Shown in pieces: positions 1 through 64,000 of a DNA stretch of 64,000 bases. This stretch comes from Sediminicoccus rosea (GTDB taxonomy: Bacteria > Pseudomonadota > Alphaproteobacteria > Acetobacterales > Acetobacteraceae). Every line of letters starts with the position of its first letter. Position 1 is the stretch's first letter. The stretch covers positions 1,109,501-1,173,500 of the forward strand of contig NZ_CP137852.1 in assembly GCF_033547095.1 (NCBI RefSeq), in the 5' to 3' direction. The translations under genes and the position numbers were made by a program. The notes under the pieces were generated by a model, which did no database searches, was not told the origin of the DNA, and worked only from the letters and a program-made list of their open reading frames with translations.

Positions 1-160
1 CCTCGGAGGAGCGCACGAAATAGTTGAGGATCAGCCGCCCGTCGCGGAGCGACGCCCAGTGATGCAGGACGGCATCGGTTTCGGCCTCGCGTCCCAGCAG
101 GAAGCGATAGGCCCAGCGTGCGGCCTCCACGTAGGAAGCAGGCGTCCCGGTGCGATCCAT
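1..160 (-). CDS. Partial protein with FkbM/DUF4214-like N-terminal motif
   Basis: Only the first 53 codons lie in the window; the rest continues beyond base 1. The ATG at 158-160 is preceded by a purine-rich ribosome site (GGAAAAGAG). The visible residues include AYRFLLGREAE and an aromatic motif ending in NYFVRSSE, a pattern I know from the N-termini of FkbM-type methyltransferases and some polysaccharide-cluster proteins, where a short helical module precedes the catalytic domain. The polysaccharide genes that follow on the same strand fit that reading. No catalytic domain is visible, so the function is not established. Confidence 0.5.
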   Translation of the reverse strand, partial: MDRTGTPASYVEAARWAYRFLLGREAETDAVLHHWASLRDGRLILNYFVRSSE

Positions 161-191
161 GCTGCTCTTTTCCGCGCGCTCCCGGGCGGCG

Positions 192-881
192 TCAAGCGAT
201 CTCCCGGATCAGCTTGCGGCGGACCGCGGTGCCGAAGGCGTCGAAATCCTCGGCGACGATCATGAAGGCGCCGGCGCCGCCGATCACGCTCTGGTGGAAA
301 TACTGGTCAAGCGGGACCTGCGGCATGCGCCCGAAGGTCGGCCGGTCATTGATGATGGGCAGGCCGTTGATGATGATGCCCTGCGCCACCGCCTCGTCCC
401 GCGCCAGCTCCGCCGGCCGGCCGGAATTGTTCACGCCGTCGGCCGAGACGTCGATCACGCGGCGCGTGCCCTCGAAGGGCGCCTCGGCCAGGGTGCGGCG
501 GGAGAAGTCGATCGCGCCCGAGATCGAGGTCCAGGAGAGGGAGGCCCGCGGCGCCTCGGCCAGCGCGGAGGACCAGGCATCGGCATCGGCCTGGTTCGCG
601 ATCCGCGTCCAGGGCAGGACGAGGCGCTGATACTCGAAGCCCGCCCATTCGACATAGGCGAGGCCGATGGCGCCGATCATGCCGCGGCGGATCACCTCCA
701 CCACCCGCGGGTCGCTCACCGCGTTGCGGTAGCCCTCGCGCTGGAGGCGCGCCTCATCCTCGTCGATCGAGCGGCTGACATCCACGGCGAGGACGAGGAG
801 CACATCCACCGGCTCGGGCGCCTGGGCGCGGGCGCTGAGCGGAAGGGCCGCCGAGGCGGCCAGAAGGGAGCGACGACGCAT
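192..881 (-). CDS. DUF1194 (VWA-like) exported protein
   Basis: This 229-residue protein starts with a twin-arginine-like signal peptide (MRRRSLLAASAALPLSARAQ, predicted cleavage after about residue 20). After it comes DVLLVLAVDVSRSID, which carries the D-x-S-x-S pattern of a von Willebrand factor A metal-binding site, and further on DVSADGVNNSGRP. That combination and the length match the DUF1194 family of alphaproteobacteria, whose biological role is unknown. It probably works in the periplasm and may bind a divalent cation. It stands about 30 nt from the preceding fragment and 100 nt downstream of the aminotransferase, so co-transcription is possible but not shown. Confidence 0.85.
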   Translation of the reverse strand: MRRRSLLAASAALPLSARAQAPEPVDVLLVLAVDVSRSIDEDEARLQREGYRNAVSDPRVVEVIRRGMIGAIGLAYVEWAGFEYQRLVLPWTRIANQADADAWSSALAEAPRASLSWTSISGAIDFSRRTLAEAPFEGTRRVIDVSADGVNNSGRPAELARDEAVAQGIIINGLPIINDRPTFGRMPQVPLDQYFHQSVIGGAGAFMIVAEDFDAFGTAVRRKLIREIA

Positions 882-924
882 GGCGTTCGACCTCGCGCGC
901 GGGGTGTCCCGGCATCAAAGCCCC

Positions 925-950
925 CCAGGCATGGGAAATGCAATGCCTGG
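925..950 (-). terminator. Candidate terminator after the aminotransferase
   Basis: CCAGGCAT at 925-932 pairs with ATGCCTGG at 943-950 around a 10-nt loop. It lies about 33 nt past the aminotransferase stop codon on the minus strand. The bases that follow are G-rich with only three Ts, so it may be a weak or Rho-assisted terminator. Confidence 0.35.
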
Positions 951-982
951 TTGCATGCGAGCGGCGCTTTTCCCGGGGGGTC

Positions 983-2137
983 TCAGCCCAGGCCGCGCAG
1001 CACGGCGGTGCAGACGCGCTCCACCTCGCCCTCCTCCAGATAGGGGTGCATGGGCAGCGACATGACCTGGTGGCACAGCGCCTCGCTCACCGCGAGCGGC
1101 GGGGCGGCGGAGAGCGAAGCCGCATGGCTCGCTGCATAGGCCGGCTGGTGGTGCAGCGGCTTCGGGTAATAGACGCCGAAGGGGATGCCGTCGGCCTTCA
1201 GCGAATCCTGCACCCGGGCGCGCTCGGCGGCGTCGCGGCAGCGGATGGTGTAGAGGCCCCAGGCCGATTGCGCCGTGTTCGGCACGCGCTGCAGGGCGAC
1301 CTTGCCGGCGAGGCGCTGGCCATACCAGCCGGCCACCTTGGCGCGGTCCTTCAGCTCCTGGTCGAAGAGGTCCATCTTGCAGAGCAGGATCGCCGCCTGG
1401 ATCGTGTCCAGCCGCCCATTCATGCCGATGCGCAGCACCTCGTACCGGCCGCCGCCCTCGCCATGGGTGCGCAGCGAGCGATAGAGCGCGGCGCGGTCTT
1501 CCGACGGCGTGAGGATCGCACCGCCATCGCCGTAGCAGCCCAGCGTCTTGGTCGGATAGAAGCTGAGCGTCGTCGCATCCGAATGCTGGCCGAGCGACTT
1601 GCCGTGCAGCGTGGCGCCGAAGGCCTGCGCCGCGTCATCCAGCGTGAACATGCCATGCTTCGCCGCGATGGCGCGGATGCCGTCCCAATCGGCCGGCAGG
1701 CCGAAGAGGTCCACGCCGACGATGGCGCGCGGCTTGAGCTTGCCCTCGGCCAGGACCAGCGCGATGCGGCGCTCGAGGTCGGCCAGGTCCATGTTGAAGC
1801 TGTCGGGGTCCACATCCACGAAGACCGGCGTGGCGCCCAGCACCAGCGGCACCTCGGCCGTCGCGGTATAGGTGAAGGCGGGCAGGAACACGGCGTCGCC
1901 GCGGCCGATGCCCTCGGCCATCATCGCGATCTGCAGCGCATCCGTGCCGGAGGAGACGCCCACCGCATGCACGCCGGAGAAGGCGGCCAGGCGGGCTTCC
2001 AGTTCGCTCACTTCCGGGCCGTTGATGAAGCGGCCGGAGGAGATGACGTGTGCCACGCGGCGGTCGAGCTCGGCGCGGATCAGCGCCTGCTGCGCCTGCA
2101 TGTCGAAAAGGGCGATGGGCTTCGGAGTCTGGGTCAT
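983..2137 (-). CDS. DegT/DnrJ/EryC1/StrS sugar aminotransferase, WbpE-like
   Basis: A PLP-dependent aminotransferase of 384 residues. The start chosen is the ATG at 2135-2137 (MTQTPKPIALFDMQAQQ), because family members begin just before the FxDLxxQ motif. SFYPTKTLGCYGDGGAI contains the PLP-binding lysine; GTDALQIA and DDAAQAFGA form the cofactor pocket; VMSLPMHPYL near the C-terminus is typical of the WbpE/WlbC subgroup that aminates UDP-3-keto-GlcNAc(A). The product would be an amino sugar nucleotide for O-antigen or capsule. The 4,6-dehydratase gene lies immediately upstream on the same strand, which supports a sugar-nucleotide pathway. The exact substrate (3-keto or 4-keto sugar) cannot be fixed from sequence alone. 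Confidence 0.88.
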   Translation of the reverse strand: MTQTPKPIALFDMQAQQALIRAELDRRVAHVISSGRFINGPEVSELEARLAAFSGVHAVGVSSGTDALQIAMMAEGIGRGDAVFLPAFTYTATAEVPLVLGATPVFVDVDPDSFNMDLADLERRIALVLAEGKLKPRAIVGVDLFGLPADWDGIRAIAAKHGMFTLDDAAQAFGATLHGKSLGQHSDATTLSFYPTKTLGCYGDGGAILTPSEDRAALYRSLRTHGEGGGRYEVLRIGMNGRLDTIQAAILLCKMDLFDQELKDRAKVAGWYGQRLAGKVALQRVPNTAQSAWGLYTIRCRDAAERARVQDSLKADGIPFGVYYPKPLHHQPAYAASHAASLSAAPPLAVSEALCHQVMSLPMHPYLEEGEVERVCTAVLRGLG

Positions 2138-2159
2138 GATGGCTTCGTGATCCACCGGC

Positions 2160-2182
2160 CGCCGGGGATCAACCCCCCGGCG
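2160..2182 (-). other. Stem-loop in the aminotransferase leader
   Basis: CGCCGGGG at 2160-2167 pairs perfectly with CCCCGGCG at 2175-2182 across a 7-nt loop. It sits between the dehydratase stop codon and the aminotransferase start on the minus strand. It could tune expression between the two genes or terminate weakly; there is no T-run. Confidence 0.35.
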
Positions 2183-2217
2183 ATTCAAGCCGTGTGACGG
2201 AAGGTGTCAGCCGCGCT

Positions 2218-4146
2218 TCACAGGCCGCTTTTTTGTGCGGCCTTGCCGTCCTGGTGGTCGAATTCCGGCACCAGCCGCGCGAGCTGGGCCAGCGCCATCC
2301 GGCCGTGGCCGCCGCGCGCCGCGGCCGCGATCTCATCCAGCGCACGGCCGACCAGCGCGGCGTCGGCGGTGCGCGGTGTCGCCACAAGCAGTCCGTCGAA
2401 CTGCGTGGGGCGCGGCGGCTCCTGCCCGTGGAACATTTCCTCGAAGAGCTTCTCGCCGGGGCGCAGGCCGGTGAAGCGGATTTCCACATCCTCATCGGGC
2501 CGGAGGCCGGCGAGGCGGATCATGCGGCGCGCCAGATCCACGATCTTCACGGGGCTGCCCATGTCGAGCACGAAGATGCCGCCCTCGCGCAGCTCGGGCG
2601 GTGCGTCGTCGCGGTCCACCGCGCCCACCACGGCGGCCTGGAGCACGAGGCCCACCGCCTCGCGCACCGTCATGAAGTAGCGGCGCATGTCGGGGTGGGT
2701 CACGGTCAGCGGCCCACCGCGCTCCAGCTGCCGGCGGAACAGCGGCACGACCGAGCCGGTGGAGCCCAGCACATTGCCGAAGCGCACGGTGATGCAGCGC
2801 ATGCCCTGGCTGCTGGCCCGCGCTTCGCGGTCCAAGGCCTGGCAATACATCTCGGCCAGGCGCTTGGAGGCGCCCATCACGCTGGTCGGGTTCACCGCCT
2901 TGTCGGTCGAGATGAAGACCATCAGCGTGCAGCCCACCGCGCGGGCCGTATCGGCCACGATGCGCGTGCCATGCGCGTTGGTCAGCAGGCCCTCCAGCGG
3001 GTCGTTCTCGACCATCGGCACATGCTTCAGCGCGGCGGCGTGGAAGACCAGCTCGGGCTTGATCTCCTCCATGAGCCGGCGCATCCGCGCCTCGTCCCGC
3101 ACATCGGCCAGCATGGCGCGGCGTGGCACGGCGGGGTGGCGCTCGGACAGCTCGAGGTCGATTTCGTAGAGCACGTATTCGCCGTGATCGAGCAGCGTGA
3201 GCATGGAGGGGCCGAGCGCGGCCACCTGCCGCGCCAACTCGCCCCCAATCGTCCCACCCGCGCCCGTCACCAGCACGCGCTTGCCCTGCACGAGCCGCGC
3301 CATGCCCTCCCGGTCGAGCGGCACCTGGGGGCGGTCCAGCAGTTCCTCGATGGAGACGGGGCGCAGGTCAATCCGCGCCGCCTCATCCGTGCTGCGCGCG
3401 GCATGGCCGAGCGAGGTGGGCTGCGGCGCGCGGCGGATCGGCACGCCATGTCGGTCGGCGGCGTCCAGCACCACCTCCAGCGCCGTGCCGTTCAGATCGG
3501 GCGAGGCGAGGACCAGCAGGCTCGGCAGGCGCTGTTCGGCGCGCAGCCGCTCCAGCACCGCATCCGTCTCCTCCAGCGTCCCCAGGATGGGGTGGCCCTG
3601 GATGCGCCGCCCCGCCTGGCGCGAGCGGCGGGCCAGGATGCCTTGCACGCGGTAGGCCGGCTGGCGCTGCTGTGCCAGCGCCCGGATGAAGAGGTCCGCC
3701 TGGTCCACCCCGCCCACCACCAGCACGGGCTGCGTGGCGCCTTCCTCGGCGGTGCGGCGGATGGTCCGCAGTCGCCCGATCAGGCGGGGCACGCCGAGCA
3801 GCCCGGTCAGTGCCACCGCATGCAGCGCCGGGAAGGCGAGGTTGGGCGAGTGCCACAGTCCTGCCACCCACAGCGTCCCGGTGAAGAGCAGGGCGGCGAC
3901 GGTGCAGGCGCCCAGCACGGCCAGCAGATCCTGTACGCCGGAATAGCGCCAATATTGCTGCGGGAGCCCCAGCGCCCAGCCAGGCGGCACGAGGGCCAGC
4001 ACCGCGAGCGGCAGGGCGAGCGTCCACCAGCCGGCAGGCGGTACCGAGCCCGGCCCGGCCAGCGCCAGCGCAAGCGGCAACGCCAGGACCGCGAGCGCCG
4101 CGTCCAGCGAGAGGTTGAGCAAAATCCGCGTGGGAGCCCTGGCCAT
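2218..4146 (-). CDS. Membrane-anchored nucleotide-sugar 4,6-dehydratase, WbpM/CapD/PglF family
   Basis: A 642-residue protein starting at the ATG 4144-4146. The first ~130 residues form several hydrophobic helices, followed by a first Rossmann-like domain (VLVVGGVDQA, about 142-150) and then the catalytic domain with VLVTGAGGTIGGELA (about 291-305). The active-site segment STDKAVNPTSVMGASKR (413-429) has Met where most short-chain dehydrogenases have the catalytic Tyr, giving the Ser-Met-Lys arrangement known from WbpM/FlaA1-type enzymes. It should convert UDP-GlcNAc (or a related sugar) to a 4-keto-6-deoxy sugar at the inner membrane for surface-polysaccharide synthesis. The length matches full-size WbpM rather than short FlaA1. 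It is followed by the aminotransferase, a natural next step. Confidence 0.92.
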   Translation of the reverse strand: MARAPTRILLNLSLDAALAVLALPLALALAGPGSVPPAGWWTLALPLAVLALVPPGWALGLPQQYWRYSGVQDLLAVLGACTVAALLFTGTLWVAGLWHSPNLAFPALHAVALTGLLGVPRLIGRLRTIRRTAEEGATQPVLVVGGVDQADLFIRALAQQRQPAYRVQGILARRSRQAGRRIQGHPILGTLEETDAVLERLRAEQRLPSLLVLASPDLNGTALEVVLDAADRHGVPIRRAPQPTSLGHAARSTDEAARIDLRPVSIEELLDRPQVPLDREGMARLVQGKRVLVTGAGGTIGGELARQVAALGPSMLTLLDHGEYVLYEIDLELSERHPAVPRRAMLADVRDEARMRRLMEEIKPELVFHAAALKHVPMVENDPLEGLLTNAHGTRIVADTARAVGCTLMVFISTDKAVNPTSVMGASKRLAEMYCQALDREARASSQGMRCITVRFGNVLGSTGSVVPLFRRQLERGGPLTVTHPDMRRYFMTVREAVGLVLQAAVVGAVDRDDAPPELREGGIFVLDMGSPVKIVDLARRMIRLAGLRPDEDVEIRFTGLRPGEKLFEEMFHGQEPPRPTQFDGLLVATPRTADAALVGRALDEIAAAARGGHGRMALAQLARLVPEFDHQDGKAAQKSGL

Positions 4147-4258
4147 GGGGGGCTTATAGGCCGTTCCGCCCCCCGCCTCAAAGGCTGCCGGCCGCAGGGC
4201 GCGGCTTGCCGCATGAAATTCCTCGCCTATCCTGCCCGCCTCGCAGAAAGGGTGCAGC

Positions 4259-5458
4259 ATGGCGCAGGTGGATACGGACCGGTTCCTTCGGGATCTCAAC
4301 GAGCTTCGGAAGATCGGCGAATATAAGACCGGCGTGCACCGCCCGACCTTCTCGCCCGAGGACATGGAAAGCCGCCACTGGCTGATGGAGCGCATGCGCG
4401 AGTGCGGCCTTGAGGCCTCCATTGATGGCATCGGCAATGTCTTCGGCCGCCACAAGGGCCCGGGGCCCCACCTTCTCGTCGGCAGCCATATCGAGAGCCA
4501 GAACCAGGCCGGCTGGCTGGATGGCGCGCTGGGCGTCATGGCCGGCGTCGCACTGGCCCGCGCCGGCCTGCCCGTGGATGTCGTGGCCTTCGCCGATGAG
4601 GAGGGCCATTACGGCAGCTTCATCGGCAGCCGCAGCCTGATCGGCCTGCTGGAAGACAGCGAGATCGACACGCTCACCAACCGCTACCACGGCAAGCCGC
4701 TGCGCCAGGCGCTGAAGGAAGCCGGCCTGGAGGGTCTGCCCCGCCCTCGCCTCGACCCCGCCCGCTACAAGGGCTTCTTCGAGATGCATATCGAGCAGGG
4801 CACGCAGCTCGAATCGCAAAATCTCCGCGCCGGCGTCGTCACCGGCATCGTCGCCATCTGGCAGTTCCGCATCGTGATCGAGGGCATGCAGGACCATGCC
4901 GGCGGCACCACCATGGCCGAGCGGAAGGATGCCGGCCTGACCGCCGTGCGCATGCTGGCCCGCATCGACCGCGAATTCCCGATGCTCTGCGGCCCGCGCA
5001 CCGTCTGGACCTGCGGGCGCATCGCGCTCGATCCCGGCGCGCCCTCCATCATCCCGGGCCGCGCCGAGGTGCTCTTCCAGTTCCGCGACATCGACACCGA
5101 GGTGCTGGAGCGGCTGGAGCGCTGCATGCGCAGCGTGGTGCAGGAGATGAACCGCACCGAGCGCACCGTCAGCACCGTCGAGGTCATGAGCCGCAGCAAG
5201 CCCGCCCCCTGCGACCCCGCCATGCAGGCGGCCCTGGCCGAAGCCGCGACCAAGCACGCCAATGGCCAATGGCAGCACATGCCGAGCGGCGCTGGGCATG
5301 ACGCGCAATACATGGCGCGTGTGATGCCCGCCGCCATGCTCTTCACGCCCTCGATCAACGGGATCAGCCACCACTGGGCCGAAGACACCAAGGAAGAGGA
5401 CCTGGCGTTGAACATCCGAATCATGGCCGATGCGGCGGAGGCCTTCCTCCGTGGCTGA
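4259..5458 (+). CDS. M20-family Zn-dependent amidohydrolase, carbamoylase type
   Basis: A 399-residue enzyme of the hydantoinase/carbamoylase (allantoate amidohydrolase, N-carbamoyl-L-amino acid amidohydrolase) family. GSHIESQNQAGWLDGALGV supplies metal-ligand His and Asp, FADEEGHYGSFIGSRSL the catalytic Glu pair, and MHIEQGTQLE plus GAGHDAQYMA further metal and substrate residues. QDHAGGTTMAERKDA matches the dimerisation/substrate loop. It starts at the ATG at 4259 and faces away from the polysaccharide genes. The next gene is a close paralogue overlapping by 8 nt, so the two are surely co-translated. It should hydrolyse a ureido or carbamoyl group; which one cannot be told. Confidence 0.88.
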   Translation: MAQVDTDRFLRDLNELRKIGEYKTGVHRPTFSPEDMESRHWLMERMRECGLEASIDGIGNVFGRHKGPGPHLLVGSHIESQNQAGWLDGALGVMAGVALARAGLPVDVVAFADEEGHYGSFIGSRSLIGLLEDSEIDTLTNRYHGKPLRQALKEAGLEGLPRPRLDPARYKGFFEMHIEQGTQLESQNLRAGVVTGIVAIWQFRIVIEGMQDHAGGTTMAERKDAGLTAVRMLARIDREFPMLCGPRTVWTCGRIALDPGAPSIIPGRAEVLFQFRDIDTEVLERLERCMRSVVQEMNRTERTVSTVEVMSRSKPAPCDPAMQAALAEAATKHANGQWQHMPSGAGHDAQYMARVMPAAMLFTPSINGISHHWAEDTKEEDLALNIRIMADAAEAFLRG

Positions 5459-6650
5459 GGTCGACACCGCCCGCTTCCTCGCGGACCTGCATGAGCTGCG
5501 CCAGATCGGCAAGTTCAAGACCGGCGTGCATCGCCCGACCTACACGCCGGAGGACATGCAAAGCCGCCACTGGCTGATGGACCGCCTGCGCGAGGTGGGC
5601 CTGACGCCGAGCATGGACGGCATCGGCAATGTCATCGGCCGCCATCCCGGCCCCGGCCCTCACCTTCTCGTGGGCTCCCACCTCGAAACCCAGAACGAGG
5701 CTGGGTGGCTCGACGGCGCGCTCGGCGTCCTCGCCGGCCTCGCCCTGGCCCGTGCCGGCCTGCCCGTGGATGTCGTCGCCTTCGCCGATGAGGAAGGCCA
5801 TTACGGCACCTTCCTCGGCAGCCGCAGCCTGATCGGCGATGTGACCGAGGCGCAGATGGATGCGGCCAAGCACAACATGACCGGCAAGCCGCTGCGTGAG
5901 GCCCTGCGCGAAGCTGGCCTCGAAAGCCTCCCGCGCGAGCGCCTGGATCCGTCCCGCTACAAGGGTTTCTTCGAACTCCATATCGAGCAGGGGACGCAGC
6001 TCGAAAACGCCGGCCTGCGCAGCGGCGTCGTCACCGGCATCGTCGGGATCCGCTACTTCAAGATCACCGCGATCGGCCAGCAGGACCATACCGGCGGCAC
6101 CACCATGGCCGAGCGCAAGGACGCGGCCGTCGCCGCCATGCGCGTCCTCAGCCTGATTGACGAGCGCTTCCCGATGCATATCGGCGAGCGCACCGTCTGG
6201 ACCTGCGGGCGAATCATGCTGGAGCCGAACGCACCCCACATCATCCCGGGCAAGGCGGAACTGGTGTTCCAGTTCCGCGACATCTCGGAAGAGGTGATGG
6301 ACCGGCTGGAAGAACTCCTGCACCGCATCGTCCAGGAAGTCGGCCGGCGGGACCGCTGCACCCTCTCGGTCGAATGCCTCAACCGCTCGCCCCCGGCGCT
6401 CGCCCATCCGGCGATGCATGAGGCGCTGCGCCAGGCGGCGACCAAGCATGCCAACGGCCAGTGGCAGCCCATGCCGAGCGGCGCCATCCATGACGCGCAG
6501 CAAATGGCGAAGATCCTGCCGACCGCAATGCTCTTCACCCCCTCCATCGGCGGCATCAGCCACCATTGGGCGGAGGATACGAAGGAAGAGGATCTGACGC
6601 TGGCGCTGCGCATCCTGGCGGATGCGGCGGAGAACTACCTGAAGCAGTAG
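5451..6650 (+). CDS. M20-family Zn-dependent amidohydrolase, second paralogue
   Basis: A 399-residue paralogue of the preceding enzyme, alignable end to end. I choose the GTG at 5451 over the in-frame ATG at 5430 because it gives MAEVDTARFL, which lines up with MAQVDTDRFL of the upstream protein, and because GGAGG at 5437-5441 is a ribosome site 9 nt before it. Metal-binding and catalytic residues are conserved (GSHLETQNEAGWLDGALGV, FADEEGHYGTF, LHIEQGTQLE). Differences cluster in the residues after DVTEAQMDAAK and around GIRYFKITA, so the two may form a heteromer or act on related substrates. It converges on the CoA-transferase gene. Confidence 0.88.
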   Translation: MAEVDTARFLADLHELRQIGKFKTGVHRPTYTPEDMQSRHWLMDRLREVGLTPSMDGIGNVIGRHPGPGPHLLVGSHLETQNEAGWLDGALGVLAGLALARAGLPVDVVAFADEEGHYGTFLGSRSLIGDVTEAQMDAAKHNMTGKPLREALREAGLESLPRERLDPSRYKGFFELHIEQGTQLENAGLRSGVVTGIVGIRYFKITAIGQQDHTGGTTMAERKDAAVAAMRVLSLIDERFPMHIGERTVWTCGRIMLEPNAPHIIPGKAELVFQFRDISEEVMDRLEELLHRIVQEVGRRDRCTLSVECLNRSPPALAHPAMHEALRQAATKHANGQWQPMPSGAIHDAQQMAKILPTAMLFTPSIGGISHHWAEDTKEEDLTLALRILADAAENYLKQ

Positions 6651-6666
6651 AAAGGGCCTCCGGCGG

Positions 6667-6685
6667 CTGGGGCCATTGGCCCCAG
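6667..6685. terminator. Bidirectional hairpin between convergent genes
   Basis: CTGGGGCC at 6667-6674 and GGCCCCAG at 6678-6685 form a perfect 8-bp stem with a 3-nt loop (ATT), 17 nt after the amidohydrolase stop and 11 nt past the CoA-transferase stop. The symmetry and position between two convergent genes fit a shared terminator, although no long T-run follows on either strand. Confidence 0.5.
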
Positions 6686-6695
6686 ACCCCGTTCT

Positions 6696-8054
6696 CTAGG
6701 CCCAGGCCGGCAAGGATGCGCCAAGCGGCTCTGCGGGGCGCGGCCACATCGCGGGCGTCAATGACATGCGCGCCGAATGCGGGAGATGGCGGACCAATCC
6801 GAAAGGACCGTCCTCAACAACCAACTCGGGCGCATGCGGCACGGCGCCGAAGCCATCGATCCGCCCGAGCCCCCGCAGCCACAGCCCAGTCCGCGCCAGC
6901 GTCACCCGCACGCGCCAACTGCCGCCTTCGACCGCGCGCCGATGCCACGCCGCGACGACGCCCAAGGCCAGCAGATACCCCGAGGCATGATCCAAGGGCT
7001 GGCACGGCATGACCTTCGGCGCCGCCACTCCCGCCGCCTCGGCCTCCGCGACATTGAAGCCCGTGGAGGTCTGCACCAGGCTGTCAAAGCCCCGCTTCTT
7101 GGCCCAGGGCCCGCCCCAGCCATAGGCGCAGAGTTCGCCCACCACGATCCCCGGATGCCGCGCGGCCAGCGCCTCGGCCGAAAACCCCTTCGCCGCCAGC
7201 GAACCCGCGCGATAGGACTGCACGAAGGCATCCGCCCCCGCTGCCAGCGCATCCAGGCGCGCGGCATCGCCGGCATCGCGCAGATCCAGCATCGCGCAAC
7301 GCTTGCCGCGCCCGGTATCCACCACCAGCGTGGGAATGCTCGGTAGATGCGGCCCGGTGATGTGCAGCACCTCTGCCCCATGCGCCGCGAGTCCGCGCGC
7401 CGCCACAGGTCCTGCGATCACGCGCGTCAGGTCCAGCACGCGCAGCCCTTCCAGCGGACGGCTCGCCGTGGCGGGCAGCGGGCGCGCCGGCGCATCGCCG
7501 ATCCGCTCGATCGCGACCAGCGGCGTCGTCGCCAGGTGCTGCGCCTGCGGATGCGCGTCCCATTCGGCGAAGCTCCGCATGGCGGAGACGCAAAGCCCCG
7601 CCGCCGTGGCCTCGGTCTCGAAGGCGATCGCGTCACGCCGCAGCAGCGCGGCGGCGACGGCGGCGCGGTCATTGGCGCAGCCGAGAAGCTTCAGGATGCC
7701 GTCGCGGTGATGCGGGAAATTCGTATGCAGCCGCACCACGCCGTCACGCGTCGGATAGGCGCCCGCGATGGCATCCCACGGATCGGCCGGCGGCGTGTCG
7801 CCGATCTGCAGATACCGCTCCGAATGGAACTCGGCCGCCGCGTCGTCCATCGCGACCGCCACGCGCTGCATCGCGCCACCGCGGGCCGCATGCAGCGACG
7901 CCGCAGCGAGGCCAAGTGCGGCGATGGAAGCCTGCGCCGCCTCGCCGATGCGGAATGAAGAGGGCAGCGCCGGGTCCGCCCCGCTCAGATCGGCCTGACC
8001 AGCAAGGCCGGGCTCCAGCCCCGCGCCCGCCAGCAGGCCGGCGAGGGTGCTCAC
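6696..8054 (-). CDS. Class III CoA-transferase (CaiB/BaiF family)
   Basis: A 452-residue protein with the family III fold: LRVLDLTRVIAGP in the first Rossmann unit, GRGKRCAMLDLRD, ADAFVQSYRAGSLAAKGF and ELCAYGWGGPWAKKRGFDS. Asp355 in PLDHASGYLLAL occupies the position of the catalytic Asp that forms the acyl-anhydride. The start is a GTG at 8052-8054, overlapping the allophanate hydrolase stop by 4 nt. It is the last gene of the minus-strand operon that begins with the ABC importer. Its role would be moving CoA to a carboxylic acid product of the pathway; the acid is unknown. The N-terminal ~190 residues are longer than in short family members. Confidence 0.85.
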   Translation of the reverse strand: MSTLAGLLAGAGLEPGLAGQADLSGADPALPSSFRIGEAAQASIAALGLAAASLHAARGGAMQRVAVAMDDAAAEFHSERYLQIGDTPPADPWDAIAGAYPTRDGVVRLHTNFPHHRDGILKLLGCANDRAAVAAALLRRDAIAFETEATAAGLCVSAMRSFAEWDAHPQAQHLATTPLVAIERIGDAPARPLPATASRPLEGLRVLDLTRVIAGPVAARGLAAHGAEVLHITGPHLPSIPTLVVDTGRGKRCAMLDLRDAGDAARLDALAAGADAFVQSYRAGSLAAKGFSAEALAARHPGIVVGELCAYGWGGPWAKKRGFDSLVQTSTGFNVAEAEAAGVAAPKVMPCQPLDHASGYLLALGVVAAWHRRAVEGGSWRVRVTLARTGLWLRGLGRIDGFGAVPHAPELVVEDGPFGLVRHLPHSARMSLTPAMWPRPAEPLGASLPAWA

Positions 8055-9796
8055 TTCGCCGCCAGATGCGCGCGCCAGCCGCCGCGCGCCGTGATCTCGG
8101 GGGCGCCAACCACGCCCTCGCTTTCCGCCTGGAAGCCCAGCACCGTGCTGCCATCCTCCAGCGTCACGCGGCCGAAGCCCAGTGGTGGCGGAATGGCAGC
8201 CAGGAAGGGTCCGATCTGCGCCGCCGGTAGCGCCCAGATCTCGCCGAGGATGGCGGCACCGCCGCTGGCGGCGCGCACCATGCCCGGCCGGTTGCCGAGG
8301 TCGTAAAGCCGATAGGTGGCCGCCGTGCGCGCGGCCCGCACGAAGCGCCCGCCAAAGCCGCGCACCTGCGGGTTCAGCGGCAGGCCGGACATATGCGCGC
8401 CGATGCAGAACAGCCCCAGTTCATCGGCCGCCAGCTCGGCCGGTGCGGGCGGCACGGGCCCCAGTCCCGCCGCGTGATGCATGGCGGCACCAATGCCCGC
8501 GAGCCGCCCTTCGCTGAAGGCCGGTCCCACCAGCGTGACGCCGGCCGGCACGCCATCCGCCCGGAAGCCGGCCGGAATGGCCAGCGCCGAGAGATCGCAG
8601 AGGTTCACGAAATTCGTGTAGGTGCCCAGGCGGCTATTGGCCGCAATCGGTTCCGCCGCGAGCGTGGCGAGCGTCGGCACGCCCGGGCAGGTCGGCAGCA
8701 GCAGCGCATCGCACTGGGCGAACACCTGGCGCGCGAGGCGCCGCGCCTCGGCCGCCGCGTGGAAATCATCGAAGGCATCCACGGTGAGGCGGCCGAGGCC
8801 GCCTTCCAGGATTGTCCGCGTGACGGGGTGCAGCGAAGCCGGTCGCTCCACCACCCAGTCCCGCAACGCCGAGGTCCGCTCCGCCACCCAGGCGCCGTCG
8901 TAGAGCCGGCGCGCCACATCCAGGAAGGGCGCGATGTCCACCTGGGTGATGGTGGCACCCATGGCTTCCGCACGCGCGACCGCGCCGGCGAAAAGCGCCG
9001 CGTCATCCGGCGTGTCGAAGAGCAGCTGCGCCTGTTCCGGCACGGCCAGGCGCAGCGCGGGGGGTGCGGCCTCCATCGTGCGCCAGCTGGCGGGGGCGGC
9101 GCGGCTGTAGGGGTCCGCCGCATCCGGCCCGGCCGCGATGGCCAGCACGGCCGCCGCATCGGCCACGTTCTGCGCGAAGATGGAAATGCAGTCGAGCGAA
9201 CGGCAGGCGGGCACCGCACCACGCGTCGGGATCAGCCCGAGGCTCGGCTTCAGCCCCACGATGTTCTGCGCCGCCGCCGGCACGCGGCCGGAGCCCGCCG
9301 TGTCCGTGCCGTAGCTGAAGGCGGCGATGCCGGCGGCAACGGCCGTGGCGGAACCGCTGGACGACCCGCCGGGAATCAGATCGGCCCGAACGGCATTGCG
9401 TGGCGTGCCATAGGGGCTGCGCGTGCCGTTCAGCCCCGTCGCGAATTGGTCGAGATTGACCTTGCCGAGCAGAAGTGCGCCCGCCGCGAGCAGCCGCGCG
9501 ACCGCTGGCGCGTCCTCCGCCGGCATACGCGCGTAATCGGGGCATGCGGCGGACGTCGGCAAACCTGCCGCGTCGATATTGTCCTTCACCACGAAGGGCA
9601 CGCCATGCAGCGGCCCGGGCGGCAGCGCCGCGGCGCGCGCCAGCAGCTCGTCCTCGGGCACGGCGGCGAGGAACAGCGCCGGGTCGTTGAAGGCGGCGAT
9701 GCGCGAGAGCGCCTCGCGCGCCACCTCCACCGGGGAGCCACCGGCGGCGTAGAACCCCGCCAGCGCTTCCAGTGTGAAGGCGGCGGGCGGCCTCAT
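8051..9796 (-). CDS. atzF: Allophanate hydrolase (amidase signature family)
   Basis: 581 residues with the amidase-signature triad: Lys71 in FVVKDNID, the cis-serine within GGSSSGS (143-149) and nucleophile Ser169 in TDTAGSGR. A separate C-terminal domain of about 125 residues (from roughly 455) with GAHMSGLPLNPQVRGFGG is the hallmark of AtzF/DUR1-type allophanate hydrolases, which split allophanate to two NH3 and two CO2. There is no urea carboxylase in the window, so allophanate would have to come from another source such as a biuret-like compound, or the enzyme acts on a related amide. It overlaps both neighbours by 4 nt within the operon. Confidence 0.88.
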   Translation of the reverse strand: MRPPAAFTLEALAGFYAAGGSPVEVAREALSRIAAFNDPALFLAAVPEDELLARAAALPPGPLHGVPFVVKDNIDAAGLPTSAACPDYARMPAEDAPAVARLLAAGALLLGKVNLDQFATGLNGTRSPYGTPRNAVRADLIPGGSSSGSATAVAAGIAAFSYGTDTAGSGRVPAAAQNIVGLKPSLGLIPTRGAVPACRSLDCISIFAQNVADAAAVLAIAAGPDAADPYSRAAPASWRTMEAAPPALRLAVPEQAQLLFDTPDDAALFAGAVARAEAMGATITQVDIAPFLDVARRLYDGAWVAERTSALRDWVVERPASLHPVTRTILEGGLGRLTVDAFDDFHAAAEARRLARQVFAQCDALLLPTCPGVPTLATLAAEPIAANSRLGTYTNFVNLCDLSALAIPAGFRADGVPAGVTLVGPAFSEGRLAGIGAAMHHAAGLGPVPPAPAELAADELGLFCIGAHMSGLPLNPQVRGFGGRFVRAARTAATYRLYDLGNRPGMVRAASGGAAILGEIWALPAAQIGPFLAAIPPPLGFGRVTLEDGSTVLGFQAESEGVVGAPEITARGGWRAHLAAK

Positions 9797-10629
9797 CGCA
9801 GCAGCTCGGCCGCGAGCCGCAGCAGCGCCCCATCCGGGCGGCGCAGCGCCTCGAGCACGCGGAAATGGTCGGCGCCCGGCACAGGCCAGAGCGGGCCGGG
9901 GGCCTGCGCCTCGCTCCGCAGCCGATGGAAATCGCGCGACTGGCGGCAGAGTTCGGGCAGCTCCGCCGCGCCATAGGCGATGGCGATGGGCTTCTGCACG
10001 ATCGGCCGGCGCATGGGCGAGAGTTCCACGATCTCCTCATCCGTCAGCTTCAGCGCGGCGTTCAGATAGGTGTCGCGGATCGGCCCCAGCTCGAAGATGC
10101 CGGAGATGGCGATGGCGGCGGAGACGGCCGGATGCTCGGCGCCGAGTGCCGTCAGATGGCCGCCTGCGCTCCAGCCGGTCAGCACGATCGGGCCCGCCAG
10201 CCCATGCTCCGCGCCATGCGCCGAGAGCCAGCCGAGTGCGGCATGGATCTGGTAGACGATGCGCGTCAGCGTCACCTCGGGGCAGAGGCTGTAGCCGCAG
10301 ATGGCGACATTCCAGCCCATGGCCAGCGCGCCTTCCGCCATCGCCGCGAAATCCTCGCGCCGGTTGCGCTGCCAATAGCCGCCATGGATGAAGGCCAGCG
10401 TCGGCGCCTGCGGGTTGGGCCCGGGGAAGAGGTCCCATTGCTCCCGCTGGCTCTCGCCATAGGCCAGGTCCAGCGCCTTGCCATGCACGGGGCGGAAGGC
10501 GGCGGAGGCCTGGTTGCGCTCCTCGATCAGGCTCGGCGCGTCGGGCACCGCTTCATTGTTGTTGTAGGCGGAGTCACGTTCGCGCTGGGTCAGGCTGAAC
10601 CAGTTCGTTTTCGTCACGTCGAGACTCAT
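9793..10629 (-). CDS. Alpha/beta hydrolase, arylformamidase-like
   Basis: A 278-residue serine hydrolase. The oxyanion-hole motif HGGYW and the nucleophile elbow GWSAGG are clear, and the C-terminal ADHF gives the likely catalytic His. The general layout resembles kynurenine formamidase-type and carboxylesterase-type alpha/beta hydrolases. I place the start at the ATG 10627-10629, which overlaps the upstream deacetylase stop as ATGA, rather than five codons earlier. In this operon it probably cleaves an amide or ester intermediate between the deacetylase-like and allophanate hydrolase steps. The substrate is not identifiable. Confidence 0.8.
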   Translation of the reverse strand: MSLDVTKTNWFSLTQRERDSAYNNNEAVPDAPSLIEERNQASAAFRPVHGKALDLAYGESQREQWDLFPGPNPQAPTLAFIHGGYWQRNRREDFAAMAEGALAMGWNVAICGYSLCPEVTLTRIVYQIHAALGWLSAHGAEHGLAGPIVLTGWSAGGHLTALGAEHPAVSAAIAISGIFELGPIRDTYLNAALKLTDEEIVELSPMRRPIVQKPIAIAYGAAELPELCRQSRDFHRLRSEAQAPGPLWPVPGADHFRVLEALRRPDGALLRLAAELLR

Positions 10630-11492
10630 GCGGCTTCCCACCAATCCAGAATGTCTGCGCCCTGAGCGAACACCGCCCCGGGCCGGCTGGCAATGGCGTC
10701 CAGCGTGGCTTCCAGCACGCCGATGCGGTGGGGCACGCCCGAGATATAGGGATGCACGGCCAGGCCCATGACCTTGCAGCCCTCGGTCTCGGCCTCGGCC
10801 AGCAGGCGGTCGAGCTGCGCGAGGGTGCGCGCCTGCAATTCCTCCGCCTGGTGGTGCTGCACCATGATCATGGGAATGTCATTGAGCTCGACGGAATAGG
10901 GCATGGACCAGATGGGCCCATGGCGCGTCTGCACCGGCACCGGCACGTCATCCACCACCCAGTCGGCGCAATAGCGGATGCCGTGCTCGGCCAGGATATC
11001 CGTGGTGTCGAGCGTCTGGGTCAGGCCCGGGCCGAGCCAGCCCACGGGCGGCTTGCCGGTGAAGGCGCGGATCGTCTCGACCGTCTCGCGCACCATCTCG
11101 CGCTGGTCGAGGATCTGGTGCGTCGGGATCTGCTTGAAGCCGTGCCCCATGAATTCCCAGCCCGCATCGCGCGCGGCGCCGGCCACCCGCGGATAGGCGT
11201 TGCAGACATTGGCGTTGATCGAGAGCGTGGGCTTGATGCCGCGCGCCTCGCAGGCCTTGAACATGCGCCAGAAGCCCACGCGCATGCCGTATTCATGCCA
11301 GGCCCAGTTCGCCACATCGGGCACGACGGCGACACCCGTCGGCGCCGGCAGCACCTGGCGCGGCATGGGGCGCTCGATGCCCCATTCCTCGATGTTGATG
11401 ACAAAATAGACCAGCACCTTGGCGCCGTTCGGGCCGGGCCGCGGCGCACGGTCCTGTGGGGCGGCATAGGCGATGCGATCGGTGGGCTTCAA
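10626..11492 (-). CDS. Polysaccharide-deacetylase-like (CE4) amidohydrolase, PuuE type
   Basis: A 288-residue member of the CE4/NodB-fold superfamily. Segments such as FWRMFKACEARGIKPTLSIN, WEFMGHGFKQ and WLGPGLTQTLDT match the subgroup that includes PuuE, the cofactor-independent allantoinase of purine catabolism, rather than chitin or peptidoglycan deacetylases. There is no signal peptide, so it is cytoplasmic. Together with carbamoylases nearby and allophanate hydrolase in the same operon, this suggests a ureide or cyclic-amide ring-opening role. The start at 11492 overlaps the ABC ATPase stop by 4 nt. Assignment to allantoinase itself is not certain. Confidence 0.78.
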   Translation of the reverse strand: MKPTDRIAYAAPQDRAPRPGPNGAKVLVYFVINIEEWGIERPMPRQVLPAPTGVAVVPDVANWAWHEYGMRVGFWRMFKACEARGIKPTLSINANVCNAYPRVAGAARDAGWEFMGHGFKQIPTHQILDQREMVRETVETIRAFTGKPPVGWLGPGLTQTLDTTDILAEHGIRYCADWVVDDVPVPVQTRHGPIWSMPYSVELNDIPMIMVQHHQAEELQARTLAQLDRLLAEAETEGCKVMGLAVHPYISGVPHRIGVLEATLDAIASRPGAVFAQGADILDWWEAA

Positions 11493-12253
11493 TGGTGGCC
11501 TCCCAGCATGGAAGCGAAGTGGCGGCGCAGCTTGTTGAAATCGGGGTCCGTGGGGTCGCGTGGGCGGGGCAGGTCCACCCGCTCATCGGCCACGATGCGG
11601 CCCGGGCCGGGCGACATCACCACGATCCGGTCCGCCATCAGGATGGCTTCCTCGATGGCATGCGTCACGAAGATGACGGTGAGCTTGGTGCGCTCCCAGA
11701 TCTCCAGCAATTCCTGCTGCAGGTTCTCGCGCGTCATGGCGTCCAGCGCGCCAAAGGGTTCGTCCATGAGGACGACTTCCGCCTCGTTCGCCAGCACGCG
11801 GGCGATGGCGACGCGCTGCTTCATGCCGCCCGAGAGCTGGTGCGGATAGGCCTCCGCGAAGCGCGTGAGCCCCACCATGTCCACGAAGCGCTTGGTGGTC
11901 TCGGCCACCTCGGCGGCGGGGCGGCCGCGCGCGGCGGGGCCGAAACCCACATTCTTCGAGACATTCAGCCAGGGGAACAGGCCGTAATCCTGGAAGACCA
12001 TGCCCCGATCCGGCCCCGGCTCGCCAATCGGCTTGCCCCACATGTCGAGCTTGCCTTCGCTCGGCGTCTCGAAGCCGCCGATCATGCGCAGCAGCGTGGA
12101 CTTGCCGCAGCCGGACGGCCCGATCAGGCAGACGAACTCGCCCTTGCGGATCGAGAGCGACGCATCCTCCAGCGCCACGATCTGCTGGCCCTGGAAGTCG
12201 AAGCGCTTCGTGACATGCGTGATGTCGAGGATGTTGAGGGGCTCAGCCGCCAT
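11489..12253 (-). CDS. NitT/TauT-family ABC transporter ATPase
   Basis: A 254-residue ATP-binding subunit. Walker A GPSGCGKST, Q-loop MVFQDYGLFPW, signature LSGGMKQR, Walker B VVLMDEPFGALD and H-loop VTHAIEEA are all present. Similarity is to SsuB/TauB/NrtD-type importers of small anionic or amide compounds. It overlaps the permease gene by 11 nt and the deacetylase gene by 4 nt, so the importer is translated together with the catabolic enzymes. Confidence 0.93.
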   Translation of the reverse strand: MAAEPLNILDITHVTKRFDFQGQQIVALEDASLSIRKGEFVCLIGPSGCGKSTLLRMIGGFETPSEGKLDMWGKPIGEPGPDRGMVFQDYGLFPWLNVSKNVGFGPAARGRPAAEVAETTKRFVDMVGLTRFAEAYPHQLSGGMKQRVAIARVLANEAEVVLMDEPFGALDAMTRENLQQELLEIWERTKLTVIFVTHAIEEAILMADRIVVMSPGPGRIVADERVDLPRPRDPTDPDFNKLRRHFASMLGGHH

Positions 12254-13043
12254 GTTGCGGACTCCAGCGCAGCAGGCGCTTGCCGATCAGTTGCACCACG
12301 TAGTCCGAAAGGTAGCCCAGCAGCCCGATGGTGATCATGCCGCTGATGACGATCTCCGTGCGGGAAAGCTGCCGCGCTTCCATGATGATGGCGCCGAGCC
12401 CGGTCTGCACGCCCGTCATCTCGCCCACCACGATCACCACCCAGGCAAAGCCGAGGCCGAGGCGCAACCCGGTGAAGATGGAAGGCAGCGAGGCCGGCAG
12501 CACCACCTTCCAGAACAGCGCGGAAGGGCTGACGCCCAGCATGCGCGCCGCTTCGAAGAGCCGCGGCTCCACATTGCGCACGCCGAAGATGGTGTTGACC
12601 AAGATCGGATAGAAGGCGCCCAGGAACACCAGGAAGAAGGCCGAACGCGGCCCGATGCCGAAGACGATCATGGCCAGTGGCAGCCAGGCCGTGACCGGGA
12701 TCGGGCGCATCAGTTGCAGCGTCGGGTCCAGCAGGGCGCGCACCAGCCAGATGCGGCCGATCATCATGCCGAGCGGGAGGGCCAGGGCGGCGGCCAGCAG
12801 GAAGCCGCCATAGACGCGGCTGACGCTCGCTACCGCGTGTTCCAGCAGCGTGCGCGAATAGAGATCATCCCAGACCCCGCCGAAGGCGAGGTCCCAGAGC
12901 TGGATGCCGACATCGAGCGGCGGCGGGATGAGGCTGAAGGCCCGCCCCGCCGTGGAAAAATGCCAGAAGGCGAGGAAGAGCAGCGGCGCGCAAAGGGCGA
13001 GCAAGAGCCCGCCCGCGCCGCCCAGTGCGGATGGGGTCTTCAC
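12243..13043 (-). CDS. NitT/TauT-family ABC transporter permease
   Basis: A 266-residue inner-membrane subunit with about six hydrophobic helices (for example LLLALCAPLLFLAFWHF, ALALPLGMMIGR, WLPLAMIVFGIGP). The EAA-type cytoplasmic loop is visible as EAARMLGVSPSALFWKVVLP. The start is a GTG at 13041-13043 that overlaps the binding-protein stop as GTGA. It pairs with the ATPase immediately downstream. Confidence 0.92.
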   Translation of the reverse strand: MKTPSALGGAGGLLLALCAPLLFLAFWHFSTAGRAFSLIPPPLDVGIQLWDLAFGGVWDDLYSRTLLEHAVASVSRVYGGFLLAAALALPLGMMIGRIWLVRALLDPTLQLMRPIPVTAWLPLAMIVFGIGPRSAFFLVFLGAFYPILVNTIFGVRNVEPRLFEAARMLGVSPSALFWKVVLPASLPSIFTGLRLGLGFAWVVIVVGEMTGVQTGLGAIIMEARQLSRTEIVISGMITIGLLGYLSDYVVQLIGKRLLRWSPQHGG

Positions 13044-13987
13044 GCCGTGCGCGCCAACTCGTCCGAGAAGCGCGTGTTGAAGAAGGTGTTGAAGTCCGGC
13101 AGCGCGCGGATCTGCTGCAGCTCCAGCATGTGCTGGGCATAGGTGCGGCTGCGCTCGACCATGAGCGGCGTCATCCGCCAGTTCAGCTCCACATTCTCGA
13201 TGCTGATCTCGAGCGCGGGGCGCTGCATGCCCAGACGCTGCACCGCCATCTCGATCGCGGCGGCGCGGTTGGCCGAGGCGAATTCGGAAGCGCGGCGATG
13301 CACGCCGAGCATGGTGGCGCAGAGGGCCGCGTTGCGCTGCGTCGTCTCGAAATGGGTCGCGAAGATCATGTTCAGCGTGCCCATTGGCGTGGAGTAGGGG
13401 AATTCCACCACCTTGCCGATGCCGGTCACCTGGCTGATGCCCGGGCCCGGCTCCGCGCCCACATAGGCATCGATATCGCCGCGGGCCAGCGCCGCATGCA
13501 TCTCGCTGAAGCTGACGCGCACGCTGGTGATGTCGCGGATGTTCATCCCCTCCATCCGCAGCCGCTCGCGGATGAAGACCTCCTGCGTCGAACCGGGCCA
13601 GATGCCCACGCGGCGGCCACGCAGGTCGGTCAGCGTGTTGATCGGCCCGTCGCGGCGCGCGACGACGGCCATGCCCTTGTCGCAGCAGGAGCCGATGACG
13701 GTGACGGGCTCGCGCGCGGCCGCGCCCAGGATGCCGGCGGCGATGCCGAAGGCGCCGAAATCCACGCTGCGGGTCACCACGGCGTTCTTGCCCTCGGTCG
13801 GGCTCTCGAACGGAATGACCTCGATGGTCATGCCGTCGGGCATGAAGCGGTCATAGAAAAAGGGCGTGATGGAGTGGATGAGGCGCAGCGCGCCCATCCG
13901 GACCCGCGTGCCCTGGGCGGCGACGATGGCGGGGGCTGCGAGCGTGCCAGCGGTGGCGGCCAGCAGCGTGCGGCGGTGAAGGCTCAT
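13040..13987 (-). CDS. NitT/TauT-family substrate-binding protein
   Basis: A 315-residue periplasmic protein starting at the ATG 13985-13987, with GGGAGC 8 nt upstream as ribosome site. The N-terminus MSLHRRTLLAATAGTLAAPA reads as a Tat-like or Sec signal peptide with cleavage after AIVAAQ. The body shows the SsuA/TauA/NMT1-like fold (LTDLRGRRVGIWPGS, ALARGDIDAYVGAEP). It is the first gene of a seven-gene, 4-11-nt-overlapping operon ending at the CoA-transferase, so its ligand is likely the ureido or amide substrate degraded by the downstream enzymes. Confidence 0.9.
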   Translation of the reverse strand: MSLHRRTLLAATAGTLAAPAIVAAQGTRVRMGALRLIHSITPFFYDRFMPDGMTIEVIPFESPTEGKNAVVTRSVDFGAFGIAAGILGAAAREPVTVIGSCCDKGMAVVARRDGPINTLTDLRGRRVGIWPGSTQEVFIRERLRMEGMNIRDITSVRVSFSEMHAALARGDIDAYVGAEPGPGISQVTGIGKVVEFPYSTPMGTLNMIFATHFETTQRNAALCATMLGVHRRASEFASANRAAAIEMAVQRLGMQRPALEISIENVELNWRMTPLMVERSRTYAQHMLELQQIRALPDFNTFFNTRFSDELARTA

Positions 13988-14092
13988 GGTCGGGCGCTCC
14001 CATCTGAATTCGTGATGGGGCGCTTTTTGGCCGGGGGAGGGGGGCGGGCAAGGCCGATTCGGGGGACGCTCTGGCCGCCCGAAGCAGCGAGG

Positions 14093-14129
14093 TGCCTCCC
14101 GCCTGGGCAAGGCGCCCATGCGGGAGGCA
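14093..14129 (-). terminator. Branched hairpin after the hydroxyacid dehydrogenase
   Basis: TGCCTCCCGC at 14093-14102 pairs with GCGGGAGGCA at 14120-14129, and inside it TGGGC/GCCCA forms a second small stem. It lies just past the dehydrogenase stop on the minus strand and in front of the binding-protein gene. There is no T-run, so termination may need Rho; it probably divides the two operons. Confidence 0.45.
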
Positions 14130-14134
14130 GCGCC

Positions 14135-15091
14135 TCAGCCCTTGATGACGCGAATGGGTGCGTCCGCCTGGAACGCCTCGATCGCCTCCACCGCGCCCTG
14201 GAAATAGGCGCGGTAATTCTCCTCCGTGACGTAACCCAGATGCGGCGTCAGCACGGTGTTGGGCGCCTTGAGCAGCGGGTGGTCGGCCGGCAGCGGCTCG
14301 ATGTCATAGACGTCGATGCCCGCGCGGATGCGCCCGGCATGCAGCGCCTCCAGCAGCGCCGGCTGGTCCACCAAGGGCCCGCGCGAGGTGTTCACCAGCA
14401 TCGCCCCCGGCTTCATCGCGGCCAGTTCGGTGGCCCCCACGATGCCGCGCGAGCGCTCTGAGAGGATCAGGTGCAGCGTCACCACATCGGCCTGGGCGAA
14501 AAGCTCCTGCTTCTCCACGCGCGTGGCGCCCACGGCGGCGGCGGCCTCGGCCGTCAGATTGGTGCTCCAGGCGATGACCCTCATGCCCAGCGCCTGCCCC
14601 ACCTTGGCGACCTTGGTGCCCAGCTTGCCGAGGCCGACCACGCCCAGCGTGCGGCCTTCCAGCCCCTGGCCCAGCGCCGTCTGCCATCGTCCGGCATGCA
14701 GCGCGCCGACCTGCTCGGGGATGCGGCGCGCGAGCGAGAGGATCAGGCCCCAGGTCAGGTCCACCGTGGGCGCGCCGAAGCTCGGCGTGCCGGAGAAGAC
14801 GATGCCCCGCTCCGCGCAGGCCTCGGCGTCGATGCCGCGATTGCGCTCACCGGTCGTGATCAGCAGCTTGAGGTTGGGCAGGCGCTCGATCAGCGCGCGC
14901 GGGAAGGGCGTCCGCTCGCGCATGGCGAGGATGGCGTCGAAGGGCATGAGGCGCTGCACCAGCGCCTCCCGGTCGGCGATGGTGTCGCGGAAGACGGTCT
15001 TCTCGAGGCCGGGCAGCCGGTCCCAGGGGCCCATGGCAAGGGTCACGTCCTGGTAGTCGTCGAGGATGGCGAGGCGCTTCAGTTCGGGCAT
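14135..15091 (-). CDS. D-2-hydroxyacid dehydrogenase (PGDH-like)
   Basis: A 318-residue NAD-dependent dehydrogenase. The nucleotide-binding motif is GVVGLGKLGTKVA; the catalytic Arg sits in VNTSRGPLVD, the Glu in DVYDIEPLP and the His in LTPHLGYVTEENY. I choose the ATG at 15089-15091, preceded by AGGGAGCGG, over an upstream in-frame ATG. The family includes phosphoglycerate, glyoxylate and hydroxypyruvate reductases; nothing in the sequence fixes the substrate. It lies 17 nt downstream of the P-type ATPase gene and is likely co-transcribed. Confidence 0.85.
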   Translation of the reverse strand: MPELKRLAILDDYQDVTLAMGPWDRLPGLEKTVFRDTIADREALVQRLMPFDAILAMRERTPFPRALIERLPNLKLLITTGERNRGIDAEACAERGIVFSGTPSFGAPTVDLTWGLILSLARRIPEQVGALHAGRWQTALGQGLEGRTLGVVGLGKLGTKVAKVGQALGMRVIAWSTNLTAEAAAAVGATRVEKQELFAQADVVTLHLILSERSRGIVGATELAAMKPGAMLVNTSRGPLVDQPALLEALHAGRIRAGIDVYDIEPLPADHPLLKAPNTVLTPHLGYVTEENYRAYFQGAVEAIEAFQADAPIRVIKG

Positions 15092-15108
15092 GGTCCGCTC
15101 CCTGGGGA

Positions 15109-16911
15109 TCAATCGGTCAGGGCGCGAAGGGCATTGAGAATCACCGCCACGTCAATGGCCTCCTGGATCAGGGCGCCCTGCACGGGGCTCAGATAGCCGA
15201 AGGCGGCGAGCACCATGCCGAGGCTGGAGAGGCCGATGCCGATGGTCACGCTTTGCAGCGCGATGGCGCGCGCGCGCCGGGCGGCGGCGAGCGTGCCCGC
15301 GAGATGCGCGAGGCCATCCACCAGCAGCACCGCATCCGCCGCCTCGGCCGCCGCGGCCCCCTTGGTGGCGACGGCGACGCCGACATCGGCCGCGGCCAGG
15401 GCCGGCGCGTCGTTCAGCCCGTCGCCCAGCATCAGCACCGGGCCTTCCGGGCGCGCGGCCGCGATCAGCGCGACCTTGTCGGCCGGGCTTTGCCGCGCAT
15501 GCGCCGCATCGGCGCCGATGGCCGCCCCCGCCGCGCGCACCGGCGCATTGGCATCGCCTGAAGCGAGGATGATTCGGCGGATGCCCTGCGCGCGCAGGGT
15601 GGCGATGGTCGCGATCGCATCGGGGCGCAACTGGTCGGCGAAGACGAGGGTCGCGGCCTGGGCGCCATCCAGCGCGATGGCGCAGCGCATCGCCCCCTCT
15701 GGCACTTTGCCGGCCGGGAGCGGCAGGGCGGGCGCGCCCGTCATCTCGGCCACCCAATTGGGTCCGCCCACCGCCACGCGGCGGCCCTCCACCAGGCCGG
15801 TCAGCCCCTCGCCTGGCGTCTCGTGCACCTCCTCCGGCACGCTGAGCGCGAGGCCGCGCGCGCGGGCGGCGGCGACCAGGGCGCGGGCGATGGGATGCTC
15901 GGAGGCCTGGTCGAGCGAGGCGGCGAGGCGCAGCGCCTCCTCCGGGCCTTCCATGGCGACGAGCGAGGGCGCGCCCGCCGTGATCGTGCCGGTCTTGTCG
16001 ATGACCAGCACGCGGATCCGCGCCATCGCCTCCAGCACCGCCGCCGACTTCACCAGCACGCCGAGCTTGGCCGTGCGCGAGAGCCCCGCCAGCAAGGCCA
16101 CCGGCACGGCGAGGATCAGCGGGCAGGGCGTGGCGATGACCAGCACGGCAAGCGCGCGCTGCGCCTCGCCCGTCAGCGCCCAGGCGCCGCCCGCCATGGC
16201 GAGCGTGAGCAGCAGGAAGCCGACCGACCATTGGTCCGCCAGACGCGCCATGGGCGCCCGGCTGTCGGCCGCGGCCCGCACCATGCGCACGATGCCGGCA
16301 TAGGTGCTGGCCCCCGCGTCGGTGGTGGCGCGCAGGTCGAAGGCATCGCCCGCATTGGCGCAGCCGGAGAGCATGGCCTCGCCCTCGGTGACGCGCACCG
16401 GCATGGGCTCGCCGGTCAGCGCCGCCGTGTCGAGCATGGCGAGCGGCGAGGCTAGCGTGCCATCCACCGGCAGCACGGCGCCGCGGCGGATCAGCAGCAG
16501 GTCGCCCACCGCGATGTCCTCGATGGGGATTTCGGTCAGCGCGCCATCGTCATGCCGCAGCGCGGTGCGCGGCTGGCGGGCCAGCAGTGCCGTCATCTCG
16601 GCGCCGGCGCGGCGATGGGCGTAGTCCTCGAGATACTGCCCGCCCGCATACATGAGCGCGACGATGCAGGCCGCCAGCGGCTCGCCCATCGCGAGGCCGG
16701 CCGCCATGGCGAGTGCGGCGATCAGGTCCAGCCCGAAGGCGCCCTGCCGCAGGCTGCGGACCATCTCGGCCACCAGCAGCACCAGGACGGGCAGCGTGCC
16801 CATGGCGAGCGCGACCTCGGGCCGCCCGCCCACCCACCAGAGCAGGGCGCCCGCCAGCAGCCCCAGCAGCGGACAGGCAACCAGCAGGCGCCGGTCCGCG
16901 AGCGGGTTCAC
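15109..16911 (-). CDS. Heavy-metal P1B-type ATPase without N-terminal metal-binding domain
   Basis: A 600-residue metal pump. Motifs: actuator TGEP (about 166-169), TPCP in the membrane metal site (261-264), phosphorylated Asp305 in DKTGT, HP at 339-340, and GDGLND (496-501). There is no HMA or His-rich N-terminal domain, and the membrane motif is TPCP rather than the CPC of copper pumps; CPx variants like this occur in P1B groups with Zn, Co or unresolved specificity. The start is a GTG at 16909-16911 overlapping the thioesterase stop. No metalloregulator is visible nearby. Confidence 0.9.
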   Translation of the reverse strand: MNPLADRRLLVACPLLGLLAGALLWWVGGRPEVALAMGTLPVLVLLVAEMVRSLRQGAFGLDLIAALAMAAGLAMGEPLAACIVALMYAGGQYLEDYAHRRAGAEMTALLARQPRTALRHDDGALTEIPIEDIAVGDLLLIRRGAVLPVDGTLASPLAMLDTAALTGEPMPVRVTEGEAMLSGCANAGDAFDLRATTDAGASTYAGIVRMVRAAADSRAPMARLADQWSVGFLLLTLAMAGGAWALTGEAQRALAVLVIATPCPLILAVPVALLAGLSRTAKLGVLVKSAAVLEAMARIRVLVIDKTGTITAGAPSLVAMEGPEEALRLAASLDQASEHPIARALVAAARARGLALSVPEEVHETPGEGLTGLVEGRRVAVGGPNWVAEMTGAPALPLPAGKVPEGAMRCAIALDGAQAATLVFADQLRPDAIATIATLRAQGIRRIILASGDANAPVRAAGAAIGADAAHARQSPADKVALIAAARPEGPVLMLGDGLNDAPALAAADVGVAVATKGAAAAEAADAVLLVDGLAHLAGTLAAARRARAIALQSVTIGIGLSSLGMVLAAFGYLSPVQGALIQEAIDVAVILNALRALTD

Positions 16912-17342
16912 CCTTTCACCGCCTCCCCCGCGGCGCGCAGCGCGGCGGGCAGGGGCACGGTCTCGGATTGCGCGGCGCGCTTCACATAGACATGGGTGAA
17001 GTGCCCCTCCGCCGCCGCGCGCTCCTCGTCATTGCGGAACAGCGCGAGCGCATAGGTGATGGAGGAGGTGCCGAGGCGCGTGACGCGCAGCCCGCCCGTG
17101 ATCTCGTCCGGGAAGGCGAGGGGCGCGTGGTAGCGGCAGCCCGTCTCGACGACGAGGCCGACATGCTCGCTGCTCTTGAGGTCCAGCACGCCATGCGCCA
17201 GCAGGAAGCGCGCGACCAGCGTGTCGAAGAAGCTGTAGTGCTGGACGTTGTTCATGTGGCCGTAGATGTCGTTGTCCATCCAGCGCGTGGGCATGGGCAG
17301 GAACCACCGGTAGTCGCTCCGGTTGCCAGGCGGCGCCCTCAT
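16908..17342 (-). CDS. Hot-dog fold acyl-CoA thioesterase (FadM/YbgC-like)
   Basis: 144 residues with RWMDNDIYGHMNNVQHYSFF, containing the Asp and GHxNN signature of 4-hydroxybenzoyl-CoA thioesterase-type hot-dog enzymes. It would hydrolyse an acyl-CoA in the cytoplasm. It overlaps the upstream binding-protein-like gene and the downstream P-type ATPase gene by 4 nt each. The functional link among these three genes is not evident. Confidence 0.85.
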   Translation of the reverse strand: MRAPPGNRSDYRWFLPMPTRWMDNDIYGHMNNVQHYSFFDTLVARFLLAHGVLDLKSSEHVGLVVETGCRYHAPLAFPDEITGGLRVTRLGTSSITYALALFRNDEERAAAEGHFTHVYVKRAAQSETVPLPAALRAAGEAVKG

Positions 17343-18280
17343 GGCAGCGCCCCCTTTGCCTGCGCCCCCTGGGCCAGCGCCTCCGCCACCACCGCCTCAT
17401 CCACGCAGAGGTCGAAATCCGGGATATGCGGCAGGGCGCCGGCGCGGATCATGGCCTCGCCCAGGGCCTGGAAGGCGGCGCGGGGCATATGCGGGCCGTC
17501 GGTCCACAGGCCCGCTGCCTGGTAGCGCGCCACGGCGCGTTCCCGCGTGGCCTGCGGCAAGTCGGGGAAGCGCGCTTCCAGCAGCGTCGCGATCTCGGCC
17601 GGTGCGGCCGTCTCCATCCAGCGCAGCGTCTCGGCCAGGGCGCGCACCATGCCGCGCATCGCCTCGCGCCGCGATGCGAGCGTCTCGGTCGTGCTGTAGA
17701 GCGAGCTATAGGCCATCGGCCCGGTGCTGGCCTGGCTGAACCAGACCGCGCCGCCCGCCTCCTCCACCTGCGAGGCGAAGGGCTCGAAGACCTGGATGGC
17801 GTCGAGCTTGCCTTCCAGCAGGGAGGCCACGTTCTGCGCCATGGTCCCGCCCGCGCGGTCCTTCACCTTGCGGCCGCCGGCGCGGGCCACCGCATCGGCC
17901 AGGCACCAGACGGGGGTGGGCACCTCGGTCACGAGTCCCAGGCGGAAGCCGTTCAACTCCGCCAGATGCAGCCCCTCGCGGGCCGAACGGCCCATGATCA
18001 GGAAGGGGTCGCGCATGATGACGGCGCAGAAGGCCGTAAGCGGGGAGGCGGGGTCCGCCGCGCGGTGCTGCATGACGCGCATCGGCCCGCTCCAGGCGAG
18101 GTCGGCGCGGCCTGCCAGCACGGCCTCGGCGGCCAAGGTGGGGGTGCCGGCGGTTTCCATCCGCAGGTCCAGCCCATTCCGGGTGAAGGCGCCGCGCGCC
18201 TCGGCCAGGTAATAGGGGGCGTAGAACAGGGCGCGGAAGGGCTCGGCGAGGATCAGGGTCTCGGGCTTGTTCTTGGACAT
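17339..18280 (-). CDS. NMT1/THI5-like binding-protein homologue lacking a signal peptide
   Basis: A 313-residue protein with the SsuA/NMT1-like fold (ILAEPFRALFYAPYYLAEARGAF, GRADLAWSGPMRVM, LLEGKLDAIQVFEPFASQ). The start at the ATG 18278-18280 gives MSKNKPETL and goes straight into the first beta strand; neither it nor the in-frame extension upstream encodes a signal peptide. No permease or ATPase adjoins it. It may be a cytoplasmic enzyme or sensor related to THI5/ThiY, or a moonlighting solute protein. It heads an operon with the thioesterase and the metal pump. Confidence 0.78.
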   Translation of the reverse strand: MSKNKPETLILAEPFRALFYAPYYLAEARGAFTRNGLDLRMETAGTPTLAAEAVLAGRADLAWSGPMRVMQHRAADPASPLTAFCAVIMRDPFLIMGRSAREGLHLAELNGFRLGLVTEVPTPVWCLADAVARAGGRKVKDRAGGTMAQNVASLLEGKLDAIQVFEPFASQVEEAGGAVWFSQASTGPMAYSSLYSTTETLASRREAMRGMVRALAETLRWMETAAPAEIATLLEARFPDLPQATRERAVARYQAAGLWTDGPHMPRAAFQALGEAMIRAGALPHIPDFDLCVDEAVVAEALAQGAQAKGALP

Positions 18281-18405
18281 GAGGCCAGCATGCGGCGGAT
18301 TCGGCACGGATTCCACTCCCGCTCCCGCAGTTGGGGCTTCGCTGGCGGCGCGCGGGCGGCTATCACACCGGCTTCACCTGTTGCCCCGGGAAGCCCTTGG
18401 ACCCC

Positions 18406-19179
18406 ATGACCGCCGAAGCTAGGCCCATTCAGCCCCCTTCCGGCCCGCCCACCGAAACCTTCCGCCTGCGCGGCAGCAACTACAGCCTGCTGACGCTACG
18501 GCTGCTGACGGGCGATGTCGGGGCGGTGCTGCCGGCGCTGGGGGACCAGTTCCGGAAAGCGCCCGGCTTCCTGCGCTATGCCCCCATCGCCATCAGCCTC
18601 GATGACCTGGGCGGCGAACAGGTGGATTTCCCCGCCCTGGTCGCCGGGCTGCGCGCGCTGGAGATCCTGCCGATCGGCGTGGTGGGCGGGCCGCAATTGC
18701 TGCGCGCCGCCGCCGCCGGCGCCGGCCTGCCCACGCTGCGCCCGGCCGGCCAGCGCGACACGGAGGTGGAGGCGCCCTCGCCCGTCGCGGCCCCGCCGGT
18801 CGCCATCGCGCCCGCCGCCACAGCCGAGCCGCCGCGCCCGGCCCCCGCCGCGCGGACCATGGTCGTGAACCAGAATGTCCGCGCCGGGCAGCGCGTCTAT
18901 GCCGAGGGGAGCGACCTGATCGTCGTGGGCTCGGTCAATGCCGGGGCCGAGGTGCTGGCCGATGGCAATATCCACATCTACGGCGCGCTGCGTGGCCGGG
19001 CGCTGGCCGGCGCCTCGGAGGATGGCGAGGCGCGCATCTTCGCCCAGAATTTCGACCCGGAGCTGGTGGCCATCTCCGGGTTCTACGCGGTGCGCGAGGG
19101 GCTGACCCCCGCCTCCATCGGCCGGGGCGTGCAGGTGCGCCTCGATGGCGAGCAATTGCGGTTCGACCCCTTCGGTTGA
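18406..19179 (+). CDS. minC: Septum-site-determining protein MinC
   Basis: 257 residues. The N-terminal domain (about 15-105) ends in LEILPIGVVGG; a Pro/Ala-rich linker (about 115-155) leads to the C-terminal beta-helix with VRAGQRVYAEGSDLIVVGSV and NAGAEVLADGNIHIYGALRGRA, the MinD-binding domain typical of MinC. MinC inhibits FtsZ polymerisation away from midcell. The start at 18406 is the first ATG giving a plausible N-terminus; the preceding frame extension looks non-coding. minD follows after 30 nt. Confidence 0.95.
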   Translation: MTAEARPIQPPSGPPTETFRLRGSNYSLLTLRLLTGDVGAVLPALGDQFRKAPGFLRYAPIAISLDDLGGEQVDFPALVAGLRALEILPIGVVGGPQLLRAAAAGAGLPTLRPAGQRDTEVEAPSPVAAPPVAIAPAATAEPPRPAPAARTMVVNQNVRAGQRVYAEGSDLIVVGSVNAGAEVLADGNIHIYGALRGRALAGASEDGEARIFAQNFDPELVAISGFYAVREGLTPASIGRGVQVRLDGEQLRFDPFG

Positions 19180-19209
19180 ATCCTTGAACCACTCACGAAG
19201 GAACACAGC

Positions 19210-20027
<818 letters not shown>

Positions 20028-20031
<4 letters not shown>

Positions 20032-20312
20032 GCTGGCTGAACTTCTTCCGCAAGGAGCGCGAGACCAAGGGCACCGCCTCCACCGCGAAGGACCGTCTGC
20101 AGGTCATCATCAGCCATGAGCGCGTGAGCCGCACCCAGGCGGATTTCCTGCCCAAGCTGCAGCAGGAGCTGGTGGCGGTCGTCGCGCGCTACGTCGCGAT
20201 CGATCCGGCCAAGGTGCAGGTCAACCTGGAGCGCGGCGGCGATTTCTCCACGCTCGCGATCGACATCGAGCTGCCGGGCCCGGCCGCCGTGCCGGGTGGC
20301 CGCGCGGCGTGA
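20028..20312 (+). CDS. minE: MinD topological specificity factor MinE
   Basis: 94 residues. Begins MSWLNFFRKERE, a membrane-binding amphipathic N-terminus; AKDRLQVIISHER is the MinD-contact helix/strand and the rest the dimerisation domain. Overlaps minD by ATGA and overlaps the following serine hydrolase gene by GTGA. Confidence 0.96.
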
Positions 20313-21349
20313 ACGCTGACCTCAAGGCCGCGACGGAATTCGCCGCGGCGCACGAAACCCCCTGGCCGCGCGACATCCTGGCCCATCTGGAAGGCGGCTT
20401 CTTCGAAGGCCCGCCCGACAATGCGGTGATCGGCCCCACCGCCCCGCGTGGCGGCCCGAACGGCGTGATCTACCAGCACGGCAAGCGCATCGCCGAATGG
20501 GGCGACCCTACGCGCGCCGACATGACCTTCAGCGTGGCCAAGAGCTACCTCGCCATGCTGGCGGGCCTTGCCGTGCAGGAGGGCTTGCTGCCCGATCTCG
20601 AAGCGCGCGTGAGCGACCGCGTGCCGCATGAGGCCTTCGCCACCGCTCAGAACGTCCCCATCACCTGGCGGCATCTGCTGACCAACACCTCCGAATTCGA
20701 GGGCACGCTCTTCGGCAAGAGCGACCTGATTGATCGCGGCCGGAACCTCGGCGTGGAAGGGCAGGGCAAGAAGCGCAGCCCGCGCCCCATGCAGCCGCCC
20801 GGCAGCTACTGGGAATACAACGACGTGCGCGTGAACGCGCTGGCGCTGGCCCTGCTGCACCTGTTCCGCCGGCCGCTGCCCGAAATCTGGGCCGAGCGGA
20901 TCATGGCGCCGATCGGTGCCGGCACCGGCTGGCAATGGCGCGGCTATGCCACCTCCCAGGTCGAGATTGACGGCCGGATGATCGAGAGCGTCTCGGGCGG
21001 CGGGCATTGGGGCGGCGGCATCATCATCAATGCCGAGGACCAGGCGCGCGTCGGCCTGCTCGTCGCCGCCGATGGGGAATGGAACGGCAAGCGGATCATC
21101 GCCAAGGAGTGGCTGGATCTCTGCCGCACGCCCTGCGCCCTGAACCCGCATTACGGCTTCCTCTTCTGGCTCAACACCGGCCGCACCAAGTGGCCGGCGG
21201 CGAGCGAGGGGGCCGTGTGCTTCTCCGGCGCCGGCGGCAACACCACCTGGATGGAACCGGCCGAGGGCATCGTCGCCGTCTCGCGCTGGCTCGATCCGGC
21301 GCATCTGAACGGCTTCATGGGGATGGTGCGGGCGGCCCTCGCCAAATAG
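20309..21349 (+). CDS. Serine hydrolase, beta-lactamase/esterase fold (class C-like)
   Basis: 346 residues without signal peptide. Ser75 and Lys78 form the SxxK motif (TFSVAKSYLAM) and YND at EYNDVRVNA the YxN motif. GGGHWGGGI lies where the third KTG-like box is expected. The family contains esterases, peptidases and penicillin-binding-like proteins. A cytosolic location makes a peptidoglycan role less likely. It begins with GTG at 20309 overlapping minE, so it belongs to the min transcript. Its last two codons and stop lie in a tandem repeat. Confidence 0.8.
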   Translation: MNADLKAATEFAAAHETPWPRDILAHLEGGFFEGPPDNAVIGPTAPRGGPNGVIYQHGKRIAEWGDPTRADMTFSVAKSYLAMLAGLAVQEGLLPDLEARVSDRVPHEAFATAQNVPITWRHLLTNTSEFEGTLFGKSDLIDRGRNLGVEGQGKKRSPRPMQPPGSYWEYNDVRVNALALALLHLFRRPLPEIWAERIMAPIGAGTGWQWRGYATSQVEIDGRMIESVSGGGHWGGGIIINAEDQARVGLLVAADGEWNGKRIIAKEWLDLCRTPCALNPHYGFLFWLNTGRTKWPAASEGAVCFSGAGGNTTWMEPAEGIVAVSRWLDPAHLNGFMGMVRAALAK

Positions 21350-21385
21350 GGCTTGCCAAATAGGGCTTGCCAAATAGGGCTTGCC
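21341..21385. repeat. 14-bp tandem repeat, 3.2 copies
   Basis: The unit GCCAAATAGGGCTT is repeated without a mismatch at 21341-21354, 21355-21368 and 21369-21382, followed by GCC. The first copy contains the last two codons and the TAG of the serine hydrolase. A further copy of the first 13 bases lies at 22968-22980. Confidence 0.9.
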
Positions 21386-21418
21386 AGGGGCGCGTGCCGG
21401 TGAAGACACTGCGCGGGC

Positions 21419-22933
21419 ATGAGCCTCGCCCGCATCGCCACCTTTGCCTTCGCCGGCATCAACGCTGTTCCGGTGGAGGTGCAGGTCCAGCTGGCGCCGG
21501 GCCTGCCGGCCTTCCTGCTGGTGGGCCTGGCCGACAAGGCGGTCGGCGAATCGCGCGAGCGGGTGCGCGCTGCGCTGACCGGCCTCGGCCTCGCGCTCCC
21601 GCCCAAGCGCGTGCTGGTGAACCTGGCCCCGGCCGACCTCGCGAAGGAGGGCAGCCATTATGACCTGCCCATCGCGCTCGCCCTGCTCGCCGCCATGGAG
21701 ATCCTCCCGCGGGAGGAACTGGCCGGTTTCGCGGCGCTCGGCGAACTCTCGCTCGATGGCTCCATCCTGCCGGTGGCGGGCGTGCTGCCGGCGGCGCTGG
21801 GCGCCTCGCAGCGCGGCCTCGGCCTGATCTGCCCGGCCGCGCAGGGAGGCGAGGCCGCCTGGGCCGGCCGCGGCGAGGTGCTGGCGCCGCCCGACCTGCC
21901 GGCCATCCTCAACCATTTCCGCGGCGTCCAGGTGATGAGTCCGCCCGAGCCGCCACGCCTGGAGCGCGAGGCCTGGCGCGGCCCCTGCCTCTCGGAGGTG
22001 AAGGGGCAGGAGAGCGCCAAGCGCGCGCTGGAGATCGCCGCCGCCGGTGGCCACAATTTGCTGATGATCGGCCCACCCGGGGCCGGGAAATCCATGCTGG
22101 CCGCCCGCCTGCCCGGCCTCCTGCCCGACCTGACGCCGGGCGAGGCGCTGGAACTCTCCATGGTGCATTCCGTCGCCGGCCTGCTGCGCGACGGCAAGCT
22201 GCTGACCCGCCCGCCCTTCCGCGAGCCGCACCATTCCGCAAGCCAGGCCGCCCTGATCGGTGGTGGCGCCCGCGCTCGGCCGGGCGAGATCAGCCTCGCG
22301 CATCACGGCGTGCTCTTCCTCGACGAATGGCCGGAGTTTCCGCGCCCCGCGCTGGAGGCACTGCGCCAGCCGATGGAGACGGGCCGCGCCGTCATCGCCC
22401 GCGCCAACGCGCATGTGGAATATCCCGCGCGCTTCCAGTGCATCGCGGCCATGAACCCCTGCCGCTGCGGCCATCTGGGCGAGGCGGGGCGCGAGTGCTC
22501 CCGTGCGCCCCGCTGCGGCGAGGAATATGCCGAGCGCCTGAGCGGCCCGCTGCTGGACCGCATGGACATTACCCTCCAGGTCCAGGCCGTGCCGCCGGCC
22601 GAGCTTTCGCGCGCGCCGGCCGGCGAGACGACGCAGCGCATCGCCGCCCGCGTCCAGGCGGCGCGCGACATCCAGCGCGCCCGCTGGGGCGAGGACGGGC
22701 CGCGGCACAACGCCGCCGCCGATGGCGCGCTGCTGGAGGAGCGCGGCGGGCTGCTGCCCGAGGCGCGGCAATTGCTGGAACAGGCGGCCGAGCGGCTGGG
22801 CCTTTCCGCGCGCGGCTTCGTGCGCTCGATCCGCCTCGCACGCACCATCGCGGACCTCGCCGGCAGCGCCAGCATCCAGCGCACGCATCTGGCCGAGGCG
22901 CTGTCCTATCGGGGGCGCCGCCGCGCCGCCTGA
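21419..22933 (+). CDS. comM: YifB/ComM-family Mg-chelatase-like AAA+ ATPase
   Basis: 504 residues. N-terminal ChlI/Lon-protease-like domain (about 1-170), then the AAA+ core with Walker A GPPGAGKS (Lys224), Walker B GVLFLDEWPEF and FQCIAAMNPCRCGH, a cysteine-containing motif typical of the family, and a C-terminal Mg-chelatase domain. ComM is a hexameric helicase that promotes branch migration during natural transformation; in species not known to be competent the role is open. It starts with ATG 36 nt after the tandem repeat. Confidence 0.92.
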   Translation: MSLARIATFAFAGINAVPVEVQVQLAPGLPAFLLVGLADKAVGESRERVRAALTGLGLALPPKRVLVNLAPADLAKEGSHYDLPIALALLAAMEILPREELAGFAALGELSLDGSILPVAGVLPAALGASQRGLGLICPAAQGGEAAWAGRGEVLAPPDLPAILNHFRGVQVMSPPEPPRLEREAWRGPCLSEVKGQESAKRALEIAAAGGHNLLMIGPPGAGKSMLAARLPGLLPDLTPGEALELSMVHSVAGLLRDGKLLTRPPFREPHHSASQAALIGGGARARPGEISLAHHGVLFLDEWPEFPRPALEALRQPMETGRAVIARANAHVEYPARFQCIAAMNPCRCGHLGEAGRECSRAPRCGEEYAERLSGPLLDRMDITLQVQAVPPAELSRAPAGETTQRIAARVQAARDIQRARWGEDGPRHNAAADGALLEERGGLLPEARQLLEQAAERLGLSARGFVRSIRLARTIADLAGSASIQRTHLAEALSYRGRRRAA

Positions 22934-22967
22934 CAAGGCGGCTTGACACCCCTGCGTGACGGGGGCG

Positions 22968-22980
22968 GCCAAATAGGGCT
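22968..22980 (+). repeat. Isolated copy of the GCCAAATAGGGCT repeat upstream of ggt
   Basis: A 13-base identical match to the 14-bp unit found 1.6 kb upstream at 21341-21382. It lies 12 nt before the start of the gamma-glutamyltransferase gene. TTGACA at 22943-22948 lies just upstream, but the spacing to an AT-rich hexamer (about 20-22 nt) is long for a housekeeping promoter. Confidence 0.6.
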
Positions 22981-22992
22981 ACACCCGCCGGC

Positions 22993-24696
22993 GTGATTCG
23001 CGCGCCCCTCCTTGCCCTGCTCCTGCTGATGGCCGCCCCAGTGGCCTCGCAGCGCGTGGCCGCGCAGCCCGTGGTGGCGCAGAACCACATGGTCGTCGCC
23101 TCGCATCCGCTGGCAGCCGAGGCCGGCCAGGCCATGCTCCGCGCCGGCGGCTCGGCGGTGGATGCGGCCATCGCCGTGCAGGCGGTGCTGACCCTGGTGG
23201 AGCCGCAATCCTCCGGCATCGGCGGCGGCGCCTTCCTGCTGCACTGGGACCCCGCCACGCGTGAGCTTGCAGCCTGGGACGGGCGGGAGACGGCCCCCGC
23301 CGCCGCCCGCGGCGACCTCTTCCTGCGCGACGGCCGGCCCCTCGATTTCTTCGACGCCGCGGTGGGCGGCCGCGCGGTCGGCGTGCCCGGCGTCGTTCGC
23401 ATGCTGGAGGAGGCGCATCGCGCCCATGGCAGGCTGGCCTGGGCCGAGCTCTTCGCCCCGGCCATCCGCCTCGCCGAGGAAGGCTTCGAGGTCTCGCCCC
23501 GCCTGGCGCAGCTGCTCAGCGCCTTTGGTGGCTCGCTGCGGCGTGACCCGGGGGCGCGGGCCATCTACTTCACGGCGGAGGGCGCACCGCTGGCCGAGGG
23601 TGCCAGGCTGCGCAATCCCGCGCTGGCCGCCACCCTGCGCGCCATCGCGGAGGAGGGCGCCGCCGCGCTGCATCGCGGCCCCATCGCGCAGGACATCGTG
23701 CGCACGGTGCGCGGCCACGCCAACCCAGGCCTGATGACGGCCGATGACCTGGCGGGCTACGCGCCGGTGCGCCGCGCGGCGCTCTGCCTGCCCTATCGCG
23801 CCTATACTCTCTGCGGCCCGCCGCCGCCCTCGGGTGCGGCGGTGGTCCTGCAGATCCTGGGCCTGCTCGGCCATTTCGAGATGCCGGGGCTCGATCCCGC
23901 GGGGCTCGATTCCGCCATGCTGCTGGGCGAGGCCGGGCGCCTCGCCTTCGCCGACCGCAACCGCTTCATGGCTGACCCCGGCTTCGTGCCGGTGCCGGTG
24001 ACCGGCCTGCTGGACGGCGCCTATCTGACCGGCCGCGCGCAGTTGCTCTCGCCGGACCGCGCCATCGCCGCGCCGCAGCCCGGCAATCCACGCCGCTTTG
24101 GCCCGCCGCTGGCCAGCCAGCCGCCGCAGCCCGAGGGCGGCACGGCGCACATGTCCATTCTGGATGCCGAGGGCCGTGCCGTTTCGATGACGACGACGGT
24201 GGAGGGGGCCTTCGGCGCGCATGTCGTGGTGCGGGGCTTCTTCCTGAACAACCAGCTCACCGATTTCTCCTTCCTGCCGGAGATGGAGGGCCGCCCGGTC
24301 GCCAACCGCGTCGAGGGCGGCAAGCGGCCGCGCTCCTCCATGTCGCCCATGCTGGTCTTCCAGCAGGGGCAGTTGGAGGCGGTGGTGGGCTCGCCGGGGG
24401 GCGCGCGCATCATCGGCTATGTGGCGCAAGCGCTGGTCGCGATGCTCGACTGGAACCTCGACCCGCAGGCGGCGGCGGCGCTGCCGCATGTGGGTGCCCT
24501 GAACGCGATGACCGAGGTGGAGCGCGGCACCGCCGCCGCCGGCCTCGCCCCCGCGCTGGTCGCCCGCGGCGCGCCGGCCGAGGCGCGGGAGATGAATTCC
24601 GGCCTGAACCTCATTCGCATCCAGCGCCAGGGTGAGGCGCGGCGCCTGCTCGGTGGCGCCGACCCGCGCCGCGAAGGGATGGTCGCCGGTGACTGA
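22993..24696 (+). CDS. ggt: Gamma-glutamyltransferase
   Basis: A 567-residue periplasmic precursor starting at a GTG, with a hydrophobic signal peptide ([18 protein letters not shown]). Thr384 in [10 protein letters not shown] is the self-cleavage site and nucleophile that forms the small subunit. [35 protein letters not shown] and RPRSSMSPM are conserved GGT motifs. It transfers or hydrolyses gamma-glutamyl groups, for example of glutathione. Length is as usual for the family. Confidence 0.93.
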
Positions 24697-24702
24697 ACGC
24701 GC

Positions 24703-25488
24703 ATGAGCCGCAGCCTTGCTCGCTTCCTCTCTGGCCTGGTCCGCAACGCCACGCGCCCCATGCGCCCGCGCCGGGCCGAGGCCACGCGCGCGCTGGTCTC
24801 CGAGATGCTGGTGCAGCGCCTGACGGTCCCGACCGAGGCTGGGCCGCTGCTGGTGGAATGCCCCTCGGCCCGGGCGCTGCACGATCCGCAGGGCTTCGGC
24901 CAGGACGAGCCGGAGACGGTGGCCTGGATCATGGGGCTGCCGGCGGGCTGCGTGCTCTGGGACATCGGCGCCAATATCGGGCTGTACAGCCTGTTCGCCG
25001 CGCGGCGTGGCCTGCGCGTGCTGGCCTTCGAGCCCTCGGCGTCCAGCTTCGCGGCGATGACGCGCAACATCGAGATCAACGGCTTCGACGACCGCATCTC
25101 GGCCTATTGCCTGGCCTTCGCCGAGCAAACCGCGCTCGTCACGCTGAACATGGCGAATACCGCCGCGGGCCATTCCATGCACAGCATCGAGGCGCGGGAG
25201 GGTGGCTTCCGCCAGGCCGTGCCGGGCTTCTCGGTGGATGAGTTCATGGCCCGCTTCGCGCCGCCGCCGCCCGATGCCATCAAGCTCGACGTGGACGGCA
25301 TCGAGCCCGCCATCCTGCGCGGCGCCATGGTCACGCTCAGGCGCCATGTGTGCGAGGTACTGGTGGAGATCGACGGCGCCAATGCGGCGGCCGGCGGCAA
25401 TGGCATCCCCGAATTGCTGGCCGAGGCCGGCTTCACGGAGGCGCCGATGGACGGCGCCGCGCGCAACCGGCGCTTCGTGAAGACCTAA
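24703..25488 (+). CDS. FkbM-family SAM methyltransferase
   Basis: 261 residues. VLWDIGANIGLYSLFAARRG is the SAM-binding glycine motif; LAFEPSASSF carries the acidic residue that binds the ribose; KLDVDGIEPAILRGA is the FkbM-specific motif. It likely O-methylates a sugar or a small molecule. It begins 6 nt after the ggt stop, so it may be co-transcribed, and its stop codon overlaps that of the convergent racemase gene. Confidence 0.85.
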   Translation: MSRSLARFLSGLVRNATRPMRPRRAEATRALVSEMLVQRLTVPTEAGPLLVECPSARALHDPQGFGQDEPETVAWIMGLPAGCVLWDIGANIGLYSLFAARRGLRVLAFEPSASSFAAMTRNIEINGFDDRISAYCLAFAEQTALVTLNMANTAAGHSMHSIEAREGGFRQAVPGFSVDEFMARFAPPPPDAIKLDVDGIEPAILRGAMVTLRRHVCEVLVEIDGANAAAGGNGIPELLAEAGFTEAPMDGAARNRRFVKT

Positions 25489-26204
25489 CCCGCGAGGCTC
25501 GCGGCCAGCGCGTCCGACAGGCCGATGCTGGGCGCGATGGAGCCGAGCTGGCGGGCGGCCGTTGCGGTCTCCGCAGCCTCGATGGCGCAGCGCAGCCCGT
25601 CCAGCACCGGGACCGTCACCTGCGGGGCCACCAGCGCATCCAGGCCGACCAGCCCCGCGCCGCCCAGCAGGATCACGCCCGCACCGCGCGCCACTTCGCC
25701 GCGCGCCGTCTCGGCCAGCAGGCCGGCGGCCTTGACCGGCTCGCGCGCGATCATGTCCCCGGTGGGCGGGATGGCGGCGACGCGAACCTTGTCCGGCCCC
25801 AGGCCGCGCAGCAGGAAGAACTCCTCCAGCATGGGCACCCAGGCGGCGCCGCCGGTCAGCACGCCGACGCGGGGGGCGAGGCGCAGGGCCGCGAAAATGG
25901 CCGCATCCGCCATGCCGAGGATGGGGATGGGGAAGCACTCCCGCGCCGCCTCCAGCCCCGGATCGCCGAAGCAGCCGATGATGGCGGCATCATAGCCCTT
26001 GGGGTTGTCCCGCCCGATCTCGGATGCCAGCGCGTCCAGCACCGCATGGGCCGCGACGGCCGAGGCCGCGCGCGAGGCGATGTAGCGCGCCCCGAAACGG
26101 GCGGTCATCGGCACGATTTCATGCTGGCACATGCCCCTCGCCCCCTGCGCCATGCGCTCGGTGATGGCGGGATCGGTGTTGCCGTTGAGGAGGAGAAGCT
26201 TCAT
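25485..26204 (-). CDS. Asp/Glu/hydantoin racemase family protein
   Basis: 239 residues, starting at the ATG 26202-26204 (MKLLLLNGNTDPAITERM). The two catalytic Cys are Cys in IIGCFGDPGL and a second position that here reads LLGGAGL rather than LLGCA, so the usual second cysteine appears replaced by Gly. Hydantoin racemases normally need both; one-Cys members exist in related decarboxylase-like families. It diverges from the ABC importer genes. The role may be racemisation or another carbanion reaction. Confidence 0.75.
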   Translation of the reverse strand: MKLLLLNGNTDPAITERMAQGARGMCQHEIVPMTARFGARYIASRAASAVAAHAVLDALASEIGRDNPKGYDAAIIGCFGDPGLEAARECFPIPILGMADAAIFAALRLAPRVGVLTGGAAWVPMLEEFFLLRGLGPDKVRVAAIPPTGDMIAREPVKAAGLLAETARGEVARGAGVILLGGAGLVGLDALVAPQVTVPVLDGLRCAIEAAETATAARQLGSIAPSIGLSDALAASLAG

Positions 26205-26274
26205 CGGCGGGCAGTTGTGCCCGGCCCTTGGGCAAAGGCAAGAGGGGGCTGGCCGATCATCCGGTTCAGGACGC

Positions 26275-26305
26275 TTGCCCCTCCGGGCCGCTTCGGCGCT
26301 AAGTA
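26275..26305 (+). promoter_or_regulatory. Weak sigma70-like promoter candidate for the ABC importer
   Basis: TTGCCC at 26275-26280 followed after about 17-19 nt by CTAAGT/TAAGTA at 26299-26305. The match is moderate and the spacing approximate; it is in the right place, 36 nt before the binding-protein start. Confidence 0.3.
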
Positions 26306-26340
26306 GGTGGGTGAGGAAACCCCAGACAGGGATCAAGAAC

Positions 26341-27954
26341 ATGCGTTTGCGTCACGTCATCATGGCGGCCTTGTTGCCGCTCGCCCTTGCCGCCACGGGC
26401 CCGGCCGCCGCGCAGGGCACGCTGCGCATCGGCATGACCGCGGCCGACATCCCGCTGACCCACGGCCAGCCCGACCAGGGCTTTGAGGGCAACCGTTTCA
26501 CCGGCATCCCCCTCTATGACGGCCTGACCGCCTGGGATCTGAGCCGGGCCGACCGCCCCTCCACCGTGATCCCGAGCCTCGCCACCGAGTGGACGAGCGA
26601 CCCGAACGACCGCACGCGCTGGATCTTCCGGCTGCGCCCCGGCGTCACCTTCCATGACGGCAGCCCCTTCAACGCCGATGCGGTGGTCTGGAACGTCCGC
26701 AAGGTGCTGGATCGCGAGGCCCCGCATTTCGACCCGCGCCAGGTGGGCGTGACCGCGACCCGCATGCCTACGCTGCGCCGCGCCGAGAAGATCGACGACA
26801 TGACCGTCGCGCTCTTCACCAGCGAGCCGGACAGCCTGCTGCCGATCAACCTCACCAACCTCTTCATGGCGAGCCCGGCACGCTGGGAAGCCCTGCGCGC
26901 GCAGCACCCGACGGCCGAGGCGACCTGGAACGCCTTCGCCGCCAACCCCTCCGGCACCGGCCCCTTCCGCCTGACGCGCCTCGTCCCGCGTGAGCGGGCC
27001 GAGATGGCCCGCAACGACAATTACTGGGGCACCAAGGCGAAGCTCGACCGCATCATCCTGCTGCCCATCCCGGAGGCCAGTGCGCGCACCGCGGCCCTGC
27101 TCTCGGGGCAGGTGGACTGGATCGAGGCGCCCTCGCCTGATGCGGTGCCGCAACTGCGTTCGCGCCAGATGCAGATCGCGACCAACCCGCAGCCGCATGT
27201 CTGGCCCTGGCAGCCCTGCTTCCTGCCCTCCTCGCCGCTCTCCGATGTGCGGGTCCGCCGCGCGCTGAACCTGGCGATTGACCGCGAGGGCCTGCGCACG
27301 CTGCTGGGCGGCATGATGCAGCCGGCCGTCAGCACCTATCCGGCCGGCCACCCCTGGGCGGGCAATCCCACCTTCCAGATCCGCACCGACAAGGCTGAGG
27401 CGCGCCGCCTGCTGGCCGAGGCCGGCTACGGCCCGCAGCGACCGCTGACGATCCGCGTGCAGATCAGCGCGAGCGGCTCGGGCCAGATGCAGCCGCTCTC
27501 GATGAACGAGTTCCTGCAGCAGGATCTCCGCACGGTCGGCGTGAATGTCGAGTTCGACGTGATCGAGTGGAACGCGCTCTTCACCAATTGGCGCAACGGC
27601 TGCGGCCATGCCTCGGCGCGCGGCGCGCATGCCACCAATGTCAGCTTCTCGGCGATGGACCCGTTCTTCTCGCTGGTGCGCTTCTACGACAGCAAGATGG
27701 CGCCGCCCGTCTCCAACAACTGGGGCATGTTTAACGATCCGCGCTTCGATGCGATGGTCGCCGCCGCCCGCACCTCCTTCGACCCTGCCGAGCGTGACGC
27801 GGCCCTGGCGCGCCTGCATGCGGCGGGCGTGGACGAGGCGCTGTTCATCTGGATCGCCCATGACGTGGGCCCGCGCGCGATGAGCCCGCGGGTGCGCGGC
27901 CATGTCCAGCCGCAAAGCTGGTTCGTGGATCTGCGGCTGCCTCACATCCAATGA
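26341..27954 (+). CDS. Peptide/opine-type ABC transporter substrate-binding protein (SBP family 5)
   Basis: A 537-residue periplasmic protein. ATG at 26341 begins a Sec signal peptide (AALLPLALAATGPAAAQ). RWIFRLRPGVTFHDGSPFNADAVVWN is the family 5 signature found in DppA/OppA; DVRVRRALNLAIDRE is a second conserved block. The ligand could be a di- or oligopeptide or similar. Two DppB/DppC-like permease genes follow, but no ATPase genes. A nested hairpin separates it from the first permease. Confidence 0.92.
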   Translation: MRLRHVIMAALLPLALAATGPAAAQGTLRIGMTAADIPLTHGQPDQGFEGNRFTGIPLYDGLTAWDLSRADRPSTVIPSLATEWTSDPNDRTRWIFRLRPGVTFHDGSPFNADAVVWNVRKVLDREAPHFDPRQVGVTATRMPTLRRAEKIDDMTVALFTSEPDSLLPINLTNLFMASPARWEALRAQHPTAEATWNAFAANPSGTGPFRLTRLVPRERAEMARNDNYWGTKAKLDRIILLPIPEASARTAALLSGQVDWIEAPSPDAVPQLRSRQMQIATNPQPHVWPWQPCFLPSSPLSDVRVRRALNLAIDREGLRTLLGGMMQPAVSTYPAGHPWAGNPTFQIRTDKAEARRLLAEAGYGPQRPLTIRVQISASGSGQMQPLSMNEFLQQDLRTVGVNVEFDVIEWNALFTNWRNGCGHASARGAHATNVSFSAMDPFFSLVRFYDSKMAPPVSNNWGMFNDPRFDAMVAAARTSFDPAERDAALARLHAAGVDEALFIWIAHDVGPRAMSPRVRGHVQPQSWFVDLRLPHIQ

Positions 27955-27960
27955 TCCCCA

Positions 27961-28073
27961 CGAAACCGCTTCGCGCTTCCGCAGGGGCCCTCTTCGGGCT
28001 CCTGCCTTCCACGCCCGGCTCCTCCTGGCGAGGCCAAGCCTCGCCAGGGCGCCGCGGGGCGGAAGCGGTTTCG
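27961..28073 (+). repeat. Nested inverted repeat between binding-protein and permease genes
   Basis: CGAAACCGCTT at 27961-27971 pairs with AAGCGGTTTCG at 28063-28073 (11 bp). Inside, CCTGGCGAGGC at 28024-28034 pairs perfectly with GCCTCGCCAGG at 28038-28048 around a CAA loop. The structure fills the 148-nt gap. Such intra-operon hairpins commonly protect the mRNA of the abundant binding protein from 3' exonucleases or lower expression of the permeases. Confidence 0.7.
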
Positions 28074-28102
28074 CATGACTGTCTGACCGGAGGGTGGGCC
28101 TG

Positions 28103-29056
28103 ATGTTTTTCTATCTGATCCGAAGGCTCATCTACGCGGTGCCCATCGCGCTCGCCGTGGGCTTCGTCTGCTTCATGCTGGTGCAGATCGCGCCGGGCGA
28201 TCCGATCAACGCGATCGTGCCGCCCGACGCGCCGCAGGAGGTGGTCGAGCAGGTGCGGCGCGACTACGGGCTGGACAAGCCGCTGCCGGTGCAGTTCGGC
28301 CTCTGGCTGATGAAGGTGGTGCAGGGCGACCTCGGCCGCTCGCTCGCCACCGGCCGCCCGGTCTGGAGCGACCTGCAATCGGCCATCGGCAACACGCTGA
28401 CGCTGGCCTTCGCCGCCTCGCTCATCGGCTTCGTGCTGGGCTGCATCCTGGGCGGGCTGGCGGGCACCTTCCGCGGCTCGCTGCTGGACCGCATGGCGGT
28501 CACCACCGCCGTCGCCGGCGTTTCCGTGCCGCATTACTGGCTCGGCATGGTGCTCGTCGTCATCTTCTCGGTGCAGCTGAACTGGCTGCCGGCGATGGGG
28601 GCCGGCCCGGGCGGCAGCGCCGACTGGGCCTGGGACTGGGAGCATATCCAGCACCTGATCCTTCCGGCCGTGACGCTTTCCGTAATCCCCATGGGCATCG
28701 TGACGCGCACCGTGCGCGGCATCGTCGCCGAGATCATGAATCAGGAATTCGTCGTCGCCCTGCGCGGCAAGGGCCTCACCTCCTGGAACGTCTTCGTGCA
28801 TGTCGTGAAGAACGCGGCGCCGAACGCGCTTGCCGTGATCGGCCTGCAGCTCGGCTATCTCATGGGCGGCTCGATCCTGGTGGAGACGGTGTTCTCCTGG
28901 CCGGGCACGGGCCTCTTGCTGAACAGCGCCATCTTCCAGCGCGACCTGCCGGTGCTCCAGGGCACGATCCTGGTGCTGGCGATGTTCTTCGTCGCGCTGA
29001 ACCTCTGCGTGGACCTGGTCCAGACCGCGCTTGACCCCCGGATTAAGCGAGCCTGA
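28103..29056 (+). CDS. DppB/OppB-like ABC transporter permease
   Basis: 317 residues; the ATG at 28103 has GGAGGG 8 nt upstream, better than the GTG at 28094. Six hydrophobic helices, the first at LIYAVPIALAVGFVCFMLVQ; LNTL-type TM motif AIGNTLTLAFAAS and the EAA loop around VALRGKGLTSWNVFVHVVKNA. ILVETVFSWPGTGLLL is a strong DppB-family marker. Partner of the next permease. Confidence 0.93.
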   Translation: MFFYLIRRLIYAVPIALAVGFVCFMLVQIAPGDPINAIVPPDAPQEVVEQVRRDYGLDKPLPVQFGLWLMKVVQGDLGRSLATGRPVWSDLQSAIGNTLTLAFAASLIGFVLGCILGGLAGTFRGSLLDRMAVTTAVAGVSVPHYWLGMVLVVIFSVQLNWLPAMGAGPGGSADWAWDWEHIQHLILPAVTLSVIPMGIVTRTVRGIVAEIMNQEFVVALRGKGLTSWNVFVHVVKNAAPNALAVIGLQLGYLMGGSILVETVFSWPGTGLLLNSAIFQRDLPVLQGTILVLAMFFVALNLCVDLVQTALDPRIKRA

Positions 29057-29058
29057 GC

Positions 29059-29958
29059 ATGAGCACCTCCGCCGCCACCGCCGAGCTCGCCATCCAGGCG
29101 AAGACCGCCGTCCTCCGCTCCGAAGGCTATTGGGCGGGCGTCTGGAAGCGCCTGAAGCGCGACCCCGTGACGATCTTCTGCGCCAGCGTGCTCTTCGTCA
29201 TGCTGATGATCATCGTCTTCGCGCCCTACATCGCGCCGCACGACCCCTTCCAGGGCAGCATGATCCGCCGCCTCCGCCCGATCGGCACCGAGAACTACCC
29301 CCTCGGCACCGACGAGCTGGGCCGCGACATGCTGACGCGACTGATCTATGGCGGCCGCCTCTCCTGGTTCATGGGCATCGTGCCCGTGGCCCTTGCCTTT
29401 GTGATCGGCACCTTCCTCGGCGTCATCGCGGGCTTCGTCGGCGGCCGCACGAACATGCTCATCATGCGCGTGACCGACGTGTTCTACGCCTTCCCCTCGG
29501 TGCTGCTGGCCGTCGCCATCTCGGGCGCGCTGGGGGCGGGCATCATGAACGCCATCCTCTCGCTGACGCTGGTCTTCGTGCCGCCCATCATCCGTGTGGC
29601 GGAGAGCGTTACCACTGGCGTCCGCAACCTCGACTTCGTGGATGCGGCGCGCGCCTCGGGCGCCTCCGCGGTGACGATCGTGCGGGTGCATGTGCTGGGC
29701 AATGTGCTGGGGCCGATCTTCGTCTATTCGACCTCGCTCATCTCGGTCTGCATGATCCTGGCCTCGGGCCTCTCCTTCCTCGGCCTCGGCACGCGGCCGC
29801 CGGAAGCGGAGTGGGGGCTGATGCTGAACACGCTGCGCACGGCGATCTATGTGCAGCCCTGGGTGGCGGTGCTGCCCGGCGTCTGCATCTTCGTGACCTC
29901 GATCTGCTTCAACCTCGTCTCCGACGGCCTGCGGCAGGCGATGGATGTGAAGGGCTGA
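29059..29958 (+). CDS. DppC/OppC-like ABC transporter permease
   Basis: 299 residues beginning 2 nt after the upstream permease stop. An extended N-terminal cytoplasmic tail precedes the first helix (ILFVMLMIIVFAPYIAP). GTDELGRDMLTRLIYGGRLSW is the OppC-N/DppC hallmark and DAARASGASAVTIVRVHVLGN the EAA loop. The last gene of the importer operon; both expected DppD/DppF-type ATPases are absent from this locus. Confidence 0.93.
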   Translation: MSTSAATAELAIQAKTAVLRSEGYWAGVWKRLKRDPVTIFCASVLFVMLMIIVFAPYIAPHDPFQGSMIRRLRPIGTENYPLGTDELGRDMLTRLIYGGRLSWFMGIVPVALAFVIGTFLGVIAGFVGGRTNMLIMRVTDVFYAFPSVLLAVAISGALGAGIMNAILSLTLVFVPPIIRVAESVTTGVRNLDFVDAARASGASAVTIVRVHVLGNVLGPIFVYSTSLISVCMILASGLSFLGLGTRPPEAEWGLMLNTLRTAIYVQPWVAVLPGVCIFVTSICFNLVSDGLRQAMDVKG

Positions 29959-30009
29959 GCCTTGTCGTGCGGCCCCGGCCACGCGAAACTCCGCGGGATT
30001 TCGCACCGG

Positions 30010-30041
30010 ACGTTGCAACCCCTGGCGGGTTGCAACGTTTT
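30010..30041 (+). terminator. Perfect 12-bp stem followed by T-run
   Basis: ACGTTGCAACCC at 30010-30021 pairs with GGGTTGCAACGT at 30027-30038 with a 5-nt loop, then TTT (30039-30041). It ends the ABC importer transcript by all appearances. It sits only 25 nt before the start of the next gene, so it could also act as an attenuator or operator for that gene. Confidence 0.7.
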
Positions 30042-30066
30042 GGCACATCGCCCTGAGGAGATTGTC

Positions 30067-30615
30067 TTGAATCGTCGCCATCTGATCGCCCATCTGCCGG
30101 CCCTGGCCGCGCTCCCGCTCCTGTCCGGCCCCGCGGCCGCGGCCAGCCGGCGCGAGATCGACGCGGAGGTTGCGATCGCGCTCGAGACCCTGCGCGGCAT
30201 GGAGCATGTCCGCCCCCTCGTCAGCGCCGCGCACGCCATCCTGATCTTTCCCCGCATCATCAGCGGCGGGTTCATCGTGGGCGGGCAATTCGGCGAGGGC
30301 GCGCTGATCCGCGGCCGCGAGACCGAGGGCCATTACCGCATCGCCGGCGCCAGCTTCGGCCTGATCGCCGGCGCGCAGACCGCCGGCATCGCCATGTTCT
30401 TCATGAACGAGGCGGCGCTCCGGGCGCTGATGGCCGCCGACGGCTGGGAGATCGGCACCGGCCCGAGCGTGGTGGCGCTGGACCACGGCCTGCAGGCCAA
30501 TGCCAGCATCACGACGCTGCGCGAGCCGGTCTACTCCATCACCTTCGGCCAGCGCGGCCTGATGGCGGCCCTGGCGCTCAACGGCACGAAGATCACCCGC
30601 TTCCGGCCGGAATAG
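30067..30615 (+). CDS. SYLF/Ysc84-domain lipid-binding protein
   Basis: 182 residues. TTG at 30067 is the likely start: GAGGAG lies at 30055-30060, 6 nt upstream, and the following NRRHLIAHLPALAALPLLSG reads as a twin-arginine-like or Sec signal peptide ending near AAAAS. The body matches the SYLF (DUF500) fold: AHAILIFPRIISGGFIVGGQFGEGAL and ASFGLIAGAQTAGIAMFFM. These proteins bind phosphoinositides in eukaryotes; the bacterial role is unknown, presumably periplasmic. Confidence 0.85.
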   Translation: MNRRHLIAHLPALAALPLLSGPAAAASRREIDAEVAIALETLRGMEHVRPLVSAAHAILIFPRIISGGFIVGGQFGEGALIRGRETEGHYRIAGASFGLIAGAQTAGIAMFFMNEAALRALMAADGWEIGTGPSVVALDHGLQANASITTLREPVYSITFGQRGLMAALALNGTKITRFRPE

Positions 30616-30622
30616 CCGCCGG

Positions 30623-31261
30623 TCAGAACAGCGCGGGGGCGACCCATTTCCGGAAGCCCTCGCGCTCGCCGAGGCGCGCATACCAGGCGGCCAGCGCCGG
30701 GAATTCCGGCATGCCCGGCACCTGCACCTCGGGCCCGAACCAGCGCCGCGCATAGCAGCCGAGCACGATGTCGGCCAGCGTGAAGGCCTTGCCCTCGATG
30801 AAGGGCCGGCCGTCGCCGAGGCGCGCTTCCAGGATGGCCCAGCAGCGCGCGCTGTTGGTCACCGCCGCCGCCACCGCCTTCATGTCGCGCTTCGCCGCGG
30901 GCGTGCGGACCATGTTCCAGAACAGGTCGCGCTCGGCGGGCGAGAGGGTGGAGAGCTGCCAGTCCAGCCAGCGATCCACGCTGGCCCGCGCGCCCGCCGC
31001 CTCCGGATAGAGGCCGCGCGCGTCGCTGCCCACCATCATGCAGAGATAGCGGCAGACGCTGTTGCTCTCCCAGAGTTCCATGCCGTCATGGCGGAGCGAG
31101 GGGATCCGGCCATTGGGGTTGAGCGCGCGGTATTCGGGCGTGTCCACCACGCCATGCTCCATGCCGGCATCGTGCCGCTCGTAGGGCTGGCCCAGCTCCT
31201 CCAGCACCCAGAGCGGCTTCCACACATTCACGCTGTTCACGCGGCCAAAGATCTCGATCAC
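30623..31261 (-). CDS. Glutathione S-transferase family protein
   Basis: 212 residues starting at GTG 31259-31261 with GGAGA upstream. The N-terminal thioredoxin-like domain has VNSVNVWKPLWVLEEL (Ser/Asn region of the active site), NPNGRIPSL (cis-Pro) and WESNSVCRYL (the Glu-Ser that binds the gamma-glutamyl group); the C-terminal helical domain has FTLADIVLGCYARRW. Closest in outline to YfcG/theta-type bacterial GSTs. An upstream in-frame extension of 108 codons is not protein-like. Substrate unknown. Confidence 0.88.
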   Translation of the reverse strand: MIEIFGRVNSVNVWKPLWVLEELGQPYERHDAGMEHGVVDTPEYRALNPNGRIPSLRHDGMELWESNSVCRYLCMMVGSDARGLYPEAAGARASVDRWLDWQLSTLSPAERDLFWNMVRTPAAKRDMKAVAAAVTNSARCWAILEARLGDGRPFIEGKAFTLADIVLGCYARRWFGPEVQVPGMPEFPALAAWYARLGEREGFRKWVAPALF

Positions 31262-31463
31262 GGTCCGCTGTCTCCTGAACCTTGCGGCGGGTGAAGGGCA
31301 CCTTGCCGCCTTCCGTCTTGTTCCGCCAGAGATACGAAAGCGGCCGGGAGATGAGGAATCTTCCATGCAACGGCGTTCGGTGCCCCGGGTTGCACGCGGA
31401 TGGCCCGAACCCGGCGCCGCACGGCCTTTGGCCCCCGGCAGGCGCGAGCCGCGTCGGCCGGGC

Positions 31464-32876
31464 CTAGGCGCGTTGTGGCGGCTTCGCCTTCGGCTCGAAG
31501 CGCCAGGGCGAGCCGCCATCGTCATTGGCGTCCAGCCGCAGCCGGTGCTCCAGCGGTGGGAAGGCGCGGCTGCGGCAATCGGCACGGTCGCAGAGCCGGC
31601 AGGAGAGGCCGATGCCCACGCGGGCCGTCGTCAGGTCCAGCCCATCCGCATAGACCAGCTCGGAGGCGCGGGCGATGTCGCAACCGATCGCCACCACATG
31701 CGTGGGGGAGGGCTCGCCCCAGCGCGGGGTGGGTCCGTGCACGGCCTTGGCGATACAGAGGAAGGCGGCGCCATCCGGCAGTTCCGCCGCCTGCACGCGC
31801 ACCTGCTCGGGCGTGCCGAAGGCGTGGTGCACCACCCATTTGGGGCAGCTTCCGCCGAAGCGCGCGAAGGGGAAGCCCGCCGCGGCGAAGCGCTTGGTCA
31901 CGTTGCCCGCCGTATCCGCGCGCAGGAAGAAGAAGGGCACGCCGCGGTGCCCCTCGCGCTGCAAGGTCGAAAGCCGCTGCGCCGCCTGCTCGTAGGAGAC
32001 GCCGAAACGCGCGGCGAGCTTCTCGACATCGTGCCGCAGCTCGCGCGCCGCATGCAGGAAGGGCAGGTAGGGCATGAGCAGTACGGCGGCCGCATAGTTC
32101 AGCAGCCCGATGCGGATGAGCTGCGTGGCCTCCGTGCTCGAGGGCGGTTCCTCGCCCAGCGTCGCATCCACCACCTCGCGCGCTTCCATCAGCATGAGCT
32201 GGAAGGCCATGCGGAAGCCGCGGGATTCGCGGGGCAGCGATTCCGCGAGCCAGAGGTCACGCGTGCGCTGGTCGAAGCGGCGGTCGCTCTCGGGCATCGG
32301 CGCCACCGTCACGCGCACGCCATGCGCGTTGCGCAGCCGTTCGGCGATGGCGTGGTTCATCTCGGCCGGCGTCGCGCGCAACTCTGCGCCAAGCTTCTCC
32401 CCAAAGCGCTCCAACTCGGGGAAGTGGTTGCCGCGCTCGTGGAAGAAGTCGCGCGCCTCCTCCGTCGGCAGCAGCAGGCGCCGGCCCGAGGGGAGCGCGA
32501 TTCCGGAGCTGTCCTCCCGCGCCACGCGCCAGGCGCGATAGAGCGCAAGCACGCCGCGCGAGGCATTGGGCGCGGCCGCCGCCATCGCCTGCAACTCGCC
32601 TTCGGGGACGGAATCCAGCCCCAGCACGGGATCGGCCAGCACCTCGCGCAGTCCGGCCTCCAGCTGGCGTTCCGCATGGCCGGAGAGCGCGGCGAGATCC
32701 ACGCCCAGTGCCTCCGTCAGCTTGAACAGGACGGCGGCGGTGACCGAGCGCTGGTCATGCTCGATCAGGTTCAGATAGCTGGCGGAGATGCCCAGCCGCG
32801 CGGCGAGCGCCTGCTGCGTCATGCCGCGCTCGGTGCGGATGCGACGGACGGTGCGGCCGATCAGCGGGCGGGCCAT
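31464..32876 (-). CDS. ScfR/RamB-type short-chain fatty acyl-CoA regulator (XRE HTH + ImmA/IrrE-like + DUF2083)
   Basis: 470 residues. Residues about 8-62 form an XRE helix-turn-helix (MTQQALAARLGISASYLNLIEHDQRS). The middle region has the IrrE-like fold, and the C-terminal DUF2083 region carries GLSCRLCDRADCRSRAFPPL, a Cys-rich motif conserved in RamB/ScfR proteins. RamB represses the glyoxylate-cycle genes in Corynebacterium and ScfRs sense propionyl- or acetyl-CoA. It diverges from aceA with 150 nt between the starts, so it very probably controls that gene and itself. Confidence 0.88.
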   Translation of the reverse strand: MARPLIGRTVRRIRTERGMTQQALAARLGISASYLNLIEHDQRSVTAAVLFKLTEALGVDLAALSGHAERQLEAGLREVLADPVLGLDSVPEGELQAMAAAAPNASRGVLALYRAWRVAREDSSGIALPSGRRLLLPTEEARDFFHERGNHFPELERFGEKLGAELRATPAEMNHAIAERLRNAHGVRVTVAPMPESDRRFDQRTRDLWLAESLPRESRGFRMAFQLMLMEAREVVDATLGEEPPSSTEATQLIRIGLLNYAAAVLLMPYLPFLHAARELRHDVEKLAARFGVSYEQAAQRLSTLQREGHRGVPFFFLRADTAGNVTKRFAAAGFPFARFGGSCPKWVVHHAFGTPEQVRVQAAELPDGAAFLCIAKAVHGPTPRWGEPSPTHVVAIGCDIARASELVYADGLDLTTARVGIGLSCRLCDRADCRSRAFPPLEHRLRLDANDDGGSPWRFEPKAKPPQRA

Positions 32877-32896
32877 GGCACTCTCCTCTTTACAAC

Positions 32897-32990
32897 ATTG
32901 ACTGAATTGCGGGCTGAAATGTCGCCGGCTGAACAGTCTTGCCGTGTCTGGGGCAGTTTTACGCGTGACTTGGCGGGGCGCAATGTCAAT
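32897..32990. promoter_or_regulatory. Candidate operators between regulator and aceA
   Basis: ATTGAC at 32897-32902 and its reverse complement GTCAAT at 32985-32990 flank the 150-nt divergent region, each next to an A/T-rich stretch (CTTTACAACATTGAC and GTCAATCTTTCAC). Inverted copies near both transcription starts are what a shared regulator would use. No consensus for this regulator is known to me in this group. Confidence 0.3.
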
Positions 32991-33026
32991 CTTTCACAGG
33001 TCGCCCAGACCTGAGGAGATTTTCCG

Positions 33027-34340
33027 ATGCGCCCCGAAACCACCAAGCTGACCGCGCCCGACGGCATGCCCCCCGGCTCGGGCGGTGAGCCCGGCCGCTT
33101 CGACGGCATCCGCCGGGACTATACCCCGGGCGATGTCGCGCGCCTCGCCGGCAGCTTCCGCACCCAGCACACCCTGGCCGAGATGGGCGCCCGCCGCCTC
33201 TGGCACCTGCTCCGCACCGAGCCGCAGGTGACGACGCTCGGCGCCATGACCGGCATGCAGGCGCTGCAGCAGGTGAAGGCGGGGCTGAAGGCCATCTACC
33301 TCTCCGGCTGGCAGGTCGCGGCCGACGCCAATTCGGCCAACACCATGTATCCTGACCAGTCGCTCTATCCGGTGGACAGCGTGCCCAACGTGATCCGCCG
33401 GATCAACAACGCGCTGCGCCGCGCGGACCAGATCGCCACCATGGAGCGGCATGACGGCAGCGGCGATGACCGCACCCACTACATGGCGCCCATCATCGCC
33501 GATGCGGAAGCGGGCTTCGGCGGGGCGCTCAACGCCTATGAGCTGATGCGCGCCATGATCGAGGCGGGCGCCGCCGGCGTGCATTTCGAGGACCAGCTGG
33601 CCAGCGAGAAGAAGTGCGGCCATCTCGGCGGCAAGGTGCTGGTGCCGATCAGCCAGCACATCCGCACGCTGAACGCCGCGCGCCTCGCCGCCGATGTCGA
33701 GGGTGTGAGCACGGTCCTGCTCTGCCGCACCGATGCGGAATCCGCACAGCTTCTCACCAGCGACGTGGATGAGCGCGACCGCCCCTTCCTCAGCGGCGAG
33801 CGCACGCCCGAGGGCTTCTTCCGCATCAAGCCCGGCAGGGGCAAGGCCTACGCCATCGCCCGCAGCCTCGCCTACGCTCCCTATGCCGACCTGCTCTGGT
33901 GGGAGACCTCCGACCCGGACCTCGACGATGCGCGCGACTTCGCCGAGGCGATCCACCGGCAGTTCCCGGGCAAGATGCTGGCCTACAACTGCTCGCCCAG
34001 CTTCAACTGGCAGCGGAAGATGGGCGTGGAGGCCGCCGCCCAGTTCCAGCGCGAACTGGGCGCCATGGGCTACAAGTTCCAATTCGTCACGCTGGCCGGA
34101 TTCCACAGCCTGAACCTCTCCATGTTCAAGCTGGCGCGTGGCTATGCCGAGCGCGGCATGGGCGCCTATAGCGAACTGCAGCAGGCCGAATTCGCCGAGG
34201 AGGTGAACGGCTTCACGGCTGTGCGCCACCAGCGCGAGGTGGGTGTGGGCTATTTCGACGCGATCGCGAACGCCGCGAGCGGCGGCAAGGCCAGCACCAC
34301 CGCGCTGAAGGACAGCACCGAAGCGGCGCAGTTTGTTTGA
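33027..34340 (+). CDS. aceA: Isocitrate lyase
   Basis: 437 residues. The signature [13 protein letters not shown] contains catalytic Cys197; [15 protein letters not shown] and ADAEAGFGG supply Mg-binding and substrate residues; NCSPSFNWQ and CRTDAES are also conserved. It splits isocitrate to glyoxylate and succinate in the glyoxylate shunt for growth on C2 compounds. Length is that of the bacterial short form. Upstream lies the RamB/ScfR-type regulator in divergent orientation. No malate synthase gene is in the window. Confidence 0.97.
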
Positions 34341-34377
34341 CGCCCTCAAGCGCCGGGCGCGCGCTCCGCGCGATTGG

Positions 34378-34442
34378 CTTCGGGATGCTGAAGCATCCTG
34401 CCGTGCCTATTCGGCTCGGAATCCCGAAGTGCAGTGCTTTTT
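34378..34442 (+). terminator. Candidate terminator after aceA
   Basis: CTTCGGGAT at 34378-34386 pairs with ATCCCGAAG at 34421-34429; inside lies a smaller stem GATGCT/AGCATC (34384-34397). A five-T run follows at 34438-34442. The long loop makes it unusual, but it sits in the 138-nt gap before a separate small gene with its own ribosome site. Confidence 0.5.
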
Positions 34443-34478
34443 CTTCACGTGTTCTTGCCAACCCGAAGGAGACATCCG

Positions 34479-34649
34479 ATGAACGACAATCACGATGATG
34501 GCCTGGTCCACTCCCACAACTATGCGTGCAGCGAGCGCGGCCGCATGGCGCATCGCCCGCTGACGACGCGGCCGGAGGAATTCGACGACGGCCTGGTCCA
34601 CTCCCACAACTACGCCTGTGGCGAGCGCGGGCAGCCGGCCCATCGCTGA
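34479..34649 (+). CDS. 56-residue microprotein with two HxH...C repeats
   Basis: The ATG at 34479 has a textbook ribosome site, GAAGGAG at 34465-34471, 7 nt upstream. Residues 6-26 and 36-56 are copies of one 21-residue unit (core DDGLVHSHNYAC...ERG..AHR) with 18 of 21 residues identical. The coding DNA differs at several synonymous positions (GAT/GAC, TAT/TAC, TGC/TGT), which points to selection on the protein. Each copy has His-Ser-His, an invariant Cys (17 and 47) and a C-terminal His, suggestive of a metal site or a modification site. No signal peptide or membrane segment. I do not recognise the family; a ribosomally made, modified peptide or a metal-binding regulator are both possible. 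Confidence 0.75.
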   Translation: MNDNHDDGLVHSHNYACSERGRMAHRPLTTRPEEFDDGLVHSHNYACGERGQPAHR

Positions 34650-34654
34650 GCGCG

Positions 34655-35083
34655 CTACCCCTCGAGGGAACGCCGCAGCAGCCAGGCATGGGCGCCCGGC
34701 GCATAATAGTCGCGCCGGCGCCCGGCCTTCTCGAAGCCGGCCTTGGCATAGAGCGCCATGGCCGGCGCATTCTCCTCGGCCACCTCCAGGAACATCACCC
34801 GCGCCCCCGCCGCCGCCGTCACCACCGCCGCCGTCTCCACCAGCGCCTCGCCCAGGCCCTGGCGGCGGTGATCGGGATGCACGGCCAGCGTGAGGATCTC
34901 CGCCTCGTCCAGCACGCGGCGCGCCAGGATGAAGCCGCCCGGGCCCCACAGCCCCACCACGCCCTCCATGCCAAGCAGCGTCGCGATCGTGCCCGCATTC
35001 CAGGCGGCGCCGGGCGGGAAGGCGGCCGCATGCAGCAGCGCGAGCGCTTCCGCATCCGCGGCGGTGGCGGCGATGAGCTTCAC
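34655..35083 (-). CDS. rimI: Ribosomal-protein-alanine N-acetyltransferase-like GNAT
   Basis: 142 residues from GTG 35081-35083, overlapping the tsaB stop as GTGA. GNAT core: AEILTLAVHPDHRRQGLGEALVE (acetyl-CoA pyrophosphate loop), ARVMFLEVAEENAPAMALYAKAGFEKAGRRRDYY. The ENxxAxxLYxxxGFxxxGxRxxYY pattern and position after tsaB identify it as RimI, which acetylates the N-terminus of ribosomal protein S18. Confidence 0.88.
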   Translation of the reverse strand: MKLIAATAADAEALALLHAAAFPPGAAWNAGTIATLLGMEGVVGLWGPGGFILARRVLDEAEILTLAVHPDHRRQGLGEALVETAAVVTAAAGARVMFLEVAEENAPAMALYAKAGFEKAGRRRDYYAPGAHAWLLRRSLEG

Positions 35084-35682
35084 GTGGTGGCCGGCGGCTC
35101 GACGTAGAGCGGCTCCAGCGCCAGCGCCGGCATCTCGCCCCGCAGGCGCCGCAGCGCCACGCGGGCCAGCGCCGCGGCCTCGATCCGCCGCGCATCGCCA
35201 AGGCCGGCGGGCCAGCCACGCGCGCGCATCCGCGCCACGGCACGCGGCGCGCCATCGCCCATGATCCAGGTGAGGCCCTCGGGCCTGGGCAGCGCGGCCT
35301 CCGCCACCACGCAAGGGGGGGCGTCCGGCCGCTCCAGGAAGAGGTCGCCACGGCGGTTCTCGGTCACCGCCCAGGCGGGGAAGGCGGGGTCGCCCATCGC
35401 CACCAGCGCCTCGCCCGTCGTCACCGGGATGACCGGGATGCCGCGCGCGAGGCCGATGCCCTGGGCGAGGGCGATCGCCGTCCGCAGCCCGGTGAAGCTG
35501 CCCGGGCCCACGCCGACCGCGACCGCATCCACATCGGTCTGCAGCACCGCCTCGGCCAGTGGCGGCAGGGCGGCGGCCTGGCCATGCGCCCCCTCATGCA
35601 CGCGCTCCATCAGCACGCGCTCCTCCTCCACCATGGCGGCGAGGCAGCGGGAGAGGGCGGCATCGAGAACAAGAAGGCGCAT
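35080..35682 (-). CDS. tsaB: tRNA t6A biosynthesis protein TsaB
   Basis: 200 residues, ATG at 35680-35682. MRLLVLDAALSRC and GVGPGSFTGLRTAIALAQGI are the ASKHA-fold motifs of TsaB (YeaZ), the partner of TsaD in threonylcarbamoyl-adenosine formation on ANN-decoding tRNAs. It lies 27 nt after ftsX and overlaps rimI by 4 nt. The conserved tsaB-rimI pairing supports both names. Confidence 0.92.
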   Translation of the reverse strand: MRLLVLDAALSRCLAAMVEEERVLMERVHEGAHGQAAALPPLAEAVLQTDVDAVAVGVGPGSFTGLRTAIALAQGIGLARGIPVIPVTTGEALVAMGDPAFPAWAVTENRRGDLFLERPDAPPCVVAEAALPRPEGLTWIMGDGAPRAVARMRARGWPAGLGDARRIEAAALARVALRRLRGEMPALALEPLYVEPPATT

Positions 35683-35708
35683 GCCCCCGCTTGGCACCAA
35701 GCGGGCGG

Positions 35709-36560
35709 TCAGGGCAAGCGGCGCAGCCAGGCGCGCAGCGTGATCAGGGCGGTCAGCCAGCCGATGACGGCGGCGGCCGGTGGCACCAGCGCCAGCAGCG
35801 GCCAGGGCAGGTCGCCGATCTGCGCGTCGCGCGCCAACACCACGGGCAGCGCCTGCATCGCCAGGAACCACAGCGCCGGCAGCGCGATGGCGAGCCCCCC
35901 GAGCGCGCCCAGGAAGCAGAGCCAGCCGAGCCGCCGCGCGAAGCGCCCGGCAATGTCGGCATCCCGGGCGCCCAACTCGTGCAGGATCACGATGGTCTCG
36001 CGCCGCGCCGCGATGCCCGCGCGCGTCGCCACCGCGACCAGCGCGGCGCCGACCAGCCCGATCAGCCCGAGCATGGCGAGGGAGAGGCTGCGCAGCCCGT
36101 CCGCAAGCCGCATGGCCAGCCGCACCGCCTCGCTGCGCAACTCGAGCTGCGCGCCGGGGATCGCCTGCACCGCCTCCAGGAGCGGCTGGTGATCCGCCCC
36201 GGCCGGCAGGGTGATGGCCAGCATGCGGGGCAGCGGCAGGCTCGGCACCTCGCCGAGCCAGGGGGCGAGAAGCTGGCGCAGCCGCTCATCCGGCACGGCC
36301 GTCACCGAGGTGACGCCGGGCAGGGCGGCGAGTCGCGTGATCACCGGCTCGGGCGCCGCATCCCGCGGGAGTTGCAGCAGCAATTGCCCGGCCTCGCCCT
36401 GCTGCCAGCGTTCGGCGAGGCGCCCCGCGCCGTCGGCGCCGGCGATGGCGAGGGCGGCCAGGAGCGCCATGGCCGCCACCAGCGCGGGCAGCAGCCGGTC
36501 CGCCAGGGCACGGCGCAGCCCGAGCGGATCGCGCCCCTTGAGGCGGCGCCCCTCAGCCAT
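35709..36560 (-). CDS. ftsX: Cell-division protein FtsX
   Basis: 283 residues. A first TM helix (LLPALVAAMALLAALAIAG), a periplasmic domain of about 110 residues (SVTAVPDERLRQLLAPWLG), then three TM helices at the C-terminus (SLAMLGLIGLVGAALVAVA, WLCFLGALGGLAIALPALW, PLLALVPPAAAVIGWLTAL). FtsX couples FtsE ATP hydrolysis to peptidoglycan hydrolase activation. It overlaps ftsE by 8 nt. Confidence 0.93.
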   Translation of the reverse strand: MAEGRRLKGRDPLGLRRALADRLLPALVAAMALLAALAIAGADGAGRLAERWQQGEAGQLLLQLPRDAAPEPVITRLAALPGVTSVTAVPDERLRQLLAPWLGEVPSLPLPRMLAITLPAGADHQPLLEAVQAIPGAQLELRSEAVRLAMRLADGLRSLSLAMLGLIGLVGAALVAVATRAGIAARRETIVILHELGARDADIAGRFARRLGWLCFLGALGGLAIALPALWFLAMQALPVVLARDAQIGDLPWPLLALVPPAAAVIGWLTALITLRAWLRRLP

Positions 36561-37218
36561 GGCTCACCAGCCGCCCGGCATCGAGCCGCAGGGTGGGGGC
36601 GGGGTATTCCTCCGGCAATTCCTCGCTGTGGGTGGCGACGATCACCGTGGTGCCCATGCGGTGCATCTCGCGCAGCAGGCTGATGACGCGGCGTGCCTGG
36701 GCGGCGTCGAGATTGCCGGTCGGCTCGTCCGCCACCAGCAGCGCGGGGCGGGCCACCACGGCGCGCGCCAGGGCGAGGCGCTGCTGCTCGCCGCCCGAGA
36801 GGGTGGAGGGCGGCGCCTCGGCGCGGTCGAGCAGGCCGACCCAGCGCAGGATCTCCCGCACATCGGCGGCGAGGCGCGCCTCTGTCAGCCCCTGGATGCG
36901 CAGCGGCAGGGCCGCGTTCTCATAGACCGAGAGATGCGGCAGCAGGCGGTAATCCTGGAACACCACGCCGATGCGCCGCCGCAGCGCGGGGAAGGCGCGG
37001 CGCGGCAGGCGGCGGATGCGCGAGCCGAGCACCTCCACCTCGCCCTCGGTGGCGCGCAGTGAAAGGCTGATGAGGCCAAGCAGGCTCGACTTCCCCGCCC
37101 CGGAGGGGCCGAGGAGCCAAGTGTAGCTGCCCGGCGCCAGCGCGAAGCTGACATCGGACAGGGTCCAGTAGCCGTCGCCCTCCGGGTAGCGCAGCCCGAC
37201 CTGGGAGAATCGCACCAT
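36553..37218 (-). CDS. ftsE: Cell-division ATP-binding protein FtsE
   Basis: 221 residues starting at the ATG 37216-37218 (MVRFSQVGLRYP). Walker A GPSGAGKSS, VVFQDYRLLPHLSVYEN, signature LSGGEQQR, Walker B LLVADEPTGNLD. The VYEN and PTGNLD forms are characteristic of FtsE/LolD-type ATPases, and its place directly before ftsX settles the name. Divergent from the zinc-ribbon gene with an 83-nt shared promoter region. Confidence 0.95.
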   Translation of the reverse strand: MVRFSQVGLRYPEGDGYWTLSDVSFALAPGSYTWLLGPSGAGKSSLLGLISLSLRATEGEVEVLGSRIRRLPRRAFPALRRRIGVVFQDYRLLPHLSVYENAALPLRIQGLTEARLAADVREILRWVGLLDRAEAPPSTLSGGEQQRLALARAVVARPALLVADEPTGNLDAAQARRVISLLREMHRMGTTVIVATHSEELPEEYPAPTLRLDAGRLVSHG

Positions 37219-37301
37219 GCGTGGAGTTTCGCAGCGCCGTTCAGGATAAAGCAAACCGGCGGTTGCAGGATGCCGGCCGCCTTGGCACATGCGACACCGA
37301 C

Positions 37302-37835
37302 ATGGACATTGCCTGCCCGAATTGCGCCGCGACCTATCGAGTCCCTGAGGCGCTGCTCGCCCAGGGCAAGCCGCTGCGCTGCGCGGCTTGCGGCGAGACC
37401 TGGGTGCCCGAGTTGCCGCCCGCCCCCGCCGTCGAGGAGGCCCCCCCGGCGGAGCCGCCCGTGGCGGAGATTCCCGCAGCTGAAGCCGCCTCGGCCGTGG
37501 TGGAGGCCCCGGCCCCTGAGGCGGCTGCTCCGGCGCCGGAGCCTACTGCGCCGCCGCCTGACGCGCCGCCGCCTGCCTTGCCCCCCGAAACGCCCCCTGT
37601 CGCGCCGCCCGCCCGCCACGCATCGCCAGCGAGTCCGCCACCGCTCAATCCCCTCGTCTTGCAGCGGCGGACCGCCCGCGCCGGGGGGCGCCGGCGGGGG
37701 CTTGCCCTGGGCTTCGCCTGGGCGGCGAGTCTCGCCACGGTGCTGCTGGCGCTGGCCGGGCTGGTCTTCTACAGCGATGTCATCGCCGCCGCCTGGCCGC
37801 CATTCGCGCGGGTGACCACGCTGCTGGGCGGCTGA
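37302..37835 (+). CDS. MJ0042-type zinc-ribbon membrane protein
   Basis: 177 residues. The N-terminus MDIACPNCAATYRVPE and LRCAACGETW form the two CxxC knuckles of the MJ0042 zinc ribbon (residues about 5-35). A Pro/Ala-rich linker (about 40-125) leads to one TM helix (LALGFAWAASLATVLLALAGLVFY) near the C-terminus. Similar proteins lie beside ftsE in many alphaproteobacteria; the function is unknown. It is convergent with the radical SAM gene, stop to stop 11 nt apart. Confidence 0.85.
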   Translation: MDIACPNCAATYRVPEALLAQGKPLRCAACGETWVPELPPAPAVEEAPPAEPPVAEIPAAEAASAVVEAPAPEAAAPAPEPTAPPPDAPPPALPPETPPVAPPARHASPASPPPLNPLVLQRRTARAGGRRRGLALGFAWAASLATVLLALAGLVFYSDVIAAAWPPFARVTTLLGG

Positions 37836-37846
37836 CGCGCCGCCCG

Positions 37847-39829
37847 TCAGGCGGGAACCGCCTCGGGCAGAGTCACGCCGGTGCGATAGCTGCCCTCGCT
37901 CACCGGGGCACAGGGCAGGACCAGCGAGAGCAGGCGGTCATCCTCGCGGATCACGAGATCCTCCGCTTCGAGCCAGGCCAGCGCGGCGGCGATGGCGGGT
38001 GCCGGGTGCGCGCCACCCAGGCCCTCCAGCAACGCGGCCTCGCTCACCGGGCGGTCCGTCACCTCCAGCACCGCCAGGGCGAGGGCGTCGAGCGCATGCT
38101 CCCGCCGGATGCCGCCGCGGCTGTCGAGCACCAGCGCGCCGCCATCCGGGAGCGTTTGCAGGATGTGCAGGCTGGCGAAGAGGTCGTTCTGCGGGATGCC
38201 CCAGGCCTTCACCGTGTCATGGATGCGGCCGTAGCTCTGCTGCAGGTGCAGCGAGTTTTCCCAGCCGCGTTCGAAATAGTAGCAGAAATCCTCGTAGCGA
38301 AAGCCGGTGCGCTCGACATAGTCGCGCGAGAAGATCAGCTCATAGGTCGGCCCATGGGCCGCGGGCGGAATGCCGAAGCGCTCCGGCGTCGCCTGCAGCG
38401 GCGCGTAGCGCGTCACCTGCACCGGCACGCAGGAGACCGGCGGGTCGAAATGCGCGAGCTTGGGCAGCAGCGTCTCCATCCGCCGGTACTCGGGCAGCGT
38501 GTCGTCCGGGAAGCCGTAGAGGATGTTGTAGAGGATCCGGATGCCGTATTTGCGGCCGAGCTTGAGCGTGAAGACGTTCTGGATGGCGGTGACGCCCTTG
38601 TCGATCCGCCGCAGCACCTCGCTGCTGAAGCTCTCGATGCCGGGCTGCACCTCGTGGAAGCCGGCATCGGCGAGCAGGCGGAAATGCTCCTCCGTCACAT
38701 TGGATTTCATCTCGCAGCTCAGGGTGAATTTCGGCTGCTCCGCCGCCAGCATGGGCAGCAGCGTCTTGTAGAAGCCGTGCGGCAGGATGTAGTCCGAGAA
38801 GCGGAAGCTCGACATGCCATGCCGCGCGCGCAATGTGCGCAGCCCTTCCAGCACCGTCTCCGCCGCGCGGTGGCGGTAGACGAGGTCGGGCTTGTCGATG
38901 CCGCAGAAGACGCAGTGATGCTTCGCCCCCCACCAGCAGCCGCGCGAATTCTCGACCGGGATGGAGGCAGGGGTGAGGTCCACCTGGCACTCGGCGGAAA
39001 GTCGCGCCGTGTCGGCGAAGAAGTCGCTGTAGTCCGGCACCGGATTGGCATCGAGATCGGCCTTGGGCGCCGCCGGCGTGGCGATGATGGCGCCATCGGC
39101 CCCGCGATGCAGGATGCCGCGCACCGCATGGAGCGGCCGCGCGCCGCGTGCGGCTTCGGCGAGGTCGAGGATGGTCGTCTCGCCCTCGCCCGTGCAGATG
39201 GCGTCCACCCAGGGATGGCTTTGCATCACCATGCTGCCGGTCGGGTCCCGCACGGCATAGCCGCCGAGCGCCACAAGCTTCTCCGGCGCGCGTTGCTTCA
39301 CCAGCTTCGCGAGCGCCAGCGAGGCGATCGTCTGGTCGAACATGCAGGTGAAGCCGATGAGCCGCGCGGGTGAGGCCGCAAGCTCATCCGCCCAGCGTTC
39401 CAGCCAGCGGGGAATGACCTCGGCCCGCAGGTGCAGCAGGCGTTCGATCACCGCATCGACCGAGCCCACGCGCTCTGGATCCAGCGCGCCGGCGAAGGCC
39501 AGGTCCTCCGCCTTCACGCGCAGGTGCCGGCGCTGCGCGTCGGTCACCACGGGGTCGAGCCCATGGCTGAACAGGAAGTCGTTCAGCGCATAGACGACGC
39601 TGATGCCGTCATAGGTGCTCGCCTTCAGGAATTCGAGCGCGAAGAGGTTGAGGTGCAGCACCCGCGTCTGCACCCCGCGCCTGGCCAGGATCGCCTTGAG
39701 CAGGGCGAGGCCGAGGCCGGGCTCGATCACATTGGTCCAGGGCATGCTGACCAGGAGGATCTCCGGCTCCGGACGATCCTCCCGGGCGTAGGGCCGCACG
39801 GGCGGCCAGGCGGGGGGCACCGCATCCAT
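37847..39829 (-). CDS. RiPP-maturation radical SAM C-methyltransferase-like protein
   Basis: 660 residues. N-terminal segment (about 25-210) resembles a cobalamin-binding Rossmann domain (ILLVSMPWTNVIEPGLGLALLKAIL, ALGGYAVRD). The radical SAM core has SRGCWWGAKHHCVFCG: Cys298, Cys306 and Cys309 in a CX7CX2C spacing, not the classical CX3CX2C, as in the family I know as RiPP maturation radical SAM protein 1 (TIGR03975). Later motifs include SDYILPHGFYKTLLP, PGIESFSSEVLRRIDKG and YNILYGFPDDT. The family places methyl or similar groups on ribosomal peptides. The C-terminal ~130 residues may bind a precursor. It follows the 280-residue gene by 7 nt, so the two are coupled. Confidence 0.85.
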   Translation of the reverse strand: MDAVPPAWPPVRPYAREDRPEPEILLVSMPWTNVIEPGLGLALLKAILARRGVQTRVLHLNLFALEFLKASTYDGISVVYALNDFLFSHGLDPVVTDAQRRHLRVKAEDLAFAGALDPERVGSVDAVIERLLHLRAEVIPRWLERWADELAASPARLIGFTCMFDQTIASLALAKLVKQRAPEKLVALGGYAVRDPTGSMVMQSHPWVDAICTGEGETTILDLAEAARGARPLHAVRGILHRGADGAIIATPAAPKADLDANPVPDYSDFFADTARLSAECQVDLTPASIPVENSRGCWWGAKHHCVFCGIDKPDLVYRHRAAETVLEGLRTLRARHGMSSFRFSDYILPHGFYKTLLPMLAAEQPKFTLSCEMKSNVTEEHFRLLADAGFHEVQPGIESFSSEVLRRIDKGVTAIQNVFTLKLGRKYGIRILYNILYGFPDDTLPEYRRMETLLPKLAHFDPPVSCVPVQVTRYAPLQATPERFGIPPAAHGPTYELIFSRDYVERTGFRYEDFCYYFERGWENSLHLQQSYGRIHDTVKAWGIPQNDLFASLHILQTLPDGGALVLDSRGGIRREHALDALALAVLEVTDRPVSEAALLEGLGGAHPAPAIAAALAWLEAEDLVIREDDRLLSLVLPCAPVSEGSYRTGVTLPEAVPA

Positions 39830-39836
39830 GGCGCGG

Positions 39837-40679
39837 CTAGAACTTCTCGACGCCGGAGCGGTCCCGGATGAGGCTGTCGATCGGGTTCATCTGCCCGACG
39901 AAGAGTGTGCCGACAGCGATGCAGACGCCCGCCCAGATCACCCCCGCCGCGATCGCCGTGCCGCCATCCGAGAGCCGGTCCGCCAGCGAGCCGCGGCCGC
40001 CCACGGCGATGATGCGCTCCAGCGCCGCCTCGCTCACCTTGACCTTCAGCGTATCCGCCACGGCCTTCGGGCGGTCGAACCAGTCGGTGGTGAAGCGGCC
40101 ATCCTTCAGGACGGCGTGGAACATCTTCATCACCTCCTGGTCCACCGGGTCCTGGATGCGGGCCAGGTTGGAGGGGGCGAGGAGCTGCAGCGCCTCGGCA
40201 TTCTTGCCGCTGAGCTTGAGGCCCAGTTCCTTCGCCGCTGCCGCCGGCTTCTCGAACACCTGGGTGAGGTCGCGCCCGCCCGCCTTGGCGGCGCGGATCA
40301 GCTCCAGCACATCGGCCTCGATCACGCCCTGGCGGACGAGGTCCTGCGGTTCCTTGATGGGGCGGGGCGGCCAGGGGAAGGGGATGGGCGGCTTGCCCGT
40401 GCTGCCGCAGGTGAAGCCGCCTTCGCCATCCTGGTAGATGATGGCGCGGTTGGGGTTGAGCGCGCCGAACTGCGCTTCCGCGATCTCTACCGCCAGGTTG
40501 GCGGCGCCGATCGCCATCTTGGAGAGCTTGGACTGCATCGCGCGCTCCGGCGCGGCGGCAAGCGCATGGACCAGACGCCCGGCCGCCTTGATCGAGGAGA
40601 GCAGCTCCGCCTTGAGGGGTGGGATGGGCAGGACCCGCTCCTCGGTGAGGAGCAACGCTCCCTCCTTGCCGTCCTCCAT
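39837..40679 (-). CDS. 280-residue protein with tandem 59-residue repeat and C-terminal TM helix; putative RiPP precursor or partner
   Basis: I do not recognise a named family. Residues about 120-157 and 179-216 align without gaps at an offset of exactly 59 (V124/V183, G135-R136/G194-R195, T139/T198, F142/F201, P145/P204, L152/L211, S157/S216), the pattern of NHLP/Nif11-like leader modules. A Pro-rich stretch (97-107) precedes them, and GGRGS (227-231) and a hydrophobic helix (about 240-262) follow. Cysteines are only 91 and 253. No signal peptide. The ATG at 40677-40679 has only a weak ribosome site (AGGA). It is upstream of the radical SAM gene and co-transcribed with it, so it may be its substrate, a scaffold or an immunity partner. 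Confidence 0.65.
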   Translation of the reverse strand: MEDGKEGALLLTEERVLPIPPLKAELLSSIKAAGRLVHALAAAPERAMQSKLSKMAIGAANLAVEIAEAQFGALNPNRAIIYQDGEGGFTCGSTGKPPIPFPWPPRPIKEPQDLVRQGVIEADVLELIRAAKAGGRDLTQVFEKPAAAAKELGLKLSGKNAEALQLLAPSNLARIQDPVDQEVMKMFHAVLKDGRFTTDWFDRPKAVADTLKVKVSEAALERIIAVGGRGSLADRLSDGGTAIAAGVIWAGVCIAVGTLFVGQMNPIDSLIRDRSGVEKF

Positions 40680-40703
40680 GCGTCCTGGGGAGAATTCCCC
40701 TTT

Positions 40704-40754
40704 TCATGCACGTTCAGGTTGTTTTTGTTGGAGGAATGCAATCACATTAGTCAT
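40704..40754 (-). CDS. Possible 16-residue leader peptide
   Basis: ATG at 40752-40754 and stop at 40704-40706 give MTNVIAFLQQKQPERA. It lies 25 nt before the 280-residue gene in an unusually AT-rich leader; TACAAT on the minus strand about 20 nt upstream resembles a -10 box. No good ribosome site, so this is tentative. Confidence 0.2.
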   Translation of the reverse strand: MTNVIAFLQQKQPERA

Positions 40755-40848
40755 GGCGGTTACAACTAAAAATTGTACCGGACGAATCGGCGCCGGGCCG
40801 CCGGTGCCAGGCCATGGCGGCGCCCCGCGCAGGGCGGGGCGCAAGCGA

Positions 40849-40884
40849 AGAGGGCGGCGCCCAGTCTCCTGGACGCCGCCCTCT
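40849..40884 (-). terminator. Terminator hairpin after the doxX-like gene
   Basis: AGAGGGCGGCG at 40849-40859 pairs with CGCCGCCCTCT at 40874-40884 (11 bp), and CCAG/CTGG inside extends the stem. It lies about 30 nt past the stop on the minus strand and separates that gene from the RiPP-like operon. The T-run is weak. Confidence 0.55.
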
Positions 40885-40914
40885 CGCGCGAAGTGGCCGG
40901 ATGGCCCGACTGGG

Positions 40915-41349
40915 TCAGGCGGTGCGGGTGGCCGGCGCCCGGCCCAGCAGGCGGGAGACGTCCAGCGCATGGGCGCCGGCGCCGAGGCCCGCCTGCACCA
41001 GCATCGCCGCCGTCAGGAAGGCCGGGAATTCCCAGCCGCCCTGCGGCGCCGAGAAGAGCCAGCCATTGCCCGCATGCATCGCGGTGGCGCCGATCAGGAT
41101 GGGCAGGCTCAGCAGCGCCGCCGGGCGCACCAGCACGCCGGTGATGAGCGCGATGCCCGCCGCCGTCTCGCCGAAGGCGACGATGGCGCCGAGGATGGGC
41201 GGGAAGCCGATCGAGCCGAAGAAGCCCATCGTGCCGGCCAGGCCGAAGACGCCGAGCTTCAGCCAGGCGCCATGCGCCAGCATGATCGCGCCAAGGGAGA
41301 GCCGCAGCAGCAGGGCGGCATAGGGGGTGGTGACCTGGGTGGACGGCAT
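40915..41349 (-). CDS. DoxX family membrane protein
   Basis: 144 residues, ATG at 41347-41349 with GGAG about 10 nt upstream. Four hydrophobic helices (LLLRLSLGAIMLAHGAWLKL, ILGAIVAFGETAAGIALITG, PAALLSLPILIGATAMHA, FLTAAMLVQAGLG) with the Gly/His pattern of DoxX/DoxD. These proteins are linked to redox or thiol stress in some bacteria. Divergent from a LysR-type regulator with an obvious operator between them. Confidence 0.88.
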   Translation of the reverse strand: MPSTQVTTPYAALLLRLSLGAIMLAHGAWLKLGVFGLAGTMGFFGSIGFPPILGAIVAFGETAAGIALITGVLVRPAALLSLPILIGATAMHAGNGWLFSAPQGGWEFPAFLTAAMLVQAGLGAGAHALDVSRLLGRAPATRTA

Positions 41350-41413
41350 CGCGGAAATCTCCTTGGGGATTGCGTGTTCCGATGGCCGCAAGCTGCGCCT
41401 TCGCCGCTCGCCC

Positions 41414-41432
41414 TTCCAATCGCGGCTTGGAA
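41414..41432. promoter_or_regulatory. LysR-type operator candidate
   Basis: TTCCAA-N7-TTGGAA is a perfect inverted repeat at 41414-41419 and 41427-41432, containing the T-N11-A core of LysR regulators. It lies 38 nt before the regulator start and 64 nt before the divergent doxX-like gene. Confidence 0.6.
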
Positions 41433-41469
41433 CGGGGATCATCACCGCGATGAATGATGGCGGGGCCCG

Positions 41470-42378
41470 ATGACCGAACTCTCGCAGCTCGACCTCAACT
41501 TGCTGCGCGTCTTCGACGCGGTGGCGCGGGAGCGGCATGTGACGCGCGCGGCGCAACGGCTGAACCTCTCGCAGCCCGCCGTCTCCAACGCGCTGGCGCG
41601 GCTGCGCGCGGCGCTGGGCGATGAGCTGTTCCTGCGCCGGCCGGGCGGGGTGGAACCCACCGCGCTCGCCGCGGCGCTGGCCAGCCCGGTGGCCGAGGCA
41701 CTGGACCGCCTGGCCGATGCGCTGGCCGTGCAGGCACCTTTCGAGCCCGCGACGGCGCGACGCGTCTTCACCGTCGCCTTCTCGGAATACGCCGAGGCCG
41801 CGCTCGCTCCGCGTGTGCTGGAACGCATGGCGCGCGAGGCGCCGGACTGCCTGCTCGCCATCCGCCACGCCGACCGCACCAATGCCGAGGCGCTGCTGGA
41901 ACGCGGCGAGGCGCAGCTTGCCATCGCCGTGCTGCCGGAGCCCGGCGCGCTCTACACGCGGCTGCGCCTGCTGCCCGAGGCCTTCCTCACGCTGATGCGC
42001 CACGACCATCCGCTGGCCGGGGGCGAATTGACGCTGGAGCGCTTCATCTCGGTGCCGCACCTGCTCCATTCGCCCAATGGCTCGCGCGATGGCGCGCTGG
42101 ACGCGATTCTCGCCACGCGCGGCCTTTCGCGGCGGCTCGGCGCCGTCGTCGCGCATCTCTCGGCCGTGCCGGAGATCCTCGGCCGCACGGAGATGATCAT
42201 GACGCTCTCAGCGCGCCTCGCCGCGCAGATGGCGACGGGCGGGCAGCTCGTCACGCGTATGCCGCCGCTGGATGTGCGGCATACGCGGCTCTCCATGATC
42301 TTCCACCGCCGCTTCGAGGGCGACCCCGGCCATGCCTGGCTGAGGCGTCTGCTGCTGGCGGAAGCGCGGGAGGTCTAG
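41470..42378 (+). CDS. LysR-family transcriptional regulator
   Basis: 302 residues. N-terminal helix-turn-helix in LDLNLLRVFDAVARERHVTRAAQRLNLSQPAVSNALARLR; then the type 2 periplasmic-binding-like effector domain, beginning RRVFTVAFSEYAEAALAPRVLE, similar to the NodD/PcpR-like subgroup. It probably controls the divergent doxX-like gene through the inverted repeat in between. Confidence 0.92.
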   Translation: MTELSQLDLNLLRVFDAVARERHVTRAAQRLNLSQPAVSNALARLRAALGDELFLRRPGGVEPTALAAALASPVAEALDRLADALAVQAPFEPATARRVFTVAFSEYAEAALAPRVLERMAREAPDCLLAIRHADRTNAEALLERGEAQLAIAVLPEPGALYTRLRLLPEAFLTLMRHDHPLAGGELTLERFISVPHLLHSPNGSRDGALDAILATRGLSRRLGAVVAHLSAVPEILGRTEMIMTLSARLAAQMATGGQLVTRMPPLDVRHTRLSMIFHRRFEGDPGHAWLRRLLLAEAREV

Positions 42379-42384
42379 CCGCGT

Positions 42385-43347
42385 CTAGTCCAGGCGCAGC
42401 CCAAGCCGCTGGATGATCGGCTGCCAGGTCGCCGTCTCCTCGCGGATCAGGCGCGCCATGGTCGCACGGTCCTGGTAGCGCGGGATGATGCCCTGGCCAT
42501 TGAAGATGTTCTGCACGCCCGGGTCGTTCACCGCATCGCGGATCGCGTTCTGCAACGCCTCCAGGATGGGCTCGGGCGTGCCCGCGCGGCCGACGAAGCC
42601 CTGCCAGCCGCGCACCACGAGGTTGGGCATGCCCTGCTCGGCGGCCGTCGGCACATCGGGCAGCAGTGGGTGGCGCTCGGTGCCGCCGAGGAAGGCGATG
42701 GCACGCACGCGCCCGGAATCCACCTGTGGCTTGGCGAGGTTGATGCCGTCGATCATGAACTGCACGCGCCCGCCCAGCATGTCCTGCAGCGCGGGCGCGC
42801 TGCCGCGGTAATGCACCACCTCGATCTGCGTGCCGGATTGCGCGGCGAAGAGCTCGAAGGCGAGCTGCGTGATCGAACCTTGCCCGGCCGAGCCGAAATT
42901 GAGCTGCCCGGGGCGCGAGCGCGCGAGGGCCACGAATTCCGGCAGGGTGCGGACATTGAGTTCGGCCGGCACCATGAAGAACAGCCCGCCCACGGTGGCC
43001 AGCGCGATGGGCGCGAAGTCCCGCGCGGAATCGAAGGGCAGGTTGCGGTAGAGCAGCGGGTTCACCGCGATCACCGCATTGTTCACATGGCCGAAGGTGT
43101 AGCCATCCGGCGCGCTCTTCGCGACGACGTCGAGGCCGAGATTGCCATTGGCGCCGCCCCGGTTCTCCACCAGCACGGGCTGGCCCAGGCTCTCGCTCAT
43201 GCGCTGCGCGATGGGGCGTGCCACGAGGTCCGAGCCGCCGCCCGGCGGGAAGCCGACGACGAGGCGGATGGGCCGCGTGGGGAAGGCCTGGGCGAGGGCG
43301 GGCGTGGCCAGGACGGGGGTGGCGAGCAGGGCGCGGCGCGGGATCAT
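42385..43347 (-). CDS. Tripartite tricarboxylate transporter (Bug-family) binding protein
   Basis: 320 residues starting at the ATG 43345-43347; signal peptide MIPRRALLATPVLATPALAQ. PIRLVVGFPPGGGSDLVARPIA, VVENRGGANGNLGLDVVAKSAPDGYT and HYRGSAPALQDMLGGRVQFM are standard Bug/TctC blocks. No TctA/TctB membrane genes adjoin; such orphan binding proteins are numerous in Acetobacteraceae and Burkholderiales. The final gene after a 4-gene GSH-related operon; separated from it by 55 nt. Confidence 0.93.
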   Translation of the reverse strand: MIPRRALLATPVLATPALAQAFPTRPIRLVVGFPPGGGSDLVARPIAQRMSESLGQPVLVENRGGANGNLGLDVVAKSAPDGYTFGHVNNAVIAVNPLLYRNLPFDSARDFAPIALATVGGLFFMVPAELNVRTLPEFVALARSRPGQLNFGSAGQGSITQLAFELFAAQSGTQIEVVHYRGSAPALQDMLGGRVQFMIDGINLAKPQVDSGRVRAIAFLGGTERHPLLPDVPTAAEQGMPNLVVRGWQGFVGRAGTPEPILEALQNAIRDAVNDPGVQNIFNGQGIIPRYQDRATMARLIREETATWQPIIQRLGLRLD

Positions 43348-43402
43348 CAGCGTTCCTCCGGATGTTTTCCCGGAGGCTGGCACGAATTCCCGCGCCGTCA
43401 AA

Positions 43403-44008
43403 TCATGGTTTGCGCAGCACGCAGCGCACGACCTCGGCGAGGCCCTGGTGGCGCGGTCCCTCATCCAGCCGCACTGCGCCCTCGGTCAGTTCCAGCACTT
43501 CGAGGCCGGCGAATTCGCGTTCGACGATGGCGCGATCCCAGAGCAGGCTGAGTATCTTCGGCCCGCCCGAACGCCGCCCCTCCTGCGCCGGCGAGAAGCA
43601 TTCGAGCACCAGCAGCCCGCCCGGCTTCAGCGCGCGCAGGCAGCCCGCGGTCGCAATGGCGCGATCCTCGGGCGGCAAATGCAGGTAGATCCAGGCGATC
43701 AGGTCGTATTGCGCCTCGGGCCAGTCCCAGCGCGCCACATCGGCCTGCCGCGCATCGAGTTCGACGCCGCGCTTCGCCGCGAAATCCTGCGCCTTCTCGA
43801 CCGCCACGGCGGACCAGTCGAGGCTGGTGACGGCCAGCCCCAGCTTGGCAAGCCAGACGCCGTTGCGTCCCTCGCCATCGCCCACCGCCAGCGTCGCCAT
43901 GCCGGGCCGGAAGCGCCAGGCCTGCGCGCGCAGATACTCGTTGGGCGCGGTGCCGAACTGGAATTCGCCGCCGGTGTAGCGCTCGTCCCATGCCAGGGAT
44001 GTGCTCAT
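43403..44008 (-). CDS. TehB-like class I SAM methyltransferase
   Basis: 201 residues, ATG at 44006-44008 overlapping the cupin stop. Opens with WDERYTGGEFQFGTAPNEYL; ATLAVGDGEGRNGVWLAKLG is the SAM motif and VTSLDWSAVAVEKAQDFA the second strand; YDLIAWIYLHLPPEDR and LKPGGLLVLECFSP follow. Proteins of this type methylate small thiol or metalloid species or other small molecules; the substrate is uncertain. Confidence 0.85.
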   Translation of the reverse strand: MSTSLAWDERYTGGEFQFGTAPNEYLRAQAWRFRPGMATLAVGDGEGRNGVWLAKLGLAVTSLDWSAVAVEKAQDFAAKRGVELDARQADVARWDWPEAQYDLIAWIYLHLPPEDRAIATAGCLRALKPGGLLVLECFSPAQEGRRSGGPKILSLLWDRAIVEREFAGLEVLELTEGAVRLDEGPRHQGLAEVVRCVLRKP

Positions 44009-44445
44009 GGATGCGGCTCCCAGCCGGGCGGGGCCAGTTCGAACCCCTCGAAGGTGAAGGCGGGTGCCACGGTGCAGCCGCAGAGCACCCAGCCATCGAG
44101 TGGTGCGGCGGCCTGCCACATCCCGCGCGGCACCATGGCGAAGGGACGCTGCCCGGCGGCGAGGTCGGGGCCGAGATGGACCGTCCGCACGCCGGACCCA
44201 TCGAAAAGTCGCAGCGCGAGGCCGCCGCCGCCATACCAGTGCCAGCCCTCATCGGCATCCACGCGGTGCCAATGGCTGCGGTCACCCGGGCCCAGCAGGT
44301 AGTAGATCGCCGTGCTGTGCCCGCGCGCGCCATCCTCCGGCGCGTGGCGGAAGATCTCGCGGTAATGCCCGCCCTCGGGATGCGGCAGCAGCCCGAGCTT
44401 TTCGATCAGCGCGCGCGGGTCGAGCGCGGGGTCGGTCAACCTCAC
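44005..44445 (-). CDS. Cupin, DUF985 family
   Basis: 146 residues starting with GTG at 44443-44445. LLPHPEGGHYREIFRH, AIYYLLGPGDRSHWHRVDADEGWHWYGG and WVLCGCTVAPAFTFEGFEL are the DUF985 pattern. A single jelly-roll that likely binds a metal and a sugar-like or small ligand. Overlaps both neighbours by 4 nt. Confidence 0.9.
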   Translation of the reverse strand: MRLTDPALDPRALIEKLGLLPHPEGGHYREIFRHAPEDGARGHSTAIYYLLGPGDRSHWHRVDADEGWHWYGGGGLALRLFDGSGVRTVHLGPDLAAGQRPFAMVPRGMWQAAAPLDGWVLCGCTVAPAFTFEGFELAPPGWEPHP

Positions 44446-45029
44446 CCTGCGGGCACCGTCTGGGCGAAGATCGGGTTCGCCATCTGCGCGTCATAGAAGG
44501 CCAGCAGGCGGGGCCGGCCGGGGCGCCAATCCTCTTCGCCGAAGCGGAAATCGAGATAGCCCAGCGCGCAGACCAGCGTGAGCGTGCCAATGTGCAGCGT
44601 GGCCGGCACGCCCTCCGCCTCCAGCAGGTCGAGCGTGCGGAACACCGCCACCTTCTGCCGCGCGATGGTGGCGGCGCGCGCTTCCTCGGCCGGCATCAGC
44701 GACTGGCCGCGGCGCAGCACGGCGGCGGTCAGGATGCCATCGGCCAGTGCGGCCAGGCGCAGCGCCGGCCAGCGCGCCTCGCCCGTCGGGTAGAGCTTCG
44801 TCGCGCCACCGATGCTGTCGAGATATTCGCAGATGAGCGGGCTGTCGGGCAGCGTCAGGCCCTGATCCGTCACCAGGGCGGGCACCTTGGAGAGCGGGTT
44901 GTCGGCCAGCAGATCGGCTGGGCTCGCGTGCGGGTTGGTCGCGACCCGCTCGAGCGCGATGCCGTGATGCATCGCGGTGGCCACCACCTTGCGGACGAAG
45001 GGGCTGGCGGCGGAGTAATGGAGTTTCAT
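44442..45029 (-). CDS. Glutathione S-transferase
   Basis: 195 residues. MKLHYSAASPFVRKVVATA has the active-site Ser region; NPLSKVPALV the cis-Pro; DSPLICEYLDSIGG the gamma-glutamyl binding Asp-Ser. Overlaps gloB by 4 nt, so it probably works in the same glutathione-dependent aldehyde or electrophile defence. Confidence 0.9.
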   Translation of the reverse strand: MKLHYSAASPFVRKVVATAMHHGIALERVATNPHASPADLLADNPLSKVPALVTDQGLTLPDSPLICEYLDSIGGATKLYPTGEARWPALRLAALADGILTAAVLRRGQSLMPAEEARAATIARQKVAVFRTLDLLEAEGVPATLHIGTLTLVCALGYLDFRFGEEDWRPGRPRLLAFYDAQMANPIFAQTVPAG

Positions 45030-45754
45030 CGGAAGCTGTCCTTTCCGGCGCGGCGCGCCGCGAGTTCGGCCACATCCTTGGCGCGGACGAAGGGATTCAC
45101 CGCCCGCTCCAGGCCAAGGGTGGTGGGGATGGTGGGCTGGCCCGCATCGCGCTGCGCCTTGGCCTGCACGGAATAGGCCATGAGCGCGAGGTTGTCGGGC
45201 TCGACCGTCAGCGCGTAGCGGATGTTGGAGAGGGTGTATTCATGCCCGCAATAGACGCGCGTCGCATCCGGCAGCGGCGCGAAGGCGGCGAGCGAGGCGA
45301 ACATCTCGGCGGCCGTGCCCTCCAGCAGCCGCCCGCAGCCGACGGCGAAGAGCGTGTCCCCGCAGAACAGGGCGTGGTCGGCCGCGAAGCTCCAGGCGAT
45401 GTGCCCGCGCGTATGGCCCGGGCTGTCCAGGATGGTGGCCTTGCTCTCGCCCAGCGCGAAGCTGTCGCCCGGCTTCAGCACGACATCCAGCGGCGGCAGC
45501 CGTGCCGCGTCATTCGCATTCCCCGCCACCTTGGCGCCGAAGCGCTGCGCCAGCTCAGGGATGCCCGCGATGTGGTCGCCATGGTGGTGGGTGATCAACA
45601 GCCAGTCGAGCCGGCCGCCTTCCGCCTGGACGAAATCCGCGATGGGCGCCACCACGGCCGCGTCCATCACCGCCGTCATCCCCGTCGCCTCGTCGCGCAG
45701 GAACCAGGCGTAATTGTCGTCCAGGATCGGAATGGGCTTCACGGTGAGGGTCAT
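45026..45754 (-). CDS. gloB: Hydroxyacylglutathione hydrolase (glyoxalase II)
   Basis: 242 residues; the ATG at 45752-45754 has GGAGA upstream, and gives MTLTVKPIPILDDNYAWFL, the proper glyoxalase II N-terminus. Metal-binding ITHHHGDHIAG, SPGHTRGHIAW, FCGDTLF and CGHEYTLSN are all present. It hydrolyses S-lactoylglutathione in methylglyoxal detoxification. Heads an operon with GST, cupin and methyltransferase. Confidence 0.96.
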   Translation of the reverse strand: MTLTVKPIPILDDNYAWFLRDEATGMTAVMDAAVVAPIADFVQAEGGRLDWLLITHHHGDHIAGIPELAQRFGAKVAGNANDAARLPPLDVVLKPGDSFALGESKATILDSPGHTRGHIAWSFAADHALFCGDTLFAVGCGRLLEGTAAEMFASLAAFAPLPDATRVYCGHEYTLSNIRYALTVEPDNLALMAYSVQAKAQRDAGQPTIPTTLGLERAVNPFVRAKDVAELAARRAGKDSFR

Positions 45755-45810
45755 GGCTTCTCCATTCAGGGGCACTCCCTTGGGGCTCTCTCCTGTCCTA
45801 TATCCCTCGC

Positions 45811-46539
45811 ATGAGCGGTGAGGTCCACGGTCTGGCGGAGTTCTATCGCGCGCCGCTCGGGCAGGTCGCGGCGCGGCTGCTGCGCGGGCGGCTCTTCGCC
45901 TTCTGGCCCGAGCTGAAGGGGCTGGATCTGCTGGGCCTGGGCTGGGCCGAGCCTTACATGGGGCTTTGGCCCTCCGAGGTTGGCCGCCGCATCGCCTTCG
46001 CGCCCGAGGGGCTGGGCCCCCTGCCGGGCGCGGCGCAGGTGCAGGACCGGCAGCTGCCGCTGCCCGACCGCTGCCTGGACCGCATCATCCTGGTGCATGC
46101 GCTGGAGGCGAGCGAGGGCGCGCATCCGCTGCTGCGCGAATGCTGGCGCGTGCTGCGCGATGACGGCCGGCTGCTGGTGATCGTCCCCAACCGCCTGGGC
46201 AGCTGGTCGCTCTTCGACCACACGCCCTTCGGCCAGGGGCGCCCCTATTCGCGCGGTCAGCTGGAAGGGCTGCTGCGCCGCCACCTGTTCGCGGTGACGC
46301 GGCGCGATTCGGCGCTCTTCGTGCCGCCGCTCCCCTGGTCCTTCGCGCTGCGCGGGGCACGGCTCTGGGACCGGATCGGCCGCAACACCCTGCCGCGGCT
46401 GGGGGGCGTGACCCTGATCGAAGCGGAGAAGGACCTCTTCGCCGCCATGCCCGCGGGCGCGCCGGCCATCGGCCGGCGCGTGGTGGCGGAGCTGCCCGCC
46501 GGCTATGCCCGCCGAGCCTCATCCGCCGGGGACGAGTGA
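45811..46539 (+). CDS. Class I SAM-dependent methyltransferase
   Basis: 242 residues. LLGLGWAEPYM replaces the normal glycine loop; VQDRQLPLPDRCLDRIILVHALE and CWRVLRDDGRLLVIVPNRLGSWS are typical of the DUF-like methyltransferases that lie divergently next to gloB in alphaproteobacteria. The substrate is unknown. It shares the 56-nt promoter gap with gloB. Confidence 0.82.
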   Translation: MSGEVHGLAEFYRAPLGQVAARLLRGRLFAFWPELKGLDLLGLGWAEPYMGLWPSEVGRRIAFAPEGLGPLPGAAQVQDRQLPLPDRCLDRIILVHALEASEGAHPLLRECWRVLRDDGRLLVIVPNRLGSWSLFDHTPFGQGRPYSRGQLEGLLRRHLFAVTRRDSALFVPPLPWSFALRGARLWDRIGRNTLPRLGGVTLIEAEKDLFAAMPAGAPAIGRRVVAELPAGYARRASSAGDE

Positions 46540-46569
46540 ACGGAGCGGCGGATCACCCGCGCAGCAAGC

Positions 46570-46893
46570 TCATAGAAACCGCCCCGGATCGGTGATCCAT
46601 TCCTCGCGCTCCCAGGCGAGGAAGCCGCGCGTGACGCGCGCGGCCATGTAGAGCCAGGTGAGCGCCAGCAGCGGCTCCATGAAGCCGATGCCGGCGGAGG
46701 CCAGCGCGCCCGCCACGCCCACCACGCCCATCCAGAAGGTCCGCACCGCATAGGCATGCTGCGAGGACCAGGCCGTGCCGCGCGCCCCGCCCCAGAGATG
46801 CGCCAGCAGCCCCGCGGCCAGCCAGGGCAGCGCGAGCGCCAGGCCCGCGCCGAAGAGGATGTTGATCCAGAGCACGCGGCGGCGCGGATTCAT
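46570..46893 (-). CDS. Small integral membrane protein of unknown function
   Basis: 107 residues with three hydrophobic segments (LWINILFGAGLALALPWLAAG, AVRTFWMGVVGVAGALASAG, FMEPLLALTWLYMAARV). N-terminal MNPRRRV fits a cytoplasmic N-terminus. It overlaps rsmI by 4 nt and is probably translated with it. No named domain recognised. Confidence 0.75.
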   Translation of the reverse strand: MNPRRRVLWINILFGAGLALALPWLAAGLLAHLWGGARGTAWSSQHAYAVRTFWMGVVGVAGALASAGIGFMEPLLALTWLYMAARVTRGFLAWEREEWITDPGRFL

Positions 46894-47786
46894 GCGCCCT
46901 CGGCCAGATCCAGCGCACGCGCATAGACGCGCTTGCGCGGCAGGCCGGTTGCGGCGGCCACATGCGCCGCCGCGTCGCGCAGCGTCATGCGTGCCATGGC
47001 GGCCCGGAGCGCTGCATCCAGCGCATCGGCGCTGGCCTCGGCCGGCGGCGGCGCCGGGCCGACGCAGAGCACCACCTCGCCCCGCGCCTCATGCGCCGCG
47101 TAATGCGCGGCGAGATCGGTGAGCGGCCCGCGCCGCACCTCCTCGAATCGCTTGGTGAGTTCCCGTGCGACGGCGGCGGGGCGATCCGGCCCCAGCCCCT
47201 CGGCCAGCGCGGCCAGGGTCTCGGCCACGCGATGCGGCGCCTCGTAGAAGATCAGCGTGGCGGAAAGGCCCGCTGCCTCCATCGCGGCGATGCGCGCGAT
47301 CTCGGCCGCGCGGGCCGCCGCCTTGGTGGGCAGGAAGCCGTGGAACAGGAAGGGGTGCGGCGGCAGGCCCGAGAGCGTCAGCGCCATCACCGCCGCATTG
47401 GGCCCTGGAATGGCCGAGACGGGCACGCCGGCCGCGATCGCCGCCCGCACCAGCCGGAAGCCGGGGTCGGAGACCAGGGGCGTGCCGGCGTCGCTCACCA
47501 GCGCGAGATTCTCGCCGGCGAGCAGCCGTGCAACCAGCCGGGGGGCCTCGCTTTCCTCGTTGTGGTCGTGCAAAGCGAGAAGCGGCGCGGAAATGCTGTG
47601 CCGGGCGAGCAGACGGGCGGTGACTCTGGTATCCTCGCACAGGATGGCGCGGGCTTCGGCCAACGCCTGCTGCGCGCGGGGGGAGAAATCCGCCAGATTG
47701 CCGATCGGCGTGGCCACGAGCGTAAGGCCCGGGCTGGTCCTGGCCGGGGCGGAAGGAGGGGGTTCGGATGGGTCGTCGGTTTCCAT
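46890..47786 (-). CDS. rsmI: 16S rRNA (cytidine-1402-2'-O)-methyltransferase
   Basis: 298 residues from ATG 47784-47786. TLVATPIGNLADFSPRA, LCEDTRVTARLLARH, LVSDAGTPLVSDPGFRLV and IPGPNAAVMALTLSGL are the RsmI/YraL motifs of the tetrapyrrole-methylase fold; ERKLTKRFEEVRRG-like sequence is also present (RELTKRFEEVRRG). A longer start at 47807 is possible. Its 5' end overlaps the divergent lipoprotein gene by 19 nt. Confidence 0.94.
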   Translation of the reverse strand: METDDPSEPPPSAPARTSPGLTLVATPIGNLADFSPRAQQALAEARAILCEDTRVTARLLARHSISAPLLALHDHNEESEAPRLVARLLAGENLALVSDAGTPLVSDPGFRLVRAAIAAGVPVSAIPGPNAAVMALTLSGLPPHPFLFHGFLPTKAAARAAEIARIAAMEAAGLSATLIFYEAPHRVAETLAALAEGLGPDRPAAVARELTKRFEEVRRGPLTDLAAHYAAHEARGEVVLCVGPAPPPAEASADALDAALRAAMARMTLRDAAAHVAAATGLPRKRVYARALDLAEGA

Positions 47787-48907
47787 GGGGGGTCGCCCTG
47801 GCCTCACTCTGTCTTGTGCTCATCGGCTGCGCCCCGCAACCCCCGCAGCGGGATTTCCGCCGGCCGCAGACCGCGGCGCAGCCCTGGACGGCGCCCAATG
47901 CCACGCCGGCGGGCAGCACGCTCCCCGTCGGCCTGCTGCTGCCGCTGACCGGCGGCAACGCGCCGCTCGGCCAGGCCATGCTGAATGCGGCGCAGCTCGC
48001 CCTCTTCGACCAGGGCGACCGCCGGATCGAGCTGCTGCCCCGCGACACGCGCGGCACCCCCTCGGGCGCCGCCCAGGCGGCCCAGGCAGCGCTGGCCGAA
48101 GGCGCCGTGGCGCTGGCCGGGCCACTTACCCTGGGCGAGACGGCGCAGGCCGTCGGCGCCGCGGGCGGCCGCGTGCCGGTCTTCGCCTTCACCTCGGATG
48201 AGACCCAGGCCGGCACCGGCGTGTGGGTGCTGGGCATCACGCCCGGCCAGCAGGTGCGGCGCATCGTGGGCGCCGCCTCCGAGGCGGGGGCACGCCGATT
48301 CGCGCTCTTGGCGCCGGATGACGCCTTCGGCCAGCGCCTCGCCGTCGCCATGCGGGCCGCCGCGCAGGGCCTGGGCGGGCCGCCGCCCGCTATCATCCTC
48401 GCCTCGAACCGCGGCGACATGACGGCCATCGTGCAGCAGCTCACGGGCAGCCCGCCCGATGCGGTGCTGATCGGCTTCGGCGGCCCCGGCGCGCGGGCGG
48501 CGGCCAATGCCATCGCGGCGGCCTTCCCGGGCAATGCCCCGCGCCTGCTGGGCACCAGCCTCTGGGCGACGGATTCCACGCTGGGTCAGGAACCCGCGCT
48601 TGCCGGCGCCTGGTTCCCCGGTCCCGATCCGGTCGGCCGCGCCCGGTTCGATTCGCAATACGACGCCGCCTTCAACGAGCGCGCGCCGCGCCTCGCGGGC
48701 GCGGCCTATGACGCCGTGGCGCTCGCCGCCCGCACCGCGCGGGAAGGCGCGCCGCCGGTCGGCGCCGCCTTCATGGGCGCGGATGGCCCGATCCGTCTGT
48801 TGGAGGCCGGCAGCCTCACCCGTGGCCTCGCCGTCTTCGCCCTGCGTCCGGGCGGTGAGGCGGAAATGGTGCAGCCCGCGCCGCTGCCCGGAGGCGCGGG
48901 CAGCTGA
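47768..48907 (+). CDS. LppC/LpoA-like penicillin-binding-protein activator lipoprotein
   Basis: 379 residues. Signal peptide with lipobox LVLIGC (Cys21), so an outer-membrane or inner-membrane lipoprotein. Body is a type I periplasmic-binding fold: PVGLLLPLTGGNAPLGQAMLNAAQLALFD, LAGPLTLGETAQAV and VRRIVGAASEAGARRFALLAPDDAFGQ. In E. coli the equivalent gene lpoA (yraM) also diverges from rsmI (yraL), supporting the assignment. The TPR-like N-terminal domain of LpoA is missing here. Confidence 0.85.
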   Translation: MGRRFPWGVALASLCLVLIGCAPQPPQRDFRRPQTAAQPWTAPNATPAGSTLPVGLLLPLTGGNAPLGQAMLNAAQLALFDQGDRRIELLPRDTRGTPSGAAQAAQAALAEGAVALAGPLTLGETAQAVGAAGGRVPVFAFTSDETQAGTGVWVLGITPGQQVRRIVGAASEAGARRFALLAPDDAFGQRLAVAMRAAAQGLGGPPPAIILASNRGDMTAIVQQLTGSPPDAVLIGFGGPGARAAANAIAAAFPGNAPRLLGTSLWATDSTLGQEPALAGAWFPGPDPVGRARFDSQYDAAFNERAPRLAGAAYDAVALAARTAREGAPPVGAAFMGADGPIRLLEAGSLTRGLAVFALRPGGEAEMVQPAPLPGGAGS

Positions 48908-50268
48908 AGTCCAGGCGGCTTCTCCTCACCACCGCGCTCATCGGCGGGCCGCCTGTCCTGGTGCTGGGCGGGCTGATGGCGATGGGCGCGCTCGCGCCCG
49001 GCATGGGCTTCTTGGCGCTGGCCCTCTGCCTCGCCGCGGGCGCCGCCCTGGCCGCCGCCTGGCTGGCCGGCGTGGCGCGGCTCGACGCGGCGCTGCGCCG
49101 TGCCGCCGAGGAACAGGGGCCCTTCAGCGCGCCACTGCCCGCCCCGCGCCTGCCCGCGCTGGGCGAGATCGAGGAGGGTCTCGCGCGCCTGACGCGCTCG
49201 CTCCAGGCCCGGGCGGAGCTGGTGGGGCAGCTGCGCGCGGCCGATGCGGCCATCGTCGAGGCGCTGCCCGACCCGCTGATCGTGCTGGCGGCCGACCGCA
49301 CGCCGCTGCGCGCCAACCAGGCCGCCCGCCGCCTCTTCGGGCTGGTGGGGGAGGGGCTCTCGCGCGGCGATCTCGGCGCGCTCCTGCGCCATCCGGTCAT
49401 GGCCGCGGCGCTGGACCGCTGCGTGGCGGAGGGCGCGCCCCAGGCGGTGGAGCTGGCGCTGCCCGGTGCCGTCACGCGGGACCTCTCGGGCCAGGTGCTG
49501 CTCATGCAGCCGCCGCTCGCCGATGGCGGTCGCCTCGTCCTCATGCTGGCTGACCGCACGGCGGCGCGCGCGGTGGAGCGCATGCGCGCGGACTTCATCA
49601 CCAATGCGAGCCATGAGCTGCGCACGCCGCTCGCCAGCGTCATGGGCTTCATCGAGACGCTGCGCGGCCCTGCGCGGGACGACCCCGAGGCGCAGCAGCG
49701 CTTCCTCGCCATCATGGCCGAGCAGTCGGAGCGCATGCGCCGCCTGATCGACGACCTGCTCGGCCTCTCCCGCGTCGAGATGAGCGAGCATCAGCCGCCC
49801 TCCGAGACGGCCGATCTCGGCGACCTGCTGCGCGCCGAGGTGGCCGCGATGGAGCCGCTCTACGCCGCGCGCGGCATCCGCCTCGTGCTGGCGCTGCCCG
49901 AGGCCCCGCTCACAGCAACCCCGGCCGATGCCGACCAGCTGGGCCAGGTGGCGCGCAACCTGCTGGACAATGCGCTCCGCCACGCCCGCGCCGAGGTGCA
50001 TCTCTCGGCCGAGCCCGCGCGGCTGGGCGGGCGGGAGGGGGTCGCCTTCAGCGTGCGCGACGACGGGCCCGGCGTGGCGCGCGAGCATATCCCCCGCCTG
50101 ACCGAGCGTTTCTACCGCGTGGACAAGGGGCGCGCGCGCGGCGCGGGGAATACGGGCCTCGGGCTGGCCATCGTGAAGCACATCCTCACCCGGCATCGAG
50201 GGCAGCTCGCCATCGAGAGCGAGCTGGGCCATGGCGCCACCTTCCGCGTCTGGGTGCCGGGCGGGTGA
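48904..50268 (+). CDS. phoR: PhoR-like sensor histidine kinase, likely CTG start
   Basis: 454 residues if read from CTG at 48904. The first ATG/GTG downstream (GTG 48961) would cut off the first positively charged TM helix (KSRRLLLTTALIGG...). GGAGG at 48890-48894 is 9 nt before the CTG, and the codon overlaps the preceding stop. Two N-terminal helices, then a PAS-like region (about 95-190, ALPDPLIVLAADRTPLRANQA), HisKA with His237 in FITNASHELRTPLAS, and HATPase with NLLDNALRHA, DDGPGV and NTGLGLAIVKHIL. The soluble layout matches PhoR. No phoB or pst genes are visible. Confidence 0.85.
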   Translation: MKSRRLLLTTALIGGPPVLVLGGLMAMGALAPGMGFLALALCLAAGAALAAAWLAGVARLDAALRRAAEEQGPFSAPLPAPRLPALGEIEEGLARLTRSLQARAELVGQLRAADAAIVEALPDPLIVLAADRTPLRANQAARRLFGLVGEGLSRGDLGALLRHPVMAAALDRCVAEGAPQAVELALPGAVTRDLSGQVLLMQPPLADGGRLVLMLADRTAARAVERMRADFITNASHELRTPLASVMGFIETLRGPARDDPEAQQRFLAIMAEQSERMRRLIDDLLGLSRVEMSEHQPPSETADLGDLLRAEVAAMEPLYAARGIRLVLALPEAPLTATPADADQLGQVARNLLDNALRHARAEVHLSAEPARLGGREGVAFSVRDDGPGVAREHIPRLTERFYRVDKGRARGAGNTGLGLAIVKHILTRHRGQLAIESELGHGATFRVWVPGG

Positions 50269-50720
50269 ACGTCAGGGTCGCGGTGGAAACCCCGCGCCAG
50301 CCGGAGGTGGCGGCGCTGCTGGCGCTGTCCGATATGATCGCGGCGGCGCTCTATCCGGGCGAGCCGCGCCGCGCGCTGAACCAGGAGACGCTGGACGCGC
50401 CCGGCATCCATCTCCTCGTGGCGCGGCAGCATGGTGTGGCGGCCGGCTGCTGCGCGCTCTTCGAAGGACCTGAGGGAACGGCCGAGCTGAAGCGCATGGT
50501 GGTGGAGCCCTCGCATCAGGGGCAGGGCGTCGGGCGCGCGCTGCTGGAAGCGGCGGAGGGCCTGGCGCAGGGCCTCGGGGTCACGCGGATGCAGCTTGAA
50601 GTCGGCATCCGCAACACGGCGGGGGAAGCGCTGTATCGTTGCGCTGGCTATCGCGATCGCGCGCCCTTCGGCCGCTATCGCGCCTCGCCCATCAGCCGCT
50701 TCCTGGAGAAGGCGCTGTAG
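50265..50720 (+). CDS. GNAT-family acetyltransferase
   Basis: 151 residues, GTG at 50265 overlapping the kinase stop as GTGA. VAAGCCALFEGPEGTAELKRMVVEPSHQGQGVGRALLEAAE is the acetyl-CoA loop and RNTAGEALYRCAGYRDRAPFGRY the C-terminal part, close to YhfO/putative acetyltransferases of 150 residues. Substrate unknown. Confidence 0.85.
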   Translation: MNVRVAVETPRQPEVAALLALSDMIAAALYPGEPRRALNQETLDAPGIHLLVARQHGVAAGCCALFEGPEGTAELKRMVVEPSHQGQGVGRALLEAAEGLAQGLGVTRMQLEVGIRNTAGEALYRCAGYRDRAPFGRYRASPISRFLEKAL

Positions 50721-50723
50721 GCC

Positions 50724-51179
50724 TCACGCCTCCGGCACGCCCTCCAGCGTGTGGCTCCCCGCCCGGTAGCGATGCGTCGAGGCGCCGAAGGCGATGAGGT
50801 TGCCGGCCTCGTCCTTCACCTCGCCACGCGCGAAGAAGATGTTGCGCCCCGCGCTCACCAGCCGCCCCTCGGCGATCAGGAGGGCGCCGAGCTTGCCCTG
50901 CCCGGTGAAGCGCGTATCGAGGTCGAGCGTGACCGCATGGCGCTTGCGCCCCGGCGTCGGGCAATAGAGGCCGGCGAAGGCATTCACCTGGTCGAGCAGG
51001 GCGAGCATGACGCCGCCATGCACGATGCCCGAGCGGTTCGCATGCTGCGGCCCCGGCATGCAGACGAGGCGGGCGAGGCCCTCCTCCCAATGCCGCATCT
51101 CGATGCCGAGCAGGCCATGGAAGGGCGAGAGCGCCTGGGCGCGGATGTGGTCGGCCAAGTTGTCCATGGCGCGAACCAT
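50724..51179 (-). CDS. PaaI-family hot-dog thioesterase
   Basis: 151 residues from ATG 51177-51179 (ATG 51165-51167 is an alternative). ANRSGIVHGGVMLALLDQVNAFAGLY contains the HGG motif of PaaI/YigI hot-dog thioesterases. RFTGQGKLGALLIAEGRLVSAGRNIFFARGEVKDEAGNLIAFG completes the fold. Follows motA by 10 nt on the same strand, although no functional link is obvious. Confidence 0.85.
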   Translation of the reverse strand: MVRAMDNLADHIRAQALSPFHGLLGIEMRHWEEGLARLVCMPGPQHANRSGIVHGGVMLALLDQVNAFAGLYCPTPGRKRHAVTLDLDTRFTGQGKLGALLIAEGRLVSAGRNIFFARGEVKDEAGNLIAFGASTHRYRAGSHTLEGVPEA

Positions 51180-51189
51180 GCCGCCAGGA

Positions 51190-52056
51190 TCAGGTGATGG
51201 AAAGCTCCTGCAGCGCGGCCTCGGTCTCGGCGAAGCTCGGCATGAGGAAGGAGGGAGCGACCTTGCGCCCGGTCTCGACCGCGACCTGCGGCGCATTGCC
51301 GTGCAGATGGGCCACGAGCACGGCGCGGATCACCTCGTAATAGGCCGCCTCCTCCTCCACGACGCCCTTCAGGCGCGAGGCGAAGGGCCCCATCATGCCA
51401 TAGGCCAGGAAGATGCCGAGGAAGGTGCCGACCAGCGCGCCACCGATCATGCCACCCAGCACCGAGGGCGGGCTGTCGATCGACGCCATGGTCTTGATGA
51501 CGCCCAGAACGGCGGCGACGATCCCCAGGGCCGGCAGCGCATCGGCGGTGCTCTGCATGGCGTGCGAGGGGTGCATCTCCTCCTCCTTCAGCTTCTTCAG
51601 CTCGCGCGCCATGCTGTCCTCGATCTGGTGCGGGTCATCGGCGTTCATGCCGATCATGCGCAGGTAGTCGCAGATCAGGTCCGTCGCGTGATGATCCTTC
51701 TGGATCTTCGGGAACTTGCTGAAGGCGGGGCTTTCGTCCGGCCGCTCGATATGCGGCTCCAGCGCCATGGCGCCCTTGGTCTGTGCGAGGCGCACGAAAT
51801 AGTAGAGCAGCGAAAGCAGCTCCGTGTAGTCCTCCTTCTTGAAGCGCGCGCCCTTCAGGATCTTCCCGAAGCCGGCCAGCGTATGCTTCACGTCATGCAT
51901 CGAGTTGGCCATGAGGAAGGTGCCGAGGGCGGCGCCGCCGATCATCATCATCTCGAAGGGCAGGGCCTTGATGATGATGCCGAACTTGCCGCCGGCGAGC
52001 ATGTAGCCGCCGAACACCATCACAAACACGACGACGAGACCGAGGATCGTGTTCAT
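51190..52056 (-). CDS. motA: Flagellar motor stator protein MotA
   Basis: 288 residues. Four TM helices (TILGLVVVFVMVFGGYMLAGG, PFEMMMIGGAALGTFLM, LPALGIVAAVLGVIKTM, GGALVGTFLGIFLAYGMMGP) with a long cytoplasmic loop (about 60-165). The conserved Pro in LPALGIVAAVLG and GGALVGTFLGIFL identifies the proton-channel helices. Overlaps motB by 4 nt. Confidence 0.96.
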   Translation of the reverse strand: MNTILGLVVVFVMVFGGYMLAGGKFGIIIKALPFEMMMIGGAALGTFLMANSMHDVKHTLAGFGKILKGARFKKEDYTELLSLLYYFVRLAQTKGAMALEPHIERPDESPAFSKFPKIQKDHHATDLICDYLRMIGMNADDPHQIEDSMARELKKLKEEEMHPSHAMQSTADALPALGIVAAVLGVIKTMASIDSPPSVLGGMIGGALVGTFLGIFLAYGMMGPFASRLKGVVEEEAAYYEVIRAVLVAHLHGNAPQVAVETGRKVAPSFLMPSFAETEAALQELSIT

Positions 52057-53108
52057 CGGCCCGCTCCTTGGTTGGGATGCTCCGCCTGGCGCAGCAGGGT
52101 GATGGCGACGCGGCGGTTGCCCGCGGCCTGGGGTTGCTGGGGCAGCAGCGGGTCACGATCGGCCATGCCGGTGACGCCGCGGATGCGCGATTCGGCGACG
52201 CCAGCCTCGCTCAGCATGCGGCGCGTCGCATTGGCGCGCTCGGTCGAGAGATCCCAGTTGCTGCGGGTTCCGCCGCCGCGGAAGGGCGTGCTGTCGGTGT
52301 GGCCCGTCACCTGGACGGGGTTGGGCAGGCGCGCGGCGGCCTGGGCCACGCGCTGGATCATCTGGCGCGCGCGCTCGGTGGGGGCGGCGCCCCCGGTCGC
52401 GAACATCGGCTGGCCATCGGCCTCCAGCAGTTGCACGCGCAGCCCCTCGGGCGTGATCTCGACCAGGACCTGGCGGGCGAGTTCGGCGAGGGCGGGGTCG
52501 GCCAGGAAGGTCTGGCGAAGCGCGTCGGCCATCTCCTCGAAGCGCTCCTGCTCGGCGCGGGCGGCCTCCAGGCGGCGGGCGGCCTCGCTGGTCATGGGGG
52601 GCGGGGCGGGGGCGGGCGGTTCGGCGGCGGCTTCATGCGTCGAATCGGGGCGCGGGTCGCTCACCGAATCCACGCGGCTCGCGCGGCTGTCCTCGTCGCC
52701 GGGCGGGCCGGGGGTGCGGCGCGTCGGCTCGGCCGGGCGGTCGCTTTCATCCTCCTCCAGCTCCTGCTCGGTGGGGCGGGGCCCGCGCTCGAGGCGGATC
52801 GCGCCGGTGTCGGAGGTCATGTTGCCCGCGCTGTGCGGCGTCATGCCGCCGAAGGGCTGGCCCGAGCCCGAGGCGGCGGAGGCCAGCGCATTGGTCGGGT
52901 TGAAGAAGTCGGCGATGCCGCGTCGCTGTTCCTCGGTGGTGGCGTTGAGCAGCCACATCAGCAGGAAGAAGGCCATCATGGCGGTCACGAAATCGGCATA
53001 GGCGACCTTCCAGGCGCCGCCATGATGCCCATGGCCGCCTTCCTCGATCCGCTTGATGACGGTGATCCCGCCATCCCCCTTGCCACGCTTGGCCAAGCCA
53101 CACCCCAT
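52053..53108 (-). CDS. motB: Flagellar motor stator protein MotB
   Basis: 351 residues from ATG 53106-53108. GGAWKVAYADFVTAMMAFFLLMWLL contains Asp39, the proton-carrying residue, in the single TM helix. A Pro/Glu-rich linker leads to the OmpA-like peptidoglycan-binding domain (QVTGHTDSTPFRGGG, NWDLSTERANATRRML, GMADRDPL). Here motB precedes motA, reversed from the E. coli order. No other flagellar genes are in the window. Confidence 0.95.
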   Translation of the reverse strand: MGCGLAKRGKGDGGITVIKRIEEGGHGHHGGAWKVAYADFVTAMMAFFLLMWLLNATTEEQRRGIADFFNPTNALASAASGSGQPFGGMTPHSAGNMTSDTGAIRLERGPRPTEQELEEDESDRPAEPTRRTPGPPGDEDSRASRVDSVSDPRPDSTHEAAAEPPAPAPPPMTSEAARRLEAARAEQERFEEMADALRQTFLADPALAELARQVLVEITPEGLRVQLLEADGQPMFATGGAAPTERARQMIQRVAQAAARLPNPVQVTGHTDSTPFRGGGTRSNWDLSTERANATRRMLSEAGVAESRIRGVTGMADRDPLLPQQPQAAGNRRVAITLLRQAEHPNQGAGR

Positions 53109-53254
53109 CAGCGGCGTCCTGCCGCCCCGGCAATCTGCCGCCGGGGGGGTTAACCGAGGGCTAAGGGCCGGGCGGAGGGGGCGCGTAACTTCGTGAAGCT
53201 TGAAGTGAACGGGCCGGCCGCTGCAACCACGGGCAGAAATTCCAAGTTGCGGGC

Positions 53255-53283
53255 TTGCCACGGCGCGCGGGGCAGCCTAGTCC
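53255..53283 (+). promoter_or_regulatory. Promoter candidate for acpP
   Basis: TTGCCA at 53255-53260 with a 17-nt spacer to TAGTCC at 53278-53283, in the 292-nt divergent gap between motB and acpP (53109-53400). The rest of that gap holds no gene or strong repeat that I can see; a short imperfect palindrome ACTTC...GAAGT lies near 53190-53210. Confidence 0.3.
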
Positions 53284-53400
53284 GCCCCGCACGATCATGG
53301 TAACCGGCCCTGCGGAGCCTGACCGATGGCTCCAGGGGGATTCCCGGCTGGACCCATGGGACGGATTCCAAGGGACCGCTGGCAGCAGGAGAACAGGGTA

Positions 53401-53643
53401 ATGAGCGAGACGGCCGAAAAGGTTAAGAAGATCGTTGTGGAGCATCTGGGCGTCGAAGAGGCCAAGGTGACGGCCGAGGCTTCGTTCATTGACGATCTCG
53501 GCGCCGACAGCCTCGACACGGTCGAGCTGGTCATGGCCTTCGAGGAAGCCTTCGGGGTCGAGATCCCGGACGACGCGGCCGAGAAGATCCAGACCGTGAA
53601 GGATGCGATCGAGTTCATCGAGAAGCAGCAGGCCTCGGCCTGA
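53401..53643 (+). CDS. acpP: Acyl carrier protein
   Basis: 80 residues. Ser37 in [11 protein letters not shown] is the 4'-phosphopantetheine attachment site. [15 protein letters not shown] and IEFIEKQQA are the canonical helices. The ATG at 53401 is preceded by AGGAG; longer upstream frames are not protein-like. Carrier for fatty acid synthesis; fabF follows. Confidence 0.98.
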
Positions 53644-53683
53644 CCTGCCGCGCCTGACGCCTCGACAGGGATAGGAACGCCAC

Positions 53684-54967
53684 GTGTTCGCGCAGGGCCA
53701 TGCGCCGCGCCGCGTCGTCGTCACCGGCATGGGGATCGCGAGCCCGCTTGGGCTCGGGATCGACAATGTCTGGAAGCGGCTGATCAACGGCGAAAGCGGC
53801 ATCTCCAACATCCAGTCCTTCGACGTGAAGGACCTGCCCGCGCGCATCGCCGGGCAGGTGCCCACGGGCGTCAAGGCGGACGGCCGGCTTGACCTTGCCG
53901 AATGGATCCCCGTCAAGGATCAGAAGAAGATGGATCGCTTCATCCAGCTCGCCCTCGTGGCGGCGGTGGAAGCGATCGAGACCTCCGGCTGGATGCCGGA
54001 GGACGAGCCCAGCCGCTGCGCCACCGGCGTGATGATCGGCTCGGGCATCGGTGGCCTGGGCACGATCCAGGAGGCAGCGGGCCTGGTCGCGGCCGGCCGC
54101 ACGCGGCGCCTCTCGCCCTTCTTCATCCCCTCCGCGCTGGTGAACCTGGCCTCGGGCCACGTTTCCATCCGCTACGGCTTCAAGGGCCCGAACCATTCTG
54201 CCGTCACCGCCTGCGCGACCGGCGTGCACGCCATCGGCGATGCCGCGCGCCTCATCGCCCTGGGTGATGCGGATGTGATGGTGGCCGGTGGCGCCGAGGC
54301 CGCGATCTGCGAGCTCGGCATCGGCGGGTTCTGCGCGGCGCGCGCGCTTTCCACCAGCTTCAACGACACGCCGACGGCCGCCTCCCGCCCCTGGGACAAG
54401 GACCGCGACGGCTTCGTGATGGGTGAGGGCGCTGGCGTCCTCGTGCTCGAGGAATACGAGCACGCCAAGGCGCGCGGTGCGACTATCCATGCCGAGGTGA
54501 TCGGCTACGGGATGAGCGGCGACGCCTATCACATCACCTCGCCCGCCGAGGATGGCGATGGCGGCTTCCGCGCCATGAAGGCCGCGCTGCGCGATGCCGG
54601 CCTGACGCCGGCCGATGTGCAGTATGTGAACGCCCATGGCACCAGCACGCCGCTGGGCGACGACATCGAGCTTTCGGCCGTCGAGCGCCTGTTCGGCGCC
54701 GATGCCAAGGGCGTGGCCATGTCCTCGACCAAGTCGGCGACGGGGCACCTGCTGGGTGCCGCCGGTGCGGTGGAGGCAATCTTCTCCATCCTCGCCGTGC
54801 GCGACAATGTGGCGCCGCCCACGCTGAACCTGGAAAACCCCTCGCGCGAGAGCCCGATCGACCGCGTGGCCAAGGTGGCGCAGGAGCGCCAGATCGACGT
54901 GGCGCTGTCCAACAGCTTCGGCTTTGGCGGCACCAATGCCTCGATCATCTTCCGGGGCGCGCCCTAG
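53684..54967 (+). CDS. fabF: 3-oxoacyl-ACP synthase II
   Basis: 427 residues from GTG at 53684. Cys177 in TACATGVHAIG is the nucleophile; His in NAHGTSTPLGD and STKSATGHLLGAAGA complete the Cys-His-His triad of KAS II. RRVVVTGMGIASPLG is the N-terminal hallmark. Elongates acyl-ACP. Second gene of acpP-fabF-mltG, a common alphaproteobacterial order. Confidence 0.97.
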   Translation: MFAQGHAPRRVVVTGMGIASPLGLGIDNVWKRLINGESGISNIQSFDVKDLPARIAGQVPTGVKADGRLDLAEWIPVKDQKKMDRFIQLALVAAVEAIETSGWMPEDEPSRCATGVMIGSGIGGLGTIQEAAGLVAAGRTRRLSPFFIPSALVNLASGHVSIRYGFKGPNHSAVTACATGVHAIGDAARLIALGDADVMVAGGAEAAICELGIGGFCAARALSTSFNDTPTAASRPWDKDRDGFVMGEGAGVLVLEEYEHAKARGATIHAEVIGYGMSGDAYHITSPAEDGDGGFRAMKAALRDAGLTPADVQYVNAHGTSTPLGDDIELSAVERLFGADAKGVAMSSTKSATGHLLGAAGAVEAIFSILAVRDNVAPPTLNLENPSRESPIDRVAKVAQERQIDVALSNSFGFGGTNASIIFRGAP

Positions 54968-54973
54968 GCCGCC

Positions 54974-55933
54974 ATGTCCCGCCTCCTGAAGCTGGCCGGC
55001 GCCGGGCTTCTTGCCCTGGCCCTGCTGGCGGGCGGACTCCTCCTCGTCGCGGGGCAGCGGATCGCCGCCCCGGGCCCCCTGGCCGAGCCGGTCAACCTCG
55101 TCATCCCGCGCGGCGGCACCGAGAGCATCGCGGCCGTGCTGCGCGAGGCCGGGGTCATCGCCGATCCGCGCCTCTTCGCCTTTGCCGCCTGGCGCAGCCG
55201 CGAGGCCGGGCCGTTGCGCGCGGCGGAATTCACCTTCCCCGCCCGTGCCTCGATCCAGGAGGTTCTGGCGATCCTGCGCGATGGCCGGCCGGTGCAGCGC
55301 CGCCTCACGATCCCCGAGGGCCTGACCGCGCGGCAGATCATGGCGCTGCTGGAGCGCACCGAAGGCCTGACGGGCGAGGTGCCGCCGCTCGCCGAGGGCG
55401 CCGCCCTGCCCGAGACCTACGCCTTCACCTGGGGCGACACCCGTGCCTCCGTCGCCCGCCGCGCGATCGCCGCCATGGATGCCGCCCTGGCCGAGGCCTG
55501 GGCGGCCCGTGCGCCCAACCTGCCGCTGGCCAATGCGCGGGAGGCGCTGATCCTCGCCTCGATCATCGAGCGCGAGACGGGCGTGGCCGCCGAGCGCGCG
55601 CTGGTGGGCGGCGTCTTCGTGAACCGGCTTCGGCGCGGGATGATGCTGCAATCCGACCCGACGGTCGCCTATGTGCCGGGGCAGGGGCTGCCGCTGGACC
55701 GGCCGCTGACGCGGGCCGATCTGGACCAGCCGCACCCCTTCAACACCTATCGCATCCGTGGCTTGCCGCCTGGCCCCATCGCCTCGCCGGGGCGGGAGGC
55801 GCTGCGCGCGGCGACGCGCCCGGCCGAGACGGAGTTTCTGTTCTTCGTGGCGGATGGCACGGGCGGGCATGCCTTCGCGCGCACGCTGGAGGAGCACAAT
55901 CGGAATGTCGCGCGCTGGCGCGCGCTGCGGTGA
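54974..55933 (+). CDS. mltG: Endolytic murein transglycosylase
   Basis: 319 residues, one N-terminal TM helix (LKLAGAGLLALALLAGGLLLVAG). LILASIIERETG holds the catalytic Glu199; NRLRRGMMLQSDPTVAYV, NTYRIRGLPPGPIASPGREAL and FFVADGTGGHAFARTLEEHNRNV are YceG/MltG signatures. It cleaves nascent glycan strands at the inner membrane. The 3' end of the gene is part of a 26-bp tandem repeat. Confidence 0.96.
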   Translation: MSRLLKLAGAGLLALALLAGGLLLVAGQRIAAPGPLAEPVNLVIPRGGTESIAAVLREAGVIADPRLFAFAAWRSREAGPLRAAEFTFPARASIQEVLAILRDGRPVQRRLTIPEGLTARQIMALLERTEGLTGEVPPLAEGAALPETYAFTWGDTRASVARRAIAAMDAALAEAWAARAPNLPLANAREALILASIIERETGVAAERALVGGVFVNRLRRGMMLQSDPTVAYVPGQGLPLDRPLTRADLDQPHPFNTYRIRGLPPGPIASPGREALRAATRPAETEFLFFVADGTGGHAFARTLEEHNRNVARWRALR

Positions 55934-55986
55934 GATTGCGCTGGCGCGCGCTGCGGTGAGATTGCGCTGGCGCGCGCGGCGATGAG
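55912..55986. repeat. 26-bp tandem repeat, about 2.9 copies, spanning the mltG stop
   Basis: Two identical 26-bp units (starting GCGCTGGCGCGCGCTGCGG) occupy 55912-55937 and 55938-55963; a third, degenerate copy runs to about 55986. The first copy encodes the last codons of mltG including TGA at 55931-55933; the later copies are in the intergenic region before the convergent azlC-like gene. Confidence 0.85.
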
Positions 55987-55992
55987 GCGCGC

Positions 55993-56697
55993 CTAGCGCA
56001 CCCGGTCCCGCCAGGCGCCGACTGCGGCCCCGATGATGGCGCCGGCCAGCACCGGCCAGGGCTGGCCGAGCCCCAGCACATGCGAGGCGGTGACCGCCGC
56101 CACCGCCGCCACCGCCCAGGGGAGGATCTCGCCCGCGCCGCGCCAGAGCGGCACCATCAGCGCGACCAGCGTGGCGACGGAGGCGAAGAAGATCGGGTGG
56201 CCGGGCGGCAGGGCGATCAGGCCGGAAAAGGCGTGGCCGAGCCCGGTCATGCTCATCCAGAAGATCCAGAAGGTCAGGCCCACGCCCAGCAGCAGCGCCG
56301 CATCCTTGCCGCCCGCCCGCTGGTCCGCGATCGAGATGGCGAAGCTGTTGTCCACCAGCGTCGCGAGCGTGCCCCAGAGCTTCCAGCCGCGCAGCTTGTC
56401 GAGCCAGGGGGCGAGCGCGGCCCCCATGGGCGCCAGCCGCAGGTTGATGACGAAGGCGGCGAGCGTGGCGCCCAGGATCGGCGCCGGATCGGTCCAGAGT
56501 TCCAATGCGACGAGCTGGCTGGTGCCGGCGAAGACCAGGGCGGACATCAGAATCGTCTCAAGCCAGGAGAGGCCCCGCCCATCGGCCAGCACGCCGACGA
56601 TCAGCCCGAAGGGCGCCATCGCCGGCACCATGGGCAGCGAGATCCGCACGCCCCGCCAGAAGCCGCGCCGGGTGAAGACGATGCTGCTGCCGCTCAT
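55993..56697 (-). CDS. AzlC-family branched-chain amino acid exporter subunit
   Basis: 234 residues from ATG 56695-56697. RISLPMVPAMAPFGLIVGVLADGRGLSWLETILMSALVFAGTSQLVALELW is the AzlC N-terminal block; further TM helices follow, with AFVINLRLAPMGAALAPWL. AzlC normally pairs with small AzlD; none is annotated in the window on this strand. Overlaps recX by 4 nt. Confidence 0.87.
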   Translation of the reverse strand: MSGSSIVFTRRGFWRGVRISLPMVPAMAPFGLIVGVLADGRGLSWLETILMSALVFAGTSQLVALELWTDPAPILGATLAAFVINLRLAPMGAALAPWLDKLRGWKLWGTLATLVDNSFAISIADQRAGGKDAALLLGVGLTFWIFWMSMTGLGHAFSGLIALPPGHPIFFASVATLVALMVPLWRGAGEILPWAVAAVAAVTASHVLGLGQPWPVLAGAIIGAAVGAWRDRVR

Positions 56698-57257
56698 CGG
56701 GCTTCGGCCAGCAGGCGCTCGGCCTCGCCGCGGGGCAGGGCCAGCGCGCGGCGCGCCACCTCCCCGCTGAACCCGGCCCGGGCCAGGCTCGCGAGCCATT
56801 TCCGGCGCAGCTCGGGCGCGGGCGGGGCGGCGGCGAAGGGGCCGAAGCGGCGCTTGCGGCAGAGGATCAGGGCGGCGGCGAATTCGCCGGGCATATCTTC
56901 GTGCGAGAGGGCGGCGCGGGCCGTCTCGGCGGCGACGCCCTTGGCCGCGAGATGGGCGAGGGTGGCCCGCGCCGAGCGGCCCGAACCCTGCAGCCGACGC
57001 GCCCGGGCCTGGGCGAAGAGCGCGTCATCCACCGCCCCCGCCTGCACCAGGCGTGCAGCGATGGCGGCGGCCTGCGCCTGGGCGGTGGCGGCGGTGGCGG
57101 CGATGGTGTCGGCGTCCTGGCCCTCGGCGGCGGCTTCCCGGGCCCAGCGGCGGATCCGGTTGCCCAGCACCCGGCGCAGCCCGGCCTCGGTGGTGGCGAA
57201 GCGGGCGAGATGGGCGAGGGCGGCCTCGCGCAGGGCGGGTTCGGTGATCTTGGGCAT
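56694..57257 (-). CDS. recX: RecX-family regulatory protein
   Basis: 187 residues. LREAALAHLARFATTEAGLRRVLGNRIRRW, LVQAGAVDDALFAQARARRLQGSGRSARATLAHLAAKGV and a C-terminal third helical repeat make up the three-helix RecX modules. RecX modulates RecA filaments; recA itself is not in the window. The fit is good but divergent. Confidence 0.8.
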   Translation of the reverse strand: MPKITEPALREAALAHLARFATTEAGLRRVLGNRIRRWAREAAAEGQDADTIAATAATAQAQAAAIAARLVQAGAVDDALFAQARARRLQGSGRSARATLAHLAAKGVAAETARAALSHEDMPGEFAAALILCRKRRFGPFAAAPPAPELRRKWLASLARAGFSGEVARRALALPRGEAERLLAEAR

Positions 57258-57388
57258 GATGGCCTAACGCGCGGGGGCAGAGGGCTCAATACGCATGCCA
57301 GTCCCCCCGGGCATCCGGCCGCATAGCGGCCGGCGCCACCCAGCCGCCCGCATGGCTCTGCGCGGCCGCAGCGCGGTGCCCGAGGGCA

Positions 57389-57835
57389 TCAGATGACAAA
57401 ATGCAAAGGCTCGGTCACGGGCCGGCGCATGCCTGCCGCGGCCGCGCGCTTCAGCAGGTCCTCCAGCGTCAGCGCCTTCAGGCGCTTGGCCGTCGCCGAC
57501 TCCAATTCGTGCCAGAGCGGCGCGGTGACCAGCGCGGCCAGCTTGCCTGGCGGCTCTGGCGCGGGCTCATCCTCGGTGACGGCGGCGATGATCTCGATCA
57601 GCGGCACCTCGCGGGGCGCGCGGGCCATGCGGTAGCCGCCGCGCGGGCCGCGCAGCGAATCGAGCAGACCGGCCCGCACCAGGGATTGCAGCAGCGGCTC
57701 GATCCCACGCCGCGCGGCACCCAGCCGCTCGGCGATATCGGCGGCCCCGGTCACCTCGCCCCCGCGCCCGGCGTGAAAGGCGATGTCGAGGGCGATGTCG
57801 AGGGCGAGAAGCCCGCGATCCTGGCGCAGCAGCAT
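57389..57835 (-). CDS. Rrf2-family regulator without cysteines (CymR-like)
   Basis: 148 residues from ATG 57833-57835. Winged HTH: LALDIALDIAFHAGRGGEVTGAADIAERLGAARRGIEPLLQSLVRAGLLDSLRGPRGGYRMAR, where the GPRGGY wing is the family mark. There is no Cys anywhere, so it cannot bind an Fe-S cluster as IscR or NsrR do; this is the CymR type. It diverges from cysK with a 102-nt gap, which fits regulation of cysteine synthesis, as with CymR-CysK in Bacillus. Confidence 0.88.
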   Translation of the reverse strand: MLLRQDRGLLALDIALDIAFHAGRGGEVTGAADIAERLGAARRGIEPLLQSLVRAGLLDSLRGPRGGYRMARAPREVPLIEIIAAVTEDEPAPEPPGKLAALVTAPLWHELESATAKRLKALTLEDLLKRAAAAGMRRPVTEPLHFVI

Positions 57836-57882
57836 GTTTCGAAATTCTCCCGCGATCCGTCGTAGAATAGCGCAAAGGGGCA

Positions 57883-57888
57883 TAAAAT
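57883..57888 (+). promoter_or_regulatory. AT-rich -10-like element before cysK
   Basis: TAAAAT at 57883-57888 in the 102-nt gap between the Rrf2 gene and cysK. No convincing -35 hexamer at standard spacing, as expected for an activator- or repressor-controlled promoter. On the other strand TATTCT (near 57863-57868) is a -10 candidate for the regulator. Confidence 0.3.
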
Positions 57889-57937
57889 CCAGCCATGCCC
57901 GGCTCGGTCGCGTGGTTTTTTGTGGTATCGGCATGGC

Positions 57938-58900
57938 ATGGACGCCGAATCGCCACCGCCCCGTCACCGCCTGCGCGCCAGCATCCTCGACACGGTGGGA
58001 GAGACGCCGGCTGTCCTGCTGCCCCGGCTCATGGCGGCCGAGGGGCTGAAGGCGCGGCTCGCCCTCAAGCTCGAATTCTTCAACCCGGCCGGCTCCGTGA
58101 AGGACCGCATCGGGCTCGCCATGATCGAGGCGGCGGAGGCGGCCGGCCAGATCGCGCCGGAGCGCTCCGTGATTGTCGAGCCCACCTCGGGCAATACCGG
58201 CATCGCGCTGGCCTTCGTGGCGGCCGCCAAGGGCTACCGGCTGATCGTGGTCATGCCCGATGGCGCCTCGATCGAGCGGCGCAAAATGTTGAAATTGCTG
58301 GGTGCCGAACTGGAACTCACGCCCGCCAAGCGCGGCATGGCCGGCGCCATCGCCCGCGCGGAGGAGATCGTGGCGCGCACGCGCGGCGCCTGGATGGCGC
58401 GGCAATTCGACAATGGCGCCAATCCCGACATCCATGCCCGCACCACCGCCGAGGAAATCTGGCGGGACACGGTGGGCGAGGTGGATGTGGTGGTGGGTGG
58501 CATCGGCACCGGCGGCACGCTGACCGGCATTGCCCGCGTGCTGAAGCCGCGCAAGCCCGGGCTGCGCGTCATTGGCATCGAGCCCGCGGAAAGCGCCGTC
58601 TTGAACGGTGATGAGCCCGGGCCGCACCGCATCCAGGGCATCGGCGCGGGCTTCTGCCCCGGCGTGCTGGAACTCGCGAACCTCGACGGCGTGGAGCGCG
58701 TGGCCGAGCGTGAGGCCTTCGCCGCCGCCCGCCAGGTGGCGCGGCTGGACGGCGTGCCAGTCGGCATTTCCTCCGGTGCCGTGCTGCACGCCATGATCCG
58801 GCTGGCGCGGGAGCCGGGGATGGAGGGCAAGCTGATCCTCGGCATCGCCGCCTCCTTCGCCGAGCGCTACCTGTCGACCGAGTTGTTCGAGGGACTCTAG
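57938..58900 (+). CDS. cysK: Cysteine synthase (O-acetylserine sulfhydrylase)
   Basis: 320 residues. Lys55 in NPAGSVKDRIGL binds PLP; PTSGNTGIALAF is the substrate loop; GGIGTGGTLTG binds the phosphate; GIEPAESAVL and ISSGAVLHAM complete the OASS pattern. The ATG at 57938 is used; a TTG six codons upstream is possible. Divergent Rrf2-type regulator. Forms L-cysteine from O-acetylserine and sulfide. Confidence 0.96.
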   Translation: MDAESPPPRHRLRASILDTVGETPAVLLPRLMAAEGLKARLALKLEFFNPAGSVKDRIGLAMIEAAEAAGQIAPERSVIVEPTSGNTGIALAFVAAAKGYRLIVVMPDGASIERRKMLKLLGAELELTPAKRGMAGAIARAEEIVARTRGAWMARQFDNGANPDIHARTTAEEIWRDTVGEVDVVVGGIGTGGTLTGIARVLKPRKPGLRVIGIEPAESAVLNGDEPGPHRIQGIGAGFCPGVLELANLDGVERVAEREAFAAARQVARLDGVPVGISSGAVLHAMIRLAREPGMEGKLILGIAASFAERYLSTELFEGL

Positions 58901-59009
58901 CCGGTAGCGAAACGCCCCCGGCGCTGTTATCCTGGGGATCCCCCCGGCTAGTCCCGTGCCTTCCCCCCAAGGCCCGGCCCCAGTGGCGCGTCAACTTGCC
59001 GAGGCACCC

Positions 59010-61454
59010 ATGAGTGATTCCGCTGCCGGCTTCAGCCGCTTCGCCTCGCCCGCCGTGAAGCAGGCGATCGGGCGGCGGGTGAACGAGATCCTGGGGATCC
59101 TGCTTGGCTTCGCCGGCCTCGCGCTGCTGGTCGCCGTCGGCACCTATCACCCGGGCGATCCCTCGCTTTCCACCGCCACCAGCGGGCCCACGCACAATCT
59201 GGCGGGCCCGCTCGGCGCCGTCGTCTCCGACGTGCTGTGGCAGGGCTTCGGCTGGGCCGCCTACCTGCCCGGCGCGGTGCTGCTGGGCTGGGCGCTGCGC
59301 ATGATGACGCAGCGGGGCGTGAGCCTCCTGCCGGCGCGCATCGTGGCGCTCATGGCCGCGGCCCCCCTGCTGGCGGCCCTGTTCGCGCTGCTGCCCGGGA
59401 CCGATTCCGGCGTGGCGGGCCCGCTGCTGGCCGATGCGCTGCTGCGCGGGCTGGAGAGCGTCTTCGGGCCGCTGGGCCGGCTGACGGCGCAGCTCGTGAC
59501 CGGCGGCCTCGCCGCGCTCTTCATCTACCTGGCCTTCGGCGCCTCGCCGAGCGACTGGCGCCGCGCCGCCCGCGTCACCGCCGATGCGGCGCTGGCCACG
59601 GCCGACACCGCCGCCCGCGGCGTGGGCGAGGCGGCGGTCTATGGCGCGCGCAAGCGGCACCTGCTGGTGCGCCCCTTCGTGGCGCTGGGCGGGATGTTCC
59701 GGCGCAAGCCGCGCCCGGCGCCCGCGGCCGACCTGATGGATGTCCTGAAGGAGGCCGACCGCGCCGCCGCCGCCCCGCACATCGCCCCCTATGTGGCCCC
59801 GCCGCCGCCCGCCCCCGTCGAGCGGCCGCCGCTGCGCCAGGAGCCGGAGGTTCGCCCCGCGCCGCGCAGCACGCCGCGTGTGGCGCCGAGCGCCAAGCCC
59901 AAGGCGCCGCCGCCCGAGCAGGCCACGCTCGACCTGCCGGTCGAGGGCTGGCGCACACCGCCGCTCGACCTGCTCTCCCCCACGCCGCCGCGCGTGGCGG
60001 GCGGCCCGAGCCCCGAGGCGCTGCAGGCCAATGCCCGCATGCTGGAACAGGTGCTGAGCGACTACGGCGTGAGCGGCGCGATCACCGAGATCCGCCCCGG
60101 CCCCGTCGTGACGCTCTATGAGCTGGAGCCGGCGCCGGGCACCAAATCCTCCCGCGTCATCGGCCTCGCGGACGACATCGCGCGCAGCATGTCCGTGGTC
60201 TCCGTCCGCATCGCGACGGTGCCGGGCCGCAGCGTAATGGGCATCGAGATGCCCAATGTGAAGCGCGAGACGGTCTGGCTGCGCGAGATGCTGACCAGCG
60301 AGGAATACCAGCGCGCCGGCGCCTCGCTGCCGTTGATCCTCGGCAAGAACATCGGCGGCACGCCCATCATCGCCGACCTCGCGCGCATGCCGCATCTGCT
60401 GATCGCGGGCACCACCGGCTCGGGCAAGTCGGTCGGCATCAACACCTTCATTCTCTCGCTCCTCTACAAGCACAGCCCGGCCGAGTGCCGCTTCATCATG
60501 ATCGACCCGAAGATGCTGGAGCTTTCGGTCTATGACCGCATTCCGCACCTCCTGGCGCCGGTGGTGACCGAGCCGCCCAAGGCGATCGGCGCGCTGAAGT
60601 GGACCGTGCGCGAGATGGAGCGCCGCTACCGCGCGATGAGCCAGATCGGCGTGCGCAACATCACGGGCTACAATGAGAAGGTCTCGGCCGCGCTGGCCCG
60701 CGGCGAGGTGCTGACCCGCAAGGTGCAGACCGGCTTCGACCCGGAGACGAACAAGCCCGTCTTCGAGGAACAGGCGCTCTCGCTGCAGAAGCTGCCGATG
60801 ATCGTCGTCGTCATTGATGAAATGGCTGACCTGATGATCGTGGCGGGCAAGGAGATCGAGGCCGCGGTGCAGCGCCTGGCGCAGATGGCGCGTGCCGCGG
60901 GCATCCATGTCATCATGGCGACGCAGCGGCCCTCGGTGGATGTCATCACCGGCACCATCAAGGCGAATTTCCCGACGCGCATCTCCTTCCAGGTCACCAG
61001 CAAGATCGACAGCCGCACCATCCTGGGCGAGCAGGGCGCCGAGCAGCTCCTCGGCCAGGGCGACATGCTCTTCCTGCCCGGCGGCGGGCGGATGACGCGC
61101 GTGCACGGCCCCTTCGTCGCCGATGCCGAGGTGGAGCGCATCACCGACTGGCTGCGCGAGCAGGGCGAGCCGGATTACGTGGAAGAAGTGACCGAGGTGG
61201 AAGAGGATGGCGAGGTCGGCCTTTCCGGCATCGCTGCCGCGTCCGATGCCGACAAGTCGCTGTTCGACCAGGCGGTGGATGTGGTGGCGCGCGAAGGCAA
61301 GGCCAGCACCAGCTTCATCCAGCGCCACCTGAACATCGGCTACAACCGCGCGGCCAAGCTGATCGAGCAGATGGAGAAGGAGGGGATCGTCAGCCCCGCC
61401 AACCATGTGGGCAAGCGCGAGATCCTGGTCCGGCGCACCAACAACGACGATTAG
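59010..61454 (+). CDS. ftsK: DNA translocase FtsK
   Basis: 814 residues, ATG at 59010 with GAGG 6-9 nt upstream. N-terminal four TM helices ([74 protein letters not shown]), a Pro-rich linker of about 250-330, and the motor with Walker [14 protein letters not shown] (Lys473), [16 protein letters not shown] and VIDEMADLM. The C-terminal winged-helix gamma domain is [40 protein letters not shown]. Coordinates chromosome segregation with septation. Confidence 0.97.
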
Positions 61455-62428
61455 GCGGCGAAGCGCGCCGCCCTGCCCGTCTCGAAGTAGCGCCGCCGGA
61501 AATCCTCAATGGTGCGGATCAGCCCGGCCTCCAGCGGGATGCGCGGCTCCCAGCCCAGCGCGGCGCGCGCCTTGGTGATGTCGGGCTGGCGCTGGCGCGG
61601 GTCATCCGCTGGCAGATCGCGGAACTCGATGCGCGAGGCGGAGCCGGTGATGCGCAGCACCTCCTCCGCCAGATGCCTGATCGTGAATTCGCCGGGATTG
61701 CCGAGGTTGATCGGTCCCGTCCCGGCGCTGGCCGTTTCCATGAAGGCCACCATCCCCTCCACCAGATCATCCACGTAGCAGAAGGCCCGGCTCTGCCCGC
61801 CATCGCCATACAGCGTGATGGGCTCGCCGCGCAGCGCCTGCATGATGAAGTTGGAGACGACCCGCCCGTCATTCGGGTGCATGCGCGGCCCATAGGTGTT
61901 GAAGATCCGCACCACCTTCACCGGCACCTTGTGCTGGCGGTGATAGTCGAAGAAGAGCGTCTCGGCGCAGCGCTTGCCCTCATCATAGCAGGCGCGCGGG
62001 CCGGTGATGTTCACATTGCCGCGATATTCCTCCGGCTGCGGGTGCACCGTCGGGTCGCCATAGACCTCGCTGGTCGAGGCCTGGAGGATGGGCACGCGCA
62101 GCCGCTTGGCCAGGCCCAGCATGTTGATGGCGCCGATGACGCTGGTCTTGGTCGTCTGCACCGGATCGAACTGGTAATGCACGGGTGAGGCCGGGCAGGC
62201 CAGGTTGTAGATCTCATCCACCTCCACATAGAGCGGGAAGGTGATGTCGTGCCGCAGCAGCTCGAAGAAGGGGTCGCTCAGCAGATGCGCGATGTTCTCG
62301 CGCGAGCCGGTGAAGAAATTGTCCACGCAGAGCACATGGCAATTGCGCGCCAGCAGCGTCTCGCAGAGATGCGTGCCGATGAACCCGGCGCCGCCGGTGA
62401 CAAGGACGCGCTTTCGGTCACGACGCAT
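61451..62428 (-). CDS. UDP-glucuronate decarboxylase (UDP-xylose synthase)-like epimerase
   Basis: 325 residues from ATG 62426-62428. [20 protein letters not shown] is the Rossmann motif; [38 protein letters not shown] is nearly diagnostic of UXS; catalytic Ser in ASTSEVYG and Tyr-Lys in [28 protein letters not shown] also matches UXS. Forms UDP-xylose for surface polysaccharide. Its last 4 nt overlap the ftsK end, convergent. Confidence 0.92.
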
Positions 62429-62512
62429 GGCCTTCTGCCCCTCCGAGGATGGATCGCGCCGCGCGGCGCGCATCCCGGAGGATCGGCGGGGAAGATGAAG
62501 AAAGCCTGAAGG

Positions 62513-62890
62513 TCAGCCCGCCTTGGTGATCGCCGTCAGCTCGGCATTGATGTCCCAGAGCACGGCGCGGATATCGGTCGCCCCCCGCGCCAGCACGCGC
62601 GCGCTGTGCATTTCCTGGTAGGCGAGCGCATGCTCCCGCGTGGTGAAGGCGTAGAGCCCCCCGGCGCGGCCGGCCGCCGCATCCTCGGTCCAGATCTTCC
62701 AGACGAGGCCCGGCGTATCGGCCGCGATGGAATGGGCGAGGGGGCGGAGCAGCGCGTTGCGCGCTGGCCCCGGCGCCGGATAGGGGGGCGGCGCCGTCGC
62801 GAAATCCATCTGCAGGATCACGGTCGGTTGCCCGGCCGATCCACGGCTTCGGGCTTCGCCCTCAGCCGATCGGACGGGAACGCCGCCCAT
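62513..62890 (-). CDS. YdhR-type antibiotic biosynthesis monooxygenase-like protein
   Basis: 125 residues. TVILQMDFATAPP, GLVWKIWTEDAAAGRAGGLYAFTTREHALAYQEMHSARV match the YdhR/ABM dimeric alpha-beta barrel. The start is uncertain: ATG at 62888-62890, overlapping codon GTG 62891-62893, or GTG 62819-62821, which would begin MILQMDF as most homologues do. It follows the FAH gene with almost no gap. A link to aromatic degradation is plausible only from context. Confidence 0.75.
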   Translation of the reverse strand: MGGVPVRSAEGEARSRGSAGQPTVILQMDFATAPPPYPAPGPARNALLRPLAHSIAADTPGLVWKIWTEDAAAGRAGGLYAFTTREHALAYQEMHSARVLARGATDIRAVLWDINAELTAITKAG

Positions 62891-62893
62891 CAC

Positions 62894-63745
62894 TCAGCCC
62901 TTGTAGGCGACGGTGCGCGTGACCTGCTCGCCCAGGCCCGCGATGCCGACCTTCACCTCCTGGCCCGCCTTGAGGAACCAGGGCGTCGGCTTCTTGCCGA
63001 GGCCCACGCCGGGCGGCGTGCCGGTGAAGATCACATCGCCCGGGAAGAGCGTGATGCACTGGCTGACATAGCTCACCAGCTGCTTCACGTTGAAGATCAT
63101 GGTCTTCGTGCTGCCATCCTGCTGGCGGACGCCATCCACATCGGCCCACATCTTCAGATCCTGCGGGTCGGGCACCTCATCCTTCGTGACCATCCAGGGG
63201 CCGAGGGGCCCGAAGGTCTCGAAGCCCTTGCCCTTGTCCCAGGTCGGGCCGCGCTCGGCCTGCCATTCGCGCTCGCTCACGTCATTGCCGACGGCGTAGC
63301 CCGCGACATGGTCCATCGCCGCGTCCTCGGTCACGTAGCGGGCGGTGGTGCCGATGACGACGCAGAGCTCGCATTCCCAGTCGGTCTTCACCGAGTTCTT
63401 GGGGATGATGATGTCGTCGTAGGGGCCGTTCAGCGCGCCGAGCGACTTGATGAAGACGATCGGCTCCTTCGGCACGGCGGCGCCGGTCTCGGCTGCGTGG
63501 TCGGCGTAGTTCAGGCCGATGCAGATCAGGTTCTTCATGCCGGTCACGCAGGAGCCGATGCGCGGCGAGCCGGTGACGGCCGGCAGCGTCGCCGGATCAA
63601 TCTTCGCGAGCTTGGCCAGCACGCCCGGCGCCAGCGCATCGCCATTCACGTCGGGGATGACGCCGGAGAGGTCGCGGATGGTGCCGGCGGCGTCGAGCAT
63701 GCCGGGCTTTTCCTGGCCCTTGGGGCCGTAGCGGAGCAGTTTCAT
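62894..63745 (-). CDS. Fumarylacetoacetate hydrolase family protein
   Basis: 283 residues from ATG 63743-63745 preceded by GGAGG. MKLLRYGPKGQEKPGMLD; NLICIGLNYADHAAETG; PIVFIKSLGALNGPYDDIII; DWECELCVVIG contains the metal-binding Glu residues; IFTGTPPGVGLGKKPTPWFLKAGQEV is the C-terminal hallmark. The family includes 2-keto-3-deoxy-L-fuconate hydrolase, ureidoglycolate lyase-like and acylpyruvate hydrolases. An SDR lies immediately upstream on the same strand, which suggests a deoxy-sugar acid or aromatic meta-cleavage pathway. Confidence 0.88.
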   Translation of the reverse strand: MKLLRYGPKGQEKPGMLDAAGTIRDLSGVIPDVNGDALAPGVLAKLAKIDPATLPAVTGSPRIGSCVTGMKNLICIGLNYADHAAETGAAVPKEPIVFIKSLGALNGPYDDIIIPKNSVKTDWECELCVVIGTTARYVTEDAAMDHVAGYAVGNDVSEREWQAERGPTWDKGKGFETFGPLGPWMVTKDEVPDPQDLKMWADVDGVRQQDGSTKTMIFNVKQLVSYVSQCITLFPGDVIFTGTPPGVGLGKKPTPWFLKAGQEVKVGIAGLGEQVTRTVAYKG

Positions 63746-63781
63746 GGGACGGTTCCTCCTCAGATCGATGCGCGGGAGATT

Positions 63782-63800
63782 GCCCGCAAAATGTGCGGGC
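63782..63800 (-). other. Intergenic stem-loop between SDR and FAH genes
   Basis: GCCCGCA at 63782-63788 pairs with TGCGGGC at 63794-63800 across a 5-nt loop. On the minus strand it is followed by AAT, not a T-run. Could weaken read-through into the FAH gene or protect the upstream mRNA. Confidence 0.35.
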
Positions 63801-63836
63801 GCGAAGGGTGGCCCCAAGGTGTTGCGGGAGGCGGCG

Positions 63837-64000
63837 TCAGTGGAAGACGCGGCCCGCGTCGATCACCACGGTCTGGCCCGTCATCGTCCCGGTGCGGCAC
63901 ATGGTCACCACCATGTCCGCGCAGTCGTCCTTGTCCGCGGCCTTGCCCAGCAGCGCGCCGGCCGCCGAGCGCTCGATCTGCTCCGGCAGCAGGTTCGCCG
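63837..64000 (-). CDS. Short-chain dehydrogenase/reductase, C-terminal part
   Basis: The last 54 codons of a gene that runs past base 64000. The visible C-terminus (residues such as PEQIERSAAGALLGKAAD, CADMVVTMCRTGTMTGQTVVIDAGRVFH) is the end of a classical SDR, where GQTVVIDAG(R) is the last beta strand. The catalytic Tyr-Lys and Gly-rich motif are outside the window. It shares strand and short spacing (91 nt) with the FAH-family gene. Confidence 0.78.
   Translation of the reverse strand, partial: ANLLPEQIERSAAGALLGKAADKDDCADMVVTMCRTGTMTGQTVVIDAGRVFH

Follow-up and report, generated by a model that had tools for sequence, protein, structure and literature searches.

Two adjoining genes of Sediminicoccus rosea, located in a 64,000-nucleotide stretch of contig NZ_CP137852.1 that is here called the window, encode a radical SAM enzyme of 660 residues and a 280-residue protein that, judging from sequence, is probably the enzyme's own substrate. 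The explanation favoured here, with moderate confidence, is that the smaller protein is an outsized RiPP-like precursor whose hydrophobic tail is methylated by the larger one, an enzyme of the PoyC type. The pair is rare: four cases, the window included, have been found, and in each of them the two genes are adjacent. The other three belong to Roseococcus sp. SDR (L017; genome G008), to a metagenome-assembled genome (MAG) labelled Asaia bogorensis (L018; genome G189) and to PowLak16_MAG13, an unclassified MAG (L030). These observations lend partial support to the RiPP reading proposed in the initial annotation of this DNA.

The enzyme and its 280-residue neighbour

The initial annotation had described two genes on one strand, 7 nt apart, the first for an unfamiliar repeat-containing protein with a C-terminal hydrophobic helix and the second for an enzyme with a CX7CX2C cluster motif and a proposed place in TIGR03975. 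All of these features were recovered in the present analysis, and their coordinates are collected in Table 1. The enzyme clearly belongs, by its sequence, to the RiPP radical SAM C-methyltransferases of TIGR03975 (rSAM_ocin_1), as its match lies over the cut-off and spans positions 1–606 of the 606 in the profile. The cysteine motif was verified in the sequence and is invariant in 13 of 13 aligned TIGR03975 enzymes; it is also carried by PoyC, which, according to passages in PMC11285071 and PMC5682303, methylates the beta-carbons of Ile and Val. The B12-binding match falls under the Pfam cut-off of 32.1 bits, and the best PDB sequence match of the enzyme in phmmer is TokK (E 5e-7, residues 158–265). 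The dN/dS of the enzyme gene is 0.155 between the window and Roseococcus copies. Among PHROGs the enzyme has a match to a single family, whose function is unknown (E 2.5e-67).

The C-terminal domain of the enzyme is modelled by AlphaFold2 as a winged helix (pLDDT 89.2) and is possibly an RRE. Its top match in Foldseek is 5why_B, a sactipeptide enzyme which we take to be CteB, at E 0.035, with the matched part of 5why not displayed; TbiB1 with leader peptide and TglHI are also among the matches listed, at E of at least 0.035, and many other winged helices that are not RREs score like these three. No Foldseek match of the domain reaches E ≤ 0.001, and PqqD gives no Pfam match on the enzyme. A passage of PMC7470986 names proteusins as a case in which the RRE is fused at the C-terminus.

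Nothing in NCBIfam or Pfam matches the 280-residue protein over cut-off, characterised non-RiPP families included; Pfam yields nothing at E up to 1, and PHROGs and PADLOC nothing at E up to 0.01. Its AlphaFold model has a pLDDT of 59.9 overall, with ten-residue means of 68–90 over residues 121–220, and a fold search with the model gave no match at E ≤ 0.001. The three full-length homologues measure 286, 286 and 285 aa. Compared with the Roseococcus copy, the gene in the window is shorter by 33 nt at the 5' end and begins from a different start codon; dN/dS between the two is 0.134 and residues 227–280 show 2 non-synonymous differences in 119 sites, region counts that are too small for the regions to be ranked by selection.

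Conservation along the protein is uneven among the four full-length members, to which the regional comparison was confined (a fifth member, in an Ignavibacteria MAG, L032, consists of the N-terminal domain and the following motif alone, as a 117-aa protein). Residues 81–105 are the best conserved stretch, at 80–88% identity in all six pairs, and residues 1–80 share 31–38% in the distant pairs. In the five pairs other than window and Roseococcus, identity amounts to 38–58% in the two leader regions and 22–32% in the hydrophobic segment, which retains equal hydrophobicity: the best 19-residue Kyte-Doolittle mean is 2.31 in the window protein and 2.32, 2.62 and 2.73 in its homologues. The GG in front of this segment is kept in all four proteins.

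The reading of residues 106–226 as two mutually related leader-like units holds on profile comparison. Units 1 and 2 align in hhalign over 45 residues at 29% identity (P 2.8e-5, probability 74%), and unit 1 aligns with nine small precursors whose genes adjoin those of related enzymes (P 2e-4, probability 47%); in both cases none of 200 column-shuffled controls scores as high, the probabilities being modest and the shuffling no control for shared helical make-up. For unit 2 no kinship with the small precursors was detected, its score being reached by 84 of 200 shuffles. A search against leader models, which the initial annotation had suggested, returned NF038399, an Os1348 model of the NHLP clan, as the best NCBIfam match of the window protein (residues 140–181, E 0.0026), but its 17.8 bits are below the cut-off of 40. 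At E up to 1 the model matches four of the five members, all full-length proteins, with a best value of 2.1e-4; the fifth is the N-terminal domain alone. An unrelated model, NF033682 (LapA retention module), also matches the window protein weakly (16.4 bits, E 0.0079) and reaches two of the five members. Unit 2 ends in SEAALERIIAVGG (LSDTALERLVAGG in PowLak16_MAG13), which by eye is like LSDDQLEAVAGG of a protein from another TIGR03975 locus, L082.

Table 1. Features of the gene pair, with positions in the window
Feature	Position	Strand	Basis
RiPP maturation radical SAM C-methyltransferase, 660 aa	37847..39829	-	TIGR03975, 481.7 bits, cut-off 281.85
Winged-helix domain of enzyme, C-terminal, possibly an RRE, residues 542-640	37910..38206	-	AlphaFold2 and Foldseek
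CX7CX2C iron-sulphur cluster motif, C298/C306/C309 of enzyme	38903..38938	-	sequence
Putative cobalamin-binding domain of enzyme, residues 144-223	39161..39400	-	PF02310, 28.9 bits; TokK match
Putative precursor protein, 280 aa	39837..40679	-	ORF; homologues adjoin enzyme in three other genomes too
C-terminal tail, residues 264-280, IRDRSGxxKF-like	39840..39890	-	29-53% identity, five pairs other than window-Roseococcus
GG and hydrophobic segment, residues 239-263, proposed modified core	39891..39965	-	conserved hydrophobicity
Leader-like unit 2, residues 180-224, then AVGG	40008..40142	-	hhalign to unit 1
Leader-like unit 1, residues 121-165	40185..40319	-	NF038399 at 140-181; hhalign to small precursors
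Conserved motif GGFTCGSTGKPPxPFPWPP, residues 87-105	40365..40421	-	identity of region 81-105
N-terminal domain, residues 1-80, start shortened in window copy	40440..40679	-	N-domain-only version in Ignavibacteria MAG
Inverted repeat TACAA-N7-TTGTA, possible operator	40761..40777		upstream of pair

Distribution, co-occurrence and insertion site

Homologues of the 280-residue protein were detected in two of 21 genomes of the genus, that of the window (G000) and that of Roseococcus sp. SDR (91% identity to the window protein), and in two of 249 genomes of a family sample, G000 and the Asaia-labelled MAG (40%). A profile of the N-terminal domain matched one of 385 class-sample genomes, again G000, and one of 296 genomes sampled across the phylum to which the Ignavibacteria MAG belongs, namely that MAG itself. 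A scan of genome_contigs with the patterns FTCGSTGK and PP[IL]PFPWP produced four loci, in Roseococcus sp. SDR, PowLak16_MAG13, the Asaia-labelled MAG and the Ignavibacteria MAG; the PowLak16_MAG13 homologue shares 45% identity with the window protein. As these patterns contain the motif, relatives devoid of it would be missed, and the PowLak16_MAG13 and Ignavibacteria proteins are not independent proof of its conservation; the proteins of Roseococcus and the Asaia-labelled MAG, found by whole-protein search without the pattern, retain it.

The arrangement by which RiPP systems are recognised, a precursor gene beside that of the enzyme, is present here and conserved in four genomes: the enzyme gene directly follows the 280-residue gene in all four cases with a full-length homologue, which answers positively the initial call to examine the pair in relatives. 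We infer from sequence and neighbourhood that the 280-residue protein is the enzyme's precursor. It is very improbable that the two genes are chance neighbours and that the enzyme has a different substrate, not linked to it. Only four pairs have been found, two of them from one genus, which leaves this view some room; against it stand the adjacency in four of four genomes, with flanking genes that differ in the Asaia-labelled MAG and PowLak16_MAG13, and the occurrence of both genes together at one insertion point.

TIGR03975 enzymes over the cut-off were detected in 12 of the 249 family-sample genomes. Two of these harbour the 280-residue protein, nine a small precursor-like ORF beside the enzyme, and in one (L027) no precursor was recognised; NF038399 at E up to 1 matches eight of the nine small precursors, at best with 1.7e-9. 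In a phylum sample the enzyme occurs in eight of 398 genomes. The seven loci besides the window include large precursor candidates in L082 and L085 and a 101-aa ORF in L086, and no candidate was recognised in L081, L083, L084 and L087. The candidate of L085, a 262-aa protein, resembled a parallel case by eye, but profile comparison gave no significant similarity (P 0.11).

In a tree of 21 enzymes the four partners of the 280-residue proteins form one clade (100/100), from which eight complete small-precursor enzymes are separate; nearest to the clade are two enzymes accompanied by CefA or a CefA-like protein, a grouping at 93/89 that the tree program leaves unstarred. Elsewhere in the tree, L086, L027 and L085 are flagged by that program as long branches. 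Enzyme starts for alignment and tree were chosen either with a script or visually; for L081–L086 the sequence begins at the profile match. Two enzymes cut by contig ends (L028 and G189:C14, L019) stayed outside alignment and tree, the small ORF of L028 being kept in the precursor alignment, and the G919 enzyme, split over two matches (L087), stayed outside the tree.

In the window and in Roseococcus the pair is flanked by a zinc-ribbon gene on one side and a DoxX gene on the other (Pfam names). A search of the 21 genus genomes matched the zinc-ribbon flank in 19, and eight stretches from the 17 such genomes other than G000 and G008 were inspected: in six (L073, L075–L078 and L080) the zinc-ribbon gene adjoins the DoxX gene, with neither member of the pair found, and in L074 and L079 the zinc-ribbon gene was the only one of the locus found. 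Since the flanks occur together without the pair, the insertion seems to comprise these two genes and nothing else, and no peptidase or exporter would have arrived with them. The GC content of the pair is 0.688 compared with 0.710 for the window. The absence of peptidase and export genes remarked on initially is borne out: the nearest ABC-type genes (35712–37290, minus strand) encode, by Pfam, an FtsX-like permease and its ATPase, which, judged by eye, also occur in several stretches from the genus that lack the pair. Of eight genomes searched, four contain a C39-type peptidase domain (G000, where it lies ∼99 kb from the pair, G008, G056 and G265), and none was detected in the other four (G189, G256, G038 and G182).

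The inverted repeat upstream of the pair, a possible operator, is also found upstream in Roseococcus and is absent from the examined stretches upstream of the pairs in the Asaia-labelled MAG and PowLak16_MAG13; it is the sole TACAA-N3-10-TTGTA match in the window. A scan of positions 37600–41000 revealed no sigma-70-like promoter (0.3 expected) and two overlapping terminator-like sites on the plus strand (1.4 expected). A phage or plasmid home was rejected, as the 280-residue protein has no match in the 'plasmids' set and the 25 pattern stretches of viral_contigs include no relative. A defence role was likewise set aside, neither protein matching PADLOC at E up to 0.01, as was an RNA feature, the window holding no Rfam family at gathering score and no tRNA.

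Proposed modification and competing readings

The pair would constitute a self-contained RiPP-type modification unit. Its precursor would begin with the N-terminal domain, continue with a tandem pair of Os1348/NHLP-like leader units and end in a hydrophobic C-terminal segment of about 40–50 residues. We infer how this protein would be bound, where and by what chemistry it would be modified, whether any cleavage would follow and what the final role would be. The leader may dock on the C-terminal winged helix of the enzyme, acting as an RRE, and the enzyme, using SAM and methylcobalamin, would place methyl groups on sp3 carbons, most likely the beta-carbons of Val and Ile in the hydrophobic segment, as PoyC does, a proposal derived from family and motif. 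Docking and beta-carbon methylation are suggested on the strength of the winged-helix model, its Foldseek matches and passages of PMC7470986, PMC11285071 and PMC5682303. The methylated tail would be bulkier and more membrane-active, or anchored more firmly in the membrane. With the 280-residue protein, a recognised enzyme family would gain a candidate new family of precursors. The pair, as a minimal unit of two genes, should lend itself easily to reconstitution, and it would permit a direct test of whether a long hydrophobic segment is methylated without partner enzymes and of the role of tandem leader units.

Several observations are counted against the favoured reading of a precursor methylated in its tail. 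Conservation peaks in the internal TCGSTGKPP motif and not in the proposed core, and the C-terminal part is not fast-evolving between the window and Roseococcus. The leader model scores below its cut-off and is nearly equalled by NF033682 (17.8 compared with 16.4 bits), the hhalign probabilities are modest and unit 2 shows no detectable similarity to the small precursors. No peptidase accompanies the pair and no C39 domain was found in the Asaia-labelled MAG; the putative RRE has neither a fold match at E ≤ 0.001 nor Pfam support, and the AlphaFold model of the 280-residue protein is poor. The peak of conservation could be taken to mean that the protein is indeed the substrate but is modified at the internal motif, the hydrophobic tail being only a membrane anchor. 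The motif region remains 80–88% identical though whole proteins share as little as 40% with that of the window, and in the Ignavibacteria MAG the motif is near the C-terminal end of its 117-aa protein, where a core usually lies. However, that genome has no TIGR03975 enzyme over the cut-off (best 90.4 bits), though the MAG may be incomplete; the patterns that retrieved it and PowLak16_MAG13 contain FTCGSTGK and inflate the apparent conservation, the Roseococcus and Asaia-labelled proteins having been found without them; and the leader-like units come after the motif, whereas leaders normally precede the core. Modification at the motif is judged rather improbable.

It is possible, if on balance doubtful, that the product is the full-size membrane-anchored protein and that C-methylation tunes its own function, comparable to the C-methylation of methyl-coenzyme M reductase by Mmp10 described in a passage of PMC8828468. 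This reading shares enzyme, substrate and site with a precursor methylated in its tail, so the probabilities attached to the two do not sum to one. A two-gene insertion lacking peptidase and exporter, together with the missing C39 domain in the Asaia-labelled MAG, would suit it, and the N-terminal domain and the motif suggest a function beyond recognition; the leader-like units and the enzyme family nevertheless point to RiPP logic. RiPP proteases can, moreover, be encoded away from the cluster, and a C39-type domain is found elsewhere in G000, G008 and G265. That a RiPP-type radical C-methyltransferase acts on a full-size, multi-domain, membrane-anchored protein with the internal tandem leader units as docking sites is considered unlikely; if true, it would link RiPP biosynthesis with the ordinary modification of proteins.

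Comparison with known systems

The open-licence literature on Os1348, TIGR03975 and Roseococcus RiPPs holds, in its titles and the opening lines of its abstracts, nothing on this pair, which may be described elsewhere; the terms 'radical SAM' and 'proteusin' are absent from PMC8776678. The 280-residue protein has no family of its own. The initial impression that the substrate arrangement looks new has to be softened because a TIGR03975 enzyme accompanies a protein annotated CefA (679 aa) in Methylomagnum and small ORFs adjoin the enzyme in nine of the 12 enzyme genomes.

The small precursors of the Os1348 type in other Acetobacteraceae (L005, L020–L026 and L028) resemble the 280-residue protein in their TIGR03975 enzyme and, in eight of nine, in an NF038399-type leader at E up to 1. 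They differ in their size of 82–106 aa, in having one unit and, in eight of nine, in a short AE/AG-type ending, and their eight complete enzymes fall into a separate clade. Os1348 of Pseudomonas sp. Os17, after which NF038399 is named, is an 85-aa protein, and profile positions 145–181 align to 6lk7_A at E 0.21 only. PDB entry 6LK7 is a dataset of the Os1348 paper (PMC7726476), which notes no structural similarity of Os1348 to nitrile hydratases and in whose main text the word 'radical' is absent.

CefA, the 'Cys-every-fifth' RiPP peptides, offer a parallel in size: a large precursor shares a gene run with a TIGR03975 enzyme (679 aa in Methylomagnum, L088, and 344 aa in L082, whose protein scores 15.7 bits against the CefA model, below the cut-off of 30), and their enzymes are the nearest in the tree. 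In these systems, however, the genes for precursor and enzyme are separated by a further gene, which in L088 carries the annotation radical SAM/SPASM maturase and in L082 was recognised by eye as radical SAM, and the core contains Cys. The likeness to PoyC and PoyB of the polytheonamide pathway, representing the proteusins, is one of family, motif and description: both systems have a B12-type radical SAM enzyme with the CX7CX2C motif, which passages of PMC11285071 and PMC5682303 describe for PoyC, and the 280-residue protein shows a Val/Ile-rich proposed target and weak similarity to NHLP-clan leaders. The window unit differs in consisting of two genes only and in a precursor of 280 residues that carries two leader-like units and, in addition, an N-terminal domain.

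Sequence elements of the pair

An inverted repeat, TACAACTAAAAATTGTA, lies 5' of the genes for the 280-residue putative precursor and its TIGR03975 radical SAM enzyme; it has a single match in the entire window and is also found upstream of the closest copy of the pair, in Roseococcus sp. SDR. The N-terminal domain of the 280-residue protein occurs in an Ignavibacteria MAG within a 117-residue protein that consists of this domain and the TCGSTGKPPIPFP motif only, and the genome of this MAG contains no TIGR03975 enzyme above cut-off. G189, a family-sample genome with a homologous pair, encodes a second TIGR03975 enzyme, incomplete at the contig end.

Large precursor candidates at other TIGR03975 loci

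Two loci of the phylum sample encode further large proteins. At L085, a 262-residue protein with a Val/Cys-rich hydrophobic stretch, which has no match in NCBIfam or Pfam and is possibly another large precursor, is encoded ahead of the TIGR03975 enzyme, with one other gene between them. The 344-residue protein of L082 displays a LSDDQLEAVAGG stretch and a Cys/Lys-containing tail, and weakly matches two RiPP/bacteriocin models; its gene adjoins a second radical SAM-like gene, assigned by eye, which is followed by that of the TIGR03975 enzyme.

Small precursors and their neighbours

Eight of the nine small Os1348-type precursors from other Acetobacteraceae terminate in GMAEM, GMAEC, NMAEC, LAGDM or GAGEM, the exception being that of L024, which ends in an Ala/Glu-rich repeat. 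At four of these loci the precursor and enzyme genes are preceded by one encoding a zinc-ribbon/nucleotide cyclase/AAA/TPR protein, assigned by eye at L022, L024 and L028; the L021 protein alone was scored against TIGR03903, reaching 272.1 bits, below the cut-off of 705.75. Downstream of the enzyme, a CRP-like regulator gene is present at L021, where it was tested, and at L020, where it was assigned by eye. On a Rhizobium leguminosarum conjugative plasmid, a Nif11-like precursor is encoded together with a radical SAM epimerase and a TIGR03975 enzyme, near LuxR-type genes and those for acyl-homoserine-lactone synthase.

Coordinates of the features described
Feature	Position	Context	Assignment
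Inverted repeat	window 40761-40777		
117-residue protein	L032:6163-6516	Ignavibacteria MAG	
Second TIGR03975 enzyme	L019:2-1111	G189	
262-residue protein	L085:5406-6194		
344-residue protein	L082:2805-3839		
Zinc-ribbon/nucleotide cyclase/AAA/TPR gene	L021:3415-6729	upstream of small Os1348-type precursor and TIGR03975 enzyme	profile score below cut-off
Same	L022:9438-12797	upstream of small precursor and TIGR03975 enzyme	by eye
Same	L024:3525-6908	upstream of small precursor and TIGR03975 enzyme	by eye
Same	L028:4196-7522	upstream of small precursor and TIGR03975 enzyme	by eye
Nif11-like precursor, epimerase, TIGR03975 enzyme	L089:3104-6938	R. leguminosarum plasmid
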